Source: an uncultured Synergistales bacterium
GTDB lineage: Bacteria > Synergistota > Synergistia > Synergistales > Aminobacteriaceae
Length of the DNA stretch: 60,068 nucleotides
Direction of reading: 5' to 3'
Assembly: GCA_905234075.1 (NCBI GenBank)
Contig: CAJOGI010000009.1
Location: 1 to 60,068 of the forward strand
Part shown: piece by piece, positions 1 through 60,068 of the stretch
How positions within the stretch are numbered: the stretch's first letter is position 1
Layout: each line of letters starts with the position of its first letter
Position numbers and translations under genes: made by a program
Notes under the pieces: model-generated
Databases searched by the model: none
Seen by the model: the letters and a program-made list of their open reading frames with translations, nothing else
What the model was told of the DNA's origin: nothing

Positions 1-2
1 AA

Positions 3-698
3 AGCCGCGTAGCTGAAATTGATTATCAGCGCGACAAAATCATGCAGGCCGCCGACAGAAAAGCCGAGAAGTTTATCGCGCAAGCCGAAGAGACTTCAAA
101 AGAAATTATTAAGAGCATGGAAGAAGCTGCAAGGGACGCGGCCAGACGGGGTTATACAGTGAAGCAGAGAGAATTAAAGACATTAAAGACCATTATCGAC
201 AAGCGCAACAAGAAACGGACCGAGCGCGAAATTGAGAACAGCCCGAAACCTTTTGAGCCTGCCGTCGGAGTTACCGCTATGATAGCCGGAAGCGGCATAG
301 TAGGAATTATTAACGAGATTAAAAACGGACGAGCCTATATGACCGCCGGGCCCATGAGCGTTGACGTGCCTTTATCGCAATTAATTGCAACTGACAAAAA
401 AGCAAAAGTTGCCACGCCTCCGATCGATACGAGCCAATTAAAAACCGTCGAGAGCGTTCCGCCGTCAATAATGGTACGCGGAATGTTAGTCGACGAAGCT
501 ATGCCCTTAGTAGAAAATTATTTAGACCGGGCATATCGCGCTAATCATTCTGTCGTTACTGTCATTCACGGACGCGGCGAGGGAATTTTGAGACGCGAAG
601 TCCACGCGCTTTGCTCGCGGCTGAGTTATGTTAAGAGCTTCAGGCTCGGCGGCGAGGGCGAAGGCGGCTTCGGCGTTACTATAGTTACTTTCAAATAA
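3..698 (+). CDS. mutS2: MutS2 endonuclease, C-terminal part (cut by window edge)
   Basis: The frame is open to the left edge, so this is the last ~231 residues of a longer protein. The C-terminal ~75 residues form a Smr domain (VRGM, then IHGRGEG, then a glycine-rich GVTIV end). It is preceded by a Lys/Glu-rich coiled coil and a KOW-like stretch, the usual tail of MutS2. MutS2 binds branched or stalled-ribosome nucleic acid structures; the Smr domain is the nuclease. The ATPase and clamp domains lie outside the window. The amidohydrolase start follows 21 nt downstream, so the two may be co-transcribed. Confidence 0.9.
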   Translation, partial: SRVAEIDYQRDKIMQAADRKAEKFIAQAEETSKEIIKSMEEAARDAARRGYTVKQRELKTLKTIIDKRNKKRTEREIENSPKPFEPAVGVTAMIAGSGIVGIINEIKNGRAYMTAGPMSVDVPLSQLIATDKKAKVATPPIDTSQLKTVESVPPSIMVRGMLVDEAMPLVENYLDRAYRANHSVVTVIHGRGEGILRREVHALCSRLSYVKSFRLGGEGEGGFGVTIVTFK

Positions 699-719
699 TT
701 TAATCCGGAGTATAAATCA

Positions 720-1832
720 ATGAAACAGGAAAATTTAATCAAAATAAAAAATCTTCGTCATGAACTTCATAAGCACCCTGAGCTTTCAATGAACGAAAAA
801 GAAACTAAAAGGCGGCTTATGAACTTCATCGAAGAAAATACGCGGCTTGCCGTCGTTGACTGCGGAAAATGGTTTTATGCGTCGCGTTACGTCGAGGGCA
901 CAAAGGGCATCGCTTTCAGGGCTGACATGGACGCTCTGCCGATGGACGAATTTATAAAAATTCCTCATGCGTCAGAAAATCCGGGAATTTCCCACAAGTG
1001 CGGACATGACGGACACTGCGCGGCACTCTGCGGACTTGCCCTTGAACTTGACGCTATGGACTTGGAGCGGTCGGCCTATTTAATTTTTCAGCACGCTGAA
1101 GAGACGGGACAGGGCGCGAGAGAATGTTCAAACTTTTTAAGAGAACGAAGCATAAGCGAAATTTACGCCTTTCATAACTGGAGCGGCTGGCCTGAAAAAA
1201 GTATAGTAGTCCGTGAGGGGCTCTGTCAGTGTTCTTCGTCAGGATTGACAATAAAATTCACCGGCAGGGCTTCACACGCAAGCGAGCCCGAAAAAGGAAT
1301 TAATCCTGCGTTTGCGATTGCAAAAATAATTTCAGAAATTGAAAAAATGACGGGCAGCAACAAAAAAATTTTATGCACGGTTGTAAATATAAAGCTCGGC
1401 GAAAAAAATTTCGGAATATCTCCGGGCAGCGGTGAAATTTCTTTAACACTCAGAGCCGAGCGCGAAGAGGACATGAGAATTTTTAGAAATGCCGTCGTGA
1501 ATTTAGCGGAAGTACTTGGCCGGGAAAATTCTCTAGGCGTTGAAGTCGTCGGCTGTGATTATTTTCCTGAGACCATCAGCGACACGCGCTGTGTAAAAAA
1601 AATCAGGACTGCCGCTGAAAAATTAGGCTTAAAAGTTATCGACATGCCCGAAGCTATACGAGCGTCCGAAGATTTCGGCTTTTATACGAAGCAAATTCAC
1701 GGAGCGATTTTTTATATCGGCAACGGCGAAAATTATCCGGCCATTCACACTGCTGAATATGATTTTAATGATGAAATTTTAGAAACTGCGGTTGATATGT
1801 TCTCGAAAATTTTTGAAAATAAAAAAAATTAG
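720..1832 (+). CDS. M20-family amidohydrolase (N-acyl-amino-acid / hippurate hydrolase type)
   Basis: A 370-residue M20D-type metallopeptidase. The signatures in order are FRADMDALPM, KCGHDGHCAAL, the acidic FQHAEETGQGA and HNWSG. These supply the Cys, His and Glu ligands of the di-metal centre used by aminoacylases. A dimerisation insert begins at about residue 170 (GRASHASEP). It probably removes an acyl group from an amino acid or a small amide; the substrate cannot be told. CGGAG about 10 nt upstream supports the ATG. The stop codon TAG is the first triplet of a heptamer array shared with the convergent pfkA. Confidence 0.85.
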   Translation: MKQENLIKIKNLRHELHKHPELSMNEKETKRRLMNFIEENTRLAVVDCGKWFYASRYVEGTKGIAFRADMDALPMDEFIKIPHASENPGISHKCGHDGHCAALCGLALELDAMDLERSAYLIFQHAEETGQGARECSNFLRERSISEIYAFHNWSGWPEKSIVVREGLCQCSSSGLTIKFTGRASHASEPEKGINPAFAIAKIISEIEKMTGSNKKILCTVVNIKLGEKNFGISPGSGEISLTLRAEREEDMRIFRNAVVNLAEVLGRENSLGVEVVGCDYFPETISDTRCVKKIRTAAEKLGLKVIDMPEAIRASEDFGFYTKQIHGAIFYIGNGENYPAIHTAEYDFNDEILETAVDMFSKIFENKKN

Positions 1833-1883
1833 GAGCCGGAAAATTTTTTTTAATTCCTAACTCCTAATTCCTGACTCCTAACT
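1830..1883. repeat. Heptamer array between convergent genes
   Basis: TAGGAGC at the amidohydrolase stop is followed by an A/T tract and then CTAACTC, CTAATTC, CTGACTC and CTAACTG units in inverted orientation. The arms can pair across the T-tract, so it could terminate transcription in both directions. The units also carry the stop codons of both flanking genes. Confidence 0.7.
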
Positions 1884-3089
1884 GTAAAGTCTCTCGACTG
1901 CGCCGTGAACTTCCTCAAGTTTTGCGACGTAAGGCTGACGGTAACGCCCGAAGCAAACGTCCATCTGCTCATAGAATGAAACTGTCTCAAGTCCGACAAA
2001 TCTCTGCGCGATTGCCTCTGATGTCGGCATGTAGCGTATAGTCCCGTCATACATTTTCGTAACGGTAACGCCGCTCACTCCCTCGTCAAGAAGAATGACC
2101 GCAGCTGCGCCGATCTGTTTTCCGAAGTTTACGTCATAAGCCGATGTCGCTCCGCTCCTGACGATGTGGCTCGGAATTACTTCTCTGATTTCAGGAATTT
2201 CAAAAACGCCCGGAACATACATTCCCGAAGTTTTCATGAACTGCTTTATTTCAGGGTCTTCCCTCATCATGTCCTCAAGCGTCTCTTTGACAAAGCGTCC
2301 TGCGCCCGCAAGTTTCGGGTGTCCGAATGAGTCTGTCTTTGCTCCGCCGCCGTCAGAGAATAATTTTCCGTCCGCGCCCTTAACGCCTTCAGCGACAACG
2401 ATCGTGTAGGTTCCTGCGTGAACGTCGGAATTTAATATCCTGCGAATGTAATAATGCTTTAAGTGAGCATATACGGCGTTGAAATCTACCGGAACTTCAG
2501 GAATTAAAATGCAGTCAGCGTCCGCCGCAATTCCGCCTCTGAAGGCCGTGTGTCCTGCGTAGCGTCCGAAAACTTCAATGACCATAATTCTGTTATGCGT
2601 CGTGCCGGTCGTCTTCAAGTCGTCAACGATGTTAGCAATTTTATTGATTGCCGAGTCTCCGCCGACTGAATAAGTCTGAAGGTCAAGGTCCATTGTCTTT
2701 GGCGCGTGTACGCAGGGTATCCCGTGCTCTGAAAGGTCAACAACGACGCTTCCTGTGTCATCTCCGCCGGAAATCAAAAGGCCGTCAAGATTATGCTTGC
2801 GAAGTCCCATCATGATGCGGTCGTATTTATCTGGGTCATTGATCTTTGAAATTTTTACGCGGCTGTGTCCTGCGTCGCTTCCGGCAAACTGTGAATTAAC
2901 GTGGTCCGTTCTTTCTTCGTCAAGTTCGACTAAATGATCAAAATTGACGAGGTTATAAAGTCCTGCGTAGCCGTTAGGGATTGTGAATGTTCTCATTCCG
3001 CGCATGAGGGCTGCTTTTGCCGCACCCCTGATTACCGCGTTAAGGCCGCCGCAGTCGCCGCCGGAGGTTATTATACCGATGTTCTTCAT
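1878..3089 (-). CDS. pfkA: 6-phosphofructokinase, probably pyrophosphate-dependent
   Basis: A 403-residue PfkA-family protein. It opens with the TSGGDCGGLNAVIRG phosphate-binding loop, then ISGGDDTGS and PKTMDLD. In this family GGDD and PKT at these two positions (instead of GGDGS and PxT with Gly) mark enzymes that use PPi rather than ATP; this is inferred from the motifs. It phosphorylates fructose 6-phosphate in glycolysis and is reversible if PPi-linked. An in-frame TTG lies 13 codons upstream, but the ATG at 3089 follows GGAAGAG at good spacing and gives the normal N-terminus. It faces the divergent tig operon. Confidence 0.9.
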   Translation of the reverse strand: MKNIGIITSGGDCGGLNAVIRGAAKAALMRGMRTFTIPNGYAGLYNLVNFDHLVELDEERTDHVNSQFAGSDAGHSRVKISKINDPDKYDRIMMGLRKHNLDGLLISGGDDTGSVVVDLSEHGIPCVHAPKTMDLDLQTYSVGGDSAINKIANIVDDLKTTGTTHNRIMVIEVFGRYAGHTAFRGGIAADADCILIPEVPVDFNAVYAHLKHYYIRRILNSDVHAGTYTIVVAEGVKGADGKLFSDGGGAKTDSFGHPKLAGAGRFVKETLEDMMREDPEIKQFMKTSGMYVPGVFEIPEIREVIPSHIVRSGATSAYDVNFGKQIGAAAVILLDEGVSGVTVTKMYDGTIRYMPTSEAIAQRFVGLETVSFYEQMDVCFGRYRQPYVAKLEEVHGAVERLYS

Positions 3090-3230
3090 TTTTCTTTTCT
3101 CTTCCAAAATAAAAAAACTCCCTTGCAAAAAAATTTTGACGATATGAGTTTATTATACAGTTATTTGAAAAAATTGCTTTATCGCAAAAAAAGTAAAAAA
3201 TTTTTTCTCGAGGCCTCACAAAAAATTTTT

Positions 3231-3322
3231 GATTCTATTTTTTTAATCAGCTCTGCGAAATTTTATAGACACGAAAAATTTTTGAAATTTTTGTAGTGGT
3301 AATTGTAGTTGTAAAAAATTTT
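3231..3322 (+). repeat. GATTCTA interspersed repeat, copy 1
   Basis: It starts GATTCTATTTTTTTAATC, then AGCTCTGCGAAATTTTAT, then GAAAAATTTTTG, and ends with TTGTAGTGGTAATTGTAG. The same ordered blocks recur at 16669, 34825, 52475 and, inverted, at 60017. Confidence 0.7.
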
Positions 3323-3410
3323 CTTTCTTAAAAATTTGTTTGAACGGAATGAAAATATTTTAGCATAAAATTTTTCTTTCCTTCGTAATTTTTTTATTTT
3401 TTATTTTTTG

Positions 3411-3419
3411 TGATAGAAT
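3411..3419 (+). promoter_or_regulatory. Extended -10 promoter for tig-clpP-clpX
   Basis: TGATAGAAT matches the TGN-TATAAT extended -10 form seen before several other operons here. No clear -35 is present. The predicted start of transcription lies just before the leader hairpin. Confidence 0.5.
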
Positions 3420-3433
3420 TGCAAAATATTCGC

Positions 3434-3463
3434 GCCCTGTTTGAATGTAGGCAGGGCAATTTT
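3434..3463 (+). terminator. Leader hairpin with T-tract upstream of tig
   Basis: GCCCTG (3434-3439) pairs with CAGGGC (3452-3457) around a 12-nt loop and is followed by AATTTTTTGG. It sits between the predicted promoter and the tig start, so it looks like an attenuator or a weak intrinsic terminator inside the leader. Confidence 0.5.
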
Positions 3464-3507
3464 TTGGATTAAATTAATTTTTGCACAGAAGGAGCCTTAA
3501 ATTCATA

Positions 3508-4893
3508 ATGAAAACAGAATTGCTGGGGCAGGAAAAAAATATAGTAAAAATAAAACTCGATATTGAAGCCGCCGAGTTCATTAAAGCACTCAATAAAACA
3601 CTTAACGAGCTGTCTCAACAAGTTAGAGTTCCCGGCTTCCGCAAAGGAAAAACTCCGCGCAACATTCTCGAAATGCGCTTTGGAAAAGAAGCTATCTATA
3701 ACGAAGCTCTCGAAAAAATAGTTCCCGAACAAATCCGTCAGATAGTTGAAGATTATGACCTCGATGTTATTGAAACGCCGACGCTTGACGTAAAAGAAAA
3801 AATTGTTGAGGGTCAGCCGGTCGTATGTGAGCTTACGTTCGAGGTCCGCCCGGAAATTGAACTGCCGGAAATTGAAAATCTCGAGATCGAAAAAGAAGTT
3901 CACGAAGTCAGTGACGACGATGTCAATCAGCTTGAAAAAAGAATTAAATTAAGCATGGCTGAAGTGAAGCCCGCTGAAAGAGCCGTTCAGGACGGCGATA
4001 TCGTTAACGTTGAACTGACAATAAGGGTTCTTAACCCCGACGGTTCAGAAGCCGAAGAGCAGCCGAAAAAAGAGCCCAGCAAAGAAGCAATAGACCTTGC
4101 CGACCAAACAATAAGACAACAAGTCCGCGAGGCCTTAATCGGCAAAAATAAGGGCGATGAAGTCCACGCAGAGTTTGACGTTGAAGAGAAGCATTACGAC
4201 AGAGAGTTCGCCGGGAAGCATCTCGCCTACAAGATGATAATTGAAAATATTTCTGAGTATGTCATGCCGGAAATGAATGAAGAGTTTTATAAAGAAGTTT
4301 TCGGTCCCGACACTGACATAAAAGATTATGACGCTTTCAGAGCAAGGCTCAGAGATGATATTGAGAAAGAAACGAAAGAAACGGCACAGAGCGACCTCGA
4401 AGACAGGGCCGTCGAGCTTGTCGCTAAAAATTCAAAGCTCGAACTTCCAGAGAGTTTTGTAAATCGGCAGATTGGCGTGCTCCGCAAAGATGACGAGAAA
4501 TGGGCTGACAATAATAATGTATCATTGACACAGGCTTACGCTCTCGACACTGAAGAGGGGAAAAAAGGCTATGAAAAAATTTTGCGCGACCGTGCAGAAA
4601 CAAACGTCAGAGATGTTCTGGTGATGGACGAGGTTGCAAAAAAATTTGATGTTCATCTTGAGCAGGCAGACTTAGAGGCCGAATTTGAACGCATAGCGAG
4701 CAATCTTAAAGTCTCTAAGGGCTACGTCGCTAAAAAAATCTATGAGGAAGAAGAGGCCTTTGACAAGCTCAGAAGCCGCCTGCGCTGGGAAAAGATCATA
4801 GAAGTTTTACTTTCTCACATGAAAATTAAAGAAGTCAGCGAACTTTCAGAGCCTGAAGCACAGCCTGAACAAGAGAATCACGACGGAGAATAA
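3508..4893 (+). CDS. tig: Trigger factor, ribosome-associated chaperone / prolyl isomerase
   Basis: A 461-residue trigger factor. The N-terminal ribosome-docking signature [12 protein letters not shown] is at about residues 42-53, an FKBP-like middle (ISGD/DGDIV region) follows, and a long helical, charged C-terminal substrate cradle ends in an acidic tail. It binds nascent chains at the ribosome exit. The ATG at 3508 follows AGAAGGAG; an upstream in-frame TTG at 3481 has no ribosome site. The order tig-clpP-clpX is the common bacterial arrangement, and the clpP ribosome site lies within the end of tig. Confidence 0.95.
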
Positions 4894-4897
4894 TTAT

Positions 4898-5482
4898 ATG
4901 GCGTATTATGTTCCTTATGTAATTGAACAGACAGGCAGAGGCGAGAGAAGTTATGACATTTACAGCCGTCTTTTGAAGGACAGAATAATTTTTCTCGGCT
5001 CTGAAATTGTTGATGATGTTGCAAATTCTATTGTCGCTCAGATGCTTTTTCTAGAGAGCGAAGACCCGGACAAAGATATAAATCTTTATATTAATAGCCC
5101 CGGCGGAAGCGTAACGGCAGGGCTTGCGATTTATGACACAATGCAGTATATAAAGCCGCAAGTTTCTACGATCTGCGTCGGCTTGGCCGCAAGCATGGGA
5201 GCAATTCTGCTTGCAGGAGGCGCGAAAGATAAACGGCTTGCGCTGCCCAACGCTGAAATTATGATACATCAGCCTTTGGGCGGTGCAAGAGGCCAGGCGA
5301 GCGACATTGAAATTCAAGCCAAGAACATCATAAAAACTAAAGAGCGCATGAATAAAATCTTAGCTCACCACACGGGCCAAGATTTTGATACAATCGCACG
5401 CGATACTGACAGAGACAACTACATGACCGCAGACGAAGCCTTAAAATACGGGCTCATTGATAAAATTATAGAGGCAAGGTAG
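4898..5482 (+). CDS. clpP: ClpP serine protease subunit
   Basis: 194 residues, normal for ClpP. The catalytic triad is visible: Ser99 in GLAASMGAI, His124 in IMIHQP and Asp173 in DTDRDNYM. The oxyanion-loop SPGGSV is at 67-72. It forms the proteolytic barrel that degrades substrates unfolded by ClpX, encoded 3 nt downstream. The start lies 4 nt after the tig stop, with GGAG inside the end of tig, so translation is probably coupled. Confidence 0.97.
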
Positions 5483-5485
5483 AAA

Positions 5486-6835
5486 ATGCCGATAAATAAA
5501 AAAAATTCTGATACACACGGAAGTGGCCGCTGTTCTTTTTGCGGCAAGACGCGCTCTCAAGTCTCTGACATGTTTGACGGCCCGGGCGGCAAGGTAAGAA
5601 TTTGTGATCAATGCGTTACCTTGTGCGCTATCATGATGACTGAAAAAAACGTCAGCTTGGCTTCTTCGCTTGATGAGGTGAGAGACTCTGTAGTCGGAAA
5701 GACTTTGAACACTCAGAACGCTGCCAAAGATTTGCCGGATTTTACGGAAGAATACGAAAATTCTGACGACACAATAAAACCTCTAGAATTAAGCAGTTAT
5801 CTAGATCAGTACGTAATAGGACAGCATGAGGCAAAAAAAGTCGTCTCCGTTGCTGTTTATAATCACTATCAGAGAATTAAGAATAATCTTGACAAAAAAG
5901 ATTCTGACGTTGAACTTCAGAAAAGCAATGTTCTGCTGCTTGGCCCTACGGGTTCAGGAAAGACTTTAATTGCTCAGACGCTGGCAAAAAAATTAAATGT
6001 GCCGTTTGCGATTGCGGACGCTACCACGTTGACTGAAGCAGGCTACGTCGGTGAAGATGTAGAAAATATTTTAGTGCGTCTTCTTCAGGCCGCTGATTAT
6101 GATTTGAAAGCGGCTGAACGCGGAATAATTTACGTTGACGAGATAGATAAAATTTCGCGCAAGTCTGAATCGGCTTCAATCACCCGCGATGTTTCCGGCG
6201 AGGGAGTTCAGCAGGCATTATTAAAAATTATCGAGGGAACTGTCTCAAGTATTCCTCCGAAGGGCGGAAGAAAACACCCTCAGCAGGAATTTATACAGAT
6301 GAACACGGAAAATATTTTATTCATCTGCGGCGGTTCTTTTGACGGACTTGAGCCGATTGTGGCACGACGTGAGAAGAAAAAATCTTTGGGCTTCGGCAGT
6401 GAGCTTGCCAAAAAATCCGGAAGCTATGAAATTTTAAGCAAAGTTCAGCCCGAAGATTTAGTAACTTATGGATTTATTCCTGAGCTTGTCGGAAGAATAC
6501 CCGTGATTGTTGCGCTTGAGGAACTTGATAAGGAAGCCTTCATAAAAATTCTTCAAGAGCCCAAAAATGCCCTTGTCAAACAATACAAAAAAATTGTCGG
6601 CATGGACGGCGTTAATTTGGAATTTACACACGAAGCACTTGAGAAAGTTGCAGAACTTGCAGTCGCCAAAAAAACTGGGGCTCGCGGTCTGCGTTCAATC
6701 ATGGAAAATATGATGATTGATATCGAGTACGAACTGCCTTCGATGCCTGCAAGCGAAAGGTACGGCAAAAAATTATTAATAACGCCTGAATTTGTAAACG
6801 ATAAAAATATTCCCTTAAAGAATTTGCTTCAATGA
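5486..6835 (+). CDS. clpX: ClpX ATP-dependent unfoldase
   Basis: A 449-residue ClpX. It has an N-terminal C4 zinc domain (CSFCGKT ... ICDQCVTLC) that recruits substrates and adaptors, Walker A GPTGSGKT, Walker [10 protein letters not shown], a sensor/arginine-finger region ([12 protein letters not shown]) and the C-terminal small domain [11 protein letters not shown]. It unfolds tagged proteins and feeds ClpP. Its last 4 nt overlap the next gene in an ATGA junction. Confidence 0.97.
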
Positions 6836-7437
6836 TCGCAAAAACTATTTTCATTAATGCCCGGCTTGAGGCTTCGTGTTTCAAACCGGGTCAGCTTTTA
6901 CCTGAAGATATTTCACTTCCAGAGATAGCCGTAGCAGGCCGTTCAAACGTCGGAAAATCTTCGCTGATTAATGCGCTTCTCAACACTAAAATAGCAAAGA
7001 CGGGACAGACTCCCGGCAAGACACGCAGCATAAATTTTTACAATGTTGAAATTAAAGAGACAAATAAAAATTTCAGGCTCGTAGATCTGCCCGGCTACGG
7101 TTATGCAGCACGCAGCAGGGGCGAGCGCAACGAATGGAAGAAATTAATTTCTGCTTACATCAAAGAGCGCGAGCAATTAAAATTAATTTTGCATCTCGTT
7201 GATTTTCGGCACGGCCTCTTAAAAAACGATAAAGAGCTTCAGGAATGGATAAGAGCCTACGAAAAAAATATTTTAGTAGTTTTCACTAAGGCCGATAAAA
7301 TTCCAAAAGGCAAATGGCTGAGCACAAAGCAAAATTACGTTAAAGACGGCTTATTTTCTTACGACATTCCGATAATAACTTCGAGCGAAAAAAAAGAAGG
7401 CGTTGACGAGCTGCGGGATTTTATAAAAAATTTTTAG
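6832..7437 (+). CDS. engB: Ribosome-biogenesis GTPase EngB/YsxC
   Basis: A 201-residue small GTPase. It has G1 GRSNVGKSS, a switch region [11 protein letters not shown]3 DLPGYGYA and G4 FTKADK, with SSEKKEG at the G5 position. It acts late in 50S subunit assembly. The ATG overlaps the clpX stop (ATGA), so it is translationally coupled and is the last housekeeping gene of the tig operon. Confidence 0.95.
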
Positions 7438-7449
7438 GGGCTTATTTTT

Positions 7450-8463
7450 ATGAGTGATAGTAAATTAAAAGCTACCATGTACGCATTCATGGCGGCAGTT
7501 TTTTATGCGCTAAATATTCCGTTATCAAAACTTCTTCTAAAAAATATTTCACCTGTTTTTATGGCGGCTGTTTTATATATCGGAGCTGGCTTAGGTGTTG
7601 GAATTATGTATATTTTTCACCGTAAATATAAACAAGAACAGCTTTCTAAAAAAGATTTGCCGTATGTTATAGGTATGATTGTACTTGACAGCATAGCACC
7701 AATATTTTTAATGGAAGGCGTAAATTTAGCTACATCGTCGAGTGCCTCGCTTATTGGAAATTTTGAAATTGTTGCTACAGCTTTATTAGCAATGTTATTT
7801 TTTCATGAAAAAATTTCCGGCGTTTTGTGGTTTGCAATAAGCCTTATAACTTTATCCGGCCTGATAATTTCTTATGAGGGAGATGAAGTGTGGATTTTTT
7901 CGCAGGGAGCTTTGCTAATAATTCTTGCTACACTTTGCTGGGGACTTGAAAACAACTGCACAAGAATTATATCGAATAAAGATACTTATCAAATTGTTAC
8001 AGTCAAGGGCATATGCTCAGGATTATGTTCAATGATTACAGCTATTATAATTCATGAAAAAGTGCCTGATTTGAGATACATTTTTCCCGCGTTATTGTTA
8101 GGTTTTGTAGCATACGGGCTTAGCATATTTACATATGTAAGGGCGCAAAAAACTCTCGGAGCAGCAAAAACAAGTGCTTATTATTCAACAGCACCGTTTA
8201 TAGGAGCAATATTTTCATTTGTAATTTTACGCGAGCCTTTTTCTATCAGGTATATTATTGCGTTCTTTATTATGGCTGCAGGAACATTGTTAGTAATTCA
8301 AGACACATTAAAACAAAGCCATAAACATAAACACCGTCATGTTATTACTTATGTTCAAGGCGGAGCTGTTCATACTCATGTCATCACACATGCACACGTT
8401 CATAATCACTATTTGAATATTAACAGGCACGTACATGAACATACAGATGAGTTGACAAAATAA
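7450..8463 (+). CDS. EamA/DMT-family transporter with His-rich C-terminal tail
   Basis: A 337-residue protein with about ten membrane segments in two EamA-like halves (residues ~8-135 and ~150-285). It is followed by a ~50-residue cytosolic-looking tail extremely rich in histidine (HKHKHRH, HTHVITHAHVHNH, HVHEH). Such a tail suggests metal binding (Ni, Zn or Co) or metal-dependent gating, but the cargo is unknown. Base composition looks more AT-rich than the neighbouring housekeeping genes, which hints at later acquisition. It starts 12 nt after engB. Confidence 0.8.
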   Translation: MSDSKLKATMYAFMAAVFYALNIPLSKLLLKNISPVFMAAVLYIGAGLGVGIMYIFHRKYKQEQLSKKDLPYVIGMIVLDSIAPIFLMEGVNLATSSSASLIGNFEIVATALLAMLFFHEKISGVLWFAISLITLSGLIISYEGDEVWIFSQGALLIILATLCWGLENNCTRIISNKDTYQIVTVKGICSGLCSMITAIIIHEKVPDLRYIFPALLLGFVAYGLSIFTYVRAQKTLGAAKTSAYYSTAPFIGAIFSFVILREPFSIRYIIAFFIMAAGTLLVIQDTLKQSHKHKHRHVITYVQGGAVHTHVITHAHVHNHYLNINRHVHEHTDELTK

Positions 8464-8533
8464 AAAACCGGACTAAAATATACGGCCTTGCGTTCCGAAC
8501 GGGACACAGGGATTTTTTAGGAGGTAACAAATT

Positions 8534-8653
8534 ATGAAAATTAGAGAAGTAAAAGAAAAAGTTAATGCCGGCAGGAAAGCTGCTGAACAATTAAAGAACA
8601 TTGAGGAACTCACGAGAGTTGCTAAAAAAGCCGGTTATTCTCTTTTCATGTAG
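8534..8653 (+). CDS. 39-residue Nif11-like microprotein
   Basis: An ATG with a near-perfect ribosome site (TAGGAGGTAAC) opens a 39-codon frame ending in TAG. The C-terminal half (EELTRVAKKAGYSLF) resembles the conserved end of Nif11 domains, where an AkeaGy block follows an acidic helix. The N-terminal half is a charged helix. Nif11 modules occur as leader peptides of ribosomally made peptides and as small stand-alone proteins; no core peptide follows the leader-like segment here. It lies 70 nt after the His-tailed transporter and may belong with it. The coding call is supported mainly by the ribosome site and the domain resemblance. Confidence 0.5.
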   Translation: MKIREVKEKVNAGRKAAEQLKNIEELTRVAKKAGYSLFM

Positions 8654-8685
8654 AAGTTAAGAGTAAAAAAACTCCTAACTCCTGA
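8651..8685. repeat. Short inverted heptamer array
   Basis: TAGAAGTTAAGAGT is followed by an A-run and then ACTCCTAACTCCTGA. It separates the microprotein stop from the convergent radical SAM gene, and its first triplet is the microprotein stop codon. Confidence 0.55.
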
Positions 8686-8686
8686 T

Positions 8687-10453
8687 TTATTTCACGCACC
8701 CAATACCGCAAGCCGCACAGCCTGAATAACAATCCGCCGTTAAATTTCCTTCATATGCTTTTTTTCTTTCACGCAAAAGAAAATTTTTAGTAAGTCCGAC
8801 ATTTATAAAATCCCAAGATAATTTTTCGTCCTCGCCGCGTTCTCTCGTGAAAATTTCCGGGTCGAGCCCACAAAATTCAAACGCCTCAAGCCAGCGCGTT
8901 AAATCAAAATATTCTGTCCAGTTGTCAAATCTTGCTCCGGTCTCCCAAGCTCTTAGAATTACATTGCAGGTTCTTTTATCTCCGCGTGATAAAACGCCCT
9001 CTAAAAAAGTCTGTTCGGGCTCGTGATAGCTGATTGACAATGCGCGGTCATGAATTTGCGATTTTATTCGGCGGCCTTTCTCCTGCAATTCCGCGATTGA
9101 ATTTTGTCGCTCCCATTGAAAAGGCGTGTGAGCCTTAGGAACAAAGCCGGAGACGCTGACGCTGACGCTTGCTCTTTTTCGTCCCATTGCGCGGCCTAAT
9201 TTTAATGTCCTGTATGAAATTTCTGCGATTGCGTCTAAATCTTCATCGGTCTCTGTCGGCAGGCCCATCATGAAATAAAGTTTTACACGTTCCCAGCCGC
9301 GTGAAAAAATTTCGTTCAGACATTTAACTATCATGTCCTCGTTGATGCCTTTGTTAATTACGTCGCGGAGTCTTTGAGTTCCTGCTTCGGGTGCAAAAGT
9401 TATTCCGCCGTGTTTTGAGCGAAGGCCCTCTAATTTTTCGGCAAGCCCGATTGAAAATCCGTCCATTCGTAAACTTGGAAGGCTCAATTTTGCGCACCGT
9501 TCGTTGAGCGTCGGCGAGAGTTCGTCAATTAAATTTTCAATTCCGTAATAATCGCATGACGCGAGAGACAACAAGCCTATCTCTTCCCAGCCTGTCGAAT
9601 TTATTATATTGAGAATGGATCGAGAAGCCTCTTCGAGTTTTCTTTGACGCACAGGGCGGCCTACCATTCCGGCTTGGCAAAAGCGACAGCCCCGTCCGCA
9701 GCCCCTGAATAATTCAACAGCTGCACGGTCATGAACTATACTGACGCTCGGAACGATCATTGAGTTTAACGTGAAAAAATTTTCTGTCGTCTGACGTTCG
9801 ATAATATCGCCCTCATGAAAATATAACGGAACATAAAAGCCTTTTAGTTTTGAAATCGCCTGTAATTTTTCGCTGCGCTTAAAATCTTTCATGCTCTCAA
9901 GCAAATTTAATAACTGCGGCAAAAGTGCTTCAGCTTCTCCTACGCAAAACACGTCTATAAATTCGCTCAAGACTTCGGGCGTATATGCTCCGTAACCTCC
10001 GGCAATAATTAACGGTGAATTCTCATCGCGCTCATGATTTTTTAAGGGCAGCCCCGAAAGATCTATCATTGTTAAAATATTTGTGTAGCTCGTCTCGTGA
10101 GGAAGGGTGAACGCGATAACGTCAAAATTTTTCAAGGGCTTTTTATTCTCGGTTGAAGTCAATGGAATTTCATTCAAGCGCATTAAATTTTCCATGTCCG
10201 GCCACACGCAATAAGCGCGGTCGGCTAAATAATTTTTACTCATGGAACTGATGAAGCCTTCAATAATCTGAAAGCCGTAGTAGCTCATGCCCGTCTCGTA
10301 AACGTCAGGGAAGGCGAGACAGATTTTTAATTTTGCTTCGTTCCACGAAATTTTTTTATACGGCCTCCATTCGCTTCCGCAATAGCGCGACGGCCGGGAG
10401 ACCTGCGATAATAATTTCCATTCGGGTGTTTCAAATTCGTTGAAATTGTACAT
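8687..10453 (-). CDS. B12-binding-type radical SAM protein (TIGR03960-like)
   Basis: A 588-residue protein. The N-terminal ~190 residues look like the cobalamin-binding-type half. The radical SAM core carries the cluster motif CGRGCRFC (CX3CX2C) followed by QAGMVGRPVRQR, diagnostic of the TIGR03960 family. The C-terminus has a second Cys-rich patch (CYSGCAACGIGC), probably binding another Fe-S cluster. The family is widespread in anaerobes, often beside ribonuclease G genes or fused to a DUF2344 domain; that fusion is absent here. Reaction unknown. A purine-rich GGAAAGG precedes the ATG. Confidence 0.8.
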   Translation of the reverse strand: MYNFNEFETPEWKLLSQVSRPSRYCGSEWRPYKKISWNEAKLKICLAFPDVYETGMSYYGFQIIEGFISSMSKNYLADRAYCVWPDMENLMRLNEIPLTSTENKKPLKNFDVIAFTLPHETSYTNILTMIDLSGLPLKNHERDENSPLIIAGGYGAYTPEVLSEFIDVFCVGEAEALLPQLLNLLESMKDFKRSEKLQAISKLKGFYVPLYFHEGDIIERQTTENFFTLNSMIVPSVSIVHDRAAVELFRGCGRGCRFCQAGMVGRPVRQRKLEEASRSILNIINSTGWEEIGLLSLASCDYYGIENLIDELSPTLNERCAKLSLPSLRMDGFSIGLAEKLEGLRSKHGGITFAPEAGTQRLRDVINKGINEDMIVKCLNEIFSRGWERVKLYFMMGLPTETDEDLDAIAEISYRTLKLGRAMGRKRASVSVSVSGFVPKAHTPFQWERQNSIAELQEKGRRIKSQIHDRALSISYHEPEQTFLEGVLSRGDKRTCNVILRAWETGARFDNWTEYFDLTRWLEAFEFCGLDPEIFTRERGEDEKLSWDFINVGLTKNFLLRERKKAYEGNLTADCYSGCAACGIGCVK

Positions 10454-10467
10454 AAAGATAACCTTTC

Positions 10468-11101
10468 CTAAAGCATGTAAGGCAGCAAATTATTTTCAAA
10501 GAAGTCCAGCATATCGCCTATATCATTAATATTACGCCACATATAATAATTTTTCGTATATTCTTGAAACCAATATGCTATTTCACGGTTACGGCGTGGA
10601 TCCCTTGTAATATCTCCAACAAAAATAATCCAAAATGGAAGTATTTCTTCTGATAAACCTCCCATTTCACGAATAATTTTCATTAGACCTGGAGTGAAAT
10701 ATTTGCAGCTCCTTTCATGAGTATTGCCGCGCCCTGCTTGCATATCCGTTGTTTTTACCCAACCGTCCTGCCGTTTAATTTCACCAAATAATATTTTTCC
10801 GTTTTGTAAATTTCTTATTGCAAAATCCATTGATATTCCCCATTTATATTTAGGTTCTCCGTTCAATTTCTTTTCGTTTAAATCTACGTTATAAATCTTA
10901 GCTAACACCTCCGATTGGTAATTGATAAGTTGAATAAATATCAGCAAACTCATGAGGATGTCTGTCAATGAGAAATTTTCCGGGAAAAACAGAATCTAAC
11001 GCTCTTTGCAAAGATTTTTGAAAAATTTTTTCGATTTTGATAGCCCTTGCTCCGCTTGCGGTTTGCCAGTTTGCTCTTTTTCTTAATTCTTGTGTAGCCA
11101 T
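10468..11101 (-). pseudogene. MunI-like type II restriction endonuclease, frameshifted
   Basis: The first frame (11101 to 10898, 67 residues) and the second (166-residue frame ending at 10468) together make a MunI/MfeI-type endonuclease. Recalled MunI features are present: a catalytic Asp in ISMDFAIRN, GEIKRQDGW carrying the E-x-K, then AGRGNTHERSCKYFTPGL, GDITRDPRRNREI and NYYMWR. At about 10914-10918 the minus strand reads CAATTACCAATCGG. Removing one A restores a continuous QLPSEVLAK reading, so this is a single-base insertion (or a +1 shift site). The enzyme would cut CAATTG. It is probably inactive unless the shift is a sequencing error or is programmed. Confidence 0.8.
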
Positions 11102-11103
11102 TG

Positions 11104-11310
11104 TTATATTCCTTTGAAAAGTTCTTCAAGCGTAATGCTCAATCCATTTGCTATTTTGTTAATATTTTCAAGTGAGATATTTCTTTTTCCGCTTTCAACA
11201 GAAGCAAGATAAGTTCTATCCATACTTATATGAAGTGCAAATTTTTCCTGACTCATATTATTATGTATTCTTAACTCTCTGACGCGTTCTCCAAATTTTT
11301 TTGTAATCAT
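11104..11310 (-). CDS. XRE-family controller (C) protein of the restriction system
   Basis: A 68-residue, single-domain helix-turn-helix protein. The HTH spans roughly residues 17-45 (MSQEKFALHISMDRTYLASVES, read in two pieces), followed by ISLENINKIANGL and ending in LEELFKG, the typical C-protein layout. C proteins time endonuclease expression in type II systems by binding paired boxes upstream of their own gene. The endonuclease ATG lies 2 nt past its stop, as expected for a C-R operon, and the methylase is divergent. CAAAAGGAGC upstream serves as the ribosome site. Confidence 0.85.
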   Translation of the reverse strand: MITKKFGERVRELRIHNNMSQEKFALHISMDRTYLASVESGKRNISLENINKIANGLSITLEELFKGI

Positions 11311-11352
11311 TACATTAATTGCTCCTTTTGTGTAGAAATGATATAATTAGCC

Positions 11353-11377
11353 GATTTTAAGTCAACGGATTATAAGT
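11353..11377. promoter_or_regulatory. Candidate C-box operator (two 10-bp direct repeats)
   Basis: GATTTTAAGT (11353-11362) and GATTATAAGT (11368-11377) differ at one base and are 15 bp apart centre to centre. They lie in the 99-bp gap between the divergent regulator and methylase. Position and spacing fit the paired C-boxes of controller proteins. Confidence 0.6.
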
Positions 11378-11409
11378 AACATTAAATTTTGAAAGGAGTC
11401 TTATGATCA

Positions 11410-12144
11410 TTGAAATTGGCAGAAAAAAATGCTATTAGCGGTTATTCAAAGTATAATCCTGAAGCCAAACGCAGAAAAAAAATAAATCCGCTTAATGAAA
11501 TTTATCCTGCTTTACCAAAAGAAAAATATGACATTATATACGCTGATCCGCCTTGGGACTATGGAGGAAAGATGCAGTACGATAAATCAAGCATGAAGGA
11601 TTTTAATGTTGGCTTTGAAAAAAACGTTTTTATAAGCGCGGCAAATTTTAAATATCCTACACTAACCTTAGAAGAATTAAAAGAGCTTAATATAATTTCG
11701 ATTTCTGCTGATGATTGTATTCTATTTATGTGGACTACCGGACCGCAATTTGAAAATTCTATTGAACTTGGAAAGGCTTGGGGATTTGAATATAAGACAG
11801 TTGCTTTTGTATGGGACAAGCAGATTCATAATCCTAGACATTATACATTATCACAAACGGAGTTCGTGCTTGCTTTTAAGAAAGGCCGTTTCCCATCTCC
11901 GCGAGGAGCAAGAAATATCCGTCAGCTTTTATCAATCCGGCGAAGCGAACATAGCGAGAAGCCTGAACAAGTCATAGACGGAATAACACGCATGTTTCCG
12001 CAACAAAAGAAAATAGAACTGTTTGCGAGAAAAAATTTTATAGGGTGGGACAACTGGGGTTTAGAAATCCCTGATAAAAAATTTGAAATAACTTCCCTGC
12101 AGGATAGAACTCAAAATATTCAAATTAGCTTTAATATTGATTGA
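11410..12144 (+). CDS. MT-A70-family adenine-N6 methyltransferase (M.MunI-like)
   Basis: A 244-residue MT-A70-type m6A methylase. DPPW (catalytic, residues 46-49, in YADPPWDYGG) is near the N-terminus, and the C-terminal cofactor region reads KIELFARKNFIGWDNWGLE. Paired with a MunI-like endonuclease and C protein, it probably methylates CAATTG to protect host DNA. The start is ambiguous: the frame has a TTG at 11410, 11 nt after AAAGGAG. The better placed ATG at 11403 opens a different frame that stops after 11 codons, either a tiny upstream ORF or a sign of another frame error. A lower GC than its neighbours suggests horizontal gain of the island. Confidence 0.85.
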   Translation: MKLAEKNAISGYSKYNPEAKRRKKINPLNEIYPALPKEKYDIIYADPPWDYGGKMQYDKSSMKDFNVGFEKNVFISAANFKYPTLTLEELKELNIISISADDCILFMWTTGPQFENSIELGKAWGFEYKTVAFVWDKQIHNPRHYTLSQTEFVLAFKKGRFPSPRGARNIRQLLSIRRSEHSEKPEQVIDGITRMFPQQKKIELFARKNFIGWDNWGLEIPDKKFEITSLQDRTQNIQISFNID

Positions 12145-12152
12145 ATGATAAA

Positions 12153-12189
12153 TTTAGAAAAGCCCCTCAATGTCGGCGGCTTTTCTAAA
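12153..12189. terminator. Perfect 12-bp hairpin, bidirectional terminator
   Basis: TTTAGAAAAGCC (12153-12164) pairs exactly with GGCTTTTCTAAA (12178-12189) around a 13-nt loop. It closes the methylase gene and overlaps the last codons of the convergent rodA. Confidence 0.7.
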
Positions 12190-13306
12190 TTCCGCTATGG
12201 CTGCCTGCTTCCTCCTCAATGTAGACGCTTGCAACTATGCCGAGTGATATAAAAATTGACAGCAGAGAGCTTCCGCCATAACTCAAGAACGGCAGAGGCA
12301 GTCCCGTTACGGGTAAAAGTCCTATGCTCATTCCGATGCTCTCTAGCATTTGAAACCAAAGCCACGCCGCTACGCCGGAGACTAAAATTTTACAGCGTCT
12401 GTCCTTGCTGCTGATCCCGATGAAAATTATTCTGAATAAAAGAACGGTGAATAAAAAAATTAATATCATGTTTCCGATGAAGCCGAACTCTTCTGAAAAA
12501 ACGCTGAAAATAAAATCCGTATGAGGTTCAGGCAAAAATTTTAATTTGCTCTGTGTGCCGAGCATAAAGCCCTTGCCGGTAATTTCTCCAGAGCCGACGG
12601 CTATTTTTGATTGAATTACGTTATAGCCTGCGCCTAAAGGGTCTCTCATAGGGTCGAGAAAAACTAAAAGCCTGTTCTTCTGATATTCTTTCAGCACAAA
12701 AATTATTAAGAACGGAATAGCAGAGAGGGCAAGCCCGATGATCGTGCCGAGATATTTTAACGGTGTCCCGGCCGCGAACAGCATTATGAACGAAATCACA
12801 AGATAAACCAATGCGCTGCCGGCGTCAGGCTGAAGCAAAACTAAAAGCACAGGCAAAAAAATAATTCCAAGCGCGGCAAAAAATGTTTTCAAATCTAACG
12901 GAGGATAGCGGCTCAAAAATTTTGAAAGCACAAGAATTATTGACACCTTCGCAAATTCAGACGGCTGAAAGCGAACACTGCCGAAGCCGAGCCAGCTCTG
13001 CGCACCGTTGACTTTAGGAGCTAATAAATCCGTGAGGAGCAGCAGCAAAAGCGCGAGACCGAATAAAGCATAAGCGTTATCAAGTAATTTTCTGTGGCCT
13101 ATGAACATAACTAAAATCATCATGAAAAAACTGAACACAAGCCACGCAGTCTGCCTGAACGCAAAATCAAAGCCACGCCCCGCTGTCCCTGAGGCCGCGC
13201 TGTAAATGCAGAACACTCCCCATAATGAAAGCATTAAGGCACAAAAAAATAATATCCTGTCGGCTAAGGATAAATCTTTTCTTAACGAAGTCCAGAAAAA
13301 ATCCAT
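12185..13306 (-). CDS. rodA: RodA, SEDS-family peptidoglycan glycosyltransferase
   Basis: A 373-residue polytopic membrane protein with about ten segments. It carries SEDS hallmarks LLQPDAGSALVY, SEEFGFIGN and, near the end, GLPLPFLSYGGSS. Adjacent to minE and shorter than a typical FtsW, it is better called RodA, the elongasome polymerase; FtsW/SpoVE cannot be strictly excluded because the family is homogeneous. It starts 12 nt after minE on the same strand, so it is probably the last gene of a minC-minD-minE-rodA operon. Confidence 0.88.
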   Translation of the reverse strand: MDFFWTSLRKDLSLADRILFFCALMLSLWGVFCIYSAASGTAGRGFDFAFRQTAWLVFSFFMMILVMFIGHRKLLDNAYALFGLALLLLLLTDLLAPKVNGAQSWLGFGSVRFQPSEFAKVSIILVLSKFLSRYPPLDLKTFFAALGIIFLPVLLVLLQPDAGSALVYLVISFIMLFAAGTPLKYLGTIIGLALSAIPFLIIFVLKEYQKNRLLVFLDPMRDPLGAGYNVIQSKIAVGSGEITGKGFMLGTQSKLKFLPEPHTDFIFSVFSEEFGFIGNMILIFLFTVLLFRIIFIGISSKDRRCKILVSGVAAWLWFQMLESIGMSIGLLPVTGLPLPFLSYGGSSLLSIFISLGIVASVYIEEEAGSHSGI

Positions 13307-13318
13307 GCTGTGATTTTT

Positions 13319-13600
13319 TTATTCTTTATCTACGTCAACTTTTCCGCGCTTGATCCTCAACACCGGAACGTTAGCTACAAGTGCAACCTCGTGTTCGTCG
13401 TGGTCAAGATCAATTTCAATTTTCTGCGTGTCAATGTCCATGTACTTTGTAAGAACGCCTATAATCTCTGAGCGAAGACTGTCAAGAAGCTGAGGGGATA
13501 TGTCCGTCCTGTCGTGTATCAAGACTATTTTCAAGCGGTCCTTTGCTTTTCCTCTTGAACCTTCATTGCCTGACCCGAAAAGTCTTTTAAGAAAATCCAT
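13319..13600 (-). CDS. minE: MinE, topological specificity factor
   Basis: A 93-residue protein matching MinE: an N-terminal amphipathic stretch (MDFLKRLFG), the MinD-interacting strand RLKIVLIHDR and a dimerisation domain ending in VPVLRIKRGK. It drives pole-to-pole oscillation of MinCD so that the Z-ring forms at midcell. AAAGGGGGG precedes the ATG. It is encoded directly after minD. Confidence 0.95.
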   Translation of the reverse strand: MDFLKRLFGSGNEGSRGKAKDRLKIVLIHDRTDISPQLLDSLRSEIIGVLTKYMDIDTQKIEIDLDHDEHEVALVANVPVLRIKRGKVDVDKE

Positions 13601-13617
13601 AAACTAACCCCCCTTTA

Positions 13618-14424
13618 TTATTTTTTCTTGCCCTTGAAGAATTTTTTAAGCCTGCTGAGAAATCCTCGCGTCGCGTAGCTCTCCAAGTCCATCAAAGGCA
13701 CATCACGGCCTAATAATCTTTCGGCTATGTTCAGATATGCCTGCGCCGCCGGAGAGTCAAGGCTCATTGTCATGGGTTCGCCGTTGTTCGTTGAGCGTAT
13801 AACGTTCTCATCTTCCGGGACAACTCCGATTAAATCAATCGAAAGGACATCAAGAATATCATCTTTTGCGAGCATGTCTCCGTCCTGAACCATGTTGGGC
13901 CTCAGTCTGTTGATTATTAATCTTATCGGGGACTTGCCCATCGACTCCAGCATTCCTATGATTCTGTCAGCGTCCCTGACCGAAGGAATTTCCGGAGTTG
14001 TTACAACAAGAGCTTCATCAGCTCCGGCTGCTGCATTCTTAAATCCGCCCTCAATGCCTGCCGGACAGTCGAGCAGAATAAAATCAAATTCCGGCTTCAA
14101 TTCTTCACAAAGCGCAATCATCTGCTCAGGTGTTACAGCGTCCTTAGTTCTTGTCTGTGCGGCAGGAAGAAGATATAATCCCGGAACTCTTTTATCTTTT
14201 ACGAGGGCTTGATTTAATTTGCAGACTTTTTCAATTACGTCGATGAAGTTATAAACGACTCTGTTCTCAAGTCCCATGATAACGTCAAGATTACGAAGTC
14301 CCACGTCCGCGTCAACCGCTACAACTTTTTTGCCGAAGCGTGCGAGTGCCGCCGCAATATTTGCTGTCGATGTCGTCTTGCCGACTCCGCCTTTTCCCGA
14401 AGTCGTTACAATTACACGTGCCAT
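13618..14424 (-). CDS. minD: MinD, septum-site ATPase
   Basis: A 268-residue ParA/MinD ATPase. It has the deviant Walker A GKGGVGKTTST, a switch region DADVGLRNLDV, Walker B FILLDCPAG and a C-terminal membrane-targeting helix rich in Lys/Phe (FLSRLKKFFKGKKK). It recruits MinC to the membrane and is released by MinE. AAGGAGG precedes the ATG. It sits between minC and minE. Confidence 0.97.
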   Translation of the reverse strand: MARVIVTTSGKGGVGKTTSTANIAAALARFGKKVVAVDADVGLRNLDVIMGLENRVVYNFIDVIEKVCKLNQALVKDKRVPGLYLLPAAQTRTKDAVTPEQMIALCEELKPEFDFILLDCPAGIEGGFKNAAAGADEALVVTTPEIPSVRDADRIIGMLESMGKSPIRLIINRLRPNMVQDGDMLAKDDILDVLSIDLIGVVPEDENVIRSTNNGEPMTMSLDSPAAQAYLNIAERLLGRDVPLMDLESYATRGFLSRLKKFFKGKKK

Positions 14425-14442
14425 TTAATATTAAATTCCTCC

Positions 14443-15201
14443 TTAAATTTCTTTCGCTGTTCTGTCAAATTTATTTTCGCGTATCATCGGCGTGCCGTCC
14501 TCAAGAGTTATTAAAACACTTTTGCGCCAGCATGTCGTTGTTTTAGGATCGGCGTAGCATAATTTATTTGCTATCCTGACCTGCGGTGTCTCGAAGCACC
14601 CTGCCCACACAAAAACATCTTCGCGCCCGTAGCCTCCTGCGTGAATAACTCCGAGCAAACGTCCTGCGACAATGATACTTCCGCCGGCAACAATCTCCGC
14701 ACCCGGATTTAGATGCCCCCACACGATCACATCGCCTTCCGATTCGATACGCTGTCCCGAACGCATTGAATTATATACGACTTTCAAAGCCGAGATAGGC
14801 TCTTTATGTTCTTCTGCGACTTCAATATTTTCTGTAAGGACGGGTTCAGACGGCGTAATTTTTTTCGGTTCTGTCAAAGAAAGTCCGGCCGACTCAAAAA
14901 GTTTCAAGCTATCTTCATTTTTTGAAAGCCACGCAAAAATTTTTATTCCTTTTTCCCAGACTATGCTGTTTATCATGTGAAGAATTAACCTTCGTGAACA
15001 TTTACGGTTTAAGAAATCTAAAGCTATTCCCTGTTCTTCTGGAAGTTTGTAGGCGGCCGTCGGTATTCTCACAAGAAGTCTTAAAAGCTCATCTTCAGAG
15101 AGGCTCTCAGGAAGAAAAAATTTCATTCCGTAGTGAGTCCGCTCCATTTTAATTCTTATTCTGGAATCAGGTTTCCGTAATTTTTTTAATATATTTGACA
15201 T
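14443..15201 (-). CDS. minC: MinC, FtsZ-assembly inhibitor
   Basis: A ~252-residue protein. The C-terminal half is the right-handed beta-helix of MinC (VWGHLNPGAEIVAGG, then SIIVAGRLLGVIHAG) that binds MinD and inhibits Z-ring assembly. The N-terminal ~100 residues are less conserved, as is usual. The ATG at 15201 is two codons inside a GTG at 15207, and the exact start is uncertain. First gene of the min-rodA operon, divergent from the glycerate kinase. Confidence 0.9.
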   Translation of the reverse strand: MSNILKKLRKPDSRIRIKMERTHYGMKFFLPESLSEDELLRLLVRIPTAAYKLPEEQGIALDFLNRKCSRRLILHMINSIVWEKGIKIFAWLSKNEDSLKLFESAGLSLTEPKKITPSEPVLTENIEVAEEHKEPISALKVVYNSMRSGQRIESEGDVIVWGHLNPGAEIVAGGSIIVAGRLLGVIHAGGYGREDVFVWAGCFETPQVRIANKLCYADPKTTTCWRKSVLITLEDGTPMIRENKFDRTAKEI

Positions 15202-15297
15202 ATCCACTCTAACTCTAAAATAAAATTAAATAAAAAATTTTTAACGCTTAATTATTTTGTTAATTTTGAATTTTTGCAAGTGGCAAATTTTTCCGCT

Positions 15298-15306
15298 TGT
15301 TATAAT
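15298..15306 (+). promoter_or_regulatory. Extended -10 promoter for the glycerate kinase
   Basis: TGTTATAAT is a perfect TGN-TATAAT element. TTGCAA lies 21 bp upstream, too far for a standard -35. The gene starts 29 nt downstream. Confidence 0.55.
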
Positions 15307-15334
15307 AAATTCAAAAAGTCTGGAGGTTATTTTT

Positions 15335-16594
15335 ATGCACGATATGAAGCAGGACATGCGCGAAATTATTGACAGGGCAATTAAAGCCGTCCTTCCTGAA
15401 GCTGCCGTGAAAGAAGCTTTGAAGCGCGAAGACTTTTTAGCCCGAAAACAAAAAGGCCGTCTCATCGTTGCGTCAATCGGGAAAGCCGCGTGGAGAATGG
15501 CGAAGGCCGCAAGCGATATTTTAGGCTCTGAAATTTCCGGCGCAGTCGTTACGAAATATGAACACTCAATGGGAGAAATTAAAGGTCTTGAAATTTTTGA
15601 GGCAGGACACCCGGTGCTTGACGAGAACACTCTCAATGGCACGCAGGAATTGTTGAAGCACGTAAAAAATCTCAATGAGGACGACACTGTTTTATTTCTT
15701 GTATCGGGCGGAGGCTCGGCACTCTTTGAACTTCCTGCGGAAGGCGTTACTCTCGCGGACATGAAGGACATAACGAGTCAGCTCTTGTCATGCGGTGCCG
15801 ACATCGTAGAGATTAACACGATACGCAAGCATTTATCGAGCGTCAAGGGCGGACGTTTTGCACAGCTCTGTGCTCCTGCTCATGTCTTCATGGTAGTTTT
15901 ATCTGACGTTCTCGGCGACAGACTCGACAGCATTGCTTCAGGTCCTGCTTGGCCCGATTCTTCAACAAGCGAAGAAGCTCTAGCAATCGTGAAAAAATAT
16001 GACCTCAAAGTTAAACCCGAATTAATGAAAGTTCTTTCGGCTGAAACGCCCAAAAAACTCGATAACGTTACGGCTGTAATAACTGGAAGCGTTACGGCAC
16101 TGTGTGAGGCCGCGTGCGAAATCGCAAAATCAAAAGGCTATAATCCCCTTGTCCTGACAACAACAATGACGTGTGAAGCAAGGGAGGCCGGCTCATTCGT
16201 TGCGTCAGTTGCTCGTGAAGTTAAAAATTCAGGCAGACCCGTAAAAGCTCCGTGCGCTCTTATCGCCGGCGGAGAAACAGTCGTGCATTTAACAGGACAC
16301 GGAAGGGGCGGACGCAATCAGGAATTTGCACTGGCCGCCGCTGAAAATATTTCGGGCGTTGACGGAATTGTAATTGCCTCGCTGGGCTCGGACGGAACTG
16401 ACGGCCCTACGGACGCAGCCGGAGGAATTGTGGACGGAAAAACAGCCGCGATATTAAAATCAAAGGGCATAAATATTTCTGATGTTCTCAAAGAAAATGA
16501 TGCGTATAACGCTTTGAAAGCTGCCGACGCTCTTTTAATGACGGGCCCGACCGGGACAAACGTCAACGATGTTGCTATCGCGCTTATCAGGTAG
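15335..16594 (+). CDS. Glycerate 2-kinase, MOFRL/DUF4147 family
   Basis: A 419-residue class II glycerate kinase (GckA/TtuD type). It has VSGGGSALFELP and LSDVLGDRLDSIASGPAWPD in the N-terminal domain, and GGETVVHLTGHGRGGRNQEFALA leading into the C-terminal MOFRL domain with SLGSDGTDGPTDAAG. It makes 2-phosphoglycerate from glycerate, linking serine/glyoxylate metabolism to glycolysis. The ATG at 15335 follows TGGAGG; upstream in-frame codons lie before the promoter. The stop codon is provided by a heptamer array. Confidence 0.88.
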   Translation: MHDMKQDMREIIDRAIKAVLPEAAVKEALKREDFLARKQKGRLIVASIGKAAWRMAKAASDILGSEISGAVVTKYEHSMGEIKGLEIFEAGHPVLDENTLNGTQELLKHVKNLNEDDTVLFLVSGGGSALFELPAEGVTLADMKDITSQLLSCGADIVEINTIRKHLSSVKGGRFAQLCAPAHVFMVVLSDVLGDRLDSIASGPAWPDSSTSEEALAIVKKYDLKVKPELMKVLSAETPKKLDNVTAVITGSVTALCEAACEIAKSKGYNPLVLTTTMTCEAREAGSFVASVAREVKNSGRPVKAPCALIAGGETVVHLTGHGRGGRNQEFALAAAENISGVDGIVIASLGSDGTDGPTDAAGGIVDGKTAAILKSKGINISDVLKENDAYNALKAADALLMTGPTGTNVNDVAIALIR

Positions 16595-16644
16595 GAATTA
16601 GGAAGTAGGAGGTAGGAGTTAAGAATTTTTTTCTTGGCTCCTAA
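16592..16644. repeat. Heptamer array with inverted arm and T-tract
   Basis: TAGGAAT, TAGGAAG, TAGGAGG and TAGGAGT units run from the glycerate kinase stop codon. After a T-tract an inverted CTCCTAA follows, with a further T-run. It can fold as a terminator for the plus-strand gene. Confidence 0.7.
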
Positions 16645-16668
16645 TTTTTTTTCACTCAAAAAATTTTT

Positions 16669-16752
16669 GATTCTTAATTTTTTTTTCGGCTCTGTAAAAT
16701 TTTGTGAACTCGAAAAAATTTTTAGCTTCTTGTAGTCCCCATTGTAGTCCCC
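16669..16752 (+). repeat. GATTCTA interspersed repeat, copy 2
   Basis: GATTCTTAATTTTTTT, then CGGCTCTGTAAAATTTTGTG, GAAAAAATTTTTAG and TTGTAGTCCCCATTGTAG. It is divergent at the 3' module (GTAGTCCCC in place of GTAGTTG) but keeps the same block order. Confidence 0.6.
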
Positions 16753-16787
16753 AAAAATAAAACTCCCCCGAATTTTTTTCAGGGGAG
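16751..16787 (-). terminator. Intrinsic terminator of the DegT aminotransferase gene
   Basis: On the minus strand CTCCCC (16787-16782) pairs with GGGGAG (16768-16763) around an A-rich loop, and TTTTATTTTT follows. It lies 11 nt beyond the aminotransferase stop. Confidence 0.75.
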
Positions 16788-16798
16788 CAAACTTTTCG

Positions 16799-17950
16799 CT
16801 ATCTATTAAAAAATTTTACCATACTTTCGACAATTTCTTCCTGTTCTTTTTGCTCAAGGCCCGGAAAAATCGGAAGAGCTAAAACTTCACGGGTTAATTT
16901 TTCGCTCACGGGGAAGTCGCCCTCCTTATAGCCGAGATATTTGAAGCAAGGCTGCAAATGCAATGACAACGGATAATAAACTCGAACGGCACAGCCGTTT
17001 TCATTCAAGTAATTCATTAATTCGTCTCGCAGATTAGGATTTGAATCAGAGTGAACGCGGACGACGTATTGATGATAAATATGCCTGTTGCCGTCTAAAA
17101 CTTCGGGGGGCGTGACAAATTCCCTCAAGCCACTCGACTTGAAAAGCAGCTTGTAATAATCGGCGATCTTAATTCTCTCCTCGTTCCATTGCTCGAGATA
17201 CTTTAATTTAATGTCAAGTATCGCGGCCTGTATTGCGTCGAGCCTGCTGTTAATTCCGACTTCTTCATGATAATACGTAGTGCCGGAGCCGTGAACGCGG
17301 AGTTTTTTTAATCTCTCGGCAGTCTTTAAGTCTTTCGTTACGACCATTCCTCCGTCTCCGCAGCCGCCTAAATTTTTTGTCGGAAAGAATGAATAGCACC
17401 CGATGTCCCCGACTGTTCCGGCGCGTTCGATTTTTTTGTCAACAATTCTTGACGAGCCGAAAGCCTGAGCCGCGTCCTCAATGATTTTTACGCCCCTGCC
17501 ATTAAAAATTTCTTTGACCTCTTCAAGCTCACACATCTGGCCAAATAAATGAACGGGCAGAAAAATTTTCGTGTTCTTGTTAATTTTGCTCACGGCCTGT
17601 TCAAGATTTATGTTGTAAGTTTTCAGGTCAACGTCAACAAAAACGGGTTTCGCTCCGAGACGCGCAACCGTCCCAGAAGTCGCAAAGAAAGTAAACGGAG
17701 TCGTTATAACCTCGTCGCCCTCCTTAATGTCCGCCGCCATTAACGCAAGCAAAAGAGCATCAGTCCCCGACGCACAGCCGACCGCAGAGCCTTCGGGAAG
17801 CTCTAAATATTTTTCGCAATGTCTTTCAAAATTGCTGACATCAGAGCCAAGAATAAAACTTTGATTTTCAAAAATTCTTTCAAGCGAAGCAAAAACTTCA
17901 GGCTTGATCTCTTTGAATGAACGTCTTAAATCTAAAATTGGAACTGTCAA
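16799..17950 (-). CDS. DegT/DnrJ/EryC1/StrS-family PLP aminotransferase
   Basis: A 383-residue sugar-aminotransferase-like enzyme. It has ASGTDALLLAL and FTFFATSG for cofactor contacts, EDAAQAFGS, and the Schiff-base lysine in FFPTKNLGGCGDGG. The family transfers an amino group from glutamate to nucleotide-linked keto-sugars for cell-surface glycans. No sugar-nucleotide genes are adjacent, so the substrate is unknown. The frame starts with TTG, with a purine-rich stretch (AGAAAGAAG) upstream. It lies downstream of UPF0210, separated by a heptamer array. Confidence 0.85.
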   Translation of the reverse strand: MTVPILDLRRSFKEIKPEVFASLERIFENQSFILGSDVSNFERHCEKYLELPEGSAVGCASGTDALLLALMAADIKEGDEVITTPFTFFATSGTVARLGAKPVFVDVDLKTYNINLEQAVSKINKNTKIFLPVHLFGQMCELEEVKEIFNGRGVKIIEDAAQAFGSSRIVDKKIERAGTVGDIGCYSFFPTKNLGGCGDGGMVVTKDLKTAERLKKLRVHGSGTTYYHEEVGINSRLDAIQAAILDIKLKYLEQWNEERIKIADYYKLLFKSSGLREFVTPPEVLDGNRHIYHQYVVRVHSDSNPNLRDELMNYLNENGCAVRVYYPLSLHLQPCFKYLGYKEGDFPVSEKLTREVLALPIFPGLEQKEQEEIVESMVKFFNR

Positions 17951-18023
17951 TTTATTTTTCTTCTTTCTGAAATTTCTAAATCTCTTTCTAAGAAAATTAT
18001 CACACTAAATTTTATTTTTTAAC

Positions 18024-18056
18024 TACCTCCTACCTCCTACCTCCTAACTCCTACCT
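18024..18056. repeat. Heptamer array
   Basis: Five consecutive units read on the minus strand as TAGGAGT, TAGGAGG, TAGGAGG, TAGGAGG and TAG. They lie just after the UPF0210 stop and about 75 nt before the DegT start. Confidence 0.7.
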
Positions 18057-19414
18057 TAATTTTTAAGGCTGTGGATCGGAGCAGGTATTCTTCCGCCGCG
18101 TTTTATAAATTCCGAGCAGCCTGCCTGATTAACTTTCATGACCGGAGCAGCTCCCAAGAGTCCGCCGAACTCTACTGTGTCGCCGAATTTTTTTGAAGGA
18201 GCCGGAATAATTCTCACCGCCGTAGTTTTTGAATTTATCACGCCTATCGCTGCCTCGTCAGCAATTATCGCCGAAATTGTTTCCGCGCTCGTGTCCCCGG
18301 GCACTGCTATCATGTCGAGACCTACAGAGCAGACGCAAGTCATAGCTTCTAATTTTTCAATGCTCAATGCGTTTTTTCTCACCGCGTTAATCATTCCTTC
18401 GTCCTCGCTCACGGGGATAAACGCTCCCGATAATCCTCCGACATGCCCCGAAGCCATAACGCCGCCTTTTTTCACAGCGTCGTTCAATAACGCAAGAGCC
18501 GCTGTAGTTCCGTGAGTACCGCAAATTTCAAGACCCATCTCCTCTAAAATTCTTGCAACGCTGTCGCCCTGTGCCGGTGTCGGAGCTAACGAAAGGTCAA
18601 CAACGCCGAAAGGAATTTTTAATCTCTCTGAAGCTGCGTTCGCTACCATTTGACCCATTCGAGTAATTCTGAACGCTGTGCGCTTGACTGTCTCCGCTAC
18701 GACATCAAAGCTCCTGCCCTTGACTTCCTGCAATGCCTTATAAACAACCCCCGGCCCGGAAACGCCGACGTTAATAACACATTCAGCTTCGCCCTCGCCG
18801 TGAAAAGCTCCGGCCATGAACGGATTATCTTCGACGGCGTTCGCAAAGACGACTAATTTTGCACAGCCCAGCCCGTCCTGTTGAGCCGTTAATTCTGCGG
18901 TGCGCTTTATAATTTTTCCCATTAAGGCTACAGCGTCCATATTAATTCCTGCCTTAGTCGTGGCAACGTTGACGCTTGAGCAGACAAGTTCAGTTTCTGA
19001 TAAAGTTTTTGGGATTGAGTTAATTAATTTTTTGTCCGCGTTAGTGAAGCCCTTGTGAACGAGCGAGGAAAATCCGCCTATGAAATTCACTCCGCAGGTC
19101 TTCGCGGCATCGTCAAGCGCATGACCGATTATTGAATAATCTTCGCCGTTACATGACGCGGCCACTTGAGCGATCGGAGTAACCGAAATTCTTTTATTGA
19201 TTATGGGTATTCCGTACTCTCTTTCAATTTCACAGCCGACCTTTACAAGATTTTCAGCCTTGCTGCAAATTTTGTCATAAATTTTTTTTGCGCATGAGTT
19301 TATATTTTCGTCCGCGCAGTCGTATAAAGATATGCCAAGCGTGATTGTCCTGATGTCGAGATGCTGATGATCAATCATGTTGACCGTCTGCATAATATCC
19401 GAAATGTTCAGCAT
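18056..19414 (-). CDS. UPF0210/DUF711 family protein
   Basis: A 452-residue conserved protein of the UPF0210 (DUF711) family, typically next to an ACT-domain UPF0237 protein as here. Gly-rich stretches [12 protein letters not shown] and [15 protein letters not shown] and several conserved Cys are visible. No reaction is established. Pairing with the ACT protein suggests it is controlled by a small metabolite, perhaps an amino acid. The ribosome site in front of the ATG is provided by heptamer units (GGAGG) lying between it and the ACT gene. Confidence 0.8.
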
Positions 19415-19420
19415 TTTTTC

Positions 19421-19455
19421 TTACTTCCTACCTCCTGCCTCCTAACTCCTGCCTC
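19421..19455. repeat. Heptamer array supplying the UPF0210 ribosome site
   Basis: On the minus strand the units read CAGGAGT, TAGGAGG, CAGGAGG, TAGGAAG and TAAG, and the ATG follows. The array fills the whole gap between the ACT and UPF0210 genes and contains AGGAGG twice. Confidence 0.7.
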
Positions 19456-19456
19456 T

Positions 19457-19726
19457 TTACACCCTGTGCATAGCGTTGAAAATATCAGTGCGCTGAATGT
19501 GAATGTTAAGTCCTTCATCTTCTCCGCGCTGAATTAAAGCCGAACGGATTTCGTCGAAGCTGTGCTTTGAAGTTGAAGTGTCAACGAGAAGCGTCATCGT
19601 AAAAATTCCCTCCATTACGGTTTGAGTGATGTCAAGAATATTTATGTCCATTGACGCAAGAAGCGAACAGACGCTCGCGATTATTCCTACGCGGTCTGAA
19701 CCTATTACGGTCATAATTGCCTTCAT
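19457..19726 (-). CDS. ACT-domain protein (UPF0237)
   Basis: A single 89-residue ACT domain: MKAIMTVIGSDRVGIIASV is the first strand and ligand loop, followed by DINILDITQTVMEGIFTMTLLVD. Stand-alone ACT domains bind amino acids and regulate partners. Gene order rhodanese - ACT - UPF0210 makes UPF0210 its likely partner. It starts 9 nt after the rhodanese gene. Confidence 0.85.
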   Translation of the reverse strand: MKAIMTVIGSDRVGIIASVCSLLASMDINILDITQTVMEGIFTMTLLVDTSTSKHSFDEIRSALIQRGEDEGLNIHIQRTDIFNAMHRV

Positions 19727-19735
19727 AAAAATTTT

Positions 19736-20305
19736 TTAATCCTTTCTGTTTTTTTTATAATTTTCTGAAAAATACGGCCCGTCGTGGTCTTCAGGAAGCA
19801 AAATATTTTCCGGCCTGCTTATCCAATCCCGGACACCTCCGCGATAATTTTTTAACTTTGACGGAGAAAAATTGAAGCGTCTCACTAAAGCGTCGGCAAA
19901 TCTCCCGGACTGTGAGCCCGTGTTGCAGTAGATGATTATGATTTTGTTTTTAGTAACCCCGACTTTCGCAAGAGCCGCCGAAGCTGCCGCAACATTCAAA
20001 TTCATCAGCGGAAAATTTATTGCGCCCGGTATATGACCGCCCGGTATTCCTTCAAAGAAAGGGACTTCCATATCCGAGTAAGGGGCTTTGCCTTCGTAAA
20101 TTTCTTCGTCTCTCGCGTCAAGCAGGACATAGCCCGGCAAATCTTTATGTGCTATTACAAAATCCATGTCAACGTCTTCAACGTTAGGCTCAAGGCGCGA
20201 ATATATCAGTGTAATGATGAATACCAGCGCAAAAACTACAGGAGCTACAATATCTAAAGGCGGATATTTTTTTTCTGACTGCGTGTCTATTTTTGGCTCA
20301 TTCAT
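19736..20305 (-). CDS. Membrane-anchored rhodanese-like sulfurtransferase
   Basis: 189 residues. One N-terminal membrane segment (IVAPVVFALVFIITLIY) anchors a rhodanese domain. The active-site loop is YCNTGSQSGR with the catalytic Cys, and GHIPGAINFPL is the usual upstream signature. The topology puts the domain outside the cytoplasm. It could move sulfane sulfur, but its partner is unknown. AAAGGAA precedes the ATG. It is divergent from miaA. Confidence 0.82.
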   Translation of the reverse strand: MNEPKIDTQSEKKYPPLDIVAPVVFALVFIITLIYSRLEPNVEDVDMDFVIAHKDLPGYVLLDARDEEIYEGKAPYSDMEVPFFEGIPGGHIPGAINFPLMNLNVAAASAALAKVGVTKNKIIIIYCNTGSQSGRFADALVRRFNFSPSKLKNYRGGVRDWISRPENILLPEDHDGPYFSENYKKNRKD

Positions 20306-20359
20306 AGCAAAAATTCCTTTGCGTTCAAAAATTTTTTGAGAATGTAATTAATTATACAC

Positions 20360-20386
20360 TTGCGAAAATAAAAATTATGCTATAAT
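20360..20386 (+). promoter_or_regulatory. Promoter for miaA-ispH-S1
   Basis: TTGCGA (20360-20365), 15 bp, then TATAAT (20381-20386) preceded by TGC, an extended -10. The miaA start is 48 nt downstream. Confidence 0.6.
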
Positions 20387-20434
20387 TTGCACGTTTTATT
20401 TTTTAATCACGCTTTAAGAGGTTGTTAAGAGTTA

Positions 20435-21382
20435 ATGAATCGGCAGCCAGTGGTTGCTTTAATAGGAGCTACGGCCGTAGGAAAGACGGCTTTGAGCATC
20501 TCTATCGCAGAAAATTTAAGAGCAGAAATTATTTCAGTGGACTCGCGCCAAGTTTATAGATACATGGACGTTGGGACTGATAAAGTTTCTCTTTCACTTC
20601 GCCGTGAAATTCCTCATCACATGATAGACATCGCAGACCCTGATGAGAAATTCACAGTTTCTGATTTTGCAGAAAAAACTTCACAGGCGGTTTCGAGGAT
20701 TTTTTTGCGCGGAAAAATTCCGTTATTTGTCGGCGGAACTCCGTTCTACTATAACGCGCTCTTTCATGCATCGCTTAATGCGGAGCTGCCCTCAGATGAG
20801 AGTGTCCGCGAAAAATATGAGACGCTTGCAAATTCTCAGGGAGCCGAACTGCTTCACATGAGGCTTGCAGAGATTGACCCGGCTTCGGCTGAACGTCTCC
20901 ATAAGAACGACGTTAAACGGGTTACCCGCGCTTTAGAAATTTTTGACTTAACCGGCAAAGCACCTTCAGAAATTTTTGAGAACGGAGAAAAAAGGGATTA
21001 TGGCTTCGATGTTCTTTATATCGGCCTGTCGCGTTCACGCGAAGAATTATTTTCAAGAATTTCAATCAGGCTTGAGCAGGAATTTTCATCGGGCTTTGTC
21101 GAAGAAGTAGAGTGGCTCATGAAAAACGGCTTTGACGAAAGATTTAACCCGTTAAAAGGTCTCGGCTACCGTGAAATTTTAGAGTACCTGCGCGGAAAAA
21201 TAACGCTCGATGAAGCTCTCGAAGACTCAATAGCGAGAACAAAGGCATTTTGCAGACGGCAGCAGACATGGTTCAAAAAATTTTCTCCGGCTGTATGGTT
21301 TGATATGTCAGAGTCTAATCACGAGGAAGAAATAATCGAGCTCATAAAAAAACATTTAAGCGGCGAGGAAATTTCCCAATGA
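20435..21382 (+). CDS. miaA: tRNA dimethylallyltransferase MiaA
   Basis: A 315-residue enzyme with P-loop GATAVGKTALS and DSRQVYRYMDVGTDK, which binds the tRNA A37 region. It adds a dimethylallyl group to A37 of tRNAs reading UNN codons, and needs DMAPP. The next gene, ispH, makes DMAPP/IPP, and the two overlap (ATGA), so supply and use of the isoprenoid are coupled. AAGAGG precedes the ATG. Confidence 0.96.
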   Translation: MNRQPVVALIGATAVGKTALSISIAENLRAEIISVDSRQVYRYMDVGTDKVSLSLRREIPHHMIDIADPDEKFTVSDFAEKTSQAVSRIFLRGKIPLFVGGTPFYYNALFHASLNAELPSDESVREKYETLANSQGAELLHMRLAEIDPASAERLHKNDVKRVTRALEIFDLTGKAPSEIFENGEKRDYGFDVLYIGLSRSREELFSRISIRLEQEFSSGFVEEVEWLMKNGFDERFNPLKGLGYREILEYLRGKITLDEALEDSIARTKAFCRRQQTWFKKFSPAVWFDMSESNHEEEIIELIKKHLSGEEISQ

Positions 21383-22260
21383 AAATATTAATGGCAGAGC
21401 ACGCCGGTTTTTGTTTCGGTGTTAAAAGAGCTGTTGACGCTATCGAAAAGGCTTTGAAAAGTTCAAGCGAAGCCTGGACGATCGGCCTGCCCATTCACAA
21501 TCCTCAGGAAGTTTCCAGGCTTGAAGCTATGGGCTTGCGAGTTGCTGATGATGAGAGAGAAATTCCCGACGGCTCGGAAATTTTGATACGTGCGCACGGC
21601 GAACCCTTGAGCGTCATAAAAAATTTACAGGCAAGAAATATAAAAGTTCAGGATATGACGTGCCCGTTCGTAAAAAAAGCTCAGGACATGGCAGAAAATT
21701 TGAGCAGAGAAAATTATTTTATTATCCTGCTGGGCGATAAAAAACACCCGGAAATAAAAGGCATCTTAGGTCATGTCGTTAATGAAAATAACGCCGAAGT
21801 CGTTGCAGATGAGAACGAAGCCGAAAATGTTGCGTATCACGCAAAAATTGCTTTAATATCCCAGACGACACAGCGCGAAGAAAAATTATCAAACGTTGCC
21901 GGAATTTTGACTCAAAAATGTTCGGAACTTCGCGTCTGTAATACTATATGCAAGGCTACGGCGGAGCGTCAGGACGCTGTAAAAGAACTCGTGAAAAATT
22001 ACAGCGTTGACGGAGTTGTCTTAATCGGCGGAAAAACGAGCGCGAACACAGGAAAATTAAGAGAAGTTATAAACTCTCAGAATAATAAACTAGAAGTCCT
22101 CTGGGTCGAGGACGAAAACGAAATTGAATCAAATTTAGACTGGTTCAAAAATAAAAATCTGATTGGTATAGCAGCCGGAGCAAGTACGCCGGCATGGCTT
22201 ATCGATAAAATTAAAAGTAATATTGCGGAAATAAATTTTTCAGGGGGTATCCATCAATAA
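21379..22260 (+). CDS. ispH: HMBPP reductase IspH
   Basis: A 293-residue IspH. The three cluster cysteines are in AGFCFGVKRAV, DMTCPFVKK and VCNTICKATAERQ, with TSANTGKL near the substrate pocket. It is the last step of the MEP pathway, giving IPP and DMAPP. The start overlaps the end of miaA, and its stop shares one base with the ATG of the S1 gene, an arrangement common in clostridia-like lineages, where ispH and S1 may even be fused. Confidence 0.96.
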   Translation: MKILMAEHAGFCFGVKRAVDAIEKALKSSSEAWTIGLPIHNPQEVSRLEAMGLRVADDEREIPDGSEILIRAHGEPLSVIKNLQARNIKVQDMTCPFVKKAQDMAENLSRENYFIILLGDKKHPEIKGILGHVVNENNAEVVADENEAENVAYHAKIALISQTTQREEKLSNVAGILTQKCSELRVCNTICKATAERQDAVKELVKNYSVDGVVLIGGKTSANTGKLREVINSQNNKLEVLWVEDENEIESNLDWFKNKNLIGIAAGASTPAWLIDKIKSNIAEINFSGGIHQ

Positions 22261-23906
22261 TGGATCAGCAGGAAGTATTAGAACAGCAGAACGAAGCAAC
22301 ACAGGAAACAGCGCAGGAAGCACAGCCCGTTCAGACAGAGCAGGCTGCAACAAACGAGTATGAGCCTGAAACAATGCAGGAGGCTCTTGATAAGTACGGC
22401 GAGAACGTTCATTTACGCAGAGGCGAAATCAGAACGGGCACCGTAATCAGCAAGAGCGAGAACGGTTTCCTTGTTGATATAGGCTTTAAGTGCGAGGGTG
22501 TTCTACCGATGAAAGAATACACTAACCATTCACTCATCGAGACGGAGCCCGAGCCAAACCCCGGCGATCAGATCGAAGTCGAAGTCGTCAGCGTCCGGGA
22601 CGGAGACGACGCGCAGCTGTTATTAAGCAGGTGGAAACACGAGTTTGATAAACGCTGGGCAAAACTTGACGCGCTTGCGGCTGAAAATCAAATTATGACC
22701 GTCAAGGGAGTCGGCAGAGTTAAAGGCGGCCTCATGGTCGAAAGCTGCGGGCTTGAGGGATTTATTCCTGTCTCTCACTTAACGCTTGCAGGAAGAAACG
22801 TAAATCCTTCAAATTTTATCGGGCAGAATATCAAAGTTAAAATTCTTGACCATGATAAGCGCAAACGCCGTTTAGTTTTCTCACGCAGAGAACTTCTTGA
22901 AGCAGCAGAGAATGAACGCAAGGCAAAATTCTATGACCGCGTCCACGAGGGCGACATCATCGAGGGCGAAGTCAGCAGCCTCACAGATTTCGGCGTGTTT
23001 GTAAATCTTGGCGAGATGGACGGACTTGTACACTTAACGGAAATTACTTGGAAGAGAAGTTTCAAGCTCCGCGACATGTTCAAAAAGGGCGACAAAGTTA
23101 CTGTCAAAGTAACCGGAATTGACAAGGAAAAGGACAGAATTTCCCTAAGCATCAAGCAGGTATCCGGCGATCCTTGGGACACCGTTGCGGATAAAATACA
23201 CAAGGGTGATGTATTCAAGGGCACTGTTACGAATTTAACGGAGTTCGGCGCGTTTGTTGAACTTGAGCCGGGCATCGAGGGACTTGTCCACGTCGGCGAC
23301 ATCAGCTGGGCAAGGATTAAGAAGCCGCGTGATGTTCTCAAGAAGGGCCAAGAACTTGACGTTGTCGTGCTTGATATTGACGTTGAGAAGAAGCGTATCA
23401 GTCTTGGAAGCAAACAGCTCCACGATCCGTGGAACGAGGCCGATAAACGCTATCTGCCCGGACAGGATATTAAAGTCAAAGTCGTAAGGCTTGCAGAGTT
23501 CGGCGCGTTCGTCGAAGTTGAAGAGGGCGTTGAGGCTTTAATCCATATTTCACAGCTTAGCCGCAAACGTGTCGAGAAACCTGCCGATATTCTCAAAGAG
23601 GGCGACGAAGTTACAGCGCGTGTGCTTGAAGTCAACCCAGAGCAGCGCAGAATGAGGCTCTCACTTGCGGCACTTGAGCCCGAACCAGAACCGGAACCAG
23701 TATCAGAGCCAGAAGAGAAAGAACAGCGCAAACCGGAGCCTAAGCCGGAACGTCAGGAGCATCCTGAGCGTGCAGAACGCCGCGAACGCAAAGGCAAATC
23801 ACGCGCAAGAGCAATTAAAGAAGCCGGCGGTTATGAGGACGACGAAGAGATGTTAGAGTACAATCCTTTCGCCGAAGCCTTCAAAGACGCTAACTGGAAC
23901 AATTAA
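22260..23906 (+). CDS. rpsA: Ribosomal protein S1-like protein, five S1 domains
   Basis: 548 residues. A Glu/Gln-rich N-terminal ~45 residues is followed by five S1 OB-folds. The last three carry clear signatures (DFGVFVNLGEMDGLVHLTEI, EFGAFVELEPGIEGLVHVGD, EFGAFVEVEEGVEALIHISQ); the first two are more divergent. The C-terminus is a low-complexity EPEPEPV and Arg/Glu tail. It binds mRNA on the 30S subunit. The start overlaps the ispH stop by one base. Confidence 0.9.
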   Translation: MDQQEVLEQQNEATQETAQEAQPVQTEQAATNEYEPETMQEALDKYGENVHLRRGEIRTGTVISKSENGFLVDIGFKCEGVLPMKEYTNHSLIETEPEPNPGDQIEVEVVSVRDGDDAQLLLSRWKHEFDKRWAKLDALAAENQIMTVKGVGRVKGGLMVESCGLEGFIPVSHLTLAGRNVNPSNFIGQNIKVKILDHDKRKRRLVFSRRELLEAAENERKAKFYDRVHEGDIIEGEVSSLTDFGVFVNLGEMDGLVHLTEITWKRSFKLRDMFKKGDKVTVKVTGIDKEKDRISLSIKQVSGDPWDTVADKIHKGDVFKGTVTNLTEFGAFVELEPGIEGLVHVGDISWARIKKPRDVLKKGQELDVVVLDIDVEKKRISLGSKQLHDPWNEADKRYLPGQDIKVKVVRLAEFGAFVEVEEGVEALIHISQLSRKRVEKPADILKEGDEVTARVLEVNPEQRRMRLSLAALEPEPEPEPVSEPEEKEQRKPEPKPERQEHPERAERRERKGKSRARAIKEAGGYEDDEEMLEYNPFAEAFKDANWNN

Positions 23907-23908
23907 AT

Positions 23909-23975
23909 TAGGCAGGAATTAGGAGGCAGGAGTTAGGAAGTTTTTTCGTTCCTGCTTCCGCTTTCTAAGTTCCTG
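23909..23975. repeat. Heptamer array with inverted arm
   Basis: TAGGCAG, GAATTAG, GAGGCAG and GAGTTAG-type units follow the S1 stop. After a T-run, imperfect inverted units CTAAGTTCCTG appear, then another T-run. This could be a terminator or a processing hairpin before the nitroreductase gene. Confidence 0.65.
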
Positions 23976-24009
23976 TTTTTTTTAAGTTCATAAAGGAGAT
24001 TTTTTTATT

Positions 24010-24528
24010 ATGGAATTTTTTGATGTCGTAAAAGAAAGATTTTCCTGCCGCAAATTTTCTTCAAAGCCCGTCGAAAATGAAAAGCTCGAAAAAATTTTAG
24101 AGGCCGGCCGCCTTGCTCCAACAGCTAAGAACGCGCAGCCCGTAAAAGTATGGGTAATTAAAAGCCCCGAAGCCCTCGAAAAAATTAAATCAACAACGCC
24201 GTTCGCATGGATGAAAGATGTTCAGGTTATACTGGCTGTCGGAGGAACTAAAGAAGGTGCGTTTTTGAGACCGTCCGACAATAGAAATTTTGGCGATGTT
24301 GACGCAACGATCGTTGCTACTCATTTAATGCTTGCGATTGAAAACGAGGGACTTGGCACGACGTGGGTCGGATTTTTTGACGTTTCCAAAGTCAAAGAAT
24401 TTTTCCCGGAAATGAAAGATTATGATTTAGTCGCTTTATTCCCTATAGGCCATAAAGCCGACGACGCAGAGCCTTCAGAAAGACACCCGCTCAGAAAATC
24501 AAAAGAAGAGTTTATTAAAATTTTATAA
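24010..24528 (+). CDS. Nitroreductase-family flavoprotein
   Basis: A 172-residue FMN-dependent nitroreductase-fold protein. It has RFSCRKFSSKPVE at the start (FMN phosphate contacts), LEAGRLAPTAKNAQP, and GLGTTWVGFFD near the second half. The class reduces nitro compounds, quinones or other acceptors with NAD(P)H; the substrate is not inferable. A strong AAAGGAG precedes the ATG. Confidence 0.88.
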   Translation: MEFFDVVKERFSCRKFSSKPVENEKLEKILEAGRLAPTAKNAQPVKVWVIKSPEALEKIKSTTPFAWMKDVQVILAVGGTKEGAFLRPSDNRNFGDVDATIVATHLMLAIENEGLGTTWVGFFDVSKVKEFFPEMKDYDLVALFPIGHKADDAEPSERHPLRKSKEEFIKIL

Positions 24529-24536
24529 AATCTTAA

Positions 24537-25085
24537 ATGAATAAATCTGAATTAATTCGGGCGTTTGTCGCCGTAAAAATGCCCGAAGAAATTTCCGAAG
24601 AGCTTGAAAATTTTTTAGCCGAAGTCAGGCCGCTTGCCAATATTAAGTGGGTTAAGTACGGCCAGTTTCATATTACGTTGAAATTTTTAGGCGAGCTTGA
24701 GCCTCATGTTATTTCGAGCGTAAAAAAATCTTTAACGCCGCTGAAATACTTTGAGCCTTTTAACATAAATCTTTCATACATCGGAGCGTTTCCCAATCTT
24801 CATTCGCCGCGTGTTATATGGCTGTCGGGCAACGAGGGTGCGCAGGAACTTACAAAACTCTCAAGAAAAGTTAATGAAATTTTATACAACGATGAAGAAA
24901 TCCCGAAGGACGAAAAAAAATTCAAAGCCCATTTAACATTAGCACGCTTAAAAAGCGGCTTCCTTTCCGAAGAACTTGTCAGGAAACTCGGAACTGTTCA
25001 AAATTTTTCGTGGCGTTGCAGCGAACTTTTTTTAATGCGCAGCGAGCTTACAACGAAGGGGCCAATCTACACGGAACTTTTATAA
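24537..25085 (+). CDS. thpR: RNA 2',3'-cyclic phosphodiesterase ThpR (2H family)
   Basis: 182 residues with the two HxTx motifs of the 2H phosphoesterases: FHITLKFLGEL and KAHLTLARL. It hydrolyses 2',3'-cyclic phosphates on RNA ends and was earlier named 2'-5' RNA ligase. It starts 8 nt after the nitroreductase with no clear ribosome site, so it is probably read by coupling. Confidence 0.92.
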   Translation: MNKSELIRAFVAVKMPEEISEELENFLAEVRPLANIKWVKYGQFHITLKFLGELEPHVISSVKKSLTPLKYFEPFNINLSYIGAFPNLHSPRVIWLSGNEGAQELTKLSRKVNEILYNDEEIPKDEKKFKAHLTLARLKSGFLSEELVRKLGTVQNFSWRCSELFLMRSELTTKGPIYTELL

Positions 25086-25115
25086 ATTTTACGCCATTCA
25101 TAAATTTTGCCTTAA

Positions 25116-25124
25116 TGGTAGAAT
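25116..25124 (+). promoter_or_regulatory. Extended -10 promoter for the hicB-nuclease-pilus operon
   Basis: TGGTAGAAT matches the TGN-TATAAT pattern with one change, and lies 44 nt before the HicB-like start. No other promoter was recognised until 31456, so the six genes downstream may form one transcript. Confidence 0.5.
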
Positions 25125-25167
25125 TATCATAAATTCACTAGAAATTTTTTAAGAGGTGTATTTTTTA

Positions 25168-25362
25168 ATGCCGCGAGATTTTTTCATGACGATTACAAAA
25201 TATGAGGACGTTTTTTTCATTGGAAATATTCCCTCACTGCCGGGCTGTCATTCTCAGGGCAGGACGCTTGAAGAACTCAACAGAAATATAAAAGAAGCAA
25301 TAAAACTGTTTGATGAGAGTGAAAGCGTCGAATTTTTAGGACTTCAAAAAATCGCAGTATAA
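25168..25362 (+). CDS. HicB-like antitoxin-fold protein (orphan)
   Basis: A 64-residue single HicB fold: FFMTITKYEDVFFIGNIPSLPGCHSQG, then TLEELNRNIKEAIKLFDE. HicB antitoxins neutralise HicA RNases, but no HicA-type gene is next to it and there is no C-terminal DNA-binding domain. The ATG at 25168 is 9 nt after GAGGTG; an earlier in-frame GTG lies inside that ribosome site. As first gene of the operon it may be a regulator or merely a relic. Confidence 0.75.
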   Translation: MPRDFFMTITKYEDVFFIGNIPSLPGCHSQGRTLEELNRNIKEAIKLFDESESVEFLGLQKIAV

Positions 25363-25418
25363 ATTTCGCTGATATTCGCCGTTAAAAAATTATGAAATTC
25401 ACGAAAGGAAAATTAATC

Positions 25419-26141
25419 ATGCCGGAAAAAAGTTTACCCGATTTAATTATGGAATTGATGAATAAAGACGGGAAACCGTTCATGACCGTTAAGCGTCTGG
25501 CTCTGCTGCTCGGCACGGAAAAAAAACGCGAGCTTGGAATTTTGCATGTTAAGAGCGCGACCGAGATTAAAAATATTATTGAGCCGTTTCTTGAAGATAG
25601 ATTTATTTTTAATAAAAAAGGAACATCGCTTTATATTCTTGTGCCCTGTAAGCCAGAGGATTTAATACTCAAAGAGCTTTCAGCTACAAAAGGAAAAAGT
25701 CCGAAAGCTATCGGGCGTTTAATGCCTTTAACGAAAAAAGACTGCATGAAAATTTTTCTCGATCTTATTGAAAAAGGCTGCATACGTTTGACCTTGAATG
25801 AGATGCTTGAGCCTAGAATTTTTTTGACTGACGTTCCGTGCAATGAAGAACTTCAGCCTCAAACTCAAAAACAAGAAGAAACTCAGTACACTTTGGAAAA
25901 TTTTTATAACGCTTTTAAGTCTCTTGACAATGGCAGAATTTTTGTAAGAATTTGTGATTTACGAAGAGCGTTGAAGTGGCCCCGCGATGTTTTCGACAGC
26001 GGATTAAAACAGCTCCGCGATGCCGGAATTATTCAGCTTCATGTCGGGGACGCTTCATTAATGACCCCAGACGATATAAGAGACAGTTTCGTTGATGAAA
26101 ATCATTTCAGAATGGGAACGGTAACTTGGCATGGCAAATAA
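25419..26141 (+). CDS. Unrecognised protein, probable winged-helix domains
   Basis: 240 residues, no family recognised with confidence. The N-terminal half has a DLIMELMNKDGKPF-type helix and a wing-like beta hairpin. A Gln-rich linker (PQTQKQEETQ, ~residue 157) precedes a compact C-terminal domain with VRICDLRRALKWPRDVFDSG, then LRDAGIIQLHVGD, the layout of a winged helix (inference). It may load or target the ATPase encoded next: the two frames overlap by 11 nt. The ATG at 25419 follows AAAGGA; an upstream in-frame ATG at 25392 lacks a site. Confidence 0.65.
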   Translation: MPEKSLPDLIMELMNKDGKPFMTVKRLALLLGTEKKRELGILHVKSATEIKNIIEPFLEDRFIFNKKGTSLYILVPCKPEDLILKELSATKGKSPKAIGRLMPLTKKDCMKIFLDLIEKGCIRLTLNEMLEPRIFLTDVPCNEELQPQTQKQEETQYTLENFYNAFKSLDNGRIFVRICDLRRALKWPRDVFDSGLKQLRDAGIIQLHVGDASLMTPDDIRDSFVDENHFRMGTVTWHGK

Positions 26142-28125
26142 AAATATTCACGAGCTGCTGCGCGAAAATAATCCTTTTGCTTCGTCAGCGTCGCCGCTTC
26201 CGTGGGATAATAATAATCCTGACCTTTTGCAATTAAGCCGCGAAGCATCAGAAGATATTGCACAGCTTATACTTTACAAGCGAAGAGAACCTTCTGTGCC
26301 TTTGGCAGGGCTCGTGCTTGGCGAGGCAGGCTCAGGAAAGACTCACATGCTCACTAGAATTTTACGGAGATTAAGAAAAGATGCCCGCTCGGCCGTATTC
26401 GTTGCCGTAAAAACTTTCAGAGATCCAGAAATTGCGACACGGCACTTGCTGACAGAAATCTTTATAAGCCTCAAACGTATTCACAGCAGCGGCCACACTC
26501 AATTTGACATGGTAATGAGTGAATTTATGAATTCTTATCAGGAACGCAGGCGTGAGGACGGATTTTCTAACGCCGACATAAACAAAATTGACCCTCGCGT
26601 TTACATTGCCAAGGATATTCCAGGACTTGACAAGAATTTTTTGAAATGCCTTGTAACTTATTTAACTACTGTCGATTCTTTTACTCGAAATGATATTTTA
26701 GACTGGCTGAGCGACGGCCTCGAAGATGATGACTCTTTACGGCTCGGCCTTCCCTCAAGAGATTTGAACTCAATGACAGATGCCCGTCGGGAACAGGAAG
26801 CCGAAAAAGTTTTGACCGCTCTCGGTCTGGTTTTAGCATATGCAAAAGTTCCGATGATCGTCTGTTTTGATCAGCTTGACGCAATGAAAGACCGCGCTTT
26901 AATTTCAGCGTGGGGAAATATAATAAGCCTTCTTATGAATGATTTATCAGGAATTTTGCCGCTGTGCTTCGTCAGGTCTGAAATATGGAACGATATTTTT
27001 GTGCCGGTGCTTGACGACGCTGTAGTGCAACGCTTGCGGAATAACACAATGATAATGAAGACATGTTCGCTTGCTCAGGCCCGTATGTTAATAAAAACAA
27101 AAATCGAAGCGGCCTTCAAAGAAAATCCCGAAGAAGTTTTTCAATGGCTGATTGACAAAATGGGCGGAACTCTACGCGACGGCTACTCGCCCCGGGTTAT
27201 TATTGAGCTTGCTAATCACGCAATAACCGCAACGAAAGAAGTAGAAATAAAAACTCCTGCAGAAACAAGACCGCAGCAATATAACGAGTCTGATATAGAC
27301 AGGGCAATTAAAGGCGCGTACGATGAAGAATATAAAAAAATTCAGGCTGAACCAGAAGCATGGCCGCCGAACTCCGAGCAGCTCGCACTGGCTCTTGAAG
27401 TGTGGCTAAATGCTCACGGTGAGTTTGAATTTTATAAGAGCGAAGTATCAAGCATAAAACTGGCAGGAAAATATCACGATAAAAATTTTGCTTTTATCAT
27501 TACGACAGCAAAAAGTCATTTTGTTGCAACAGCAGGATTGAAACGCGGAATTGATTTCGTTCAGGAAAATCCGCGAAGTTTTTGCTGTTACATAACTGAG
27601 AAAAAAATTCATAAATCTACTTGGAAGATAGCTAATGAAACCTTAAAAAATTTTGAGGACTCCGGCGGTCATTCCGTCATGATCGATTCCGACGAAAGAA
27701 TTAAATGGTACGCTCTGACGGCATTAATAAACCGTATTGACAACGGGGACGTTAATTTATATCTGCCCTCCGGCAGCAGGACGGCAGTACGCGAAGATTT
27801 AACGGGCTTTCTCAAAAATGATGTAAAGCTGATTGATTTTCCGTTTAGCGATGATGTTATTGTTATCAACAATCCTACAGAAGGTCGCGGAATTTCCCTG
27901 CCTACTTTCCTGTCTGATGCTAAAGCTTTGTGCGATATTCTAAGCAAACTTGTAGAAACTTCGCCTATGAGAATGCTCGCGCTTGGCAGAGGAGTTAAAT
28001 TATTGTCGCGGAGCGGAATTAAAATGACTGCTGACGGGCTTGTAGATTTTGTAAAGAATGAACCGATGTTCAAAATTTATAAGCAGGACGACAGCGAGCC
28101 GATTATAAGTTTTTCAAACCGATAG
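26131..28125 (+). CDS. Large AAA-type ATPase (Orc1/Cdc6-like P-loop), operon with Cas4-like nuclease
   Basis: 664 residues. Walker A GEAGSGKT is at 64-71 and Walker B IVCFDQLD at 243-250, with LPLCFVRSEIW at 276-286 as a sensor-1-like strand. The ~190-residue insert between A and B is mostly helical. The C-terminal ~250 residues, after a ~410-430 linker, form another alpha/beta domain (FAFIITTAKSHFVATAGLKRG; SGGHSVMIDSDERIKWY) of unknown type. An FDQLD Walker B occurs in DNA-handling P-loop proteins, so a role in nucleic acid loading is likely but not shown. Coupled to the upstream gene by overlap; the nuclease gene follows after 22 nt. Confidence 0.75.
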   Translation: MANKNIHELLRENNPFASSASPLPWDNNNPDLLQLSREASEDIAQLILYKRREPSVPLAGLVLGEAGSGKTHMLTRILRRLRKDARSAVFVAVKTFRDPEIATRHLLTEIFISLKRIHSSGHTQFDMVMSEFMNSYQERRREDGFSNADINKIDPRVYIAKDIPGLDKNFLKCLVTYLTTVDSFTRNDILDWLSDGLEDDDSLRLGLPSRDLNSMTDARREQEAEKVLTALGLVLAYAKVPMIVCFDQLDAMKDRALISAWGNIISLLMNDLSGILPLCFVRSEIWNDIFVPVLDDAVVQRLRNNTMIMKTCSLAQARMLIKTKIEAAFKENPEEVFQWLIDKMGGTLRDGYSPRVIIELANHAITATKEVEIKTPAETRPQQYNESDIDRAIKGAYDEEYKKIQAEPEAWPPNSEQLALALEVWLNAHGEFEFYKSEVSSIKLAGKYHDKNFAFIITTAKSHFVATAGLKRGIDFVQENPRSFCCYITEKKIHKSTWKIANETLKNFEDSGGHSVMIDSDERIKWYALTALINRIDNGDVNLYLPSGSRTAVREDLTGFLKNDVKLIDFPFSDDVIVINNPTEGRGISLPTFLSDAKALCDILSKLVETSPMRMLALGRGVKLLSRSGIKMTADGLVDFVKNEPMFKIYKQDDSEPIISFSNR

Positions 28126-28147
28126 TAAAAATTAATGATAGATTAAA

Positions 28148-29545
28148 ATGTCCGTAACATGTTACGCTACTGTAAGCGATTTAGCAGTCTGTCAGAGATG
28201 CCCTGCGTTATTCGCGTACATAGTTTATATGAAAAAAAAATCAGCATGGCGGGTAGGCATTCACGGCGGCAAAGAGGCTTACGGTTCAGTTTTTCATAAA
28301 GAAATTTCCGAAAAATTTTTTGAGGCCGCTTCGGACGAGCATAACCCTCTGAATAAAGAAATTTCTGTTGCTGCTTCAAAAGGTGCAGATGTTCTTGAGG
28401 AATTTATGCGGAAAAATATTTTTATGCCGTTCGTTGAGACAAAGTCAAAATATTTTACGTCTGGGCAAATTCTCTCGATAGCTAAGGCTACACAAATATT
28501 TGCTTACAGGATAGCAAAATTTTTGAAAAATTCGCAGCCGGTTTTCATGAAGCCGGAGGGAAAACTTAAAGGCAGTTATTTCTCAGTCGCCCACAACGCG
28601 GAGCTGATAATAACGGGACGCTATGACGCGCTGATTTTTAATAAGGCACTCGGGGAGGCACGTTTATTCGAGTTCAAAGGCTTCAAAAAATCTGATATTA
28701 CTGTTCCGCTGTCGCAAAGTTTAATTTATTCATGGCTTATTGAAAAAACTTCAGGCATAGTTCCATCTGTTGAGATAATATATCTCAACGAAAGCAAGCC
28801 GGAAATTTTTACGTCCGAAGTCGTTCGTGAAATGATTATTTCAGGACTGCCGGGACTTTTTAACTGGGCTTTAGATATAATTTTATTGAGGAGGATGCCC
28901 GAAATGCTTCACGATAAAAATTTATGTGAAAAGTGTAAATTCAGCACGACATGCGAAAAGGACATGCAAAAAATTTTTGCTCCGATCGTTAATAAAAAAA
29001 GGCGCGGAGCTTCGATGCTTAGTCTGCTCGTGTTTTTCTTCGCCGCTGCTATGGTAACGGCGCAGGTGTTTTTCTTTTCTAATATCACCGCCGGATCTGT
29101 GAGGGAAGACCGCGAAATTTTAGGCATTAAGATGGAGCTGGCAAATTTAGTCGAAATAGCGAGAAATACTATAGTGAAAGAAGTGAAAGACAAAAGCAAA
29201 GTTGAAGTCATCGGTACGACGTCTGCAGACTATACAGAAGATGGATTTTTTAAGAAGACAAGACAAGATAAGAAAAATTTTTACGAAACTGCTGATAAAA
29301 AAACTTGTGTAAATGTTCATGATTTGAATTATAAGTTTGAGAATAAGGATAGATTTGACGATAGTGCATTTCTTAAGACTGTAAAAGAGCCTTACAAAAA
29401 AATTTTTCCGCCCATACCCGGCCATTTTTTAATCAGGGCTTACACGGAAGTTTCAGACAAAAGATATTTAATGTTTCAAGTGCTTGTTGACAGCGACGGG
29501 AAAATAAAAACTTACGAAGAAATATGGTACGAGACTGAAAAATGA
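28148..29545 (+). CDS. Cas4/RecB-like nuclease fused to a pilin-like membrane domain
   Basis: 465 residues. Residues ~1-272 are a PD-(D/E)XK nuclease of the Cas4/RecB type: GSVFHKE (His50), GRYDAL (Asp160), LFEFKG (Glu175, Lys177) and QSLIY (Gln190, Tyr194). Cysteines for a 4Fe-4S cluster are at 15/18 and 260, 263, 269. Then KKRRGASMLSLLVFF (283-297) starts a pilin-like hydrophobic helix, followed by a ~150-residue extracytoplasmic domain. The pilin segment has a Gly/Ala cleavage-type site but lacks Glu5. If correct, nuclease and pilin are on opposite membrane faces. The reading frame is continuous. The stop overlaps the next start by 4 nt. Confidence 0.8.
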   Translation: MSVTCYATVSDLAVCQRCPALFAYIVYMKKKSAWRVGIHGGKEAYGSVFHKEISEKFFEAASDEHNPLNKEISVAASKGADVLEEFMRKNIFMPFVETKSKYFTSGQILSIAKATQIFAYRIAKFLKNSQPVFMKPEGKLKGSYFSVAHNAELIITGRYDALIFNKALGEARLFEFKGFKKSDITVPLSQSLIYSWLIEKTSGIVPSVEIIYLNESKPEIFTSEVVREMIISGLPGLFNWALDIILLRRMPEMLHDKNLCEKCKFSTTCEKDMQKIFAPIVNKKRRGASMLSLLVFFFAAAMVTAQVFFFSNITAGSVREDREILGIKMELANLVEIARNTIVKEVKDKSKVEVIGTTSADYTEDGFFKKTRQDKKNFYETADKKTCVNVHDLNYKFENKDRFDDSAFLKTVKEPYKKIFPPIPGHFLIRAYTEVSDKRYLMFQVLVDSDGKIKTYEEIWYETEK

Positions 29546-30945
29546 ACGGCATATTTAGTCTAAAACCTCAGGAAAGTCAATCTGTTTCGGCGGCAATGGC
29601 TATACATGACGAGTTTATATTTTTCATTGAGATTGACGAAGAAAATAAACCAGTAAGAAAAATATCCGTGCCGCTGGCTGAGGGCTGTATAGTCAACGGT
29701 CAGATAAAAAATTTTCCGCTGCTTCAGGCAGGCTTTGAAGAACTCAGAAAAGAGACAGGAAAAATTAACGAGCCTGTAAGCATAGGCCTTCCTGAGGGAG
29801 AAGCGATCATAAGATTTCCGACCTTCCCCGACATGAGCATAGAAGATATTCGCGGAACTTTAGATATTAATTTTTCGGAATATTTTCCGTATCCGAGAAA
29901 CGAGGCCGTTTTTGACGTAATAAAAATAGAAACTCCCAACGATGACCGCAAAGAAGATATTACGGTACTCGTGGCGGCCGCAAAATATCAGACCGTCGAA
30001 AAAATTTTAGAGATCGTGCACAGCGCAGGGATTACGCCGGGCCCCGTCGAGCCTATGAATTTCGCGATGCTCCGGGAAATTTCGGAAGTCCGCGAGGGGC
30101 TTTGCGTTGTTGCCGATCTTCACAATATAATCACGGTTTGGAACGGCTTTGGAATTTTTTTCAGGACTGGCAACAATCAAAACAACGTCCAAGATATTTT
30201 GAATACGATTCAATTTATTGAGACGCAATATAGAAATGTCCGCGTACAGAAAATTATTTTAGCCGGACTAAACTTTCAGCTCTCGTCTGAATCAAATGAC
30301 TCAGGCGTAGAGATTATTAATATCGACGATGAATATTACGCAGCCGAAGGCTTAGCAATGAGGGAAGAGCCGGGATTTACGCCGCTTGACCTGCGCCCTA
30401 TTGAATTTATTGAACTTGAAAAACGGCGTTATTCTTTTAACATCAACAGGCTTATTTTATGGGGGCTTATTGTAAGTTTCTTAATGCTTTCGATCGGCAC
30501 AATATCATTTACAATTTCATGTATAAGAGACTTGAGCGAGAAAATTGAAATTGTCCGCAACAGTGTCTCGGATTTAACGCCGGAGCGCGACTCAATCATC
30601 AGACAAAACACGGAGCTGGAACGAAAAAACGCTCAGGCCGAAAAAATTATGAATTTTCTTCAGCAGGATATACCGGTCTTGGAAATTATGCAGGAGCTTG
30701 AAATTAATTCTGGACACGGTGTGAAGTTCGACACGGCTGATTTTTCTAAAACAGCTTTGACGGGTGTTACTGTTGCCCTTGACGGAAAAGCGGAGGACGA
30801 GAGCGCAGTTATAGCCATGACGGAAGGATTAAAGAACGGGGGAAAATTCAGCGACGTTATGCTGCCGGTATCTCAAAGAGATCAGACGGGCCGGGTTATT
30901 TTCAAACTTATATTAAAAATGGGAGATGAAAAAAATGAAAATTAG
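29542..30945 (+). CDS. PilM-PilN fusion, type IV pilus / secretion inner-membrane platform (GspL-like)
   Basis: 467 residues. Residues ~1-280 form a PilM-like actin-fold cytoplasmic domain (SIGLPEGEAIIRFP; EVREGLCVVADLHN). DLRPIEFIELEKRR (~283-296) is the PilN-type start, then one membrane helix (ILWGLIVSFLMLSIGTISF), a coiled coil (~335-375) and a periplasmic ferredoxin-like end. PilM and PilN are separate in most pilus systems; here they form one chain, as in GspL. It starts in an ATGA overlap with the nuclease-pilin gene and ends overlapping the prepilin gene. Confidence 0.8.
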   Translation: MNGIFSLKPQESQSVSAAMAIHDEFIFFIEIDEENKPVRKISVPLAEGCIVNGQIKNFPLLQAGFEELRKETGKINEPVSIGLPEGEAIIRFPTFPDMSIEDIRGTLDINFSEYFPYPRNEAVFDVIKIETPNDDRKEDITVLVAAAKYQTVEKILEIVHSAGITPGPVEPMNFAMLREISEVREGLCVVADLHNIITVWNGFGIFFRTGNNQNNVQDILNTIQFIETQYRNVRVQKIILAGLNFQLSSESNDSGVEIINIDDEYYAAEGLAMREEPGFTPLDLRPIEFIELEKRRYSFNINRLILWGLIVSFLMLSIGTISFTISCIRDLSEKIEIVRNSVSDLTPERDSIIRQNTELERKNAQAEKIMNFLQQDIPVLEIMQELEINSGHGVKFDTADFSKTALTGVTVALDGKAEDESAVIAMTEGLKNGGKFSDVMLPVSQRDQTGRVIFKLILKMGDEKNEN

Positions 30946-31426
30946 GCGCGGTTTTTCGTTAATCGAGCTTTCTATATGCGTTGTCATAATCTTTATTTTA
31001 GCTTCAACTATTGCGGTAAACATTAATTCTTATGAGCAGACCGCCAAGCAGGAAGCCGAAAAATTAGAGGCTTATATTCATGACTTGATGCGGAAGGCCG
31101 ACAGAAGTCATCAAGCCTTCGAGCTAAACCTTGAGTCCAATATGATACGGTGGCAATGGTCAAACAATAAAACTACTTGGAAAGACGCAACTGACGGAAT
31201 TTTAATTTATAAAAAGAATCCCACTGACAAAGAAAAGCCGATAATCAGTCCGGGCTTTACTGTAAATCATAATTTCAAGAATGACATCCTTACTTATCAA
31301 ACTACCAAACAGTTCAGTAATAACGGACACTTTACGATTACACGCGACGACGATATGACTAAATATTATGTGTATATCCGACTCGGAAGAGTGCGTCTTG
31401 CAGAGAAAGAATACCCCGACGAATAA
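30935..31426 (+). CDS. Type IV prepilin-like protein
   Basis: 163 residues. MKIRRG precedes the cleavage site of a prepilin peptidase, then FSLIELSICVVIIF with Glu at +5, followed by a hydrophobic helix and a ~125-residue globular part rich in Asn/Lys/Thr. It is a minor pilin or pseudopilin. The ATG at 30935 is 9 nt after GGGAG; the ATG at 30926 overlaps that site. Prepilin peptidase, PilB/T, PilC and PilQ genes are not in the window. Confidence 0.85.
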   Translation: MKIRRGFSLIELSICVVIIFILASTIAVNINSYEQTAKQEAEKLEAYIHDLMRKADRSHQAFELNLESNMIRWQWSNNKTTWKDATDGILIYKKNPTDKEKPIISPGFTVNHNFKNDILTYQTTKQFSNNGHFTITRDDDMTKYYVYIRLGRVRLAEKEYPDE

Positions 31427-31455
31427 AAATTTTTCCGTCTTTCAAATTTAATTAT

Positions 31456-31464
31456 TGCTATAAT
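31456..31464 (+). promoter_or_regulatory. Extended -10 promoter for mltG-ftsK
   Basis: TGCTATAAT is a perfect TGN-TATAAT, 31 nt before the mltG start. It also ends the nuclease-pilus operon as a separate unit. Confidence 0.55.
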
Positions 31465-31495
31465 TATCCTAAAAATAAATCAGGAAGTGCTAAAC

Positions 31496-32608
31496 TTGCA
31501 AAAACAATCACGCGCACAAAAATTTCAGCCTAAGCAACGCCGTAAAAAACGGAGTCGTAGATTTTTTATTTACGGAATAATTTTATTTTTTTTCCTGCTG
31601 GCTATTTCTGCGGCGGGCTATGCGTCTTATTATCTCAAAGTGCCTTCGGAATTATGGGAGGATTTAATCCCGATCCCTGAGGGCAATAAAGTCAACGTCT
31701 CAATAGAAAGCGGAATGACGGCCTCTCAAGCTGCACGCGCTTTTGAAATTCAGGGCGCACTCGAAAAGGGAACGCCCGTCCAGCTTGCCCGGTGGTTCGT
31801 GAAATTCGGGATTGATAAAAAAATCCGCGCCGGTCATTACAGCGTAGTGCCGTCGGACGCATGGAACTTGGCCCGGCAATTAAGAACAATGAAGCCGGCG
31901 TTACTGAAAGCGCAGATTTTACCCGGCATTGATATTTTTACGCTTATTGATTCACTTGAAGAACAAGATGAAAAAATTTCACGTAAAAATTTTTGCGAGG
32001 CCCTTTTACGAGATGATAACTATCCGCCCGAAATGCGCAATATTCTCGCAGAACTTCCCGATGATGAATATACGCGCTACACTTTTTTGATGCCGGAAAC
32101 TTATATGCTTATTAACAGAACAGCCGACGAGCTCGTGAACGCTTCGGCTTCAGCATGGTGGAGACACTGGGGAGAATTTATAGGCTCTCATGAATTTACT
32201 GCAAAAGAACTTCAAGATGCGTCTATAATAGCTTCAATGATTGAGCGTGAAGTTATGCACGACACTGAATGCCGAACGGTCTCCGGGATAATTCAGAACA
32301 GAATGAAAAAAAATATGCTTCTTCAGATTGACGCGACTGTAGTTTATGCGTGGCGGCTGAAGGGCAGAAAATTAACTCGGGTTTTGAACAAAGATTTAGA
32401 AATTGAATCGCCGTATAACACGTATAGGGTTACGGGACTTCCGCCGCGTCCGATATGCCTGCCTGGCATCGAAGCGTGGGGCTCTGCGCTTGACCCCGAG
32501 AAAAATGATTTTTATTATTACGTTGCCGGTAAAGACGGCTATCATTATTTTGCAAAGACATATAAGGAACACCTGCAGAATATAAGGCAGGCGCGTTCAG
32601 AAAAATAG
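31496..32608 (+). CDS. mltG: Endolytic murein transglycosylase MltG (YceG)
   Basis: About 370 residues. One N-terminal membrane anchor (FFIYGIILFFFLLAISAAGYASYY), a LysM-like part, then the YceG catalytic domain with ASMIEREV (catalytic Glu), QIDATVVYAW and SPYNTYRVTGLPPRPICLPG. It cuts nascent glycan strands and fixes their length. TTG at 31496, 8 nt after AGGAAG, fits better than the GTG at 31487 that overlaps that site. Confidence 0.93.
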   Translation: MQKQSRAQKFQPKQRRKKRSRRFFIYGIILFFFLLAISAAGYASYYLKVPSELWEDLIPIPEGNKVNVSIESGMTASQAARAFEIQGALEKGTPVQLARWFVKFGIDKKIRAGHYSVVPSDAWNLARQLRTMKPALLKAQILPGIDIFTLIDSLEEQDEKISRKNFCEALLRDDNYPPEMRNILAELPDDEYTRYTFLMPETYMLINRTADELVNASASAWWRHWGEFIGSHEFTAKELQDASIIASMIEREVMHDTECRTVSGIIQNRMKKNMLLQIDATVVYAWRLKGRKLTRVLNKDLEIESPYNTYRVTGLPPRPICLPGIEAWGSALDPEKNDFYYYVAGKDGYHYFAKTYKEHLQNIRQARSEK

Positions 32609-32624
32609 AGGAGTGGAAAAACAT

Positions 32625-34823
32625 TTGAGCCGCAGACGAAACATACAGAATATAAACGCAAGGGGAGCAGTTTTATTTATACTCGTAATATTATGCCTGT
32701 ATTTTATTCTCGCGCTGTTCGGATTTTCATTGACGGGCAGCAGCGGGCGCGAGTGGGGCATATATTTACGCACGGCATGGGGCGGAGCGGTCTTGCTGCC
32801 GTTATTATTCTGGCTTTATCTGTGTATCGCCAGGCTCCTAAAATTCAAAGTGCCTAATCTTCCCCGACAGATACTCGGAACTTTACAGCTTTATGTTTCG
32901 TTTGCATTTATGCTCGGACTTCTGCGCGAGACGGGCTGGAACTCTGAATTAACTTTATTTGCGCCCGGAAATTTCGGACAGGCCCTCGCTCATTTTTTTG
33001 TCTTAAATCTCGGAATTTTTATAACGCTGCTGCTTGTAATAGTTTCGTTCATTCTGTCGGCTTTTTTCTTCGGCTTAAAAATTCTCCGCGTGCCTTTTCC
33101 TGAGCTGTTCAGTAAATCGGCTCAAGCTCCCGAAGTTCCCCAGACGCGCCGCCGCAGGAAAACTTATGAGGCTGTCGAGCGTCAATACCCTGAAGACAGG
33201 CCGGAAAATATTTTATTCATGAAAGATTTACCGACATCGCGATTAAAATTTGACGATGAGGACACCGCGCAAATTTCAATAACGGGGCCGATGCCTGATG
33301 ATTTTCCTGCACCGAAATTAAAACCTGCTCCGCCGGAAAATAAAAATGAATTTGATTTTGAGGAAGATATAGAAAATTACACTGACGAAGATCTTTACAG
33401 CGAAAATGTAAATAAGAATGTTCCGTCGGCTCAAAAAGAAAATAAAAACGAAAAAGAAAGCTACGCCGTAGAAATAATTGACAGCCTCTTGGCCTCGATT
33501 GACGCAGGAGCTTTATCAATGCCTGAGAAAAAACGTCAGACCGCTTCAGAACGCAGCACCCCGCGAAGAAACAGGCGGCCTCTTCCGGTCGTAATATTTG
33601 ACGACGGAGCGTCTGACAGCGAGCCTAAAGAAATGTCCTTTGGCACGAACAACTCTTCAGAAAATTCAGGCTTCCCTCCTCCTATGGAACTTTTCGGACC
33701 TGCTCCGAGTTTTGAACTTCCGGGAACAGGCTCAAAAAATTTCGACAAAGTTTCAAAAACTATAATCTCAACTCTGAAAAATTTTGGAATAGACGCTTCA
33801 GTGGCTGATATATTATCCGGCCCGTCAGTAACGCAGTTTTTAATCGAGCTTGCTCCAGGAATGAAAGTCAACAAAGTTGCCGGGCTTGCCGACGATTTAG
33901 CGATGGCTCTTTCAGCCGTGTCCGTCAGACTTGAGGCACCCATACCCGGAACACGTTACGTAGGCATAGAAATTCCAAACGCTGAACGGAAAAAAATTAC
34001 TCTTAGGAGCGTTTTCGAGTCCGAAGAATTTCAAGCTAACTCTTCGCGGCTTCCGATACCTTTAGGAATTAAATTTGACGGAAAATTTTTAGTCAAGGGG
34101 CTTGAAAGTATGCCTCACTTGCTCGTCGCCGGAGGAAAAGACTCAGGGAAAAATACTTTTCTCAACACTTCCATATTAAGCATATGTTCGCAGAGAAAAC
34201 CTGACGAGCTCGCTTTAATTCTCATTGATCCTCGACATGTTGAATTTGCTTTGTATAACGGACTGCCGCATTTATTGACTCCGCCGATTTTCACGTATGA
34301 CGAGGCACTGAAGGCTCTGCAATTAATTTTTGAGGAAATGGAGTCTCGCACGGCAAATTTCGTAAAGGCTAGAGTCAGAACTTTATCGGCTTACAACAGA
34401 AAACTTCAAAAGAAAGACCGCCTGCCGGAAATTGTTATAGTCATCAATGAACTTTCGGACTTAATGTATCAGGCCGGAAATGAAAATGAAAACGAATTTG
34501 AAGATTTAATCGTCAGGCTTGCTCAAAAATCTGCGGTTGCCGGAATTTACATGATAATAGCTTCTCAAAAACCGTCAGCTGATGTCGTAACGACGTTAAT
34601 CCGCTCAAACATTTCTGCGCGTGCTGCGTTTAGTCTTGCGTCCGGGACAGAGTCAAAAAATATGATAGGCATCACCGACGCAGAGAAGCTCACGGGAAAA
34701 GGCGATATGCTCTTCAAAGATAGCGAAGCTCCAGGAATTTTTAGGCTTCAGGCTCCGTATATAAACGGCGAAAAAGTTTCAAACTTCGTTGAATATTTAG
34801 AGAGAGCGTTGAAAAAAAATTAG
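32625..34823 (+). CDS. ftsK: FtsK/SpoIIIE-like DNA translocase with degenerate nucleotide-binding motifs
   Basis: About 732 residues. Four N-terminal membrane segments (to ~residue 150), a Pro/Glu-rich linker, then the alpha and RecA-like beta parts. Family marks are IDPRHVEFALYNGLPHLLTPP, RLAQKSAVAGIYMIIASQKPS and EKLTGKGDML. Walker A reads GGKDSGKN, with Asn for the Ser/Thr, and the Walker B strand reads VIVINEL, with Asn for the Asp of the usual DEL. The C-terminal gamma (KOPS-reading) domain is absent. It may be a structural or weakened translocase. The start is probably TTG at 32625, after AGAGGAG; a GTG at 32613 overlaps that site. Confidence 0.82.
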   Translation: MSRRRNIQNINARGAVLFILVILCLYFILALFGFSLTGSSGREWGIYLRTAWGGAVLLPLLFWLYLCIARLLKFKVPNLPRQILGTLQLYVSFAFMLGLLRETGWNSELTLFAPGNFGQALAHFFVLNLGIFITLLLVIVSFILSAFFFGLKILRVPFPELFSKSAQAPEVPQTRRRRKTYEAVERQYPEDRPENILFMKDLPTSRLKFDDEDTAQISITGPMPDDFPAPKLKPAPPENKNEFDFEEDIENYTDEDLYSENVNKNVPSAQKENKNEKESYAVEIIDSLLASIDAGALSMPEKKRQTASERSTPRRNRRPLPVVIFDDGASDSEPKEMSFGTNNSSENSGFPPPMELFGPAPSFELPGTGSKNFDKVSKTIISTLKNFGIDASVADILSGPSVTQFLIELAPGMKVNKVAGLADDLAMALSAVSVRLEAPIPGTRYVGIEIPNAERKKITLRSVFESEEFQANSSRLPIPLGIKFDGKFLVKGLESMPHLLVAGGKDSGKNTFLNTSILSICSQRKPDELALILIDPRHVEFALYNGLPHLLTPPIFTYDEALKALQLIFEEMESRTANFVKARVRTLSAYNRKLQKKDRLPEIVIVINELSDLMYQAGNENENEFEDLIVRLAQKSAVAGIYMIIASQKPSADVVTTLIRSNISARAAFSLASGTESKNMIGITDAEKLTGKGDMLFKDSEAPGIFRLQAPYINGEKVSNFVEYLERALKKN

Positions 34824-34824
34824 C

Positions 34825-34913
34825 GATTCTATTTTTTGAAAAAAATTTTTGAAAAGGCTCCGCAACTTTTTTCAAAGGATCGTTTTGTAGGTGTAAAAGT
34901 AGTTGCAAAAAAA
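34825..34913 (+). repeat. GATTCTA interspersed repeat, copy 3
   Basis: GATTCTATTTTTTGAAAA, GGCTCCGCAAC and TTTTGTAGGTGTAAAAGTAG, beginning directly after the ftsK stop. The last A-run merges into the terminator hairpin. Confidence 0.7.
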
Positions 34914-34950
34914 TACTCTCAGAAAATTTTTTCGAGAGTATTTTTTATTT
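34910..34950 (+). terminator. Intrinsic terminator after ftsK
   Basis: AAAATACTCTC (34910-34920) pairs with GAGAGTATTTT (34934-34944), 11 bp with a 13-nt loop, followed by TTTTATTT. Confidence 0.8.
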
Positions 34951-34956
34951 ATCCGT

Positions 34957-34978
34957 TCTCCTAACTCCTCATTCCTAA
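34957..34978. repeat. Short heptamer array
   Basis: Three units, CTCCTAA, CTCCTCA and TTCCTAA, lie between the ftsK terminator and the murC promoter. Confidence 0.5.
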
Positions 34979-34986
34979 AAATAACA

Positions 34987-34995
34987 TGCTACAAT
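34987..34995 (+). promoter_or_regulatory. Extended -10 promoter for murC
   Basis: TGCTACAAT differs at one base from TGN-TATAAT and lies 46 nt before the murC start. Confidence 0.5.
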
Positions 34996-35041
34996 GAATT
35001 TTTAATAAGCGCAATATTTTTTAATGAGGAGGAAAAAATTT

Positions 35042-36421
35042 TTGGACTTGAATAATATTCGCCGTGTTCATCTCATGGGGATCGGCGGCGCAGGAATGAG
35101 TGCGCTTGCAAAACTGCTCAAGGCTCACGGTTTTGAAGTAACAGGCTGCGACCTCAAAGAACCTCATTACGATTTAGATTCAATTCCGTTTCAATTAGGA
35201 CACTCAAAAGAACACATAGAAAAAATAAAACCAGACGCTTTGATCTTGAGCAGTGCCGTCAGTCATGAAAATGAAGAAGTCGTCTGCGCAAAAAACAACG
35301 GCGTAAAAATTTTCTCACGCGCCCAAGCGTTGAGCTCGCTCTTCAATAATTATAACGGTGTCGGAATTGCCGGAGCTCACGGAAAAACTACAACGTCATC
35401 AATGACGGGATTAATTTTTTTACGCGCCGGATTAAATCCTACCGTCTATGTCGGAGCAAACGTCCCGGACATCGGAAGCAACGCAGTATCGGGAACAGGA
35501 AAAAATTTTATCGCGGAACTTGACGAGAGCGACGGAACCTTTGAACTTTTTCACCCGTCAGCAGCAATTATTACGAACGCCGACTGGGATCACGTTGACC
35601 ATTACAAAACACGCGATGACGTTATAAAAGCCTTCACAAGATTTGCCGACGGAAGAAAAGAAAACGGAGCTTTGATAATCTGCGCTGAGGACGAAGGAGC
35701 AAAAAAAGTTTTCAATGAGTGCGATAAATCACGAGGAAAAATTATCCGCTACGGATTCAGAAATAAAAATGAAAAAAATTTAGACTGGAGCGCGGACGAA
35801 ATTCAGAGCAATCACGGCGGAGGAATAAGCTGCAAAGTTTTTCATGACGGCAAAGAACTCGGCTTCCTTGAGCTTTCAGTTTCGGGCGAACATAATATAT
35901 TAAATTCCCTCGCAGCAATCGCGGCGGCTTACGAATACGGGGTGAGCTTTGAAAAATCCGCAGAGATTCTAAAAAATTTTCACGGCTCTGAACGCCGTAT
36001 GCAGATAAAAGGAATTATTAAAGATAAAAATATTTTGATAATGGACGACTACGCCCACCACCCTTCGGAAATTCAAGCAACGTTAAAAGCCGTAAAAAAT
36101 ATTTATCCTGAAAGAAGGCTCGTAGTTTTATATCAGCCTCACAGATTTTCAAGAACAGCTCAATTTGCGCCGGAAATTGCAAAATCTTTGAGCATTGCCG
36201 ATGAAATTTTTTTGCTGCCCGTATTTTCAGCCGGCGAAAAAGAATTTTCCCACAGCTCATCGGACGAAATTATTAAAACGGCAACGAAAAAAATTACCCA
36301 AGTTAATTTCAACGACGCTGAAGAAAAAATAAAATCTTCGTTAAGGCCCGGCGATTTATTTTTAACAATGGGAGCAGGAGACGTTTATAAAATAGGTGAA
36401 GAGATAGGAGGCAGGAAGTAG
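35042..36421 (+). CDS. murC: UDP-N-acetylmuramate-L-alanine ligase MurC
   Basis: About 459 residues. The N-terminal Rossmann part has LMGIGGAGMSALAKLL, the ATP loop is GAHGKTTTSSM, then ELDESDGTF, NADWDHVDHY and DDYAHHPSEI. It adds L-Ala to UDP-MurNAc in the cytoplasm. TTG at 35042, 9 nt after AGGAGG, is the likely start; an ATG at 35024 sits before that ribosome site. The last codons (IGGRK) and the stop lie inside a heptamer array, so the C-terminal tail has been rewritten by the repeat. Confidence 0.94.
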   Translation: MDLNNIRRVHLMGIGGAGMSALAKLLKAHGFEVTGCDLKEPHYDLDSIPFQLGHSKEHIEKIKPDALILSSAVSHENEEVVCAKNNGVKIFSRAQALSSLFNNYNGVGIAGAHGKTTTSSMTGLIFLRAGLNPTVYVGANVPDIGSNAVSGTGKNFIAELDESDGTFELFHPSAAIITNADWDHVDHYKTRDDVIKAFTRFADGRKENGALIICAEDEGAKKVFNECDKSRGKIIRYGFRNKNEKNLDWSADEIQSNHGGGISCKVFHDGKELGFLELSVSGEHNILNSLAAIAAAYEYGVSFEKSAEILKNFHGSERRMQIKGIIKDKNILIMDDYAHHPSEIQATLKAVKNIYPERRLVVLYQPHRFSRTAQFAPEIAKSLSIADEIFLLPVFSAGEKEFSHSSSDEIIKTATKKITQVNFNDAEEKIKSSLRPGDLFLTMGAGDVYKIGEEIGGRK

Positions 36422-36470
36422 GAAGTAATCTTTTCTAAACCTCCTACCTCCTAACTCCTACCTTTTTTTT
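36405..36470. repeat. Heptamer array forming the murC 3' end and a hairpin with T-tract
   Basis: TAGGAGG, CAGGAAG, TAGGAAG run through the murC stop. After ATCTTTTCTAAA, inverted CTCCTAC, CTCCTAA, CTCCTAC units follow, then TTTTTTTT. The arms can pair into a long stem with a U-tract, an evident terminator design. Confidence 0.75.
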
Positions 36471-36516
36471 AGGGTATAATTAACGAAATTTTAATGATTA
36501 ATTTTGGAAATGCGTT

Positions 36517-37425
36517 ATGTTATTTAGTGAAATACATTCTGCTTTACCGCGTATAGATATAAAAGAACACCGGCCTTTGTCCTCGTCATGCACTCTTCGC
36601 GCCGGAGGAGAGGCTGAATTTTTTGTGGCTCCGGATTCTATTGAGGACATGAAAGAAATTTTCGGCTTCGTCATGAAAAAAAATTGCCCTGTTTATATTA
36701 TCGGCGGAGGCAGCAATATTTTATTTCCTGACGGACTTGTCGAGGGAGTTGTAATCTCTACGGAAAATCTAAACTCAATCGAATGGCGCACGGATTTAAC
36801 GGCTGATGTTGACGCAGGCTTCAAACTGCCCTTATTAATGAAAGAAATCCGCGAAAAAAATTTAGCAGGCATGGAATTTGCGGCAGGTATTCCGGGAACT
36901 TTAGGGGGCGCGTTAATCGGCAATGCCGGAGCTGGCGGGCGCGGTGTCTGCGAACTTCTTGACTACGTTGTAAGCGTTGAAGCTGACGGCGAAATTAAAA
37001 CACTAAATCACAGCGATATAAATTATTCCTACAGAAAATGCTCGCTCGCTGATAAAAAGCGCGTGATAGTTTCGGCTCGAATGACATTCAGAAAAGCAAC
37101 TCCGAAAGATAAAGACGTTCTCGAAAGTTTTTTATTGAGACGGGGAAGCCAGCCTCACGGACTTCATAATGCCGGCTGCACGTTCAAAAATCCCGAAGGT
37201 TATTCGGCTGGGAAATTACTCGACGAGTGCGGCTGTAAAAATTTAAGCGTCGGTGATGCAATCGTTTCTGACATTCACGCGAATTTTATATTAAATCGCG
37301 GAAAAGCAACGAGCGCGGATATTCTTGAATTAATAAAAATCTGCGCGAAAAAAGTTTATGACAGCACGGGAATAAAACTTGAGCCGGAGATAAAAATTTT
37401 TGACCCGTGTTTTTCTGTGCTGTGA
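36517..37425 (+). CDS. murB: UDP-N-acetylenolpyruvoylglucosamine reductase MurB
   Basis: 302 residues with the FAD-binding fold: YIIGGGSNILFPDG, GMEFAAGIPGTLGGALIGNAG, and NAGCTFKNPEG near the active site, ending with LEPEIKIF. It reduces the enolpyruvyl group to make UDP-MurNAc. TATAAT at 36475-36480 with GG upstream may be its promoter, just after the heptamer terminator. Confidence 0.95.
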   Translation: MLFSEIHSALPRIDIKEHRPLSSSCTLRAGGEAEFFVAPDSIEDMKEIFGFVMKKNCPVYIIGGGSNILFPDGLVEGVVISTENLNSIEWRTDLTADVDAGFKLPLLMKEIREKNLAGMEFAAGIPGTLGGALIGNAGAGGRGVCELLDYVVSVEADGEIKTLNHSDINYSYRKCSLADKKRVIVSARMTFRKATPKDKDVLESFLLRRGSQPHGLHNAGCTFKNPEGYSAGKLLDECGCKNLSVGDAIVSDIHANFILNRGKATSADILELIKICAKKVYDSTGIKLEPEIKIFDPCFSVL

Positions 37426-37431
37426 TTTATT

Positions 37432-38217
37432 GTGGCTAGGCGCAAAAAAAACTGGAAGCGTTTTCGTTCAAGGCTTTATCTGCTGGCTTTAATAGCCGGC
37501 ATTGTAACTTATATGTGGCAGTACAGAGAGTGGTTTGCCTTGAAAGGTTACAGAATTGAAACGCAGTCGAGCGCAATCGAGCAAAGATTATGGGAGATTT
37601 TTCCGCGCCGGTGTTTAACTTTTTGGCCGTATTTATTAAAAGATTCGCAGGGCTTGAAAGAATTTATGGAGCGCGACATGCCCGTAACTATTGAAACTCA
37701 CATGGAAGGGCTCGGACGTTTTGTAACGAGAACAGAATGGCTCAAGGCTTGGGTGAAAGTTGAATGGCGCGGAAAGATCTGGTGCATATCTCGCGACGGG
37801 CGTATGTGGCTTTTTGAGAAAGGCATCGGTAACAACGAAGAGACAGGAAATTTAATCTGGCGGATACCCGAACAAAAAAATAATGAAAATAATAATGCTC
37901 AAGTGCCTTTATTCGGTGTTTTCAAATCGCCTCTGCCGATAGAAATAATTTCTTCGTTTTTAGCTAATTTTAATAGTTTCAAATGGTTTGAAAACGCGAG
38001 CGGAATTACTTTTGAAAGCCGAGCCGGAATGAATTTATTTATTCTGGAAATCTCAAACGGGACGCAGAAATTTGAGTTATATTTACAGCCTGATAAATAT
38101 CCCGGCCAAGACGTTGGACAGACAGTCGAGGATATTTATGAGAGACTTTTAAGAGAAGGCGGAAATCATACCATCGATGCGACGTATGAGGGGAAAATTT
38201 TGCTTCGTGGGTTATAA
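37432..38217 (+). CDS. ftsQ: FtsQ/DivIB-like division protein (divergent)
   Basis: 261 residues. A basic cytoplasmic N-terminus (ARRKKNWKRFRSR), one membrane helix (LYLLALIAGIVTYMW) and an extracytoplasmic domain with a POTRA-like start (GYRIETQSSAIEQRLWEIFP). Sequence identity to FtsQ is weak; the call rests on topology, size and position between murB and ftsA. It starts with GTG 6 nt after murB. Confidence 0.65.
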   Translation: MARRKKNWKRFRSRLYLLALIAGIVTYMWQYREWFALKGYRIETQSSAIEQRLWEIFPRRCLTFWPYLLKDSQGLKEFMERDMPVTIETHMEGLGRFVTRTEWLKAWVKVEWRGKIWCISRDGRMWLFEKGIGNNEETGNLIWRIPEQKNNENNNAQVPLFGVFKSPLPIEIISSFLANFNSFKWFENASGITFESRAGMNLFILEISNGTQKFELYLQPDKYPGQDVGQTVEDIYERLLREGGNHTIDATYEGKILLRGL

Positions 38218-38269
38218 TTTACAAACTAAATTTAATTAAGATTAGAAATAAAAAGATTTCTAAATCTGC

Positions 38270-38296
38270 TTGACATTCTTATATTTCTTATATAAT
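38270..38296 (+). promoter_or_regulatory. Promoter for ftsA-ftsZ
   Basis: Consensus TTGACA (38270-38275) and consensus TATAAT (38291-38296), 15 bp apart. An imperfect inverted repeat AGATTAGAAAT / ATTTCTAAATCT (38239-38267) ends just upstream and could be an operator or terminator for ftsQ. Confidence 0.65.
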
Positions 38297-38408
38297 TAAA
38301 AAGTTTTTATTGCGATGAATAAAAATAAAAACAAAATTAAAAATAAAATTAAAGAAGAAAGATAGATTATTTTAGATTTAACTGTTTAAGGAAGGGAACG
38401 TAAAGAAA

Positions 38409-39815
38409 ATGCCGGGAAAATCTGAAAGCCTTTTAGTAGGGCTTAGTATGGGAACAACGAAAACTACGATGATAGTGGCGGAGAGAAACCCCCGCTACCC
38501 TGATTCCGTGCATGTCATTGGTTTTGGCAACGCTCCTTCAAGGGGAATTTCAAAGGGTATTATCGTGAGCCTTCAGGACGCCCGGCAGTCCGTAATGAAT
38601 GCCTTTCAGGAAACTCAGAGCATAACCGGAATTTCGCCAAAAAGATTGAGTAATGTCATCGTGGCTTTCAACGCCATGGACGTTCAGAGCGAATCGACTC
38701 ACGGAATGGTAACGCTTGGCGGCAGGGCTTCAAAATCAGTTGAGACCAGCGACCTCAACCGCGTTATCGACCGCGCAAGAGATAATTTAGCTCTTCGCTC
38801 GAATATGTATTCTCTGCACATGATTCCCACGAGCTACGAACTTGACGGAAGGCCGATAGACGAGCCGTTAAACATGAACGGAAATCAGTTAGATATGTGG
38901 CTTCAGACCGTTGCCGTGCCGATGACTTATGTGCAGAACGTGGTGAACTGCGTGCAGACAGCAGGGCTTGACGTTCGCGGCCTTGTCTTAAAGCCTTTGG
39001 CTTCATCTTTAGGCGCGGTTTATGAAGAAGAAATGAGAGCAGGCTGTATTTCAATCTGTATCGGCGGAGGAACTACGGGAATAGTTCTTTATCGCGGCGG
39101 CCGTGCTTTCCGCGTCATGAGCATTCCAATCGGCGGCGACCATATTAAGAGCGACATTGCGACAGTTCTTCATATACCGTTCGCAGAAGCGGAACACTTG
39201 AAGAAAAGAATTTTCACGACAAATCCCGAAGACTTGCGCCGCGAAGGCATTGACGTTGACTTAGCTACGCAGGCTATACTCGCAAGAGTCGAGGAGCTTT
39301 TCGGCGAATATATACGAAACGCTCTGGCAGAATGTACGCCGCAGCACTTCCCGAGCGGAATAATTTTATCCGGCGGAGTTTCTGAAACACCGGGATTAGA
39401 TTTTATGCTTGCGGATATGCTTCAGATGCCGGTCAGAAGAGCCGCCGAGCCCGTATATAAAATGCCGCCCGGACTTGATAACGCTGCATATGTCAGCGCG
39501 GCAGGCATATTAAGATTTCACATAATGACCGAAAAGGATCCGTATTTATTCATGGAGTCGGATCAGCTTCTGCCTGGACTTTCTGAACGGTCGGAAAAGC
39601 GCGAGCGTCAGGAACAAAAACGCGCTGAACGCAAAGAACGCGACCGCGACCGCGATAATTATTATGACGATGAAGATAATTACGACGAAAACGACAGAGA
39701 GCCCGACGACGAATACGAGGACGATGAATATTACGAAGACGAAGAAGAAGCACCTCGTGAGAATATAGGCGAGTTTATCAGCAAGCTCAAGGACAGGTTC
39801 AAAAAATTATTTTAA
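38409..39815 (+). CDS. ftsA: FtsA, actin-like division protein
   Basis: 468 residues. Actin-fold phosphate loop LSMGTTKTTMIVA, ICIGGGTTGIVLY and IILSGGVSETPGLDFM. The C-terminus carries an unusual ~75-residue highly charged stretch (Arg/Glu repeats, then Asp/Tyr/Glu) before the membrane-targeting helix EFISKLKDRFKKLF. It tethers FtsZ to the membrane. GGAAGGGAAC precedes the ATG. FtsZ follows after 76 nt. Confidence 0.94.
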   Translation: MPGKSESLLVGLSMGTTKTTMIVAERNPRYPDSVHVIGFGNAPSRGISKGIIVSLQDARQSVMNAFQETQSITGISPKRLSNVIVAFNAMDVQSESTHGMVTLGGRASKSVETSDLNRVIDRARDNLALRSNMYSLHMIPTSYELDGRPIDEPLNMNGNQLDMWLQTVAVPMTYVQNVVNCVQTAGLDVRGLVLKPLASSLGAVYEEEMRAGCISICIGGGTTGIVLYRGGRAFRVMSIPIGGDHIKSDIATVLHIPFAEAEHLKKRIFTTNPEDLRREGIDVDLATQAILARVEELFGEYIRNALAECTPQHFPSGIILSGGVSETPGLDFMLADMLQMPVRRAAEPVYKMPPGLDNAAYVSAAGILRFHIMTEKDPYLFMESDQLLPGLSERSEKRERQEQKRAERKERDRDRDNYYDDEDNYDENDREPDDEYEDDEYYEDEEEAPRENIGEFISKLKDRFKKLF

Positions 39816-39891
39816 TAAATAATATTAATTGAAGTCTTGTAAACTCGTGAAAAATAAAATAAAATTTTACGAGGAGGAGGAGAAATAAATC

Positions 39892-41151
39892 ATGAATCAG
39901 GATCAGTTATTCAAGCTCACGGAAAGCAACGTAAGACAGAACGAAAAGATAGTAGTCTTTGGAGTCGGCGGAGGGGGCGGAAACGCTCTTAATCACATCA
40001 TAGAGTCCAACGTTCAGGGCGTTGATTTCGTTGCAGCTAACACTGATGCAAGGGCATTAGACCAAAATCGCGCTCCCAACAAAATTATTTTAGGCGAGAC
40101 TTTGACTCGCGGACTTGGGGCGGGAGCAAATCCTCAAGTCGGAACGAATGCCGCAAAAGAAAGCATTGACAGAATTAAAGAATACATCACCGGCGCAGAT
40201 ATGCTTTTTGTTACGGCAGGAATGGGCGGAGGAACAGGAACGGGAGCCGCGCCGGTTATCGCAGAAGCCGCACGCGACATGGGCGTTTTAGTTGTCGGTG
40301 TCGTAACTAAACCGTTCGGCTTTGAAATGAATAAGAGAATGAGAACAGCCGAAGAGGGCATTGAAGTTCTTAAAAAGAATGTTGACGCTCTTCTGGTTGT
40401 TGAGAACGATAAATTGCTTCAGATTGATAACGGCTCAAAGATGAAAATCGTTGACGCTTACAAGAAAGTCGATGAGGTTTTGCGTCAGGCCGTTCAGGGC
40501 GTTACGGATTTAATTACGAAATCCGGCTTCATTAATCTTGATTTCGCTGATATTAAAGCGATTTTGACGGGCGCAGGCACAGCCATTATGGGCATGGGCG
40601 AGGGCGAAGGCGAGGACAGGGCAGAGAAGGCCGCAAAGAATGCAATCACATCGCCGCTTATGACCTTCCCTGTTACGGGAGCAAAAGGAATTTTGTTGAA
40701 CGTTACGACGGGCGCGGAAATTCTTTTGGCCGAAATGTCCGCTGCCGCGAAAATTATCGAAGAGACCGCAGACCCGGACGCTCAAGTTATCTGGGGACAC
40801 GTCATCGATGAAACTCTCGGCGAGAAAGTTCACGTAACTTTGATAGCTACATTCCCGGAAGACGCTATGCAGAACCGTCAAAGGGCAGCGGCGGCAAAGC
40901 CAGCATCTCAAGACACGCAAGCGCAGGCCAGACCGACGGATTTACGTCAGCCCCCGCAGATTGGACAGCAGCAGCAGTATCCCAAAACGGGCCAGACAAT
41001 CTATGATATTTTCAACACAAAGAGAAATATGGCTAATCAGGGACTTCAAGAAGCAAATTTGACAACTCCGAGCAATGACGGCGCATTCCCTGCGTCTCAG
41101 AGGAAATTATATGACCAGCCAGCACTTTTCAGAAAGAACAGAAAGAACTGA
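39892..41151 (+). CDS. ftsZ: FtsZ, tubulin-like division GTPase
   Basis: 419 residues. VFGVGGGGGNALNH, the tubulin signature GGGTGTGAAPV and the T7 loop GFINLDFADIK. A Gln/Pro-rich linker begins at about residue 325 (QARPTDLRQPPQIGQQQQ), and the C-terminus ends with basic residues (LFRKNRKN). It polymerises into the Z-ring, regulated by MinC, encoded ~25 kb away. GAGGAGGAGG is a very strong ribosome site. Confidence 0.97.
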   Translation: MNQDQLFKLTESNVRQNEKIVVFGVGGGGGNALNHIIESNVQGVDFVAANTDARALDQNRAPNKIILGETLTRGLGAGANPQVGTNAAKESIDRIKEYITGADMLFVTAGMGGGTGTGAAPVIAEAARDMGVLVVGVVTKPFGFEMNKRMRTAEEGIEVLKKNVDALLVVENDKLLQIDNGSKMKIVDAYKKVDEVLRQAVQGVTDLITKSGFINLDFADIKAILTGAGTAIMGMGEGEGEDRAEKAAKNAITSPLMTFPVTGAKGILLNVTTGAEILLAEMSAAAKIIEETADPDAQVIWGHVIDETLGEKVHVTLIATFPEDAMQNRQRAAAAKPASQDTQAQARPTDLRQPPQIGQQQQYPKTGQTIYDIFNTKRNMANQGLQEANLTTPSNDGAFPASQRKLYDQPALFRKNRKN

Positions 41152-41875
41152 GCACAGGCGGCCTACAGTCAGGCGCGGAATTAAAAAGCGCGGAGTGCTT
41201 CCTTCATTCGGCGATATTATTCTGCCTGTTGTCGGTGTTTCAGCTGTTATTCTGCTCGTCATCTTTGGCCGTCAGTTTTTTTTGAACGGTCTTAAATCTT
41301 CGCCCGGCATTTCATCAACGCGGGCTTACGCTGAAGCTCCGGCAATAATTGCAGAACTTGAGAGAAAAGCAGAGCCGGAAGCCGTCGTGAAAATTCCAGA
41401 GCCTGTCTCTAATGAAATTTCTCAGGCCAAGCCCGAAGATAACCCGGAAGAAGATTTATTTGCTCTTGCTGTGGCCGTTCAAAATCCCAAAAGAGAAACG
41501 GCGGTTTCTGTTCAGCCAAAAGCTAAAATTTCACCGACAGCCTCGAAAAAGACAGCGACTGCAAAATCTTCGTCAAATGCGACAGTAAAAAAATCAGCCG
41601 CGAAAACTCAAACAAGAAGTTCCGGTTCGGGTTCTGTGAGTTCAAAGCAATGGCGTGTTCAAGTCGGCGCGTACACGTCTAAAGCAGGGGCGCAGGAAGC
41701 GGCGAATAAAATTAAAAAAGCTGGTTATAGTGCCATTGTTTATTCAAATCCTGCGTCAAAACACTTCAAAGTATGGGTGCAGGGCGGTGCAAGCAAGAAA
41801 GCCGCCGACAATGTCGTAAAAGCAATGCAAAGACTTGGATATAAGGGCAGTTTTTCTTTTCCTCCAGCAAAATAG
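41111..41875 (+). CDS. SPOR-domain membrane protein
   Basis: 254 residues. One N-terminal membrane helix (ILPVVGVSAVILLVIFGRQFF), a low-complexity Ala/Lys/Ser linker and a C-terminal SPOR domain (QWRVQVGAYTSKAGAQEAA ... KVWVQGG). SPOR domains bind denuded glycan at the septum. The ATG at 41111 follows AGAGGAAA and lies inside the end of ftsZ (41-nt overlap, different frame), so it is tied to ftsZ translation. Probably a division protein of FtsN/DamX type. Confidence 0.85.
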   Translation: MTSQHFSERTERTEHRRPTVRRGIKKRGVLPSFGDIILPVVGVSAVILLVIFGRQFFLNGLKSSPGISSTRAYAEAPAIIAELERKAEPEAVVKIPEPVSNEISQAKPEDNPEEDLFALAVAVQNPKRETAVSVQPKAKISPTASKKTATAKSSSNATVKKSAAKTQTRSSGSGSVSSKQWRVQVGAYTSKAGAQEAANKIKKAGYSAIVYSNPASKHFKVWVQGGASKKAADNVVKAMQRLGYKGSFSFPPAK

Positions 41876-41920
41876 GTTAAATCTTATCTTATTTCTAACT
41901 CTTCACCGTAGAAAAAAATC

Positions 41921-43207
41921 ATGATAAATTTTGATAAATTTGAAGAAATTTTATACGCTCACTCAAATAATAAAATAATTCCCGGAATTGAACGAATTAA
42001 AAAATTATTAGACCGTCTCGAAAATCCTCAAGACTCTTTCAAGTCCGTTCACATAGTCGGCACAAACGGCAAAGGCTCAACGGGCGCGTTTATCTCGTCG
42101 ATTTTCCGCGAGGCCGGTTATAAGACGGGATTTTATTCAAGTCCCCACCTTGAAAGTCCGGGCGAACGGCTTTTAATTAACGGCGAAGTTTTAAGCCCTG
42201 AAGAGTGGATTGACGCTGCCGAAGAAGTCATAAAATTTATAAAGCCTGATGAAGAACTGCCGTCATATTTTGAACTTGTAACGGCGTGTGCGTTTTTTCT
42301 TGCCCGTGAAAAAAATATTGATGTCGGAGTTATTGAGGCCGGGCTCGGCGGAAAATTCGACGCTACGAACGTCATGAATGATACGGCGTGTTCGCTAATT
42401 GCTTCGATTTCGATTGATCACACTGAATATTTAGGAGCGACGCTCGAAAAAATTGCGAGCGAAAAATTTGCGGTCGTGAAAAAAAATACTCCGGCGTGTT
42501 TTTCAGGTTATGACGTTTCATTAATTCCGATGTTCAAAAATTTTTGCGCGGAGTCTGGAGCGTTGCCGCATGTCTTGAGCGAAGAGGCCAAGCTCGAAAA
42601 TATAAAAATCTCGCCTGAAGGAAATTTTTTTGATTTTTTCGCGCCTAATCTTGAATTAAAAAATATAAATACGAATTTAATCGGCGATTATCAGATTAAT
42701 AATGCGGCGTTGGCTTTGCTTGCAGTTTCTGAAATTAAAAATTCTTTTCCGAAAATCACTGAAAAATCAATCCGCGACGGCTTGAAAAAAGCTAAATGGC
42801 CCGGCCGTTTGGAAATAATTTCGCATGAGCCTTTAATTATTCTTGACGGCGGCCACAATTACGACGGCGTGAAAAAACTCTGCCAGAGCGTTAAAAGTTT
42901 ATGGCCCGAATTAAAATTAGGCGTTGTTTACGCGGCAATGCGAGATAAAAATTATTCCGGCTGTCTTGAACTTTTGAGCAGTGAATTAAAACCGGCGTTT
43001 TATGCTTCGACAGTTCCGGGTATGGCTCGTGCATTGCCCCCTGAAGAGCTCTTAAACGCGGCAAAAAATTTTACGTGGCAGAATATTCCAGAATCGTTTA
43101 ATTTTCCTCAAGAGGCCGTTAAAAAAGCGTTAAGCGATAAAAATCAAGCCGTGTTAGTCTGCGGAAGTTTATATTTAATCGGATATGTCAGGGGAAAATT
43201 ATTTTGA
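41921..43207 (+). CDS. folC: Folylpolyglutamate / dihydrofolate synthase FolC
   Basis: 428 residues of the Mur ligase superfamily. VGTNGKGSTGAFISSIF (P-loop), SPHLESPGERLLING, EAGLGGKFDATNVM and SIDHTEYLG, then DGGHNYDGVKKL in the C-terminal domain. It adds glutamates to folate. Convergent with the hydrolase gene 13 nt away. Confidence 0.93.
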   Translation: MINFDKFEEILYAHSNNKIIPGIERIKKLLDRLENPQDSFKSVHIVGTNGKGSTGAFISSIFREAGYKTGFYSSPHLESPGERLLINGEVLSPEEWIDAAEEVIKFIKPDEELPSYFELVTACAFFLAREKNIDVGVIEAGLGGKFDATNVMNDTACSLIASISIDHTEYLGATLEKIASEKFAVVKKNTPACFSGYDVSLIPMFKNFCAESGALPHVLSEEAKLENIKISPEGNFFDFFAPNLELKNINTNLIGDYQINNAALALLAVSEIKNSFPKITEKSIRDGLKKAKWPGRLEIISHEPLIILDGGHNYDGVKKLCQSVKSLWPELKLGVVYAAMRDKNYSGCLELLSSELKPAFYASTVPGMARALPPEELLNAAKNFTWQNIPESFNFPQEAVKKALSDKNQAVLVCGSLYLIGYVRGKLF

Positions 43208-43220
43208 TTTCTAAAAAATC

Positions 43221-44084
43221 CTAACTTTTCCAAATTTTTATCTGTTCTAAAATTTTTTCGGCGGTCTCCTGATGTTTTTGCTGGTAAGTGTGGCCGGTGT
43301 CTTCGATAAAAATTAAATTATTCTCGTTTGCGGTCGGAATGTGATTATTTATGTTGCAAAGGAATCCGGCAGGGTCGCCGTAAGTGAAATTATCGTAAGT
43401 TCCGATTAAAAGTGCGCCGCTGTGAGTAATTTTTTCACACTGCGAAAAATCCCGGTCAGGCTCGACAAAAACGTTATTTAATATTCCTGAGAACTGCCAG
43501 TCATATGCGGTATAAGCTATGCAATTAACCCAGCCCATAAACGGAAAAGGAAGCATATCGCCGCCGCGCCCGTGTTCGACCATGCTTTTAATTATAAATT
43601 TTTCGCGCCCCGTTACGCCCAACATCATGTAAGTTAAATTAGCAGGGCTCAGCAGAAAAAATTTTTTCACTCTTTCATCATGATGACGCGACAAATAATA
43701 AATAACTTTGTTAGCTCCAAGCGAATGGCCTGCAAGAATTATATATTTATATCCGGCCTGTTCAGCAAAATTCAAATATGCTTCAATGTCTTCGTCCGTG
43801 TATGAAAATCTTTCGTTCCACGAGCCTATAATTTCTTCTTTGCCCGTTTTAATATTTACTGTAGGAATTTCGCCGAAAGCGTCATTAGTCTGGGCGTATA
43901 TGAAATCAAAGCCGCCCCCGTTCAGAGTGTCGCCGAAATTATAATAAAACGGGTTTGAATAAAAATTTCCGTGTATTCCCGTTATCGAAATCATAACGGT
44001 GTCGGTGCCTTTGCTCTTCTCGCTCGAAAAAAGCACGCCCGTTAAAACGCTTCCGCGCTCCGTTGCTACTCGTATCTCGTGCAT
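43221..44084 (-). CDS. Alpha/beta hydrolase
   Basis: 287 residues with nucleophile elbow GHSLGANKV, a late acidic residue region (GTYDNFTYGDP) and a terminal His in EDTGHTYQQKH. It resembles UPF0613/DUF1749-like serine hydrolases (weak). Its ATG lies inside the end of the ene-reductase gene (19-nt overlap), so both are read from the same transcript and may act together on a xenobiotic or lactone. Confidence 0.75.
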   Translation of the reverse strand: MHEIRVATERGSVLTGVLFSSEKSKGTDTVMISITGIHGNFYSNPFYYNFGDTLNGGGFDFIYAQTNDAFGEIPTVNIKTGKEEIIGSWNERFSYTDEDIEAYLNFAEQAGYKYIILAGHSLGANKVIYYLSRHHDERVKKFFLLSPANLTYMMLGVTGREKFIIKSMVEHGRGGDMLPFPFMGWVNCIAYTAYDWQFSGILNNVFVEPDRDFSQCEKITHSGALLIGTYDNFTYGDPAGFLCNINNHIPTANENNLIFIEDTGHTYQQKHQETAEKILEQIKIWKS

Positions 44085-45073
44085 TTATGGCCTCGTGAAG
44101 AATAGCAGCGGTTACAGGAAACGCACTTTGACTCGCTTGAAATTTTTTCTTGAAATTTTTTCGGCAGGTCAGGCTCACAGAGCAAGGGTCTAGAAAGTGA
44201 AAGCATTTCGATTTTTGTCTCGTTCAAAATGTTATTCATGAACTCAAGACTTCTCAAACCGCCGACTAAAATAACGGGGGTGCCGGCTTCTTCAGCAAGA
44301 CGCGCCGCAAAATCTGCAAAGTAACCCTCATTCTTGTGCGGACGTATGCCGGGTACTGAAGTTCCGTTGCCGCTGACCTCGATAGAATCAATCCCCGCTT
44401 GTGAAAGCATTTTGCAGACTAATAAACTTTCTTCTTCGTCGAGGCCGTTAAACGTGAAATCGCTGCAATTTATTTTTATTGTAACGTGAAGTCCGGGAGC
44501 GGCTTTTTTAATTCCATCTAAAATGTCGATTAAAATTTTTGCTCTGTTTTCCGTTGAGCCGCCATAGTCATCAATTCTATGATTGACCGCTGGACTTATA
44601 AATCTGCTCAAAAAAAAGAAATGAGCCGCGTGAATCTGCACACCGTCAAAACCTGCTTTCTTAGCTCTTACGGCGGCGTTGACAAATTTTTCTATCACTA
44701 AGGAAATTTCTTCCGCTGTCAATGCGTCAGGCTCGACCTGAACATTTCCGCGATAAAATGCCCCCAATGCAAGCTGGGAAATTACAGCACAGTCTTGAGC
44801 GTGAATAACATCGACGAGTTTTTTATATTGCGGAATTAAAAAATCATCGGACAGCCTCATCATTCCGCCAAAATAAAAATCATTTGACGCAACACTCGTG
44901 AAGCCGGTTATTATTGTTCCTACTCCGCCGCGAGCAAGCCCGTCATAAATTTTATAAGTCTCTTCCGTGATAGAGCCGTCAAGCTCCCCAAGCCCCTCCC
45001 ATGTTGCCGAACGGACAAGCCTGTTTTTTGCACGAAGGTTATTTAATTCAACGCTGTCAAAAATATTTTTCAT
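44066..45073 (-). CDS. NADH:flavin oxidoreductase, old yellow enzyme family
   Basis: 335 residues. LVRSATWEGLGELDGSITEE at the FMN-binding start, GVQIHAAHFFFLSRFISP with the substrate-binding HAAH region, NHRIDDYGGSTENRAKIL as the family signature, then a Cys-containing end (CVSCNRCYSSRGHKCTRY). It is shorter than 2,4-dienoyl-CoA reductases and lacks their NAD domain. It reduces activated alkenes. Divergent HxlR is its probable regulator. Confidence 0.88.
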   Translation of the reverse strand: MKNIFDSVELNNLRAKNRLVRSATWEGLGELDGSITEETYKIYDGLARGGVGTIITGFTSVASNDFYFGGMMRLSDDFLIPQYKKLVDVIHAQDCAVISQLALGAFYRGNVQVEPDALTAEEISLVIEKFVNAAVRAKKAGFDGVQIHAAHFFFLSRFISPAVNHRIDDYGGSTENRAKILIDILDGIKKAAPGLHVTIKINCSDFTFNGLDEEESLLVCKMLSQAGIDSIEVSGNGTSVPGIRPHKNEGYFADFAARLAEEAGTPVILVGGLRSLEFMNNILNETKIEMLSLSRPLLCEPDLPKKFQEKISSESKCVSCNRCYSSRGHKCTRYE

Positions 45074-45168
45074 GCTGCTAATTTTTTCTCTCCTGAAGTT
45101 TGATTTATAACTTTCGCGAAATTATAATTAGCAATAATTAAAAAACAAGAATGAAGATTTTTCTTTGC

Positions 45169-45177
45169 TGCTATAAA
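45169..45177 (+). promoter_or_regulatory. Extended -10 promoter for the HxlR gene
   Basis: TGCTATAAA lies 27 nt before the HxlR start. The minus-strand TATAAT at 45126-45121 may serve the ene-reductase, so the regulator can control both from the 130-bp gap. Confidence 0.4.
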
Positions 45178-45203
45178 AAATATACTAATTAACGGAGAAA
45201 AAT

Positions 45204-45569
45204 ATGATGAATAATAAACCCCTGCCAAAAGAAAAAAATATTTATGATACGGACTGCCCGATACTCTACGCAATGGAAATAATCGGGCAAAAGTGGAAGC
45301 TGCCTATTTTGTGGTATGTCGCGGACGCTGAAAATCAGACGCTGAGATACGGAGAACTTGCAAAAAAAGTTGTGGGCATAACCGCAACGATGCTGACGAA
45401 ATGTCTGCGCGAATTGGAGAAAGATAAATTAATCAGCCGTAAGCAATATAACACTATTCCGCCGACTGTTGAATATTCTTTGACTGAAAGGGGAAGAACT
45501 TTAATTCCGGCTCTTGAATCCGTTTACAAATGGGCAGAAGAGCAAATGAAGAATAATTCACAGCATTAA
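45204..45569 (+). CDS. HxlR-family winged-helix regulator
   Basis: 121 residues: DTDCPILYAMEIIGQKWKLPILW (CPxxxxxxxIGGKW-type start with the sensing Cys), then ITATMLTKCLRELEKDKLISR (recognition helix) and VEYSLTERGRTL (wing). HxlR proteins respond to aldehydes, quinones or redox stress. Divergent from the ene-reductase/hydrolase pair. It ends in a 4-nt overlap with the convergent yraN. Confidence 0.9.
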   Translation: MMNNKPLPKEKNIYDTDCPILYAMEIIGQKWKLPILWYVADAENQTLRYGELAKKVVGITATMLTKCLRELEKDKLISRKQYNTIPPTVEYSLTERGRTLIPALESVYKWAEEQMKNNSQH

Positions 45570-45955
45570 AAATTCATGCCTGCGGTAATATCGCGTATGT
45601 GTTCAAGCTCCCAGCTTTGAAGGTCATTTTTTTCTTTCATTGTTATTCCGATTATGTCAATGCGCCAGAAGCCTTCCCACTCGATTTTATTTATAAATTC
45701 CCGTGAATATTTTATGAGGGTGTTTAATTTTCTTGGCCCGATTGAATCAAAAGGCGATTGAATTTTTCCAAACGTCCGGCAGCGGACTTCGATTACGGCA
45801 ATTTCTTCGGGCTTGGCTTCCGTGTCGAGTGCGATTATGTCAAGCTCGCCGTGCTGAAGTTTGCAATTTCGCGCTAAAATTTTCCAGCCGAGCGAGATTA
45901 AATATTCTGCGGCTATGTCTTCGGCGAATTTTCCAAGCGACTGAGCCTGCGTCAT
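45566..45955 (-). CDS. yraN: UPF0102 protein YraN, nuclease-fold
   Basis: 129 residues: GKFAEDIAAEYLISLGWKI, NCKLQHGELDIIALD and IAVIEVRCRTF, i.e. the D and ExR/K-like residues of an Endonuclease/Holliday-junction resolvase fold. Function unproven. It is the last gene of the efp-asp23-nusB-lepB-rbgA operon, in its usual place after rnhB and the flhB-like gene. Confidence 0.9.
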   Translation of the reverse strand: MTQAQSLGKFAEDIAAEYLISLGWKILARNCKLQHGELDIIALDTEAKPEEIAVIEVRCRTFGKIQSPFDSIGPRKLNTLIKYSREFINKIEWEGFWRIDIIGITMKEKNDLQSWELEHIRDITAGMNF

Positions 45956-45961
45956 TGTAAA

Positions 45962-46243
45962 TTATTTCTGCGCTGTCTCTTTGTCGAGCTTATAGACCCA
46001 CGCAAGAACACGCGCAACAACTTCGTACAGCTCCGCAGGAATTTCCTCGCCAAGCTCAAGCGAAATCAAAGCCGACACAAGCGCGGCATCTTCGACAATC
46101 GGAACATCAGCTTCGACAGCACGCTCAATAATTTTTTTAGCTATAAAGCCTTCGCCCTTAGCAATAACAGTCGGAGCGTTCATTTTTTGATTGTCATATT
46201 TTACGGCGACGGCCTGTTCCCGTTTTTTATCCTGCAAAGCCAT
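45962..46243 (-). CDS. ylqH: FlhB C-terminal-domain-like protein (YlqH type)
   Basis: 93 residues matching only the cytoplasmic tail of the flagellar export protein FlhB: AVAVKYDNQKMNAPTVIAKGEG, then the helix with SALISLELGEEIPAELYEVVARVLAWVY. The self-cleaving NPTH motif is replaced by NAPT. In the rnhB-ylqG-ylqH order of Bacillus this is ylqH. Its ribosome site CAGGCAGGAGTT consists of heptamer units. Confidence 0.8.
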   Translation of the reverse strand: MALQDKKREQAVAVKYDNQKMNAPTVIAKGEGFIAKKIIERAVEADVPIVEDAALVSALISLELGEEIPAELYEVVARVLAWVYKLDKETAQK

Positions 46244-46257
46244 AACTCCTGCCTGAA

Positions 46258-47367
46258 TTAAACTGTAATGTCAAGTCCGCGTCCGGCTAATAATAAATCT
46301 CTTTCGTGTTCGACGGCACGGAGCGAAATTCCTATAAAAGTTACGGGAAGCTCAAGCCCTTGAAGTTCTTTTCTCAAGTCTCTGCGCCTTCGTTCAATTA
46401 ATTTGCAGGTCTCAAGTTTTTCAGCGTTGAGATTCAAATTACAGCTCTTGCCGTCGCTCTCGACAAGTCCCCCCACCTCGCCAAGCACGGAGCCGGTTAT
46501 CCCGAAGCCGACCTGCCAATATTTTTGCCCGTCATCTTCGGCTGAACGTCCGACAAAAATTTTTGCGGTCATGTTCTGCGATGCGTCATTGAGAACGGGC
46601 CAGAACGGTGCCGCTAATAATGCCGGGTTGACTTCGTTGCGTGGGCTTTTCATCAAAATTGACTGAGCCTGTAAAAATTTTGCTATGTCGTCTCCGCCCT
46701 CCTTCATGTCTCTTAACGCTTTGACGGGGTCTTCGCCTTTTGAAGTTCTGTTCTTTAATTCCTTTCTGATTCTGTCCCACATTTCCGTAGCTTCCGCGCC
46801 GTTCATCGCGGCATATTGAGAGAGTAACGCGGCATTTTCAAGCGTCATCGGAACATTACGCGCCCAAAGTTCTATGAAAGAAGAAAGCTGTCCGGGCTGT
46901 GAGCCTGATTTTCTCCAAGCGTCTTTAATCGCGCTTAATACTTCACTTGAAAGAGGCAGACCGCGCATTAACAAAGCCGTAGCCAGTTCTCTGTCGCGTG
47001 GAGGAATTTGAGATAAAAAAGATAATTCGCCCTGCGATAACCTCAGCACGGGCACTCCGTCAGCTCCCGAAGCGTCCCAGACGGCACGGAAATGTTCGCC
47101 GACTATTAACGAAATAGTAGCTCTTGCGCGTAATTCCTGCGGCGTTCCGTTGACATCAACGCGGACTAAATATGTTCCGTCCTCGTTTTGAGATAACACG
47201 CTCCCTTCAACTAACATACCCGTCCTAATTCCGGCGAGTCGTGCGGCAATCTGCGAGGGCTGTTGGATTTGAGGCTGCGTGCTTATCTGACCCTGCCGGG
47301 AGTTAGTACTGATGTTCTGCTGCATCTGGTTATAGTTCTGTTCTACATTGACATTAATCGAAGGCAT
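46258..47367 (-). CDS. FliK/YlqG-like hypothetical protein
   Basis: 369 residues. A Gln/Asn-rich N-terminus (~1-40), then a small beta domain (GTYLVRVDVNGTPQELRAR), a helical middle and a C-terminal beta-rich part (LGEVGGLVESDGKSCNLNLNAEKLET, read in parts) similar in outline to the FliK hook-length substrate-switch domain. The place between rnhB and the flhB-like gene matches ylqG of Bacillus. No flagellar genes are in the window; the pair may have a non-flagellar role. Confidence 0.6.
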   Translation of the reverse strand: MPSINVNVEQNYNQMQQNISTNSRQGQISTQPQIQQPSQIAARLAGIRTGMLVEGSVLSQNEDGTYLVRVDVNGTPQELRARATISLIVGEHFRAVWDASGADGVPVLRLSQGELSFLSQIPPRDRELATALLMRGLPLSSEVLSAIKDAWRKSGSQPGQLSSFIELWARNVPMTLENAALLSQYAAMNGAEATEMWDRIRKELKNRTSKGEDPVKALRDMKEGGDDIAKFLQAQSILMKSPRNEVNPALLAAPFWPVLNDASQNMTAKIFVGRSAEDDGQKYWQVGFGITGSVLGEVGGLVESDGKSCNLNLNAEKLETCKLIERRRRDLRKELQGLELPVTFIGISLRAVEHERDLLLAGRGLDITV

Positions 47368-47368
47368 T

Positions 47369-48055
47369 TTATACTCTCTCCAAAAATTTTAGGCAAAAAG
47401 TTTTTCTGTGTATGTCGCTCGTTCCTTTTTCTTTCACTGCGTCAATATGAAAAGCTGTCGGATAGCCTTTATTCTTCTCTAAATTATAATCGGGATATTT
47501 TTTAGCGAGATTTATCATTAGTCTGTCGCGCAAAACTTTCGCAACGATCGAGGCCGCCGACACAACGGGAATTAATTTATCGGCCTGAATTAAAGTCCAT
47601 TGACTGAATTTTATGTCAGGAATATTTTTATTTCCGTCAACTATTACGCAGTACGGAGCTTCGCTTAATTTTTCAGATAATTTATTTACGGCGTTCGACA
47701 TTGTGATTAAAGAAGCCTGCAAAATATTTTTTTCGTCTATCAATTTCGGCGAGCCTTGAGCAACGCGCCACAGCACGCCTAATTCTTGAATTTTTGCAAA
47801 AATTTTTTCGCGCCTGTTGTGTGAAATTAATTTTGAGTCTCTCAGCTTCATTGACAATAAAATTTCTTCCTGCTCCTGCGTCAAGTACACCGCAGCCGCA
47901 ACAACAGGCCCGGCAAGCGAACCACGCCCTGCTTCATCAGTGCCGACGATTAATCCAAGATCTTTTAATTTTTCTAAATTATTCCGCGCATCGTCAACAC
48001 TGCACTTTAACGGGAGGGATAAGTCATCAAACAAAGTCAGCTGCTCCATCGTCAT
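47369..48055 (-). CDS. rnhB: Ribonuclease HII
   Basis: About 228 residues: GTDEAGRGSLAGPVVAAAV with the first catalytic Asp and Glu, LRDSKLISHNRR with a further Asp, then VDGN and SAASIVAKVLRDRLM. It cleaves at ribonucleotides in DNA. The start is uncertain: ATG at 48055 (or 48049) overlaps the end of rbgA by about 28 nt; a longer in-frame extension would lie inside rbgA. Confidence 0.93.
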   Translation of the reverse strand: MTMEQLTLFDDLSLPLKCSVDDARNNLEKLKDLGLIVGTDEAGRGSLAGPVVAAAVYLTQEQEEILLSMKLRDSKLISHNRREKIFAKIQELGVLWRVAQGSPKLIDEKNILQASLITMSNAVNKLSEKLSEAPYCVIVDGNKNIPDIKFSQWTLIQADKLIPVVSAASIVAKVLRDRLMINLAKKYPDYNLEKNKGYPTAFHIDAVKEKGTSDIHRKTFCLKFLERV

Positions 48056-48875
48056 TATTAATTTCAAAATCGACTGCTCTCTGTCCGTCCGGGATCTCCA
48101 AGCAGACTGCGCCGAGCCTGCCCGATGAGAAAGCCTCAATAAATTTTTGTCCTGCCAATTCCATATTGACACGGCCGCCGGAAATTAAACAGCCGTATTT
48201 TTTTCCGATGTCTTCGAGAATTATTGCAGGAGTTTCGTTTTCAATTTCAATCGGGATTAAATTCTGCATGTCATTGGCACGCAAAAATTTTATTAAAGAT
48301 ATTGCAGCGTTCTCGTATCCTCCGACGACTTCAGCCTTTGCACAGCCAAGCCACGATAAAATTAAATGCGCTCCGGCTTCGGCGTGAGGGTCCAAAATTC
48401 CAGGCGAATCGACGATTAACATTCCTTCGTTTTTATACCAGCTCACGGATTTTGTGATGCCCGGAATATTTCCGACACCGGCGTTTGATTTTCCGATCAG
48501 TGAATTTAGCAGCAATGATTTTCCGACGTTCGGTATGCCGACGACAGCAAGCCTGACTTCACGGTGAGAAGGTTTGAATTTTAATATAGCTTTCTTGATA
48601 TTATTTAAGCCGTCGCGCTTTCTCAAATCAGCCGCGTAAGTATGTTTCAATGAATTTAGCCATGATTTTAATTTTTCCGGCTCGGCTAAATCTTTTCGCG
48701 ATAAAACATGAATGACGGGTTTTATTTTTGCAAGATATTTTATTAACGGCGATGAAGTTGAAGCAGGAGCGCGTGCGTCCCTGACCTCAACTATTAAATC
48801 TAATTTTGCGGCAAGCTCGTTTAATTTTCTTGTTCCCTTTGCCATGTGGCCGGGATACCAAACTGTTCTCGGCAT
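48027..48875 (-). CDS. rbgA: Ribosome-biogenesis GTPase RbgA (YlqF)
   Basis: 282 residues, circularly permuted GTPase: the G4-like SRKD and G5-like region precede G1 GIPNVGKSLLLN, then G3 DSPGIL. The N-terminal WYPGHMAKGTRKL is diagnostic. It helps late 50S assembly (uL16 addition). It lies between lepB and rnhB, as in many Firmicutes. Confidence 0.93.
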   Translation of the reverse strand: MPRTVWYPGHMAKGTRKLNELAAKLDLIVEVRDARAPASTSSPLIKYLAKIKPVIHVLSRKDLAEPEKLKSWLNSLKHTYAADLRKRDGLNNIKKAILKFKPSHREVRLAVVGIPNVGKSLLLNSLIGKSNAGVGNIPGITKSVSWYKNEGMLIVDSPGILDPHAEAGAHLILSWLGCAKAEVVGGYENAAISLIKFLRANDMQNLIPIEIENETPAIILEDIGKKYGCLISGGRVNMELAGQKFIEAFSSGRLGAVCLEIPDGQRAVDFEINNDDGAADFV

Positions 48876-48881
48876 AAAATT

Positions 48882-49424
48882 TTATTTTGGAATACCTATA
48901 CGGTTTAACGGCCAGTATCTGAAAAACACGGGCCCTCTCATGTCTTCGAGCGAGGCAAAGCCCCAGTAGCGGCTGTCCTGAGAATTAGAGCGGTTGTCGC
49001 CGAGCATAAAATATTTATTTTCGGGAACTGTGAAGGGAACTTGCGGAAAAATATCATTCGGCCTCATTGTGTAGCGGTCGTGGTTTTTTACATACGGTTC
49101 ATCAGTCGGCACGCCGTTGATATAGACAATTCCGTTTTTAATATCGACGACATCGCCCGGAATTGCAATAACGCGCTTCACAAAATCTCTTTCCCTGTCT
49201 ACGGGATATTTGAAAACGTAAAGAGAGCCACGCGACGGTTCAAAAAAATAATTCCAAAATTTAGCGACTAATACTCTATCTTGAACTTCGAGCGTCGGTA
49301 TCATTGAGCCGCTCGGTATCCAAAACGCCTGAACTATAAACGCTCTGATTATCATCGCGAGAATAAAAGCCCAGATTATAGTCTCTATTGTCTCGCGCCA
49401 CCATGGCTTTGCAGCTTCAGCCAT
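48882..49424 (-). CDS. lepB: Signal peptidase I
   Basis: 180 residues. One N-terminal membrane segment (IIWAFILAMIIRAFIV), then PSGSMIPTLEVQD (catalytic Ser), RDFVKRVIAIPGD (catalytic Lys) and GDNRSNSQDSRYWG. It removes signal peptides on the outer face of the membrane. The start abuts the nusB stop with no gap. Confidence 0.95.
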   Translation of the reverse strand: MAEAAKPWWRETIETIIWAFILAMIIRAFIVQAFWIPSGSMIPTLEVQDRVLVAKFWNYFFEPSRGSLYVFKYPVDRERDFVKRVIAIPGDVVDIKNGIVYINGVPTDEPYVKNHDRYTMRPNDIFPQVPFTVPENKYFMLGDNRSNSQDSRYWGFASLEDMRGPVFFRYWPLNRIGIPK

Positions 49425-49931
49425 TTAATTATTTTCCCCCTGTTCCTCAAAAAATTTTTCTATCTTGCCCATAACTCCGTTTATAAATCTCGCGGAGTCT
49501 TTTGTTCCGAAATCATTGGCAAGTCTTACAGCCTCTGATATTGCGGACTTAACCGGGAGAGTTTTTTCTAAAAAGCCCTCAAGAGTCAAGAGCCTCAATA
49601 TCGTTCTGTCAACGCTCATCATTCTTTCGGGCCGCCAGCCTGTAACAACGCGCAATAAAACGCCGTCAATCTCGTTCTTTCTGTTTAAGACCTTCAAAGA
49701 TAAATCACGGCATCGTTTTTTTACTTCGGGCGTGTCGTTTTTTGCGACATCGTCAAGATTTAAGAAAAGCTCAAGCGATGAATTAATTTCCTGCTCCGGG
49801 CAAACATCAAGCGAATATAAAAACTGAACCGCAAGCTCTCTCGACCTGTGAATAGCCTCAAACCTGCGGCCTATAATTTTTTTATTTCTTTTTGTAAATT
49901 TATTTTTTATTTCTCTTTTTTCTTCGGGCAT
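49425..49931 (-). CDS. nusB: Transcription antitermination factor NusB
   Basis: 168 residues, all helical: RSRELAVQFLYSLDV, then the family core (RTILRLLTLEGF, KSAISEAVRLANDFGTKDSARFINGVMGKI). It joins rRNA antitermination complexes. A basic N-terminal ~25-residue extension precedes the usual start. The ribosome site is a single heptamer unit, CAGGAGT. Confidence 0.92.
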   Translation of the reverse strand: MPEEKREIKNKFTKRNKKIIGRRFEAIHRSRELAVQFLYSLDVCPEQEINSSLELFLNLDDVAKNDTPEVKKRCRDLSLKVLNRKNEIDGVLLRVVTGWRPERMMSVDRTILRLLTLEGFLEKTLPVKSAISEAVRLANDFGTKDSARFINGVMGKIEKFFEEQGENN

Positions 49932-49934
49932 GTT

Positions 49935-50372
49935 TTAACTCCTGATTTTTTTAGCAAGCCACATAAGACCTTTAATAGCAAACCACGCAGCCGCACCCCA
50001 GAACGCCGTCCAGAAAAAACCGCTGAAGCCTGCCGTAATTATCACAGTTACGCATGACGCAATAACCGCCCACGTGTAAGGACTTTGAATAAGAGGCCAT
50101 ATTCCGCGCTCAGGGCTTGCCCATATGACAGAGGCTCTTATGCCGAGAGGCGCAAGAACTTCGCTGAGGTGTTCCGCAACCTGCTTTTTAGTCTCCGTTT
50201 TCAAATCTTCGTCAGATATTACTATCATTAAGTCAGCGTCCTGCTCTTTCGGCGCAAGGGTTATGCTGTAAAACCTGAAGCCCGACTTCAAAACATAATC
50301 AGCAAAATCAAAAAGCCCCTCGTGTGATATTTTTATTAGTCCGTCGGGCGTGTCTCTCCATAGAAAATACAT
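49935..50372 (-). CDS. Hypothetical protein with C-terminal membrane pair
   Basis: 145 residues, no family recognised. Residues 1-~95 are soluble alpha/beta (ISHEGLFDFADYVL, ITLAPKEQDADLMIVIS); ~100-138 form two closely spaced membrane helices rich in Trp/Ala, ending in a basic KKIRS. Its place between asp23 and nusB, 2 nt after asp23, recalls the Asp23-anchoring AmaP of Gram-positives, though the sequence is not clearly related. Confidence 0.6.
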   Translation of the reverse strand: MYFLWRDTPDGLIKISHEGLFDFADYVLKSGFRFYSITLAPKEQDADLMIVISDEDLKTETKKQVAEHLSEVLAPLGIRASVIWASPERGIWPLIQSPYTWAVIASCVTVIITAGFSGFFWTAFWGAAAWFAIKGLMWLAKKIRS

Positions 50373-50374
50373 GT

Positions 50375-50770
50375 TCAGTCTGCCTCGCTGTAGTCCGGTG
50401 AAAAAATTTCGTCCGGTCCGATATTAATTTGAATATCATCGCCGCCTGCCGTGTAAATTCCCTGAACGTTCACGTTTACCGCCTGAACTTCATAGCCCGT
50501 GTAGCGTTCTAAATTATCTTTGATTTTTTCCTGAACGTCCCAAGCAATATCTGGTATCCTTTGACCGTATCTGACGAGAACGTAAGCATCTATTGAGATA
50601 AATCTCTGCGAATGATCAACATATACGCGAATGCCTCCGCTTTTCCGGCCTATTCCAAATTTTGAAACAAGACGGGCGGCTATTTTTATATTAGGTATTC
50701 CCTGAATAGTTTTTCTTGCAAGCTCCACTATGACATCTTCGGAGATATGAATAACTCCGCCGTCAGCCAT
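50375..50770 (-). CDS. Asp23/Gls24 (DUF322) family protein
   Basis: 131 residues: GVIHISEDVIVELARKTIQGIPNIK, then GIRVYVDHSQRFISIDAYVLVRYGQRIPDIAWDVQEKIKDNLERYTGYEVQAVNVNVQGI in segments, matching the family throughout. These proteins sit at the membrane and respond to envelope stress; the next gene may anchor it. The ATG at 50770 follows AAAGGAA at 7-nt spacing; the earlier ATG (50800) has no site. Confidence 0.88.
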   Translation of the reverse strand: MADGGVIHISEDVIVELARKTIQGIPNIKIAARLVSKFGIGRKSGGIRVYVDHSQRFISIDAYVLVRYGQRIPDIAWDVQEKIKDNLERYTGYEVQAVNVNVQGIYTAGGDDIQINIGPDEIFSPDYSEAD

Positions 50771-50812
50771 TGAGTTTTTCCTTTCGTCTGAATCAGCCAT
50801 CTTTGTTATCAG

Positions 50813-50867
50813 TTAGGAATTAGGAGGTAGGAGGTAGGAATTTTTTTATCCTCGTTCCTAATTCCCA
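50813..50867. repeat. Heptamer array with inverted arms (efp / asp23)
   Basis: Top strand: TTAGGAAT, TAGGAGG, TAGGAGG, TAGGAAT, then T-run, then CCTCGTTCCTAATTCC. The arms can pair with the A/T centre as loop, so this is a possible attenuator between efp and the rest of the operon. Confidence 0.65.
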
Positions 50868-50875
50868 GTCATTAG

Positions 50876-51448
50876 TTATTTCTTCGCCCGTTCAAGATAT
50901 GCGCCCGTGCGCGTGTCAACAACAATCTCTTCGCCGGGTTCAATGAATACCGGAACAGTAACAACGAGTCCCGTCTCAAGCGTCGCAGGTTTTCCGCCGC
51001 CTGTTACAGTGTCGCCCTTAAAGGCCGGAGGCGTGTCCGTAACTTTCATTGTTACGCTCTTGGGAAGCTCGATGCCCATGACCTTGCCCTCAAAAAATTC
51101 AATTTGAATTTCTAAATCATCGACAAGATATTTTGCCGCGTCGCCGAGAACCTGAGGGGACAGCCTCATCTCTTCATAAGTTGCCAGGTCCATAAAGACA
51201 TAATCTTCACCGTCTCTATATGAATACTGCGCGGGCTTGTCCTCGTAAATAATGCGCTCAAATTTTTCGCCGGGCTTAAAAGAATTTTCAACGATTGATC
51301 CCGTCTCGACGTTGCGGAGTTTTGTGCGGACCACTGCTCCGCCTCTGCCCATTTTGTGATGGTCATACTCTACAATTTCCCATATCGCGTCCTGCCAGCG
51401 GAGCTTCAAGCCTACATAAAAGCTAGTAGTGTCGGCTACCTGTGCCAT
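50876..51448 (-). CDS. efp: Elongation factor P with Arg at the modified tip
   Basis: 190 residues, three beta-barrel domains, ending GEEIVVDTRTGAYLERA. It rescues ribosomes stalled at polyproline. The loop that reaches the peptidyl centre reads HHKMGRGGAVVRTKLRN; Arg35 aligns with E. coli Lys34 (PGKGQAF). Lysine-modifying enzymes (EpmA, YmfI) would have no target; Arg is the site used by EarP-type rhamnosylation in some proteobacteria. No modifying gene is nearby. TTAGGAGG precedes the ATG. Confidence 0.93.
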   Translation of the reverse strand: MAQVADTTSFYVGLKLRWQDAIWEIVEYDHHKMGRGGAVVRTKLRNVETGSIVENSFKPGEKFERIIYEDKPAQYSYRDGEDYVFMDLATYEEMRLSPQVLGDAAKYLVDDLEIQIEFFEGKVMGIELPKSVTMKVTDTPPAFKGDTVTGGGKPATLETGLVVTVPVFIEPGEEIVVDTRTGAYLERAKK

Positions 51449-51494
51449 TAAATAAAAACCTCCTAAAAAATTTTTTTGATTTTATTTTAAGCTA

Positions 51495-51506
51495 ATTATA
51501 TAACAA
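51495..51506 (-). promoter_or_regulatory. Probable promoter for efp
   Basis: On the minus strand TTGTTATATAAT lies about 47 nt upstream of the efp start, a TATAAT with a TG-like extension. It sits between efp and the heptamer array at 51514. Confidence 0.4.
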
Positions 51507-51513
51507 CTGAAAA

Positions 51514-51547
51514 GAGTTAGGAGTTAGGAATTAGGAGGTAGGAGTTA
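51514..51547. repeat. Heptamer array
   Basis: Top strand: GTTAGGA, GTTAGGA, ATTAGGA, GGTAGGA, GTTA. All in one direction with no inverted arm. It lies between the unknown 221-residue gene and efp on the minus strand. Confidence 0.65.
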
Positions 51548-51558
51548 AAATTTAAAAA

Positions 51559-52224
51559 CTAAATTGCAGGCATGTATAAAATTTTTACAGGCTTGTCCCC
51601 AAAATTAAAAACCTTTATGCCGTTTAATATCGGGAAGGCATGATAGGCAAAGTAATCATCAGCGCAGTTCGTTCCGTCGGCGTTTGATAATGCGGCGTGG
51701 TAGTGGAACGGCGTTTCATCAACGACAGCTAATACCATAAATTTTTTATTGCTCTCAATAATTATTCCCTCAGGTTTATTCGGCTCGATCACAGCTTCGC
51801 GCACATATTCTCCGATTGAGTCATAAAGTTCAAAATGTACAATGTCGAGCAAAATATTTAACATAAAAATAATTTCGTTAGTACTGCCGTCTTCTCTATA
51901 ACGCCACTGCGGAAGAGGATAATCGACAGGAAAAGACGAGTAAAGCATATCAACTTTAGGATTTTGCCTGAGATAGTCTCCAACATTTATACGAGGATAA
52001 AAAATTCTATGGTCGCGGAAAAATTCATCATCGCAGAGTGCTTGGCGTGTCAAAGAATTTGCGAACATTGCGAAACATACGAGTGGACTGTTTTTATAAT
52101 GTAAGTTGAAAAGTTGTTCGAGATTGTCATGTAAATCTGCCGGATACTCGGCGGCGAACCGGCTCAAACCGTGAAAAATATCATTAAGACCAAACGAATT
52201 AAAGTTATCATTTTTTAATTTCAT
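51559..52224 (-). CDS. Hypothetical protein, 221 residues
   Basis: Not recognised. Soluble, acidic/aromatic, rich in Phe/Tyr/Asp; RFAAEYPADLHDNLEQLF and PLPQWRYREDGSTNEIIFMLNILLDIVHFELYDS are the most structured parts. No signal or membrane segment. AGGAGGAA, 7 nt before the ATG at 52224, is a strong ribosome site; a longer frame starts at 52269 without one. It lies alone between efp and a 380-nt gap. Confidence 0.65.
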   Translation of the reverse strand: MKLKNDNFNSFGLNDIFHGLSRFAAEYPADLHDNLEQLFNLHYKNSPLVCFAMFANSLTRQALCDDEFFRDHRIFYPRINVGDYLRQNPKVDMLYSSFPVDYPLPQWRYREDGSTNEIIFMLNILLDIVHFELYDSIGEYVREAVIEPNKPEGIIIESNKKFMVLAVVDETPFHYHAALSNADGTNCADDYFAYHAFPILNGIKVFNFGDKPVKILYMPAI

Positions 52225-52604
52225 AACAAAATTCCTCCTGTTATAGAATTTTTGTTCTTCCGACTGCATTTAGGCAGCCCGAAAAACAATGCTCGATATT
52301 TTATTTTTTAAGTCGATAAAAATCAATAGGCAGTTCGGCATGATTATTAAATCAATTTTGAAGTCGCTGCAAAAATTTTCACAATAAACGGAAAAAAATA
52401 TTTGGTATAAATTTTTTGAGGGCGCGTTAAAAATTTTTGGGCTCTTTAATTTTTTGGGGACGAAAAAATTTTTTGATTCTATTTTTTTGAGAAGCTCCGT
52501 AAAATTTTATGAGGTCTGAAAAATTTTAATGCTCTTGTAATTGTAAAAGTAGTTGCAAAAAAAATATTCCTCCTTCATAATATTTACAAAGGAGGAAAAT
52601 TTCA
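52225..52604. other. 380-nt divergent intergenic region
   Basis: AT-rich; holds GATTCTA repeat copy 4 (52475-52564). Several A-run/T-run junctions precede it. No RNA gene or riboswitch fold was recognised before the small gene or mgtE. Confidence 0.55.
52475..52564 (+). repeat. GATTCTA interspersed repeat, copy 4
   Basis: GATTCTATTTTTTTGAG, AAGCTCCGTAAAATTTTATG, GAAAAATTTTAATG, TTGTAATTGTAAAAGTAG, TTGC. It is the closest match to copy 1. Confidence 0.75.
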
Positions 52605-52889
52605 ATGTCGTTTATTATAAAGCGCGTAATAAATAATGCAACATACGTGTATGAAGTAACAAGCTACCGTGATAAGCAGGGCAGGCCGCGAAATAAACAG
52701 AAATGTCTTGGAAGATTTGACGAGGAAGAAGGCGTGCTGTTCTCATCAAAAAGAAAACTTCCGGCAGAAATTAAGAAAATCAAAACGATCACAACAAAAA
52801 TAAAAATTGTACGTAAGAAAAAAACATCAGCCGCAAGCAAAACTAAATACAAGACTAAAACTACAGGCAAAACAAGGAGCAAAGAATGA
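52605..52889 (+). CDS. Small basic protein resembling the N-terminus of IS1634-type transposases
   Basis: 94 residues. The first ~45 (YVYEVTSYRDKQGRPRNKQKCLGRFDEE, read in parts) match the start of IS1634/IS4-like transposases; residues ~50-94 are almost only Lys, Thr, Ser and Arg. No catalytic DDE part exists and the frame is intact, so this looks like a retained stand-alone domain, perhaps a DNA- or RNA-binding protein. A strong AAAGGAGG precedes the ATG. Its stop overlaps the mgtE start (ATGA). Confidence 0.65.
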   Translation: MSFIIKRVINNATYVYEVTSYRDKQGRPRNKQKCLGRFDEEEGVLFSSKRKLPAEIKKIKTITTKIKIVRKKKTSAASKTKYKTKTTGKTRSKE

Positions 52890-54241
52890 GAGACTTAGAA
52901 GAAATTAAAGAAGAAATAAAAACACTAATCGAAGCAAAAAATATCAGAGAGCTTAGAACTTTAATTGAAGATATGAATGACGCGGACTTAGCCGACATTC
53001 TCGAAGCACTCGAGCCGGAGCAGAGCGTTATTTTGTTTCGTATGCTTCCAAAAGATATGGCCGCAGAAGTTTTCGCGCACTTGATACCGGACGCAAAAGA
53101 AGCTCTAGTTTCAAAACTGACAGCTCCCGAAATTGGAGGCATTGTCGATGAATTATTCTTGGACGACGCGGCAGACTTGGTTGAGGAACTTCCTGCCGAT
53201 GTCGTGAAAAAAATTTTAGAGAGCGCAAGCCCGGAGACCCGGCGCGGAATTAATCAGCTCCTACAGTATCAGGAAGACACCGCCGGAAGCATAATGACGA
53301 CCGAGTATATTTCTTTGAGGCCGGATATGAACGTTGAAGAATCTTTCAAACACATACGCGAAGTCGGAATGGACAAAGAAACTTTATATACCTGTTACGT
53401 TACTGACCCTAAAGGAATTTTAATCGGCGTTGTTACAGTCAGAACGATGCTGTTATCTCAATACGCTGACAAGATAGCGGACATAATGACCGATACAAAT
53501 TTAATCAGCGTCAACACGAACGACGACCGCGAAAAAGTTACGGAGCTTTTCCAAAAATATGACTTCATGGCAATTCCTGTCGTCGATTCACAAAATCATT
53601 TAGTCGGAATTGTAACGGTCGATGACGCTATGGAAGTCTTAGAAGAAGAAAGCACGGAGGACTTTCACAAAATGGCAGCCATTCTTCCGATTGACGAGCC
53701 TTATCTCTCAATGGGAATTGCAGAGCTTGCAAAGAAGCGAATAATTTGGCTAATGGTCTTGATGATTTCGGCGACTCTCTCCGGGCAGATATTGACGCAC
53801 TATCAATCTGTCTTCGCTGCCCTGCCGGCTTTGATAGCGGCTATTCCGATGTTAATGGACACGGGCGGCAACGCAGGCTCGCAGTCCTCGACTCTCGTAA
53901 TTCGCGGAATTGCTGTGGGCGAGTTAAAAATTTTTGACGCTCTCAAAGTTCTTTCAAAAGAGATTAGAGTAAGTCTTTTAGTCGGCGGCGGCCTTGCTGT
54001 CGTAAATTTCTTCTATAAGTACGCAATGAGCGGAGACTTTCTGCTTTCATTGACTGTCGGGATAAGTTTATTTGCCACCGTAATTTTTGCTCAGACTGTC
54101 GGAGGAATGTTGCCGCTGTTGGCGAAGGCTCTGGGCTTTGACCCGGCGTTGATGGCTGCTCCGATAGTTACAACGATTGTTGACGCAGGGAGCTTGACGA
54201 TGTATTTCATGGTTGCGAGCAGAATTATGAGCGTCAGTTAG
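52886..54241 (+). CDS. mgtE: MgtE magnesium transporter
   Basis: 451 residues: N-terminal acidic MgtE_N helices (~1-125), two CBS domains (SIMTTEYISLRPDMNVEE; ADIMTDTNLISVNTNDD) and a five-helix pore part with MDTGGNAGSQSSTLVIRGIAVGE. A Mg2+-gated channel. Usual length. Translation is coupled to the small basic protein upstream; no M-box riboswitch was recognised. Confidence 0.95.
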   Translation: MRDLEEIKEEIKTLIEAKNIRELRTLIEDMNDADLADILEALEPEQSVILFRMLPKDMAAEVFAHLIPDAKEALVSKLTAPEIGGIVDELFLDDAADLVEELPADVVKKILESASPETRRGINQLLQYQEDTAGSIMTTEYISLRPDMNVEESFKHIREVGMDKETLYTCYVTDPKGILIGVVTVRTMLLSQYADKIADIMTDTNLISVNTNDDREKVTELFQKYDFMAIPVVDSQNHLVGIVTVDDAMEVLEEESTEDFHKMAAILPIDEPYLSMGIAELAKKRIIWLMVLMISATLSGQILTHYQSVFAALPALIAAIPMLMDTGGNAGSQSSTLVIRGIAVGELKIFDALKVLSKEIRVSLLVGGGLAVVNFFYKYAMSGDFLLSLTVGISLFATVIFAQTVGGMLPLLAKALGFDPALMAAPIVTTIVDAGSLTMYFMVASRIMSVS

Positions 54242-54244
54242 TGT

Positions 54245-54294
54245 CAGGTAGGAGTTAGGAAGTAGGAGTTAGGAGTTAAAAAAAATTCTCCTCA
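54245..54294. repeat. Heptamer array between convergent mgtE and nfeD
   Basis: TCAGGTAGGAGTTAGGAAG, TAGGAGT, TAGGAGT, then an A-run and CTCCTCA, the last bases of which are the nfeD stop codon. A possible two-way terminator. Confidence 0.7.
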
Positions 54295-55572
54295 CTCAAT
54301 TATTAATGTCATGCCGTCAACTGCTTTGACAGTTCCCGAAGAGCCTGCCGCGAGATTTCCTGACTCCGTTCTCGCTCTCCATATCTCGCCGTGACACGAG
54401 ACCTGCCCGAAATTTTTTTCGCTCAAGTCCGAAATTATTTCAACGTTTAAGCCAATCATTCCTGACTGCCCCGTCGAGACTTTGCGCCGAAAACCCTTTA
54501 ATATTAAATAAGCCATGAAGGCAAAACAAATTCCAAGCGCGAGAGCTATTCCGACTATTACGGACATTGAGACCTGAAGGAGCTCTCCGCCCGGCGCACG
54601 GAACAAAAATACTCCGCCTAAGCAAAATACGGGGAGGCCGAGAAGAGTTAAGACCCCCGAAGTCCCTGCGGTTAAGTCTATGATCATTAGAATAATCCCG
54701 GCGATTATTAACACTATTCCGGCCCAGTTGAACGGCAGCATCTTTAATCCTATCGAGCCAAGCACGAGCATAACGCCTCCCGCAGTTCCGAGCATGAAGC
54801 CGCCCGGCGTGATGATCTCGAAAAAGATAGCCATAATTCCGCCGGAGATTAACAAATATGCAATTTGAGGGTCTGAAACGAACTGAATAATTTTTTCGCT
54901 GAAGGACATCGCAGCCTTTGAGACTTTTACTTCTTTGTCAAAATTTATTTTTACAAAGTTCGAGCCGACTTTCACGCGCCGCCCGGAAATTGCTTTAATT
55001 AATGAATTTACATCGCCGGCTATGACATCGATGACTTTATTTTTTAATGCCTCTGTCGCCGTTAATGAAATGCTTTCCTCAATCATTTTTTCCGTGATTT
55101 CCTGATTGCGCCCTCTCAACTGAACAACGGAACGCATTTGAGCTTTCAAGTCGTTCATAATTTTTTTGCTCATGTCGCTCTCTTTTATGTCCTCGCCTGA
55201 AGCCACAACGGGGTGAGCCGCGCCTATGTTCGTTCCCGGTGCCATAGCCGCAACGTGAGCAGACTGGACGATAAAAGCCCCTGCGCTAGCCGCACGTCCC
55301 CCCGGAGGTATCCAGACAGCTACAGGAACTTTTGAGGCTAGAATAGACTGCACGACCCCGCGCATTGATTCAACGAGTCCGCCCGGAGTGTCGAGCTGAA
55401 AAATTATCAGAGCGTCGCCGTTATTTTCGGAATTTGCGATAACTTCTTTGACAAATTCTTCCATTTGAACGCCGACAGTTCCGTTTAATTCAGCAAGCGT
55501 TACATCGCTCCGCGCCCAAGCGCATGACGCGCTAAGGACAAAAATAAAAATTAATGCAAAAATTTTTTTCAT
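54292..55572 (-). CDS. NfeD/ClpP-class membrane serine protease
   Basis: 426 residues. Signal peptide (MKKIFALIFIFVLSASCAWA), a ClpP-like protease domain (FQLDTPGG, GRAASAGAFIVQSAHV with the nucleophile Ser; Lys in DMSKKIMND), then four to five membrane segments (~235-370) and a C-terminal OB-fold NfeD domain (GQSGMIGLNVEII). The long NfeD form acts on stomatin-like membrane proteins. No stomatin gene is adjacent. Confidence 0.88.
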   Translation of the reverse strand: MKKIFALIFIFVLSASCAWARSDVTLAELNGTVGVQMEEFVKEVIANSENNGDALIIFQLDTPGGLVESMRGVVQSILASKVPVAVWIPPGGRAASAGAFIVQSAHVAAMAPGTNIGAAHPVVASGEDIKESDMSKKIMNDLKAQMRSVVQLRGRNQEITEKMIEESISLTATEALKNKVIDVIAGDVNSLIKAISGRRVKVGSNFVKINFDKEVKVSKAAMSFSEKIIQFVSDPQIAYLLISGGIMAIFFEIITPGGFMLGTAGGVMLVLGSIGLKMLPFNWAGIVLIIAGIILMIIDLTAGTSGVLTLLGLPVFCLGGVFLFRAPGGELLQVSMSVIVGIALALGICFAFMAYLILKGFRRKVSTGQSGMIGLNVEIISDLSEKNFGQVSCHGEIWRARTESGNLAAGSSGTVKAVDGMTLIIE

Positions 55573-55576
55573 CTTT

Positions 55577-55608
55577 TACTTCCTACCTCCTACCTCCTAA
55601 TTCCTACT
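55577..55608. repeat. Heptamer array supplying the nfeD ribosome site
   Basis: On the minus strand TAGGAAT, TAGGAGG, TAGGAGG, TAGGAAG, TAAAAG, ATG. It fills the whole der-nfeD gap, and its AGGAGG/AGGAAG is the only ribosome site in front of nfeD. Confidence 0.7.
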
Positions 55609-56969
55609 TAATCTTTATCCTTTCCTCTCCAAAAAGTTCTGACAGGAGTGCCGGTGAAATCTTCGAGCTCACGCAATTTATTTTTAACATGATTTTCAAA
55701 TGAAGAATTAACTAATTCGGGCTTGTTCACGAAAAATATAAAAGTCGGGGGCAATGCGTCAGCCTGTGAGCAGTAATAAACTTTCAGAGCCCGGCCTTTC
55801 TTATCCGAAGGAAGTCTGTCGAACGCAAGAACATCGCGCATTAAACGATTTAATAAATTCGTGGCTATTCTTTTCTTGCGATTTTCATTGACGGTTAAGA
55901 CGGTCTGAATAATTTTATTGATCCCCCGTCCGTTCAGAGCCGAAGCAAAAATTACAGGCGCGTAACTCAAGAACGGCATATCGTCGCGAATTTTTTTCAT
56001 TAACTCGTCAGCAAGATTATTACTCTTACTTCCTACCTCCTCCCTCCTAACTCCTGCCTGTATTAAGTCCCATTTATTGAGGATGATAATTAAGCCCTTG
56101 CCCTTTTGAACAACATGAGCGGCGATTTTTTTGTCCTGATCCGTGCAGGGCTCGCGGGCGTCCATTAATAATAAAGCTATGTCTGCTCTGTCAACGGCGG
56201 CTAGAGTCCTGACGAACGAATAATATTCTAAATCGCCGTCAAATTTTGAACGCCGTCTCAAGCCTGCTGTGTCGATAATTCTAAAATTTTGGCCGTCGAT
56301 ATTTATTGCCATGTCAACGGGGTCGCGTGTCGTCCCGGCTATCGGGCTGACGAGTGAACGCTCCGACTTTGTAATTTTATTCAGAAGCGAAGATTTCCCG
56401 ACGTTGGGCTTGCCTGCGATTACTAATTTAATTTCGTTCTCATCGTCAGAAAAATTTTCTCCGTAATCTTCCGGCAAAAGTTCCGTTACTAAGTCGAGAA
56501 GCTCATCAATGCCTCGCTTATGCAGTGCGCTGATTGATAAAACATTTTCAAAGCCGAGCGAATAAGCATCATTTATTAAATCATCGTGCTTGGGGTCGTC
56601 GAGTTTATTCATGGCGACGATTACGGGCTTGCTATTGCCTGCGGCTTTGCGTATAAAGTCGGCGATTTCTTCGTCGGAACTCGTTACTCCGTCGCGTCCG
56701 TCAAGCATGAAAATTATTAAATCACATTCCTTCACGGCCTCGTCAACGTGATTTTTAATGCCCCTGCTAAATTCCGTGTCCTCTCCGAAAATTCCGCCGG
56801 TGTCGATGACGTAAAAATTTTTTCCGCGATGCTCACATTCTCCGTAGAGCCTGTCCCGTGTAACTCCGGGCATGTCGTCAACTATTGCGTCGCGCTTGCC
56901 CGTAAGCCTGTTAAAGAGCGATGATTTACCGGCGTTAGGCCGTCCTATTATTGCAGCTATTCCGGGCAT
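55608..56969 (-). CDS. der: Ribosome-assembly GTPase Der (EngA)
   Basis: 453 residues with two GTPase domains: GRPNAGKSSLFN / DTGGIFGE / MNKLD and GKPNVGKSSLLN / DTAGLRRRS / LNKWD, then the KH-like C-terminal domain (PSDKKGRALKVYYCSQ, TPVRTFWRG). It is needed for 50S assembly. After the second NKWDLI the reading has a ~13-residue stretch QAGVRREEVGSKS encoded by a heptamer array (56027-56060), a surface-loop insertion in an otherwise standard protein. Confidence 0.95.
   Translation of the reverse strand: MPGIAAIIGRPNAGKSSLFNRLTGKRDAIVDDMPGVTRDRLYGECEHRGKNFYVIDTGGIFGEDTEFSRGIKNHVDEAVKECDLIIFMLDGRDGVTSSDEEIADFIRKAAGNSKPVIVAMNKLDDPKHDDLINDAYSLGFENVLSISALHKRGIDELLDLVTELLPEDYGENFSDDENEIKLVIAGKPNVGKSSLLNKITKSERSLVSPIAGTTRDPVDMAINIDGQNFRIIDTAGLRRRSKFDGDLEYYSFVRTLAAVDRADIALLLMDAREPCTDQDKKIAAHVVQKGKGLIIILNKWDLIQAGVRREEVGSKSNNLADELMKKIRDDMPFLSYAPVIFASALNGRGINKIIQTVLTVNENRKKRIATNLLNRLMRDVLAFDRLPSDKKGRALKVYYCSQADALPPTFIFFVNKPELVNSSFENHVKNKLRELEDFTGTPVRTFWRGKDKD
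56027..56060. repeat. Heptamer array inside the der coding sequence
   Basis: Minus strand: CAGGCAG, GAGTTAG, GAGGGAG, GAGGTAG, GAAGTA. In frame with der it encodes QAGVRREEVGS without a stop. It is the same unit as in the intergenic arrays. Confidence 0.8.
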
Positions 56970-56971
56970 TT

Positions 56972-57958
56972 TTATTTACCGTGCATATATTCTGCAAGAG
57001 CGTCGCCCTTCAACCCTGCCGCAAGCCCGACGGCTAATTTAATTCTTGCCTGATAGGGCGATAACATTCCGCCGCTTATTAATCCCATGTCCAAGAGCTG
57101 TGCCGCGCTTCCCTCATAATTTTCCGTAGCCTGAACAATTCCGCTGGGGTATCGCGAACTTAACACAACCGGAATTTCAGCTTTCAATAGTTTTCTAAGG
57201 AGCGGCACCCATGACGAAGGCACGTCCCCGTCTCCAAGTCCCGATATTATGAGCCCGTCAAGCTCGTCGGAAAATTTTTTATCGAGCAGTGCGCGAAGAA
57301 TAACATCATTATCGCCGAGCGAAGCTGACAAAATCGGAATATTTCTTGCAAGCGGCATAATCATTTTTTGAATATATCTATGACGCGGAAATCTTAACGA
57401 AATATAATTTCCTGAAGGCTGTGAAAAAACTCCTAAAGGCGATTCAGGAAACGCGAGCAGACTTCCCCTGTTGAAATTTGAAATTCTCAACACGTCCGCC
57501 GGTGCGTAAATTGCGTCCTGTATGCAAATTAAAACTCCTTTGCCGACGCATCGTCCCGACAGTGCCGCCCTGACAGCCTGAGTTAATCTTAAATGTGTCT
57601 CGCTGTTCATAGAGTCCGCGTTGAAAATCGAGCCGGTAAAAATTAACGGAGGATTCAAATCCCAAACTAAGTCGGCAAAGTATGACAGCTCCGAAATTGC
57701 TTGAATGCCGCACGTCAGAACAACGCCCCTCGCACCTTCATCGTGCACTAATGACGTTACCATGCTGATCAATTCTCCGCACATTCTCAGCGTGTAATTT
57801 GAGGCCGGTTGAAAGCTCCACTTTTGAAAATTTACATGCTCTTTCATATCATCGGGCAGAAGGGCATATAATTCTTCAGTACTTAATTCTCTGTCGTCCT
57901 GATGTTGAACTATCCGCCCTCCTGCCAATAAAACTACAATTTTGTCTCTATTATCCAT
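56972..57958 (-). CDS. Asparaginase-fold protein lacking the catalytic threonines
   Basis: 328 residues with the overall L-asparaginase pattern (VVLLAGGRIVQ, VVLTCGIQAISELSYF, PLIFTGSIFNADS, GLGDGDVPSSWVPLL, a C-terminal domain ending GLAAGLKGD). The catalytic GGT becomes GGR and the HGTDT motif becomes CGIQA, so both nucleophile Thr and the triad Asp are gone. It is probably not an asparaginase; it may bind a ligand or act with the next gene, der, which starts 2 nt on. AAGGGAG precedes the ATG. Confidence 0.75.
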   Translation of the reverse strand: MDNRDKIVVLLAGGRIVQHQDDRELSTEELYALLPDDMKEHVNFQKWSFQPASNYTLRMCGELISMVTSLVHDEGARGVVLTCGIQAISELSYFADLVWDLNPPLIFTGSIFNADSMNSETHLRLTQAVRAALSGRCVGKGVLICIQDAIYAPADVLRISNFNRGSLLAFPESPLGVFSQPSGNYISLRFPRHRYIQKMIMPLARNIPILSASLGDNDVILRALLDKKFSDELDGLIISGLGDGDVPSSWVPLLRKLLKAEIPVVLSSRYPSGIVQATENYEGSAAQLLDMGLISGGMLSPYQARIKLAVGLAAGLKGDALAEYMHGK

Positions 57959-58009
57959 AAAAAAATTTTTAGCTCCCTTAAATTAGGAAATGAATTGCAA
58001 CAAGTATTA

Positions 58010-58074
58010 TATAATACTCACTCTGCAAAAGACGGAGCGGTTAATTTTTAATGAGTGTTATAATTTTTTCACTC
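58010..58074 (+). promoter_or_regulatory. metQ promoter region with inverted repeat
   Basis: TATAAT at 58010-58015 and a perfect extended -10 TGTTATAAT at 58056-58064. TATAATACTCACT (58010-58022) pairs imperfectly with AATGAGTGTTATA (58050-58062), 11 of 13, spanning the second -10. The second -10 also lies in the loop of a GAGTG/CACTC stem (58053-58074). This could be an operator. Confidence 0.4.
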
Positions 58075-58102
58075 AAAATAAAATCGAAAGGAGTTTTATT
58101 TT

Positions 58103-58930
58103 ATGGCGAAAAAATTTTTGATCGCGTTTGTTTTGGTGCTTGCTCTTGCGTTCAGCGCGTGCGCAGATACCGTAGTCAGGCTTGGAGTTACCGGCAGCGT
58201 CTATGACGAAATGTGGCAGCCGGTTAAAGAAATGCTGGCGAAGCAGGGAATTACCCTTGAGGTTATTCAGTTCACGGACTACGTAACGCCTAACAGGGCA
58301 CTTGCGGACGGAGACATTGATCTTAACGGCTTCCAGCATAGAATTTATCTTAAAGATGAAATCGAGAGCAGAGGCTATAAAATCACGAACATAGCAAATA
58401 CTTTTGTCGTTCCCCTTAATCTTTACTCAACAAAAATTAAAACACTTGACGAGATTAAAGACGGCGATGTTATAGCAATTCCCAACGACCCGACGAACGG
58501 CGGACGCGCAATAAAAGTTCTGGCGACTTCCGGGCTGTTCACGCTCAAAGAGGGCGCAGGCTTCAATCCCACAAAAGATGACATAGCGTCGTATTCTAAA
58601 AAGATCACTATTCAGGAACTCGCAGCCAACACGATACCTTCAGCTCTTCCCGACATCACCGCAGGCGTTATTAATGACACATACGCGCTTGATTACGGTC
58701 TGAAGGCCAGCGATGCTGTTTATGCTGACCAGGCACGCGAGCAGGAATACTGGAACTTAATTGCCGCAAGAACGAGCGACCTTGAAGACCCTGCTAAACT
58801 TGACGCTTATATTAAAGTCGTCAATGCGTATCAGAGCGAAGAAATGAAAGCGCATCTCTCAAAACTTTACGGCGGATTTTTCAGACCCGTAGGCTGGGAC
58901 GAGGGATTATTAACGCCTTTCATTAAGTAG
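58103..58930 (+). CDS. metQ: NlpA/MetQ-family substrate-binding lipoprotein
   Basis: 275 residues. Signal with a lipobox-like FSAC (Cys20), then RLGVTGSVYDEMWQPVKEML, DGDIDLNGFQHRIYL, VVPLNLYSTKIKTLDE and AIPNDPTNGGRAI, diagnostic of the MetQ binding protein for D/L-methionine ABC import. The -3 residue Phe is atypical, so lipidation is likely but not certain. Permease and ATPase (metI, metN) are not in the window. AAAGGAG precedes the ATG. Confidence 0.88.
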   Translation: MAKKFLIAFVLVLALAFSACADTVVRLGVTGSVYDEMWQPVKEMLAKQGITLEVIQFTDYVTPNRALADGDIDLNGFQHRIYLKDEIESRGYKITNIANTFVVPLNLYSTKIKTLDEIKDGDVIAIPNDPTNGGRAIKVLATSGLFTLKEGAGFNPTKDDIASYSKKITIQELAANTIPSALPDITAGVINDTYALDYGLKASDAVYADQAREQEYWNLIAARTSDLEDPAKLDAYIKVVNAYQSEEMKAHLSKLYGGFFRPVGWDEGLLTPFIK

Positions 58931-58962
58931 GCAGTACCTAAATCCTAACTCCTAACTTAATC
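58930..58962. repeat. Heptamer array forming the ksgA 3' end
   Basis: Between convergent metQ and ksgA. On the minus strand TTAGGAG, TTAGGAT, TTAGG encode the last codons LGVRI and the stop of KsgA. Confidence 0.7.
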
Positions 58963-59717
58963 CAGTCCTCACAGCTTAAATCTTCGGCGCGGATATTTTC
59001 ATCAATGCCGAGCGAATTAAAAATTTCCTGCCATTCAGAAATATTAATATCCATAAAACCTTTGAGATTATTTAATAAAGTCTTGCGGCGATGAGCAAAG
59101 CCCCGATGAAGCAAATCGCTCCATGAAGAATTTTTTATTAAGTCGAAATTTTTTTCAATCGATATTTCAACAACAGCCGAGTCAACTTTAGGAACGGGCC
59201 GGAAACAATTACGCGAGACGCTTTTTACAATGCGTGCCTGTCCCATTGCCTCAATAGTAACGCCCAAAGGATAACGCTCTTTAGTGTCGGCCGGAGCAAT
59301 AATTCTCAATGCGGCTTCTTTTTGCAGCATGAATAGAAAGTACCTGAGGCCAAGCTCTGAAAATTTTAATAACTTCCAGATTAGCGGCGTTGTTATGTTG
59401 TATGGAATGTTAGCTATAACTTTATTAGGGAAAGGATTTAATGACGAGTAGTCGAATTTTACAGCATCACCCCAGTGAAGATGAAAATTTTTTTCGTGCT
59501 GTTCTAACTCTTCAAGCTCAGGGCGCAGTCTCTCGTCAAGTTCGATTGAATGAAGGCAGGCTATTTTCTTTTCAAGCAAAGCCCTAGTCAAAACCCCATG
59601 ACCCGGCCCAATTTCGAGCACGCAGTCATTTTCTTTCAAGTCTGCACATGAAATTATTTCGGCTAAAATATTTTTGTCAATTAGGAAATTTTGTCCAAAA
59701 CGTTTTAACGGTATCAT
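58938..59717 (-). CDS. ksgA: 16S rRNA dimethyladenosine transferase KsgA (RsmA)
   Basis: 259 residues: RFGQNFLIDKN, EIGPGHGVLTRALL (SAM loop), ANIPYNITTPLIW (catalytic NIPY) and VDSAVVEI. It dimethylates two adenines at the 3' end of 16S rRNA. The start is ATG 59717; the frame runs open upstream through tRNA-Leu, an artefact. The tRNA 3' end is 12 nt upstream, with no Shine-Dalgarno between. The C-terminal LGVRI is heptamer-encoded. Confidence 0.94.
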   Translation of the reverse strand: MIPLKRFGQNFLIDKNILAEIISCADLKENDCVLEIGPGHGVLTRALLEKKIACLHSIELDERLRPELEELEQHEKNFHLHWGDAVKFDYSSLNPFPNKVIANIPYNITTPLIWKLLKFSELGLRYFLFMLQKEAALRIIAPADTKERYPLGVTIEAMGQARIVKSVSRNCFRPVPKVDSAVVEISIEKNFDLIKNSSWSDLLHRGFAHRRKTLLNNLKGFMDINISEWQEIFNSLGIDENIRAEDLSCEDWIKLGVRI

Positions 59718-59729
59718 AAATTTTTTATC

Positions 59730-59816
59730 TGGTGCCCGAGAGAGGACTCGAACCTCCACGAACTTGCGCCCACTAGAACCTGAATCTAGCGCGTCTACCA
59801 ATTCCGCCACCCGGGC
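59730..59816 (-). tRNA. tRNA-Leu (anticodon CAG)
   Basis: 87 nt including an encoded CCA. Acceptor GCCCGGG pairs with CTCGGGC (one wobble/mismatch). D-arm GGCGGAATTGGTAGACGC, anticodon stem-loop CTAGA-TTCAGGT-TCTAG, long variable arm GTGGGCGCAAGTTCGT, T-arm GGAGGTTCGAGTCCTC. The variable arm and anticodon fix the identity. It is on the same strand as ksgA and 12 nt upstream. Confidence 0.95.
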
Positions 59817-59839
59817 ATTTTATTTTTAATGCGGAAAAT

Positions 59840-59867
59840 ATTTTAGCAAGATATAAATTTTTTGCAA
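59840..59867 (-). promoter_or_regulatory. Promoter for tRNA-Leu-ksgA
   Basis: Minus strand TTGCAA, 16 bp, TAAAAT preceded by TGC (extended -10). It is located 24 nt before the tRNA 5' end. Confidence 0.6.
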
Positions 59868-59926
59868 GTCTTAAAATTTTATGATAAACTCTTTTCCTTA
59901 TCAAACAACTAAAATTTTAGAGAGAG

Positions 59927-60017
59927 AAATTTTTTACCACTACATTTACACCTACAAAAATTTTTATTTTTTAGAGACTTCATAAAAATTTTCAAAGCCG
60001 AATCAAAAAATAGAATC
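59927..60017 (-). repeat. GATTCTA interspersed repeat, copy 5 (inverted)
   Basis: Minus strand GATTCTATTTTTTGATTC, GGCTTTGAAAATTTTTATG, AAAATTTTTGTAGGTG, TAAATGTAGTGGTAAAAAA. Same order of blocks as copies 1-4, in a region with no gene to the window end. Confidence 0.7.
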
Positions 60018-60068
60018 AAAAAATTTTTTTAAGACTTTTGAAAAAAAGTTTGACTCTTTTTCCCTGCC

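Follow-up and report, generated by a model that had tools for sequence, protein, structure and literature searches.

Within the 60,068 nucleotides analysed here (referred to as the window, from an uncultured Synergistales bacterium), a cassette coding for a winged-helix (wHTH) protein, an ATPase and a Cas4-like nuclease lies directly upstream of type IV pilus genes. Our tentative reading, which stops somewhat short of probable, is that this is a motorless DNA-degradation module of the capture type that has been rewired to the type IV pilus at the place of DNA entry; judging from gene content, it would probably police or process transformation DNA. A first-pass annotation of the same DNA had seen here a DNA-processing module joined to a pilus platform. 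The union of the two in one operon is borne out, and it is conserved in the window's genus, g1, a group of gut Synergistaceae. The notion that the module is intrinsically a pilus machine finds no support, since sister genera encode it at a distance from their pilus genes and its nuclease there usually carries an FtsK motor instead.

All six open reading frames (ORFs) described earlier are present, in one direction and in the order HicB-like protein, wHTH protein, ATPase, nuclease-pilin fusion, PilM-PilN fusion and prepilin. The reported gaps of +56, -11, +22, -4 and -11 nt are reproduced with starts at ATG 25168 for hicB, ATG 25419 for the wHTH gene and ATG 30935 for the prepilin gene, and a start equivalent to 25419 is also used by most relatives (alignment A2). 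From the wHTH gene to the prepilin gene, neighbours abut or overlap. The limits of the operon, in turn, had been misplaced. The HicB/UPF0150-like ORF (25168..25362, forward strand; Pfam HicB_lk_antitox, E=2e-6) is incidental: of the g1 loci, just the window, G068 and G091 have it and the closest relative, G147, does not, while at the other end the co-directional block normally runs on into mltG (+60 nt) and then ftsK (+4 nt). This orphan ORF has few counterparts in relatives and no recognised HicA partner; toxin-antitoxin control of the operon by HicB was rejected on account of its lack of conservation. The single promoter previously recognised before hicB carries no information, and promoter and terminator scanning was discarded as evidence for a single transcript, as the 22 promoter-like sites are at chance level (21.2 in shuffled sequences).

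Domains were assigned from Pfam, PADLOC and NCBIfam scans of the window proteins. The wHTH protein (25419..26141, forward strand; 240 aa) appears to contain two or more wHTH-like regions, an assignment that is based on alignment A2 and on weak matches to winged-helix and MarR structures; no Pfam family scored above the cut-off. Its C-terminal region, FVRICDLRRxLxWPRExFD...LRDxxxIQLH, is kept across relatives (A2). The next gene (26131..28125, forward strand) encodes an AAA ATPase, called AAA_16/KAP by the family scan and assigned to the ORC/Cdc6-STAND type by its Walker A motif, its fold match and an AlphaFold model (pLDDT 84.9). The Walker A motif is intact and, like a CFD motif, invariant among the aligned relatives; the top Foldseek matches are Cdc6/ORC chains and RADAR RdrA. 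In the model, built as the other structure models here from a shallow alignment, the AAA domain is followed by an alpha-beta domain with REase-like strand order and a C-terminal winged-helix-like region. Judged by secondary structure only, the former (about residues 415-545) runs alpha-beta-beta-beta-alpha-beta and has no conserved ExK, and the latter spans residues 597-661; both the count of wHTH domains and the assignment of an inactive REase have this same basis.

The third gene of the cassette starts with a predicted Cas4/AddB-type PD-(D/E)XK nuclease domain (28148..29008, forward strand; residues 1-287 of the fusion). PADLOC calls it Cas4 (E=2e-9), and the predicted structure matches the Cas4 proteins ACE1 and SSO0001 as well as Dna2 and AddAB. 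The match to the NCBIfam cas4 model lies below the equivalog cut-off, so the nuclease is not regarded as a CRISPR Cas4. In the alignment, H50, D160, E175, K177, Q190 and Y194 are invariant or nearly so, as are the four Fe-S cysteines C18, C260, C263 and C269. The domain has the RecB-like PD-(D/E)XK core with Fe-S cysteines that marks the Cas4 family, and the cassette carries an active-looking nuclease of the REase fold.

The fusion of this nuclease to a pilin, proposed earlier, is genuine: in the window the two form a single ORF. A prepilin-peptidase-like motif, KKRRG↓AS, is found at Gly287 (28994..29014, forward strand; alignments A4 and A5) and leads into a minor-pilin-like domain (29009..29545, forward strand) with a long hydrophobic helix and then a predicted four-stranded sheet. 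The basic-Gly leader followed by a hydrophobic helix, KKRRG↓ASMLSLLVFFFAAA, is a type IV prepilin feature. The model of the fusion (m81cf2f868a97) comprises a nuclease domain, a long helix (290-348) and four strands. The pilin half gave no match among solved structures, and it aligns with the free pilin of sister genera with an hhalign probability of 97.3 (A5/A6, E=2.6e-11). R285 and G287 are invariant in 17 aligned fused proteins (A4), and the same two residues in 12 of 12 fused and free pilins (A5); two fused copies, L053 (RKRKA) and L043 (RRRAS), depart from the prepilin motif and miss the canonical Gly. Nuclease and pilin are one ORF in about 19 of 29 g1 genomes and separate adjoining ORFs in the other 10. 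On the ATPase tree the fused or split state changes seven times, at least four of them on well-supported branches. In view of these repeated conversions, the nuclease may be freed by cleavage at the signal that the pilin itself carries; such changes are to be expected if processing makes both forms equivalent. An internal start yielding a separate pilin was also considered and is not general, as 7 of 17 fused ORFs have no ATG, GTG or TTG between the last cysteine and the junction Gly. In genus g17, the pilin before pilM (L131:5843-6844) has a long N-terminal extension of about 150 aa, again an added domain in front of this pilin, although in this case no nuclease.

Downstream, the PilM-PilN fusion (29542..30945, forward strand; PilM_2 E=1.2e-12, weak PilN) has a GspL-like arrangement and is the sole PilM match in the genome. 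It is followed by a GspH-like prepilin (30935..31426, forward strand; N_methyl, GspH E=1.3e-7). In addition, single-family searches of the genome find ATPases resembling PilB and PilT, a PilQ-like secretin, ComEC and a single prepilin peptidase. Other bacteria pull in DNA with type IV pilus machinery, and the presence of these genes makes a role in DNA uptake possible; no competence gene was seen adjoining the operon.

MltG (YceG; 31487..32608, forward strand; Pfam YceG E=1.7e-57) is encoded 60 nt further on, a position after the pilus genes that is kept in most of the genus. The next gene (32613..34823, forward strand) encodes the only full-length FtsK-family match of the genome; according to family match and motif comparison, it has no gamma domain and its Walker motifs are degenerate. 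The C-terminal gamma domain is gone in all full-length g1 copies examined, and in nearly all copies Walker A (K to R/L, or S to N) and/or Walker B (D to N/S) is altered; G014 retains both motifs. The FtsK of sister genera is mostly intact (957-979 aa). From these sequences, chromosome translocation by FtsK may have been lost in the window's organism. The protein was ruled out as a displaced motor of the module: its place after mltG and its orthologues in sister genera identify it as the housekeeping copy, in degenerate form.

The ATPase occurs in 49 of 151 Synergistota genomes and the nuclease query in 44, all within the window's family; most of the genomes compared are metagenome assemblies. 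In g1, 34 of 38 genomes have the ATPase, a short fragment in G036 being excluded from this count. The order wHTH-ATPase-nuclease-(pilin)-PilMN, in one direction, is found in 25 of 26 informative g1 contigs, the window included, among which are partial ones (G074 begins inside the ATPase gene; G120 and G149 end inside PilMN). Protein identity across the conserved loci is 41-92%, and an order kept over such a range goes beyond a chance arrangement. The exception is G054, in which nuclease and pilin are together and PilMN is elsewhere; nuclease and pilin adjoin in every g1 genome where both are readable. Most loci run into mltG-ftsK; in the part of G094 and G044 that could be read, this continuation is missing. 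Two genomes, G036 and G123, have the PilMN-GspH genes without the cassette, and G036 has the pilin as well.

Outside g1, the arrangement is different. The first-pass annotation had staked the link between both gene sets on their adjacency in relatives, and they prove to be adjacent within g1 and separate beyond it. In sister genera the cassette occupies other sites, and the nuclease usually continues in the same protein into an FtsK-alpha domain and an FtsK motor, whose best PADLOC score is for SspH (E about 1e-57); in g3 and g7 the nuclease is free. These genera encode a pilin akin to the one in the window's fusion just upstream of pilM, and mltG-ftsK come after other genes. In the complete genome of Fretibacterium fastidiosum, about 60 kb separate pilin-PilM from the module. 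In this species ATPase and FtsK motor form one protein of 1099 aa (L101:6006-9305) in which no nuclease domain was recognised, and the planctomycete proteins L205 and L207 resemble it. No clear defence islands surround the sister-genus cassettes, the neighbours sampled being housekeeping genes.

More distant relatives of the module exist in Planctomycetes, as wHTH-ATPase-Cas4/FtsK (the three-gene form in L202 and L203) or ATPase-FtsK, and in Cyanobacteria, in which wHTH and ATPase genes are accompanied by a DUF1802 protein as third gene, some with an Mrr-like nuclease domain. In neither phylum were pilus genes seen beside them. The cyanobacterial operons L210-L234 (for example L215:7223-11430) constitute a related, uncharacterised system whose nuclease is of another kind. 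A wHTH-ATPase-Cas4/FtsK cassette is also present on a plasmid of Pseudanabaena PCC 7367 (L236), which gave the one full-length Cas4-FtsK match in the plasmid search; the same search with the ATPase gave no match, and no ATPase relative was confirmed among viral contigs. L236 is a conjugative plasmid, and its cassette adjoins genes for an SNF2 helicase (ZorD/DpdE-like in PADLOC) and a SWIM zinc-finger protein. The simplest history, we infer, is that as g1 evolved the cassette joined first a pilin and later PilMN-GspH and mltG-ftsK, with loss of its motor.

Taken together, the wHTH-ATPase-nuclease cassette may well derive from an anti-invader system of the ORC/Cdc6-type HerA/FtsK capture kind. 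In g1 the FtsK part would have been lost and the cassette would have been placed immediately before the genes for a type IV minor pilin and PilMN, with the consequence that production of nuclease and pilin is coupled, usually in one chain. The wHTH protein and the ATPase might detect or bind foreign DNA and then allow the nuclease to act, and the pilin half might anchor the nuclease at the inner membrane, on its cytoplasmic face and at the pilus or competence site, where incoming DNA would be degraded or trimmed. Prepilin peptidase would probably cut after Gly287 and thereby part the nuclease from the pilin. Gene order, fusion, conserved active-site residues, kinship with the sister-genus modules and the missing motor are seen directly; the position at the membrane, the cleavage, the substrate and the role are proposals built on them. 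A bolder form of this scheme is rather unlikely: the entire Cas4-like nuclease would be a type IV prepilin's leader peptide, released to the cytoplasm by prepilin peptidase, and this release would be coupled to pilus biogenesis or DNA uptake, incoming DNA being checked at the gate.

Several observations speak against the preferred reading. The cassette occupies a single fixed site and 34 of 38 g1 genomes have its ATPase, an unusual stability for a defence system. The lack of clear defence islands in sister genera, the missing FtsK motor, the pilin half without a match to a solved structure, the motif departures in L053 and L043, and the retention of PilMN in G036 and G123 without the cassette count against it as well. 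In an alternative explanation, doubtful in our estimation, an independent defence cassette was inserted before a pilin-PilMN operon and merely shares its transcript, fusion and splitting at the junction being neutral as the peptidase separates the products. The absence of adjacent pilus genes outside g1, the repeated flips of the fusion state and the pilus genes without cassette in G036 and G123 are in agreement with it. Mere insertion is at odds, however, with a nuclease-pilin adjacency that persists across g1 members diverged to about 41-50% identity, with the pilin staying by the nuclease in G054 although PilMN is elsewhere, and with the FtsK motor missing in the very genus where the cassette joined the pilus.

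It is improbable, on the other hand, that the module promotes transformation, nuclease and ATPase processing pilus-imported DNA for recombination rather than for destruction. The pilus and ComEC genes in the same genome would fit, as would the fold match to the recombination nucleases AddAB and Dna2 and the near-universal occurrence in g1, which is more that of a core function than of patchy defence; but ComEC is also found in the cassette-less G036 and G123, the architecture in sister genera is suggestive of capture systems with a DNA motor, and no competence gene was seen beside the operon. Hardly credible is a role in chromosome maintenance, with the module standing in for the degenerate single-copy FtsK motor and working alongside MltG and FtsK where the cell divides: the operon does usually continue into mltG-ftsK, and in nearly all g1 members examined FtsK has neither a gamma domain nor intact Walker motifs, but FtsK is equally degenerate in G036, which has no module, and sister genera have the module alongside an intact FtsK.

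If the preferred reading of a capture-type module at the DNA-uptake pilus is true, it would be the first example of such an arrangement according to the searches made here, and defence and transformation would be physically linked. Capture-type modules may then be able to swap their DNA motor for another cellular machine. The fusion protein, with its putative internal prepilin-peptidase site, is directly testable.

The nearest known counterparts are the "HerA/FtsK capture" defence systems predicted by Rakesh, Aravind and Krishnan in 2024 (PMC10853773). Their operons combine an Orc/Cdc6 ATPase with an inactive REase between AAA and wHTH, an active REase, HerA/FtsK with FtsK-alpha, and multi-wHTH proteins; Cas4 is unmentioned in that paper. 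The predicted make-up of the sister-type, presumably ancestral cassette (ORC/Cdc6-type ATPase, wHTH partner and Cas4-FtsK) matches these systems. The window shares with them the ORC/Cdc6-like AAA ATPase of the ORC/Cdc6 clade, an alpha-beta domain modelled before a C-terminal winged-helix-like region, a separate wHTH-like protein and an active-looking nuclease, whereas an FtsK-alpha domain and FtsK motor fused to the nuclease are shared in sister genera only. The window cassette lacks the HerA/FtsK translocase, their defining feature, and is therefore not classed as a full member; in addition its nuclease is Cas4/AddB-like and tied to a type IV pilin and PilMN. With SspFGH/DndFGH, there is a common logic of ATPase, DNA translocase and nuclease, and the sister-genus motor scores best against SspH in PADLOC. 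The window cassette differs in having no motor, its proteins gave no match to the SspF, SspG, DptF/DptG or Dnd families in PADLOC and NCBIfam, and no phosphorothioation genes were recognised beside the module.

Fold and Fe-S cysteines are shared with solo Cas4 proteins, among them the Argonaute-associated ACE1, and with the Cas4-like nuclease of Synechococcus elongatus. The window nuclease differs in having no Argonaute neighbour, in its fusion to a pilin and in its operon with ATPase and wHTH genes. The S. elongatus nuclease restricts both natural transformation and foreign plasmids (PMC7125226, PMC10653904), which by analogy only would favour action at the entry gate. Among open PMC papers, nothing on Cas4 with a prepilin or on DUF1802 describes the present system. 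Finally, the canonical type IV pilus cluster of Synergistota, pilMNOQ, offers a counterpart to the pilin half: in sister genera a related pilin gene directly precedes pilM. The arrangement described here differs in that PilM and PilN are fused, the cluster is broken up and a nuclease stands before the pilin or is fused to it.
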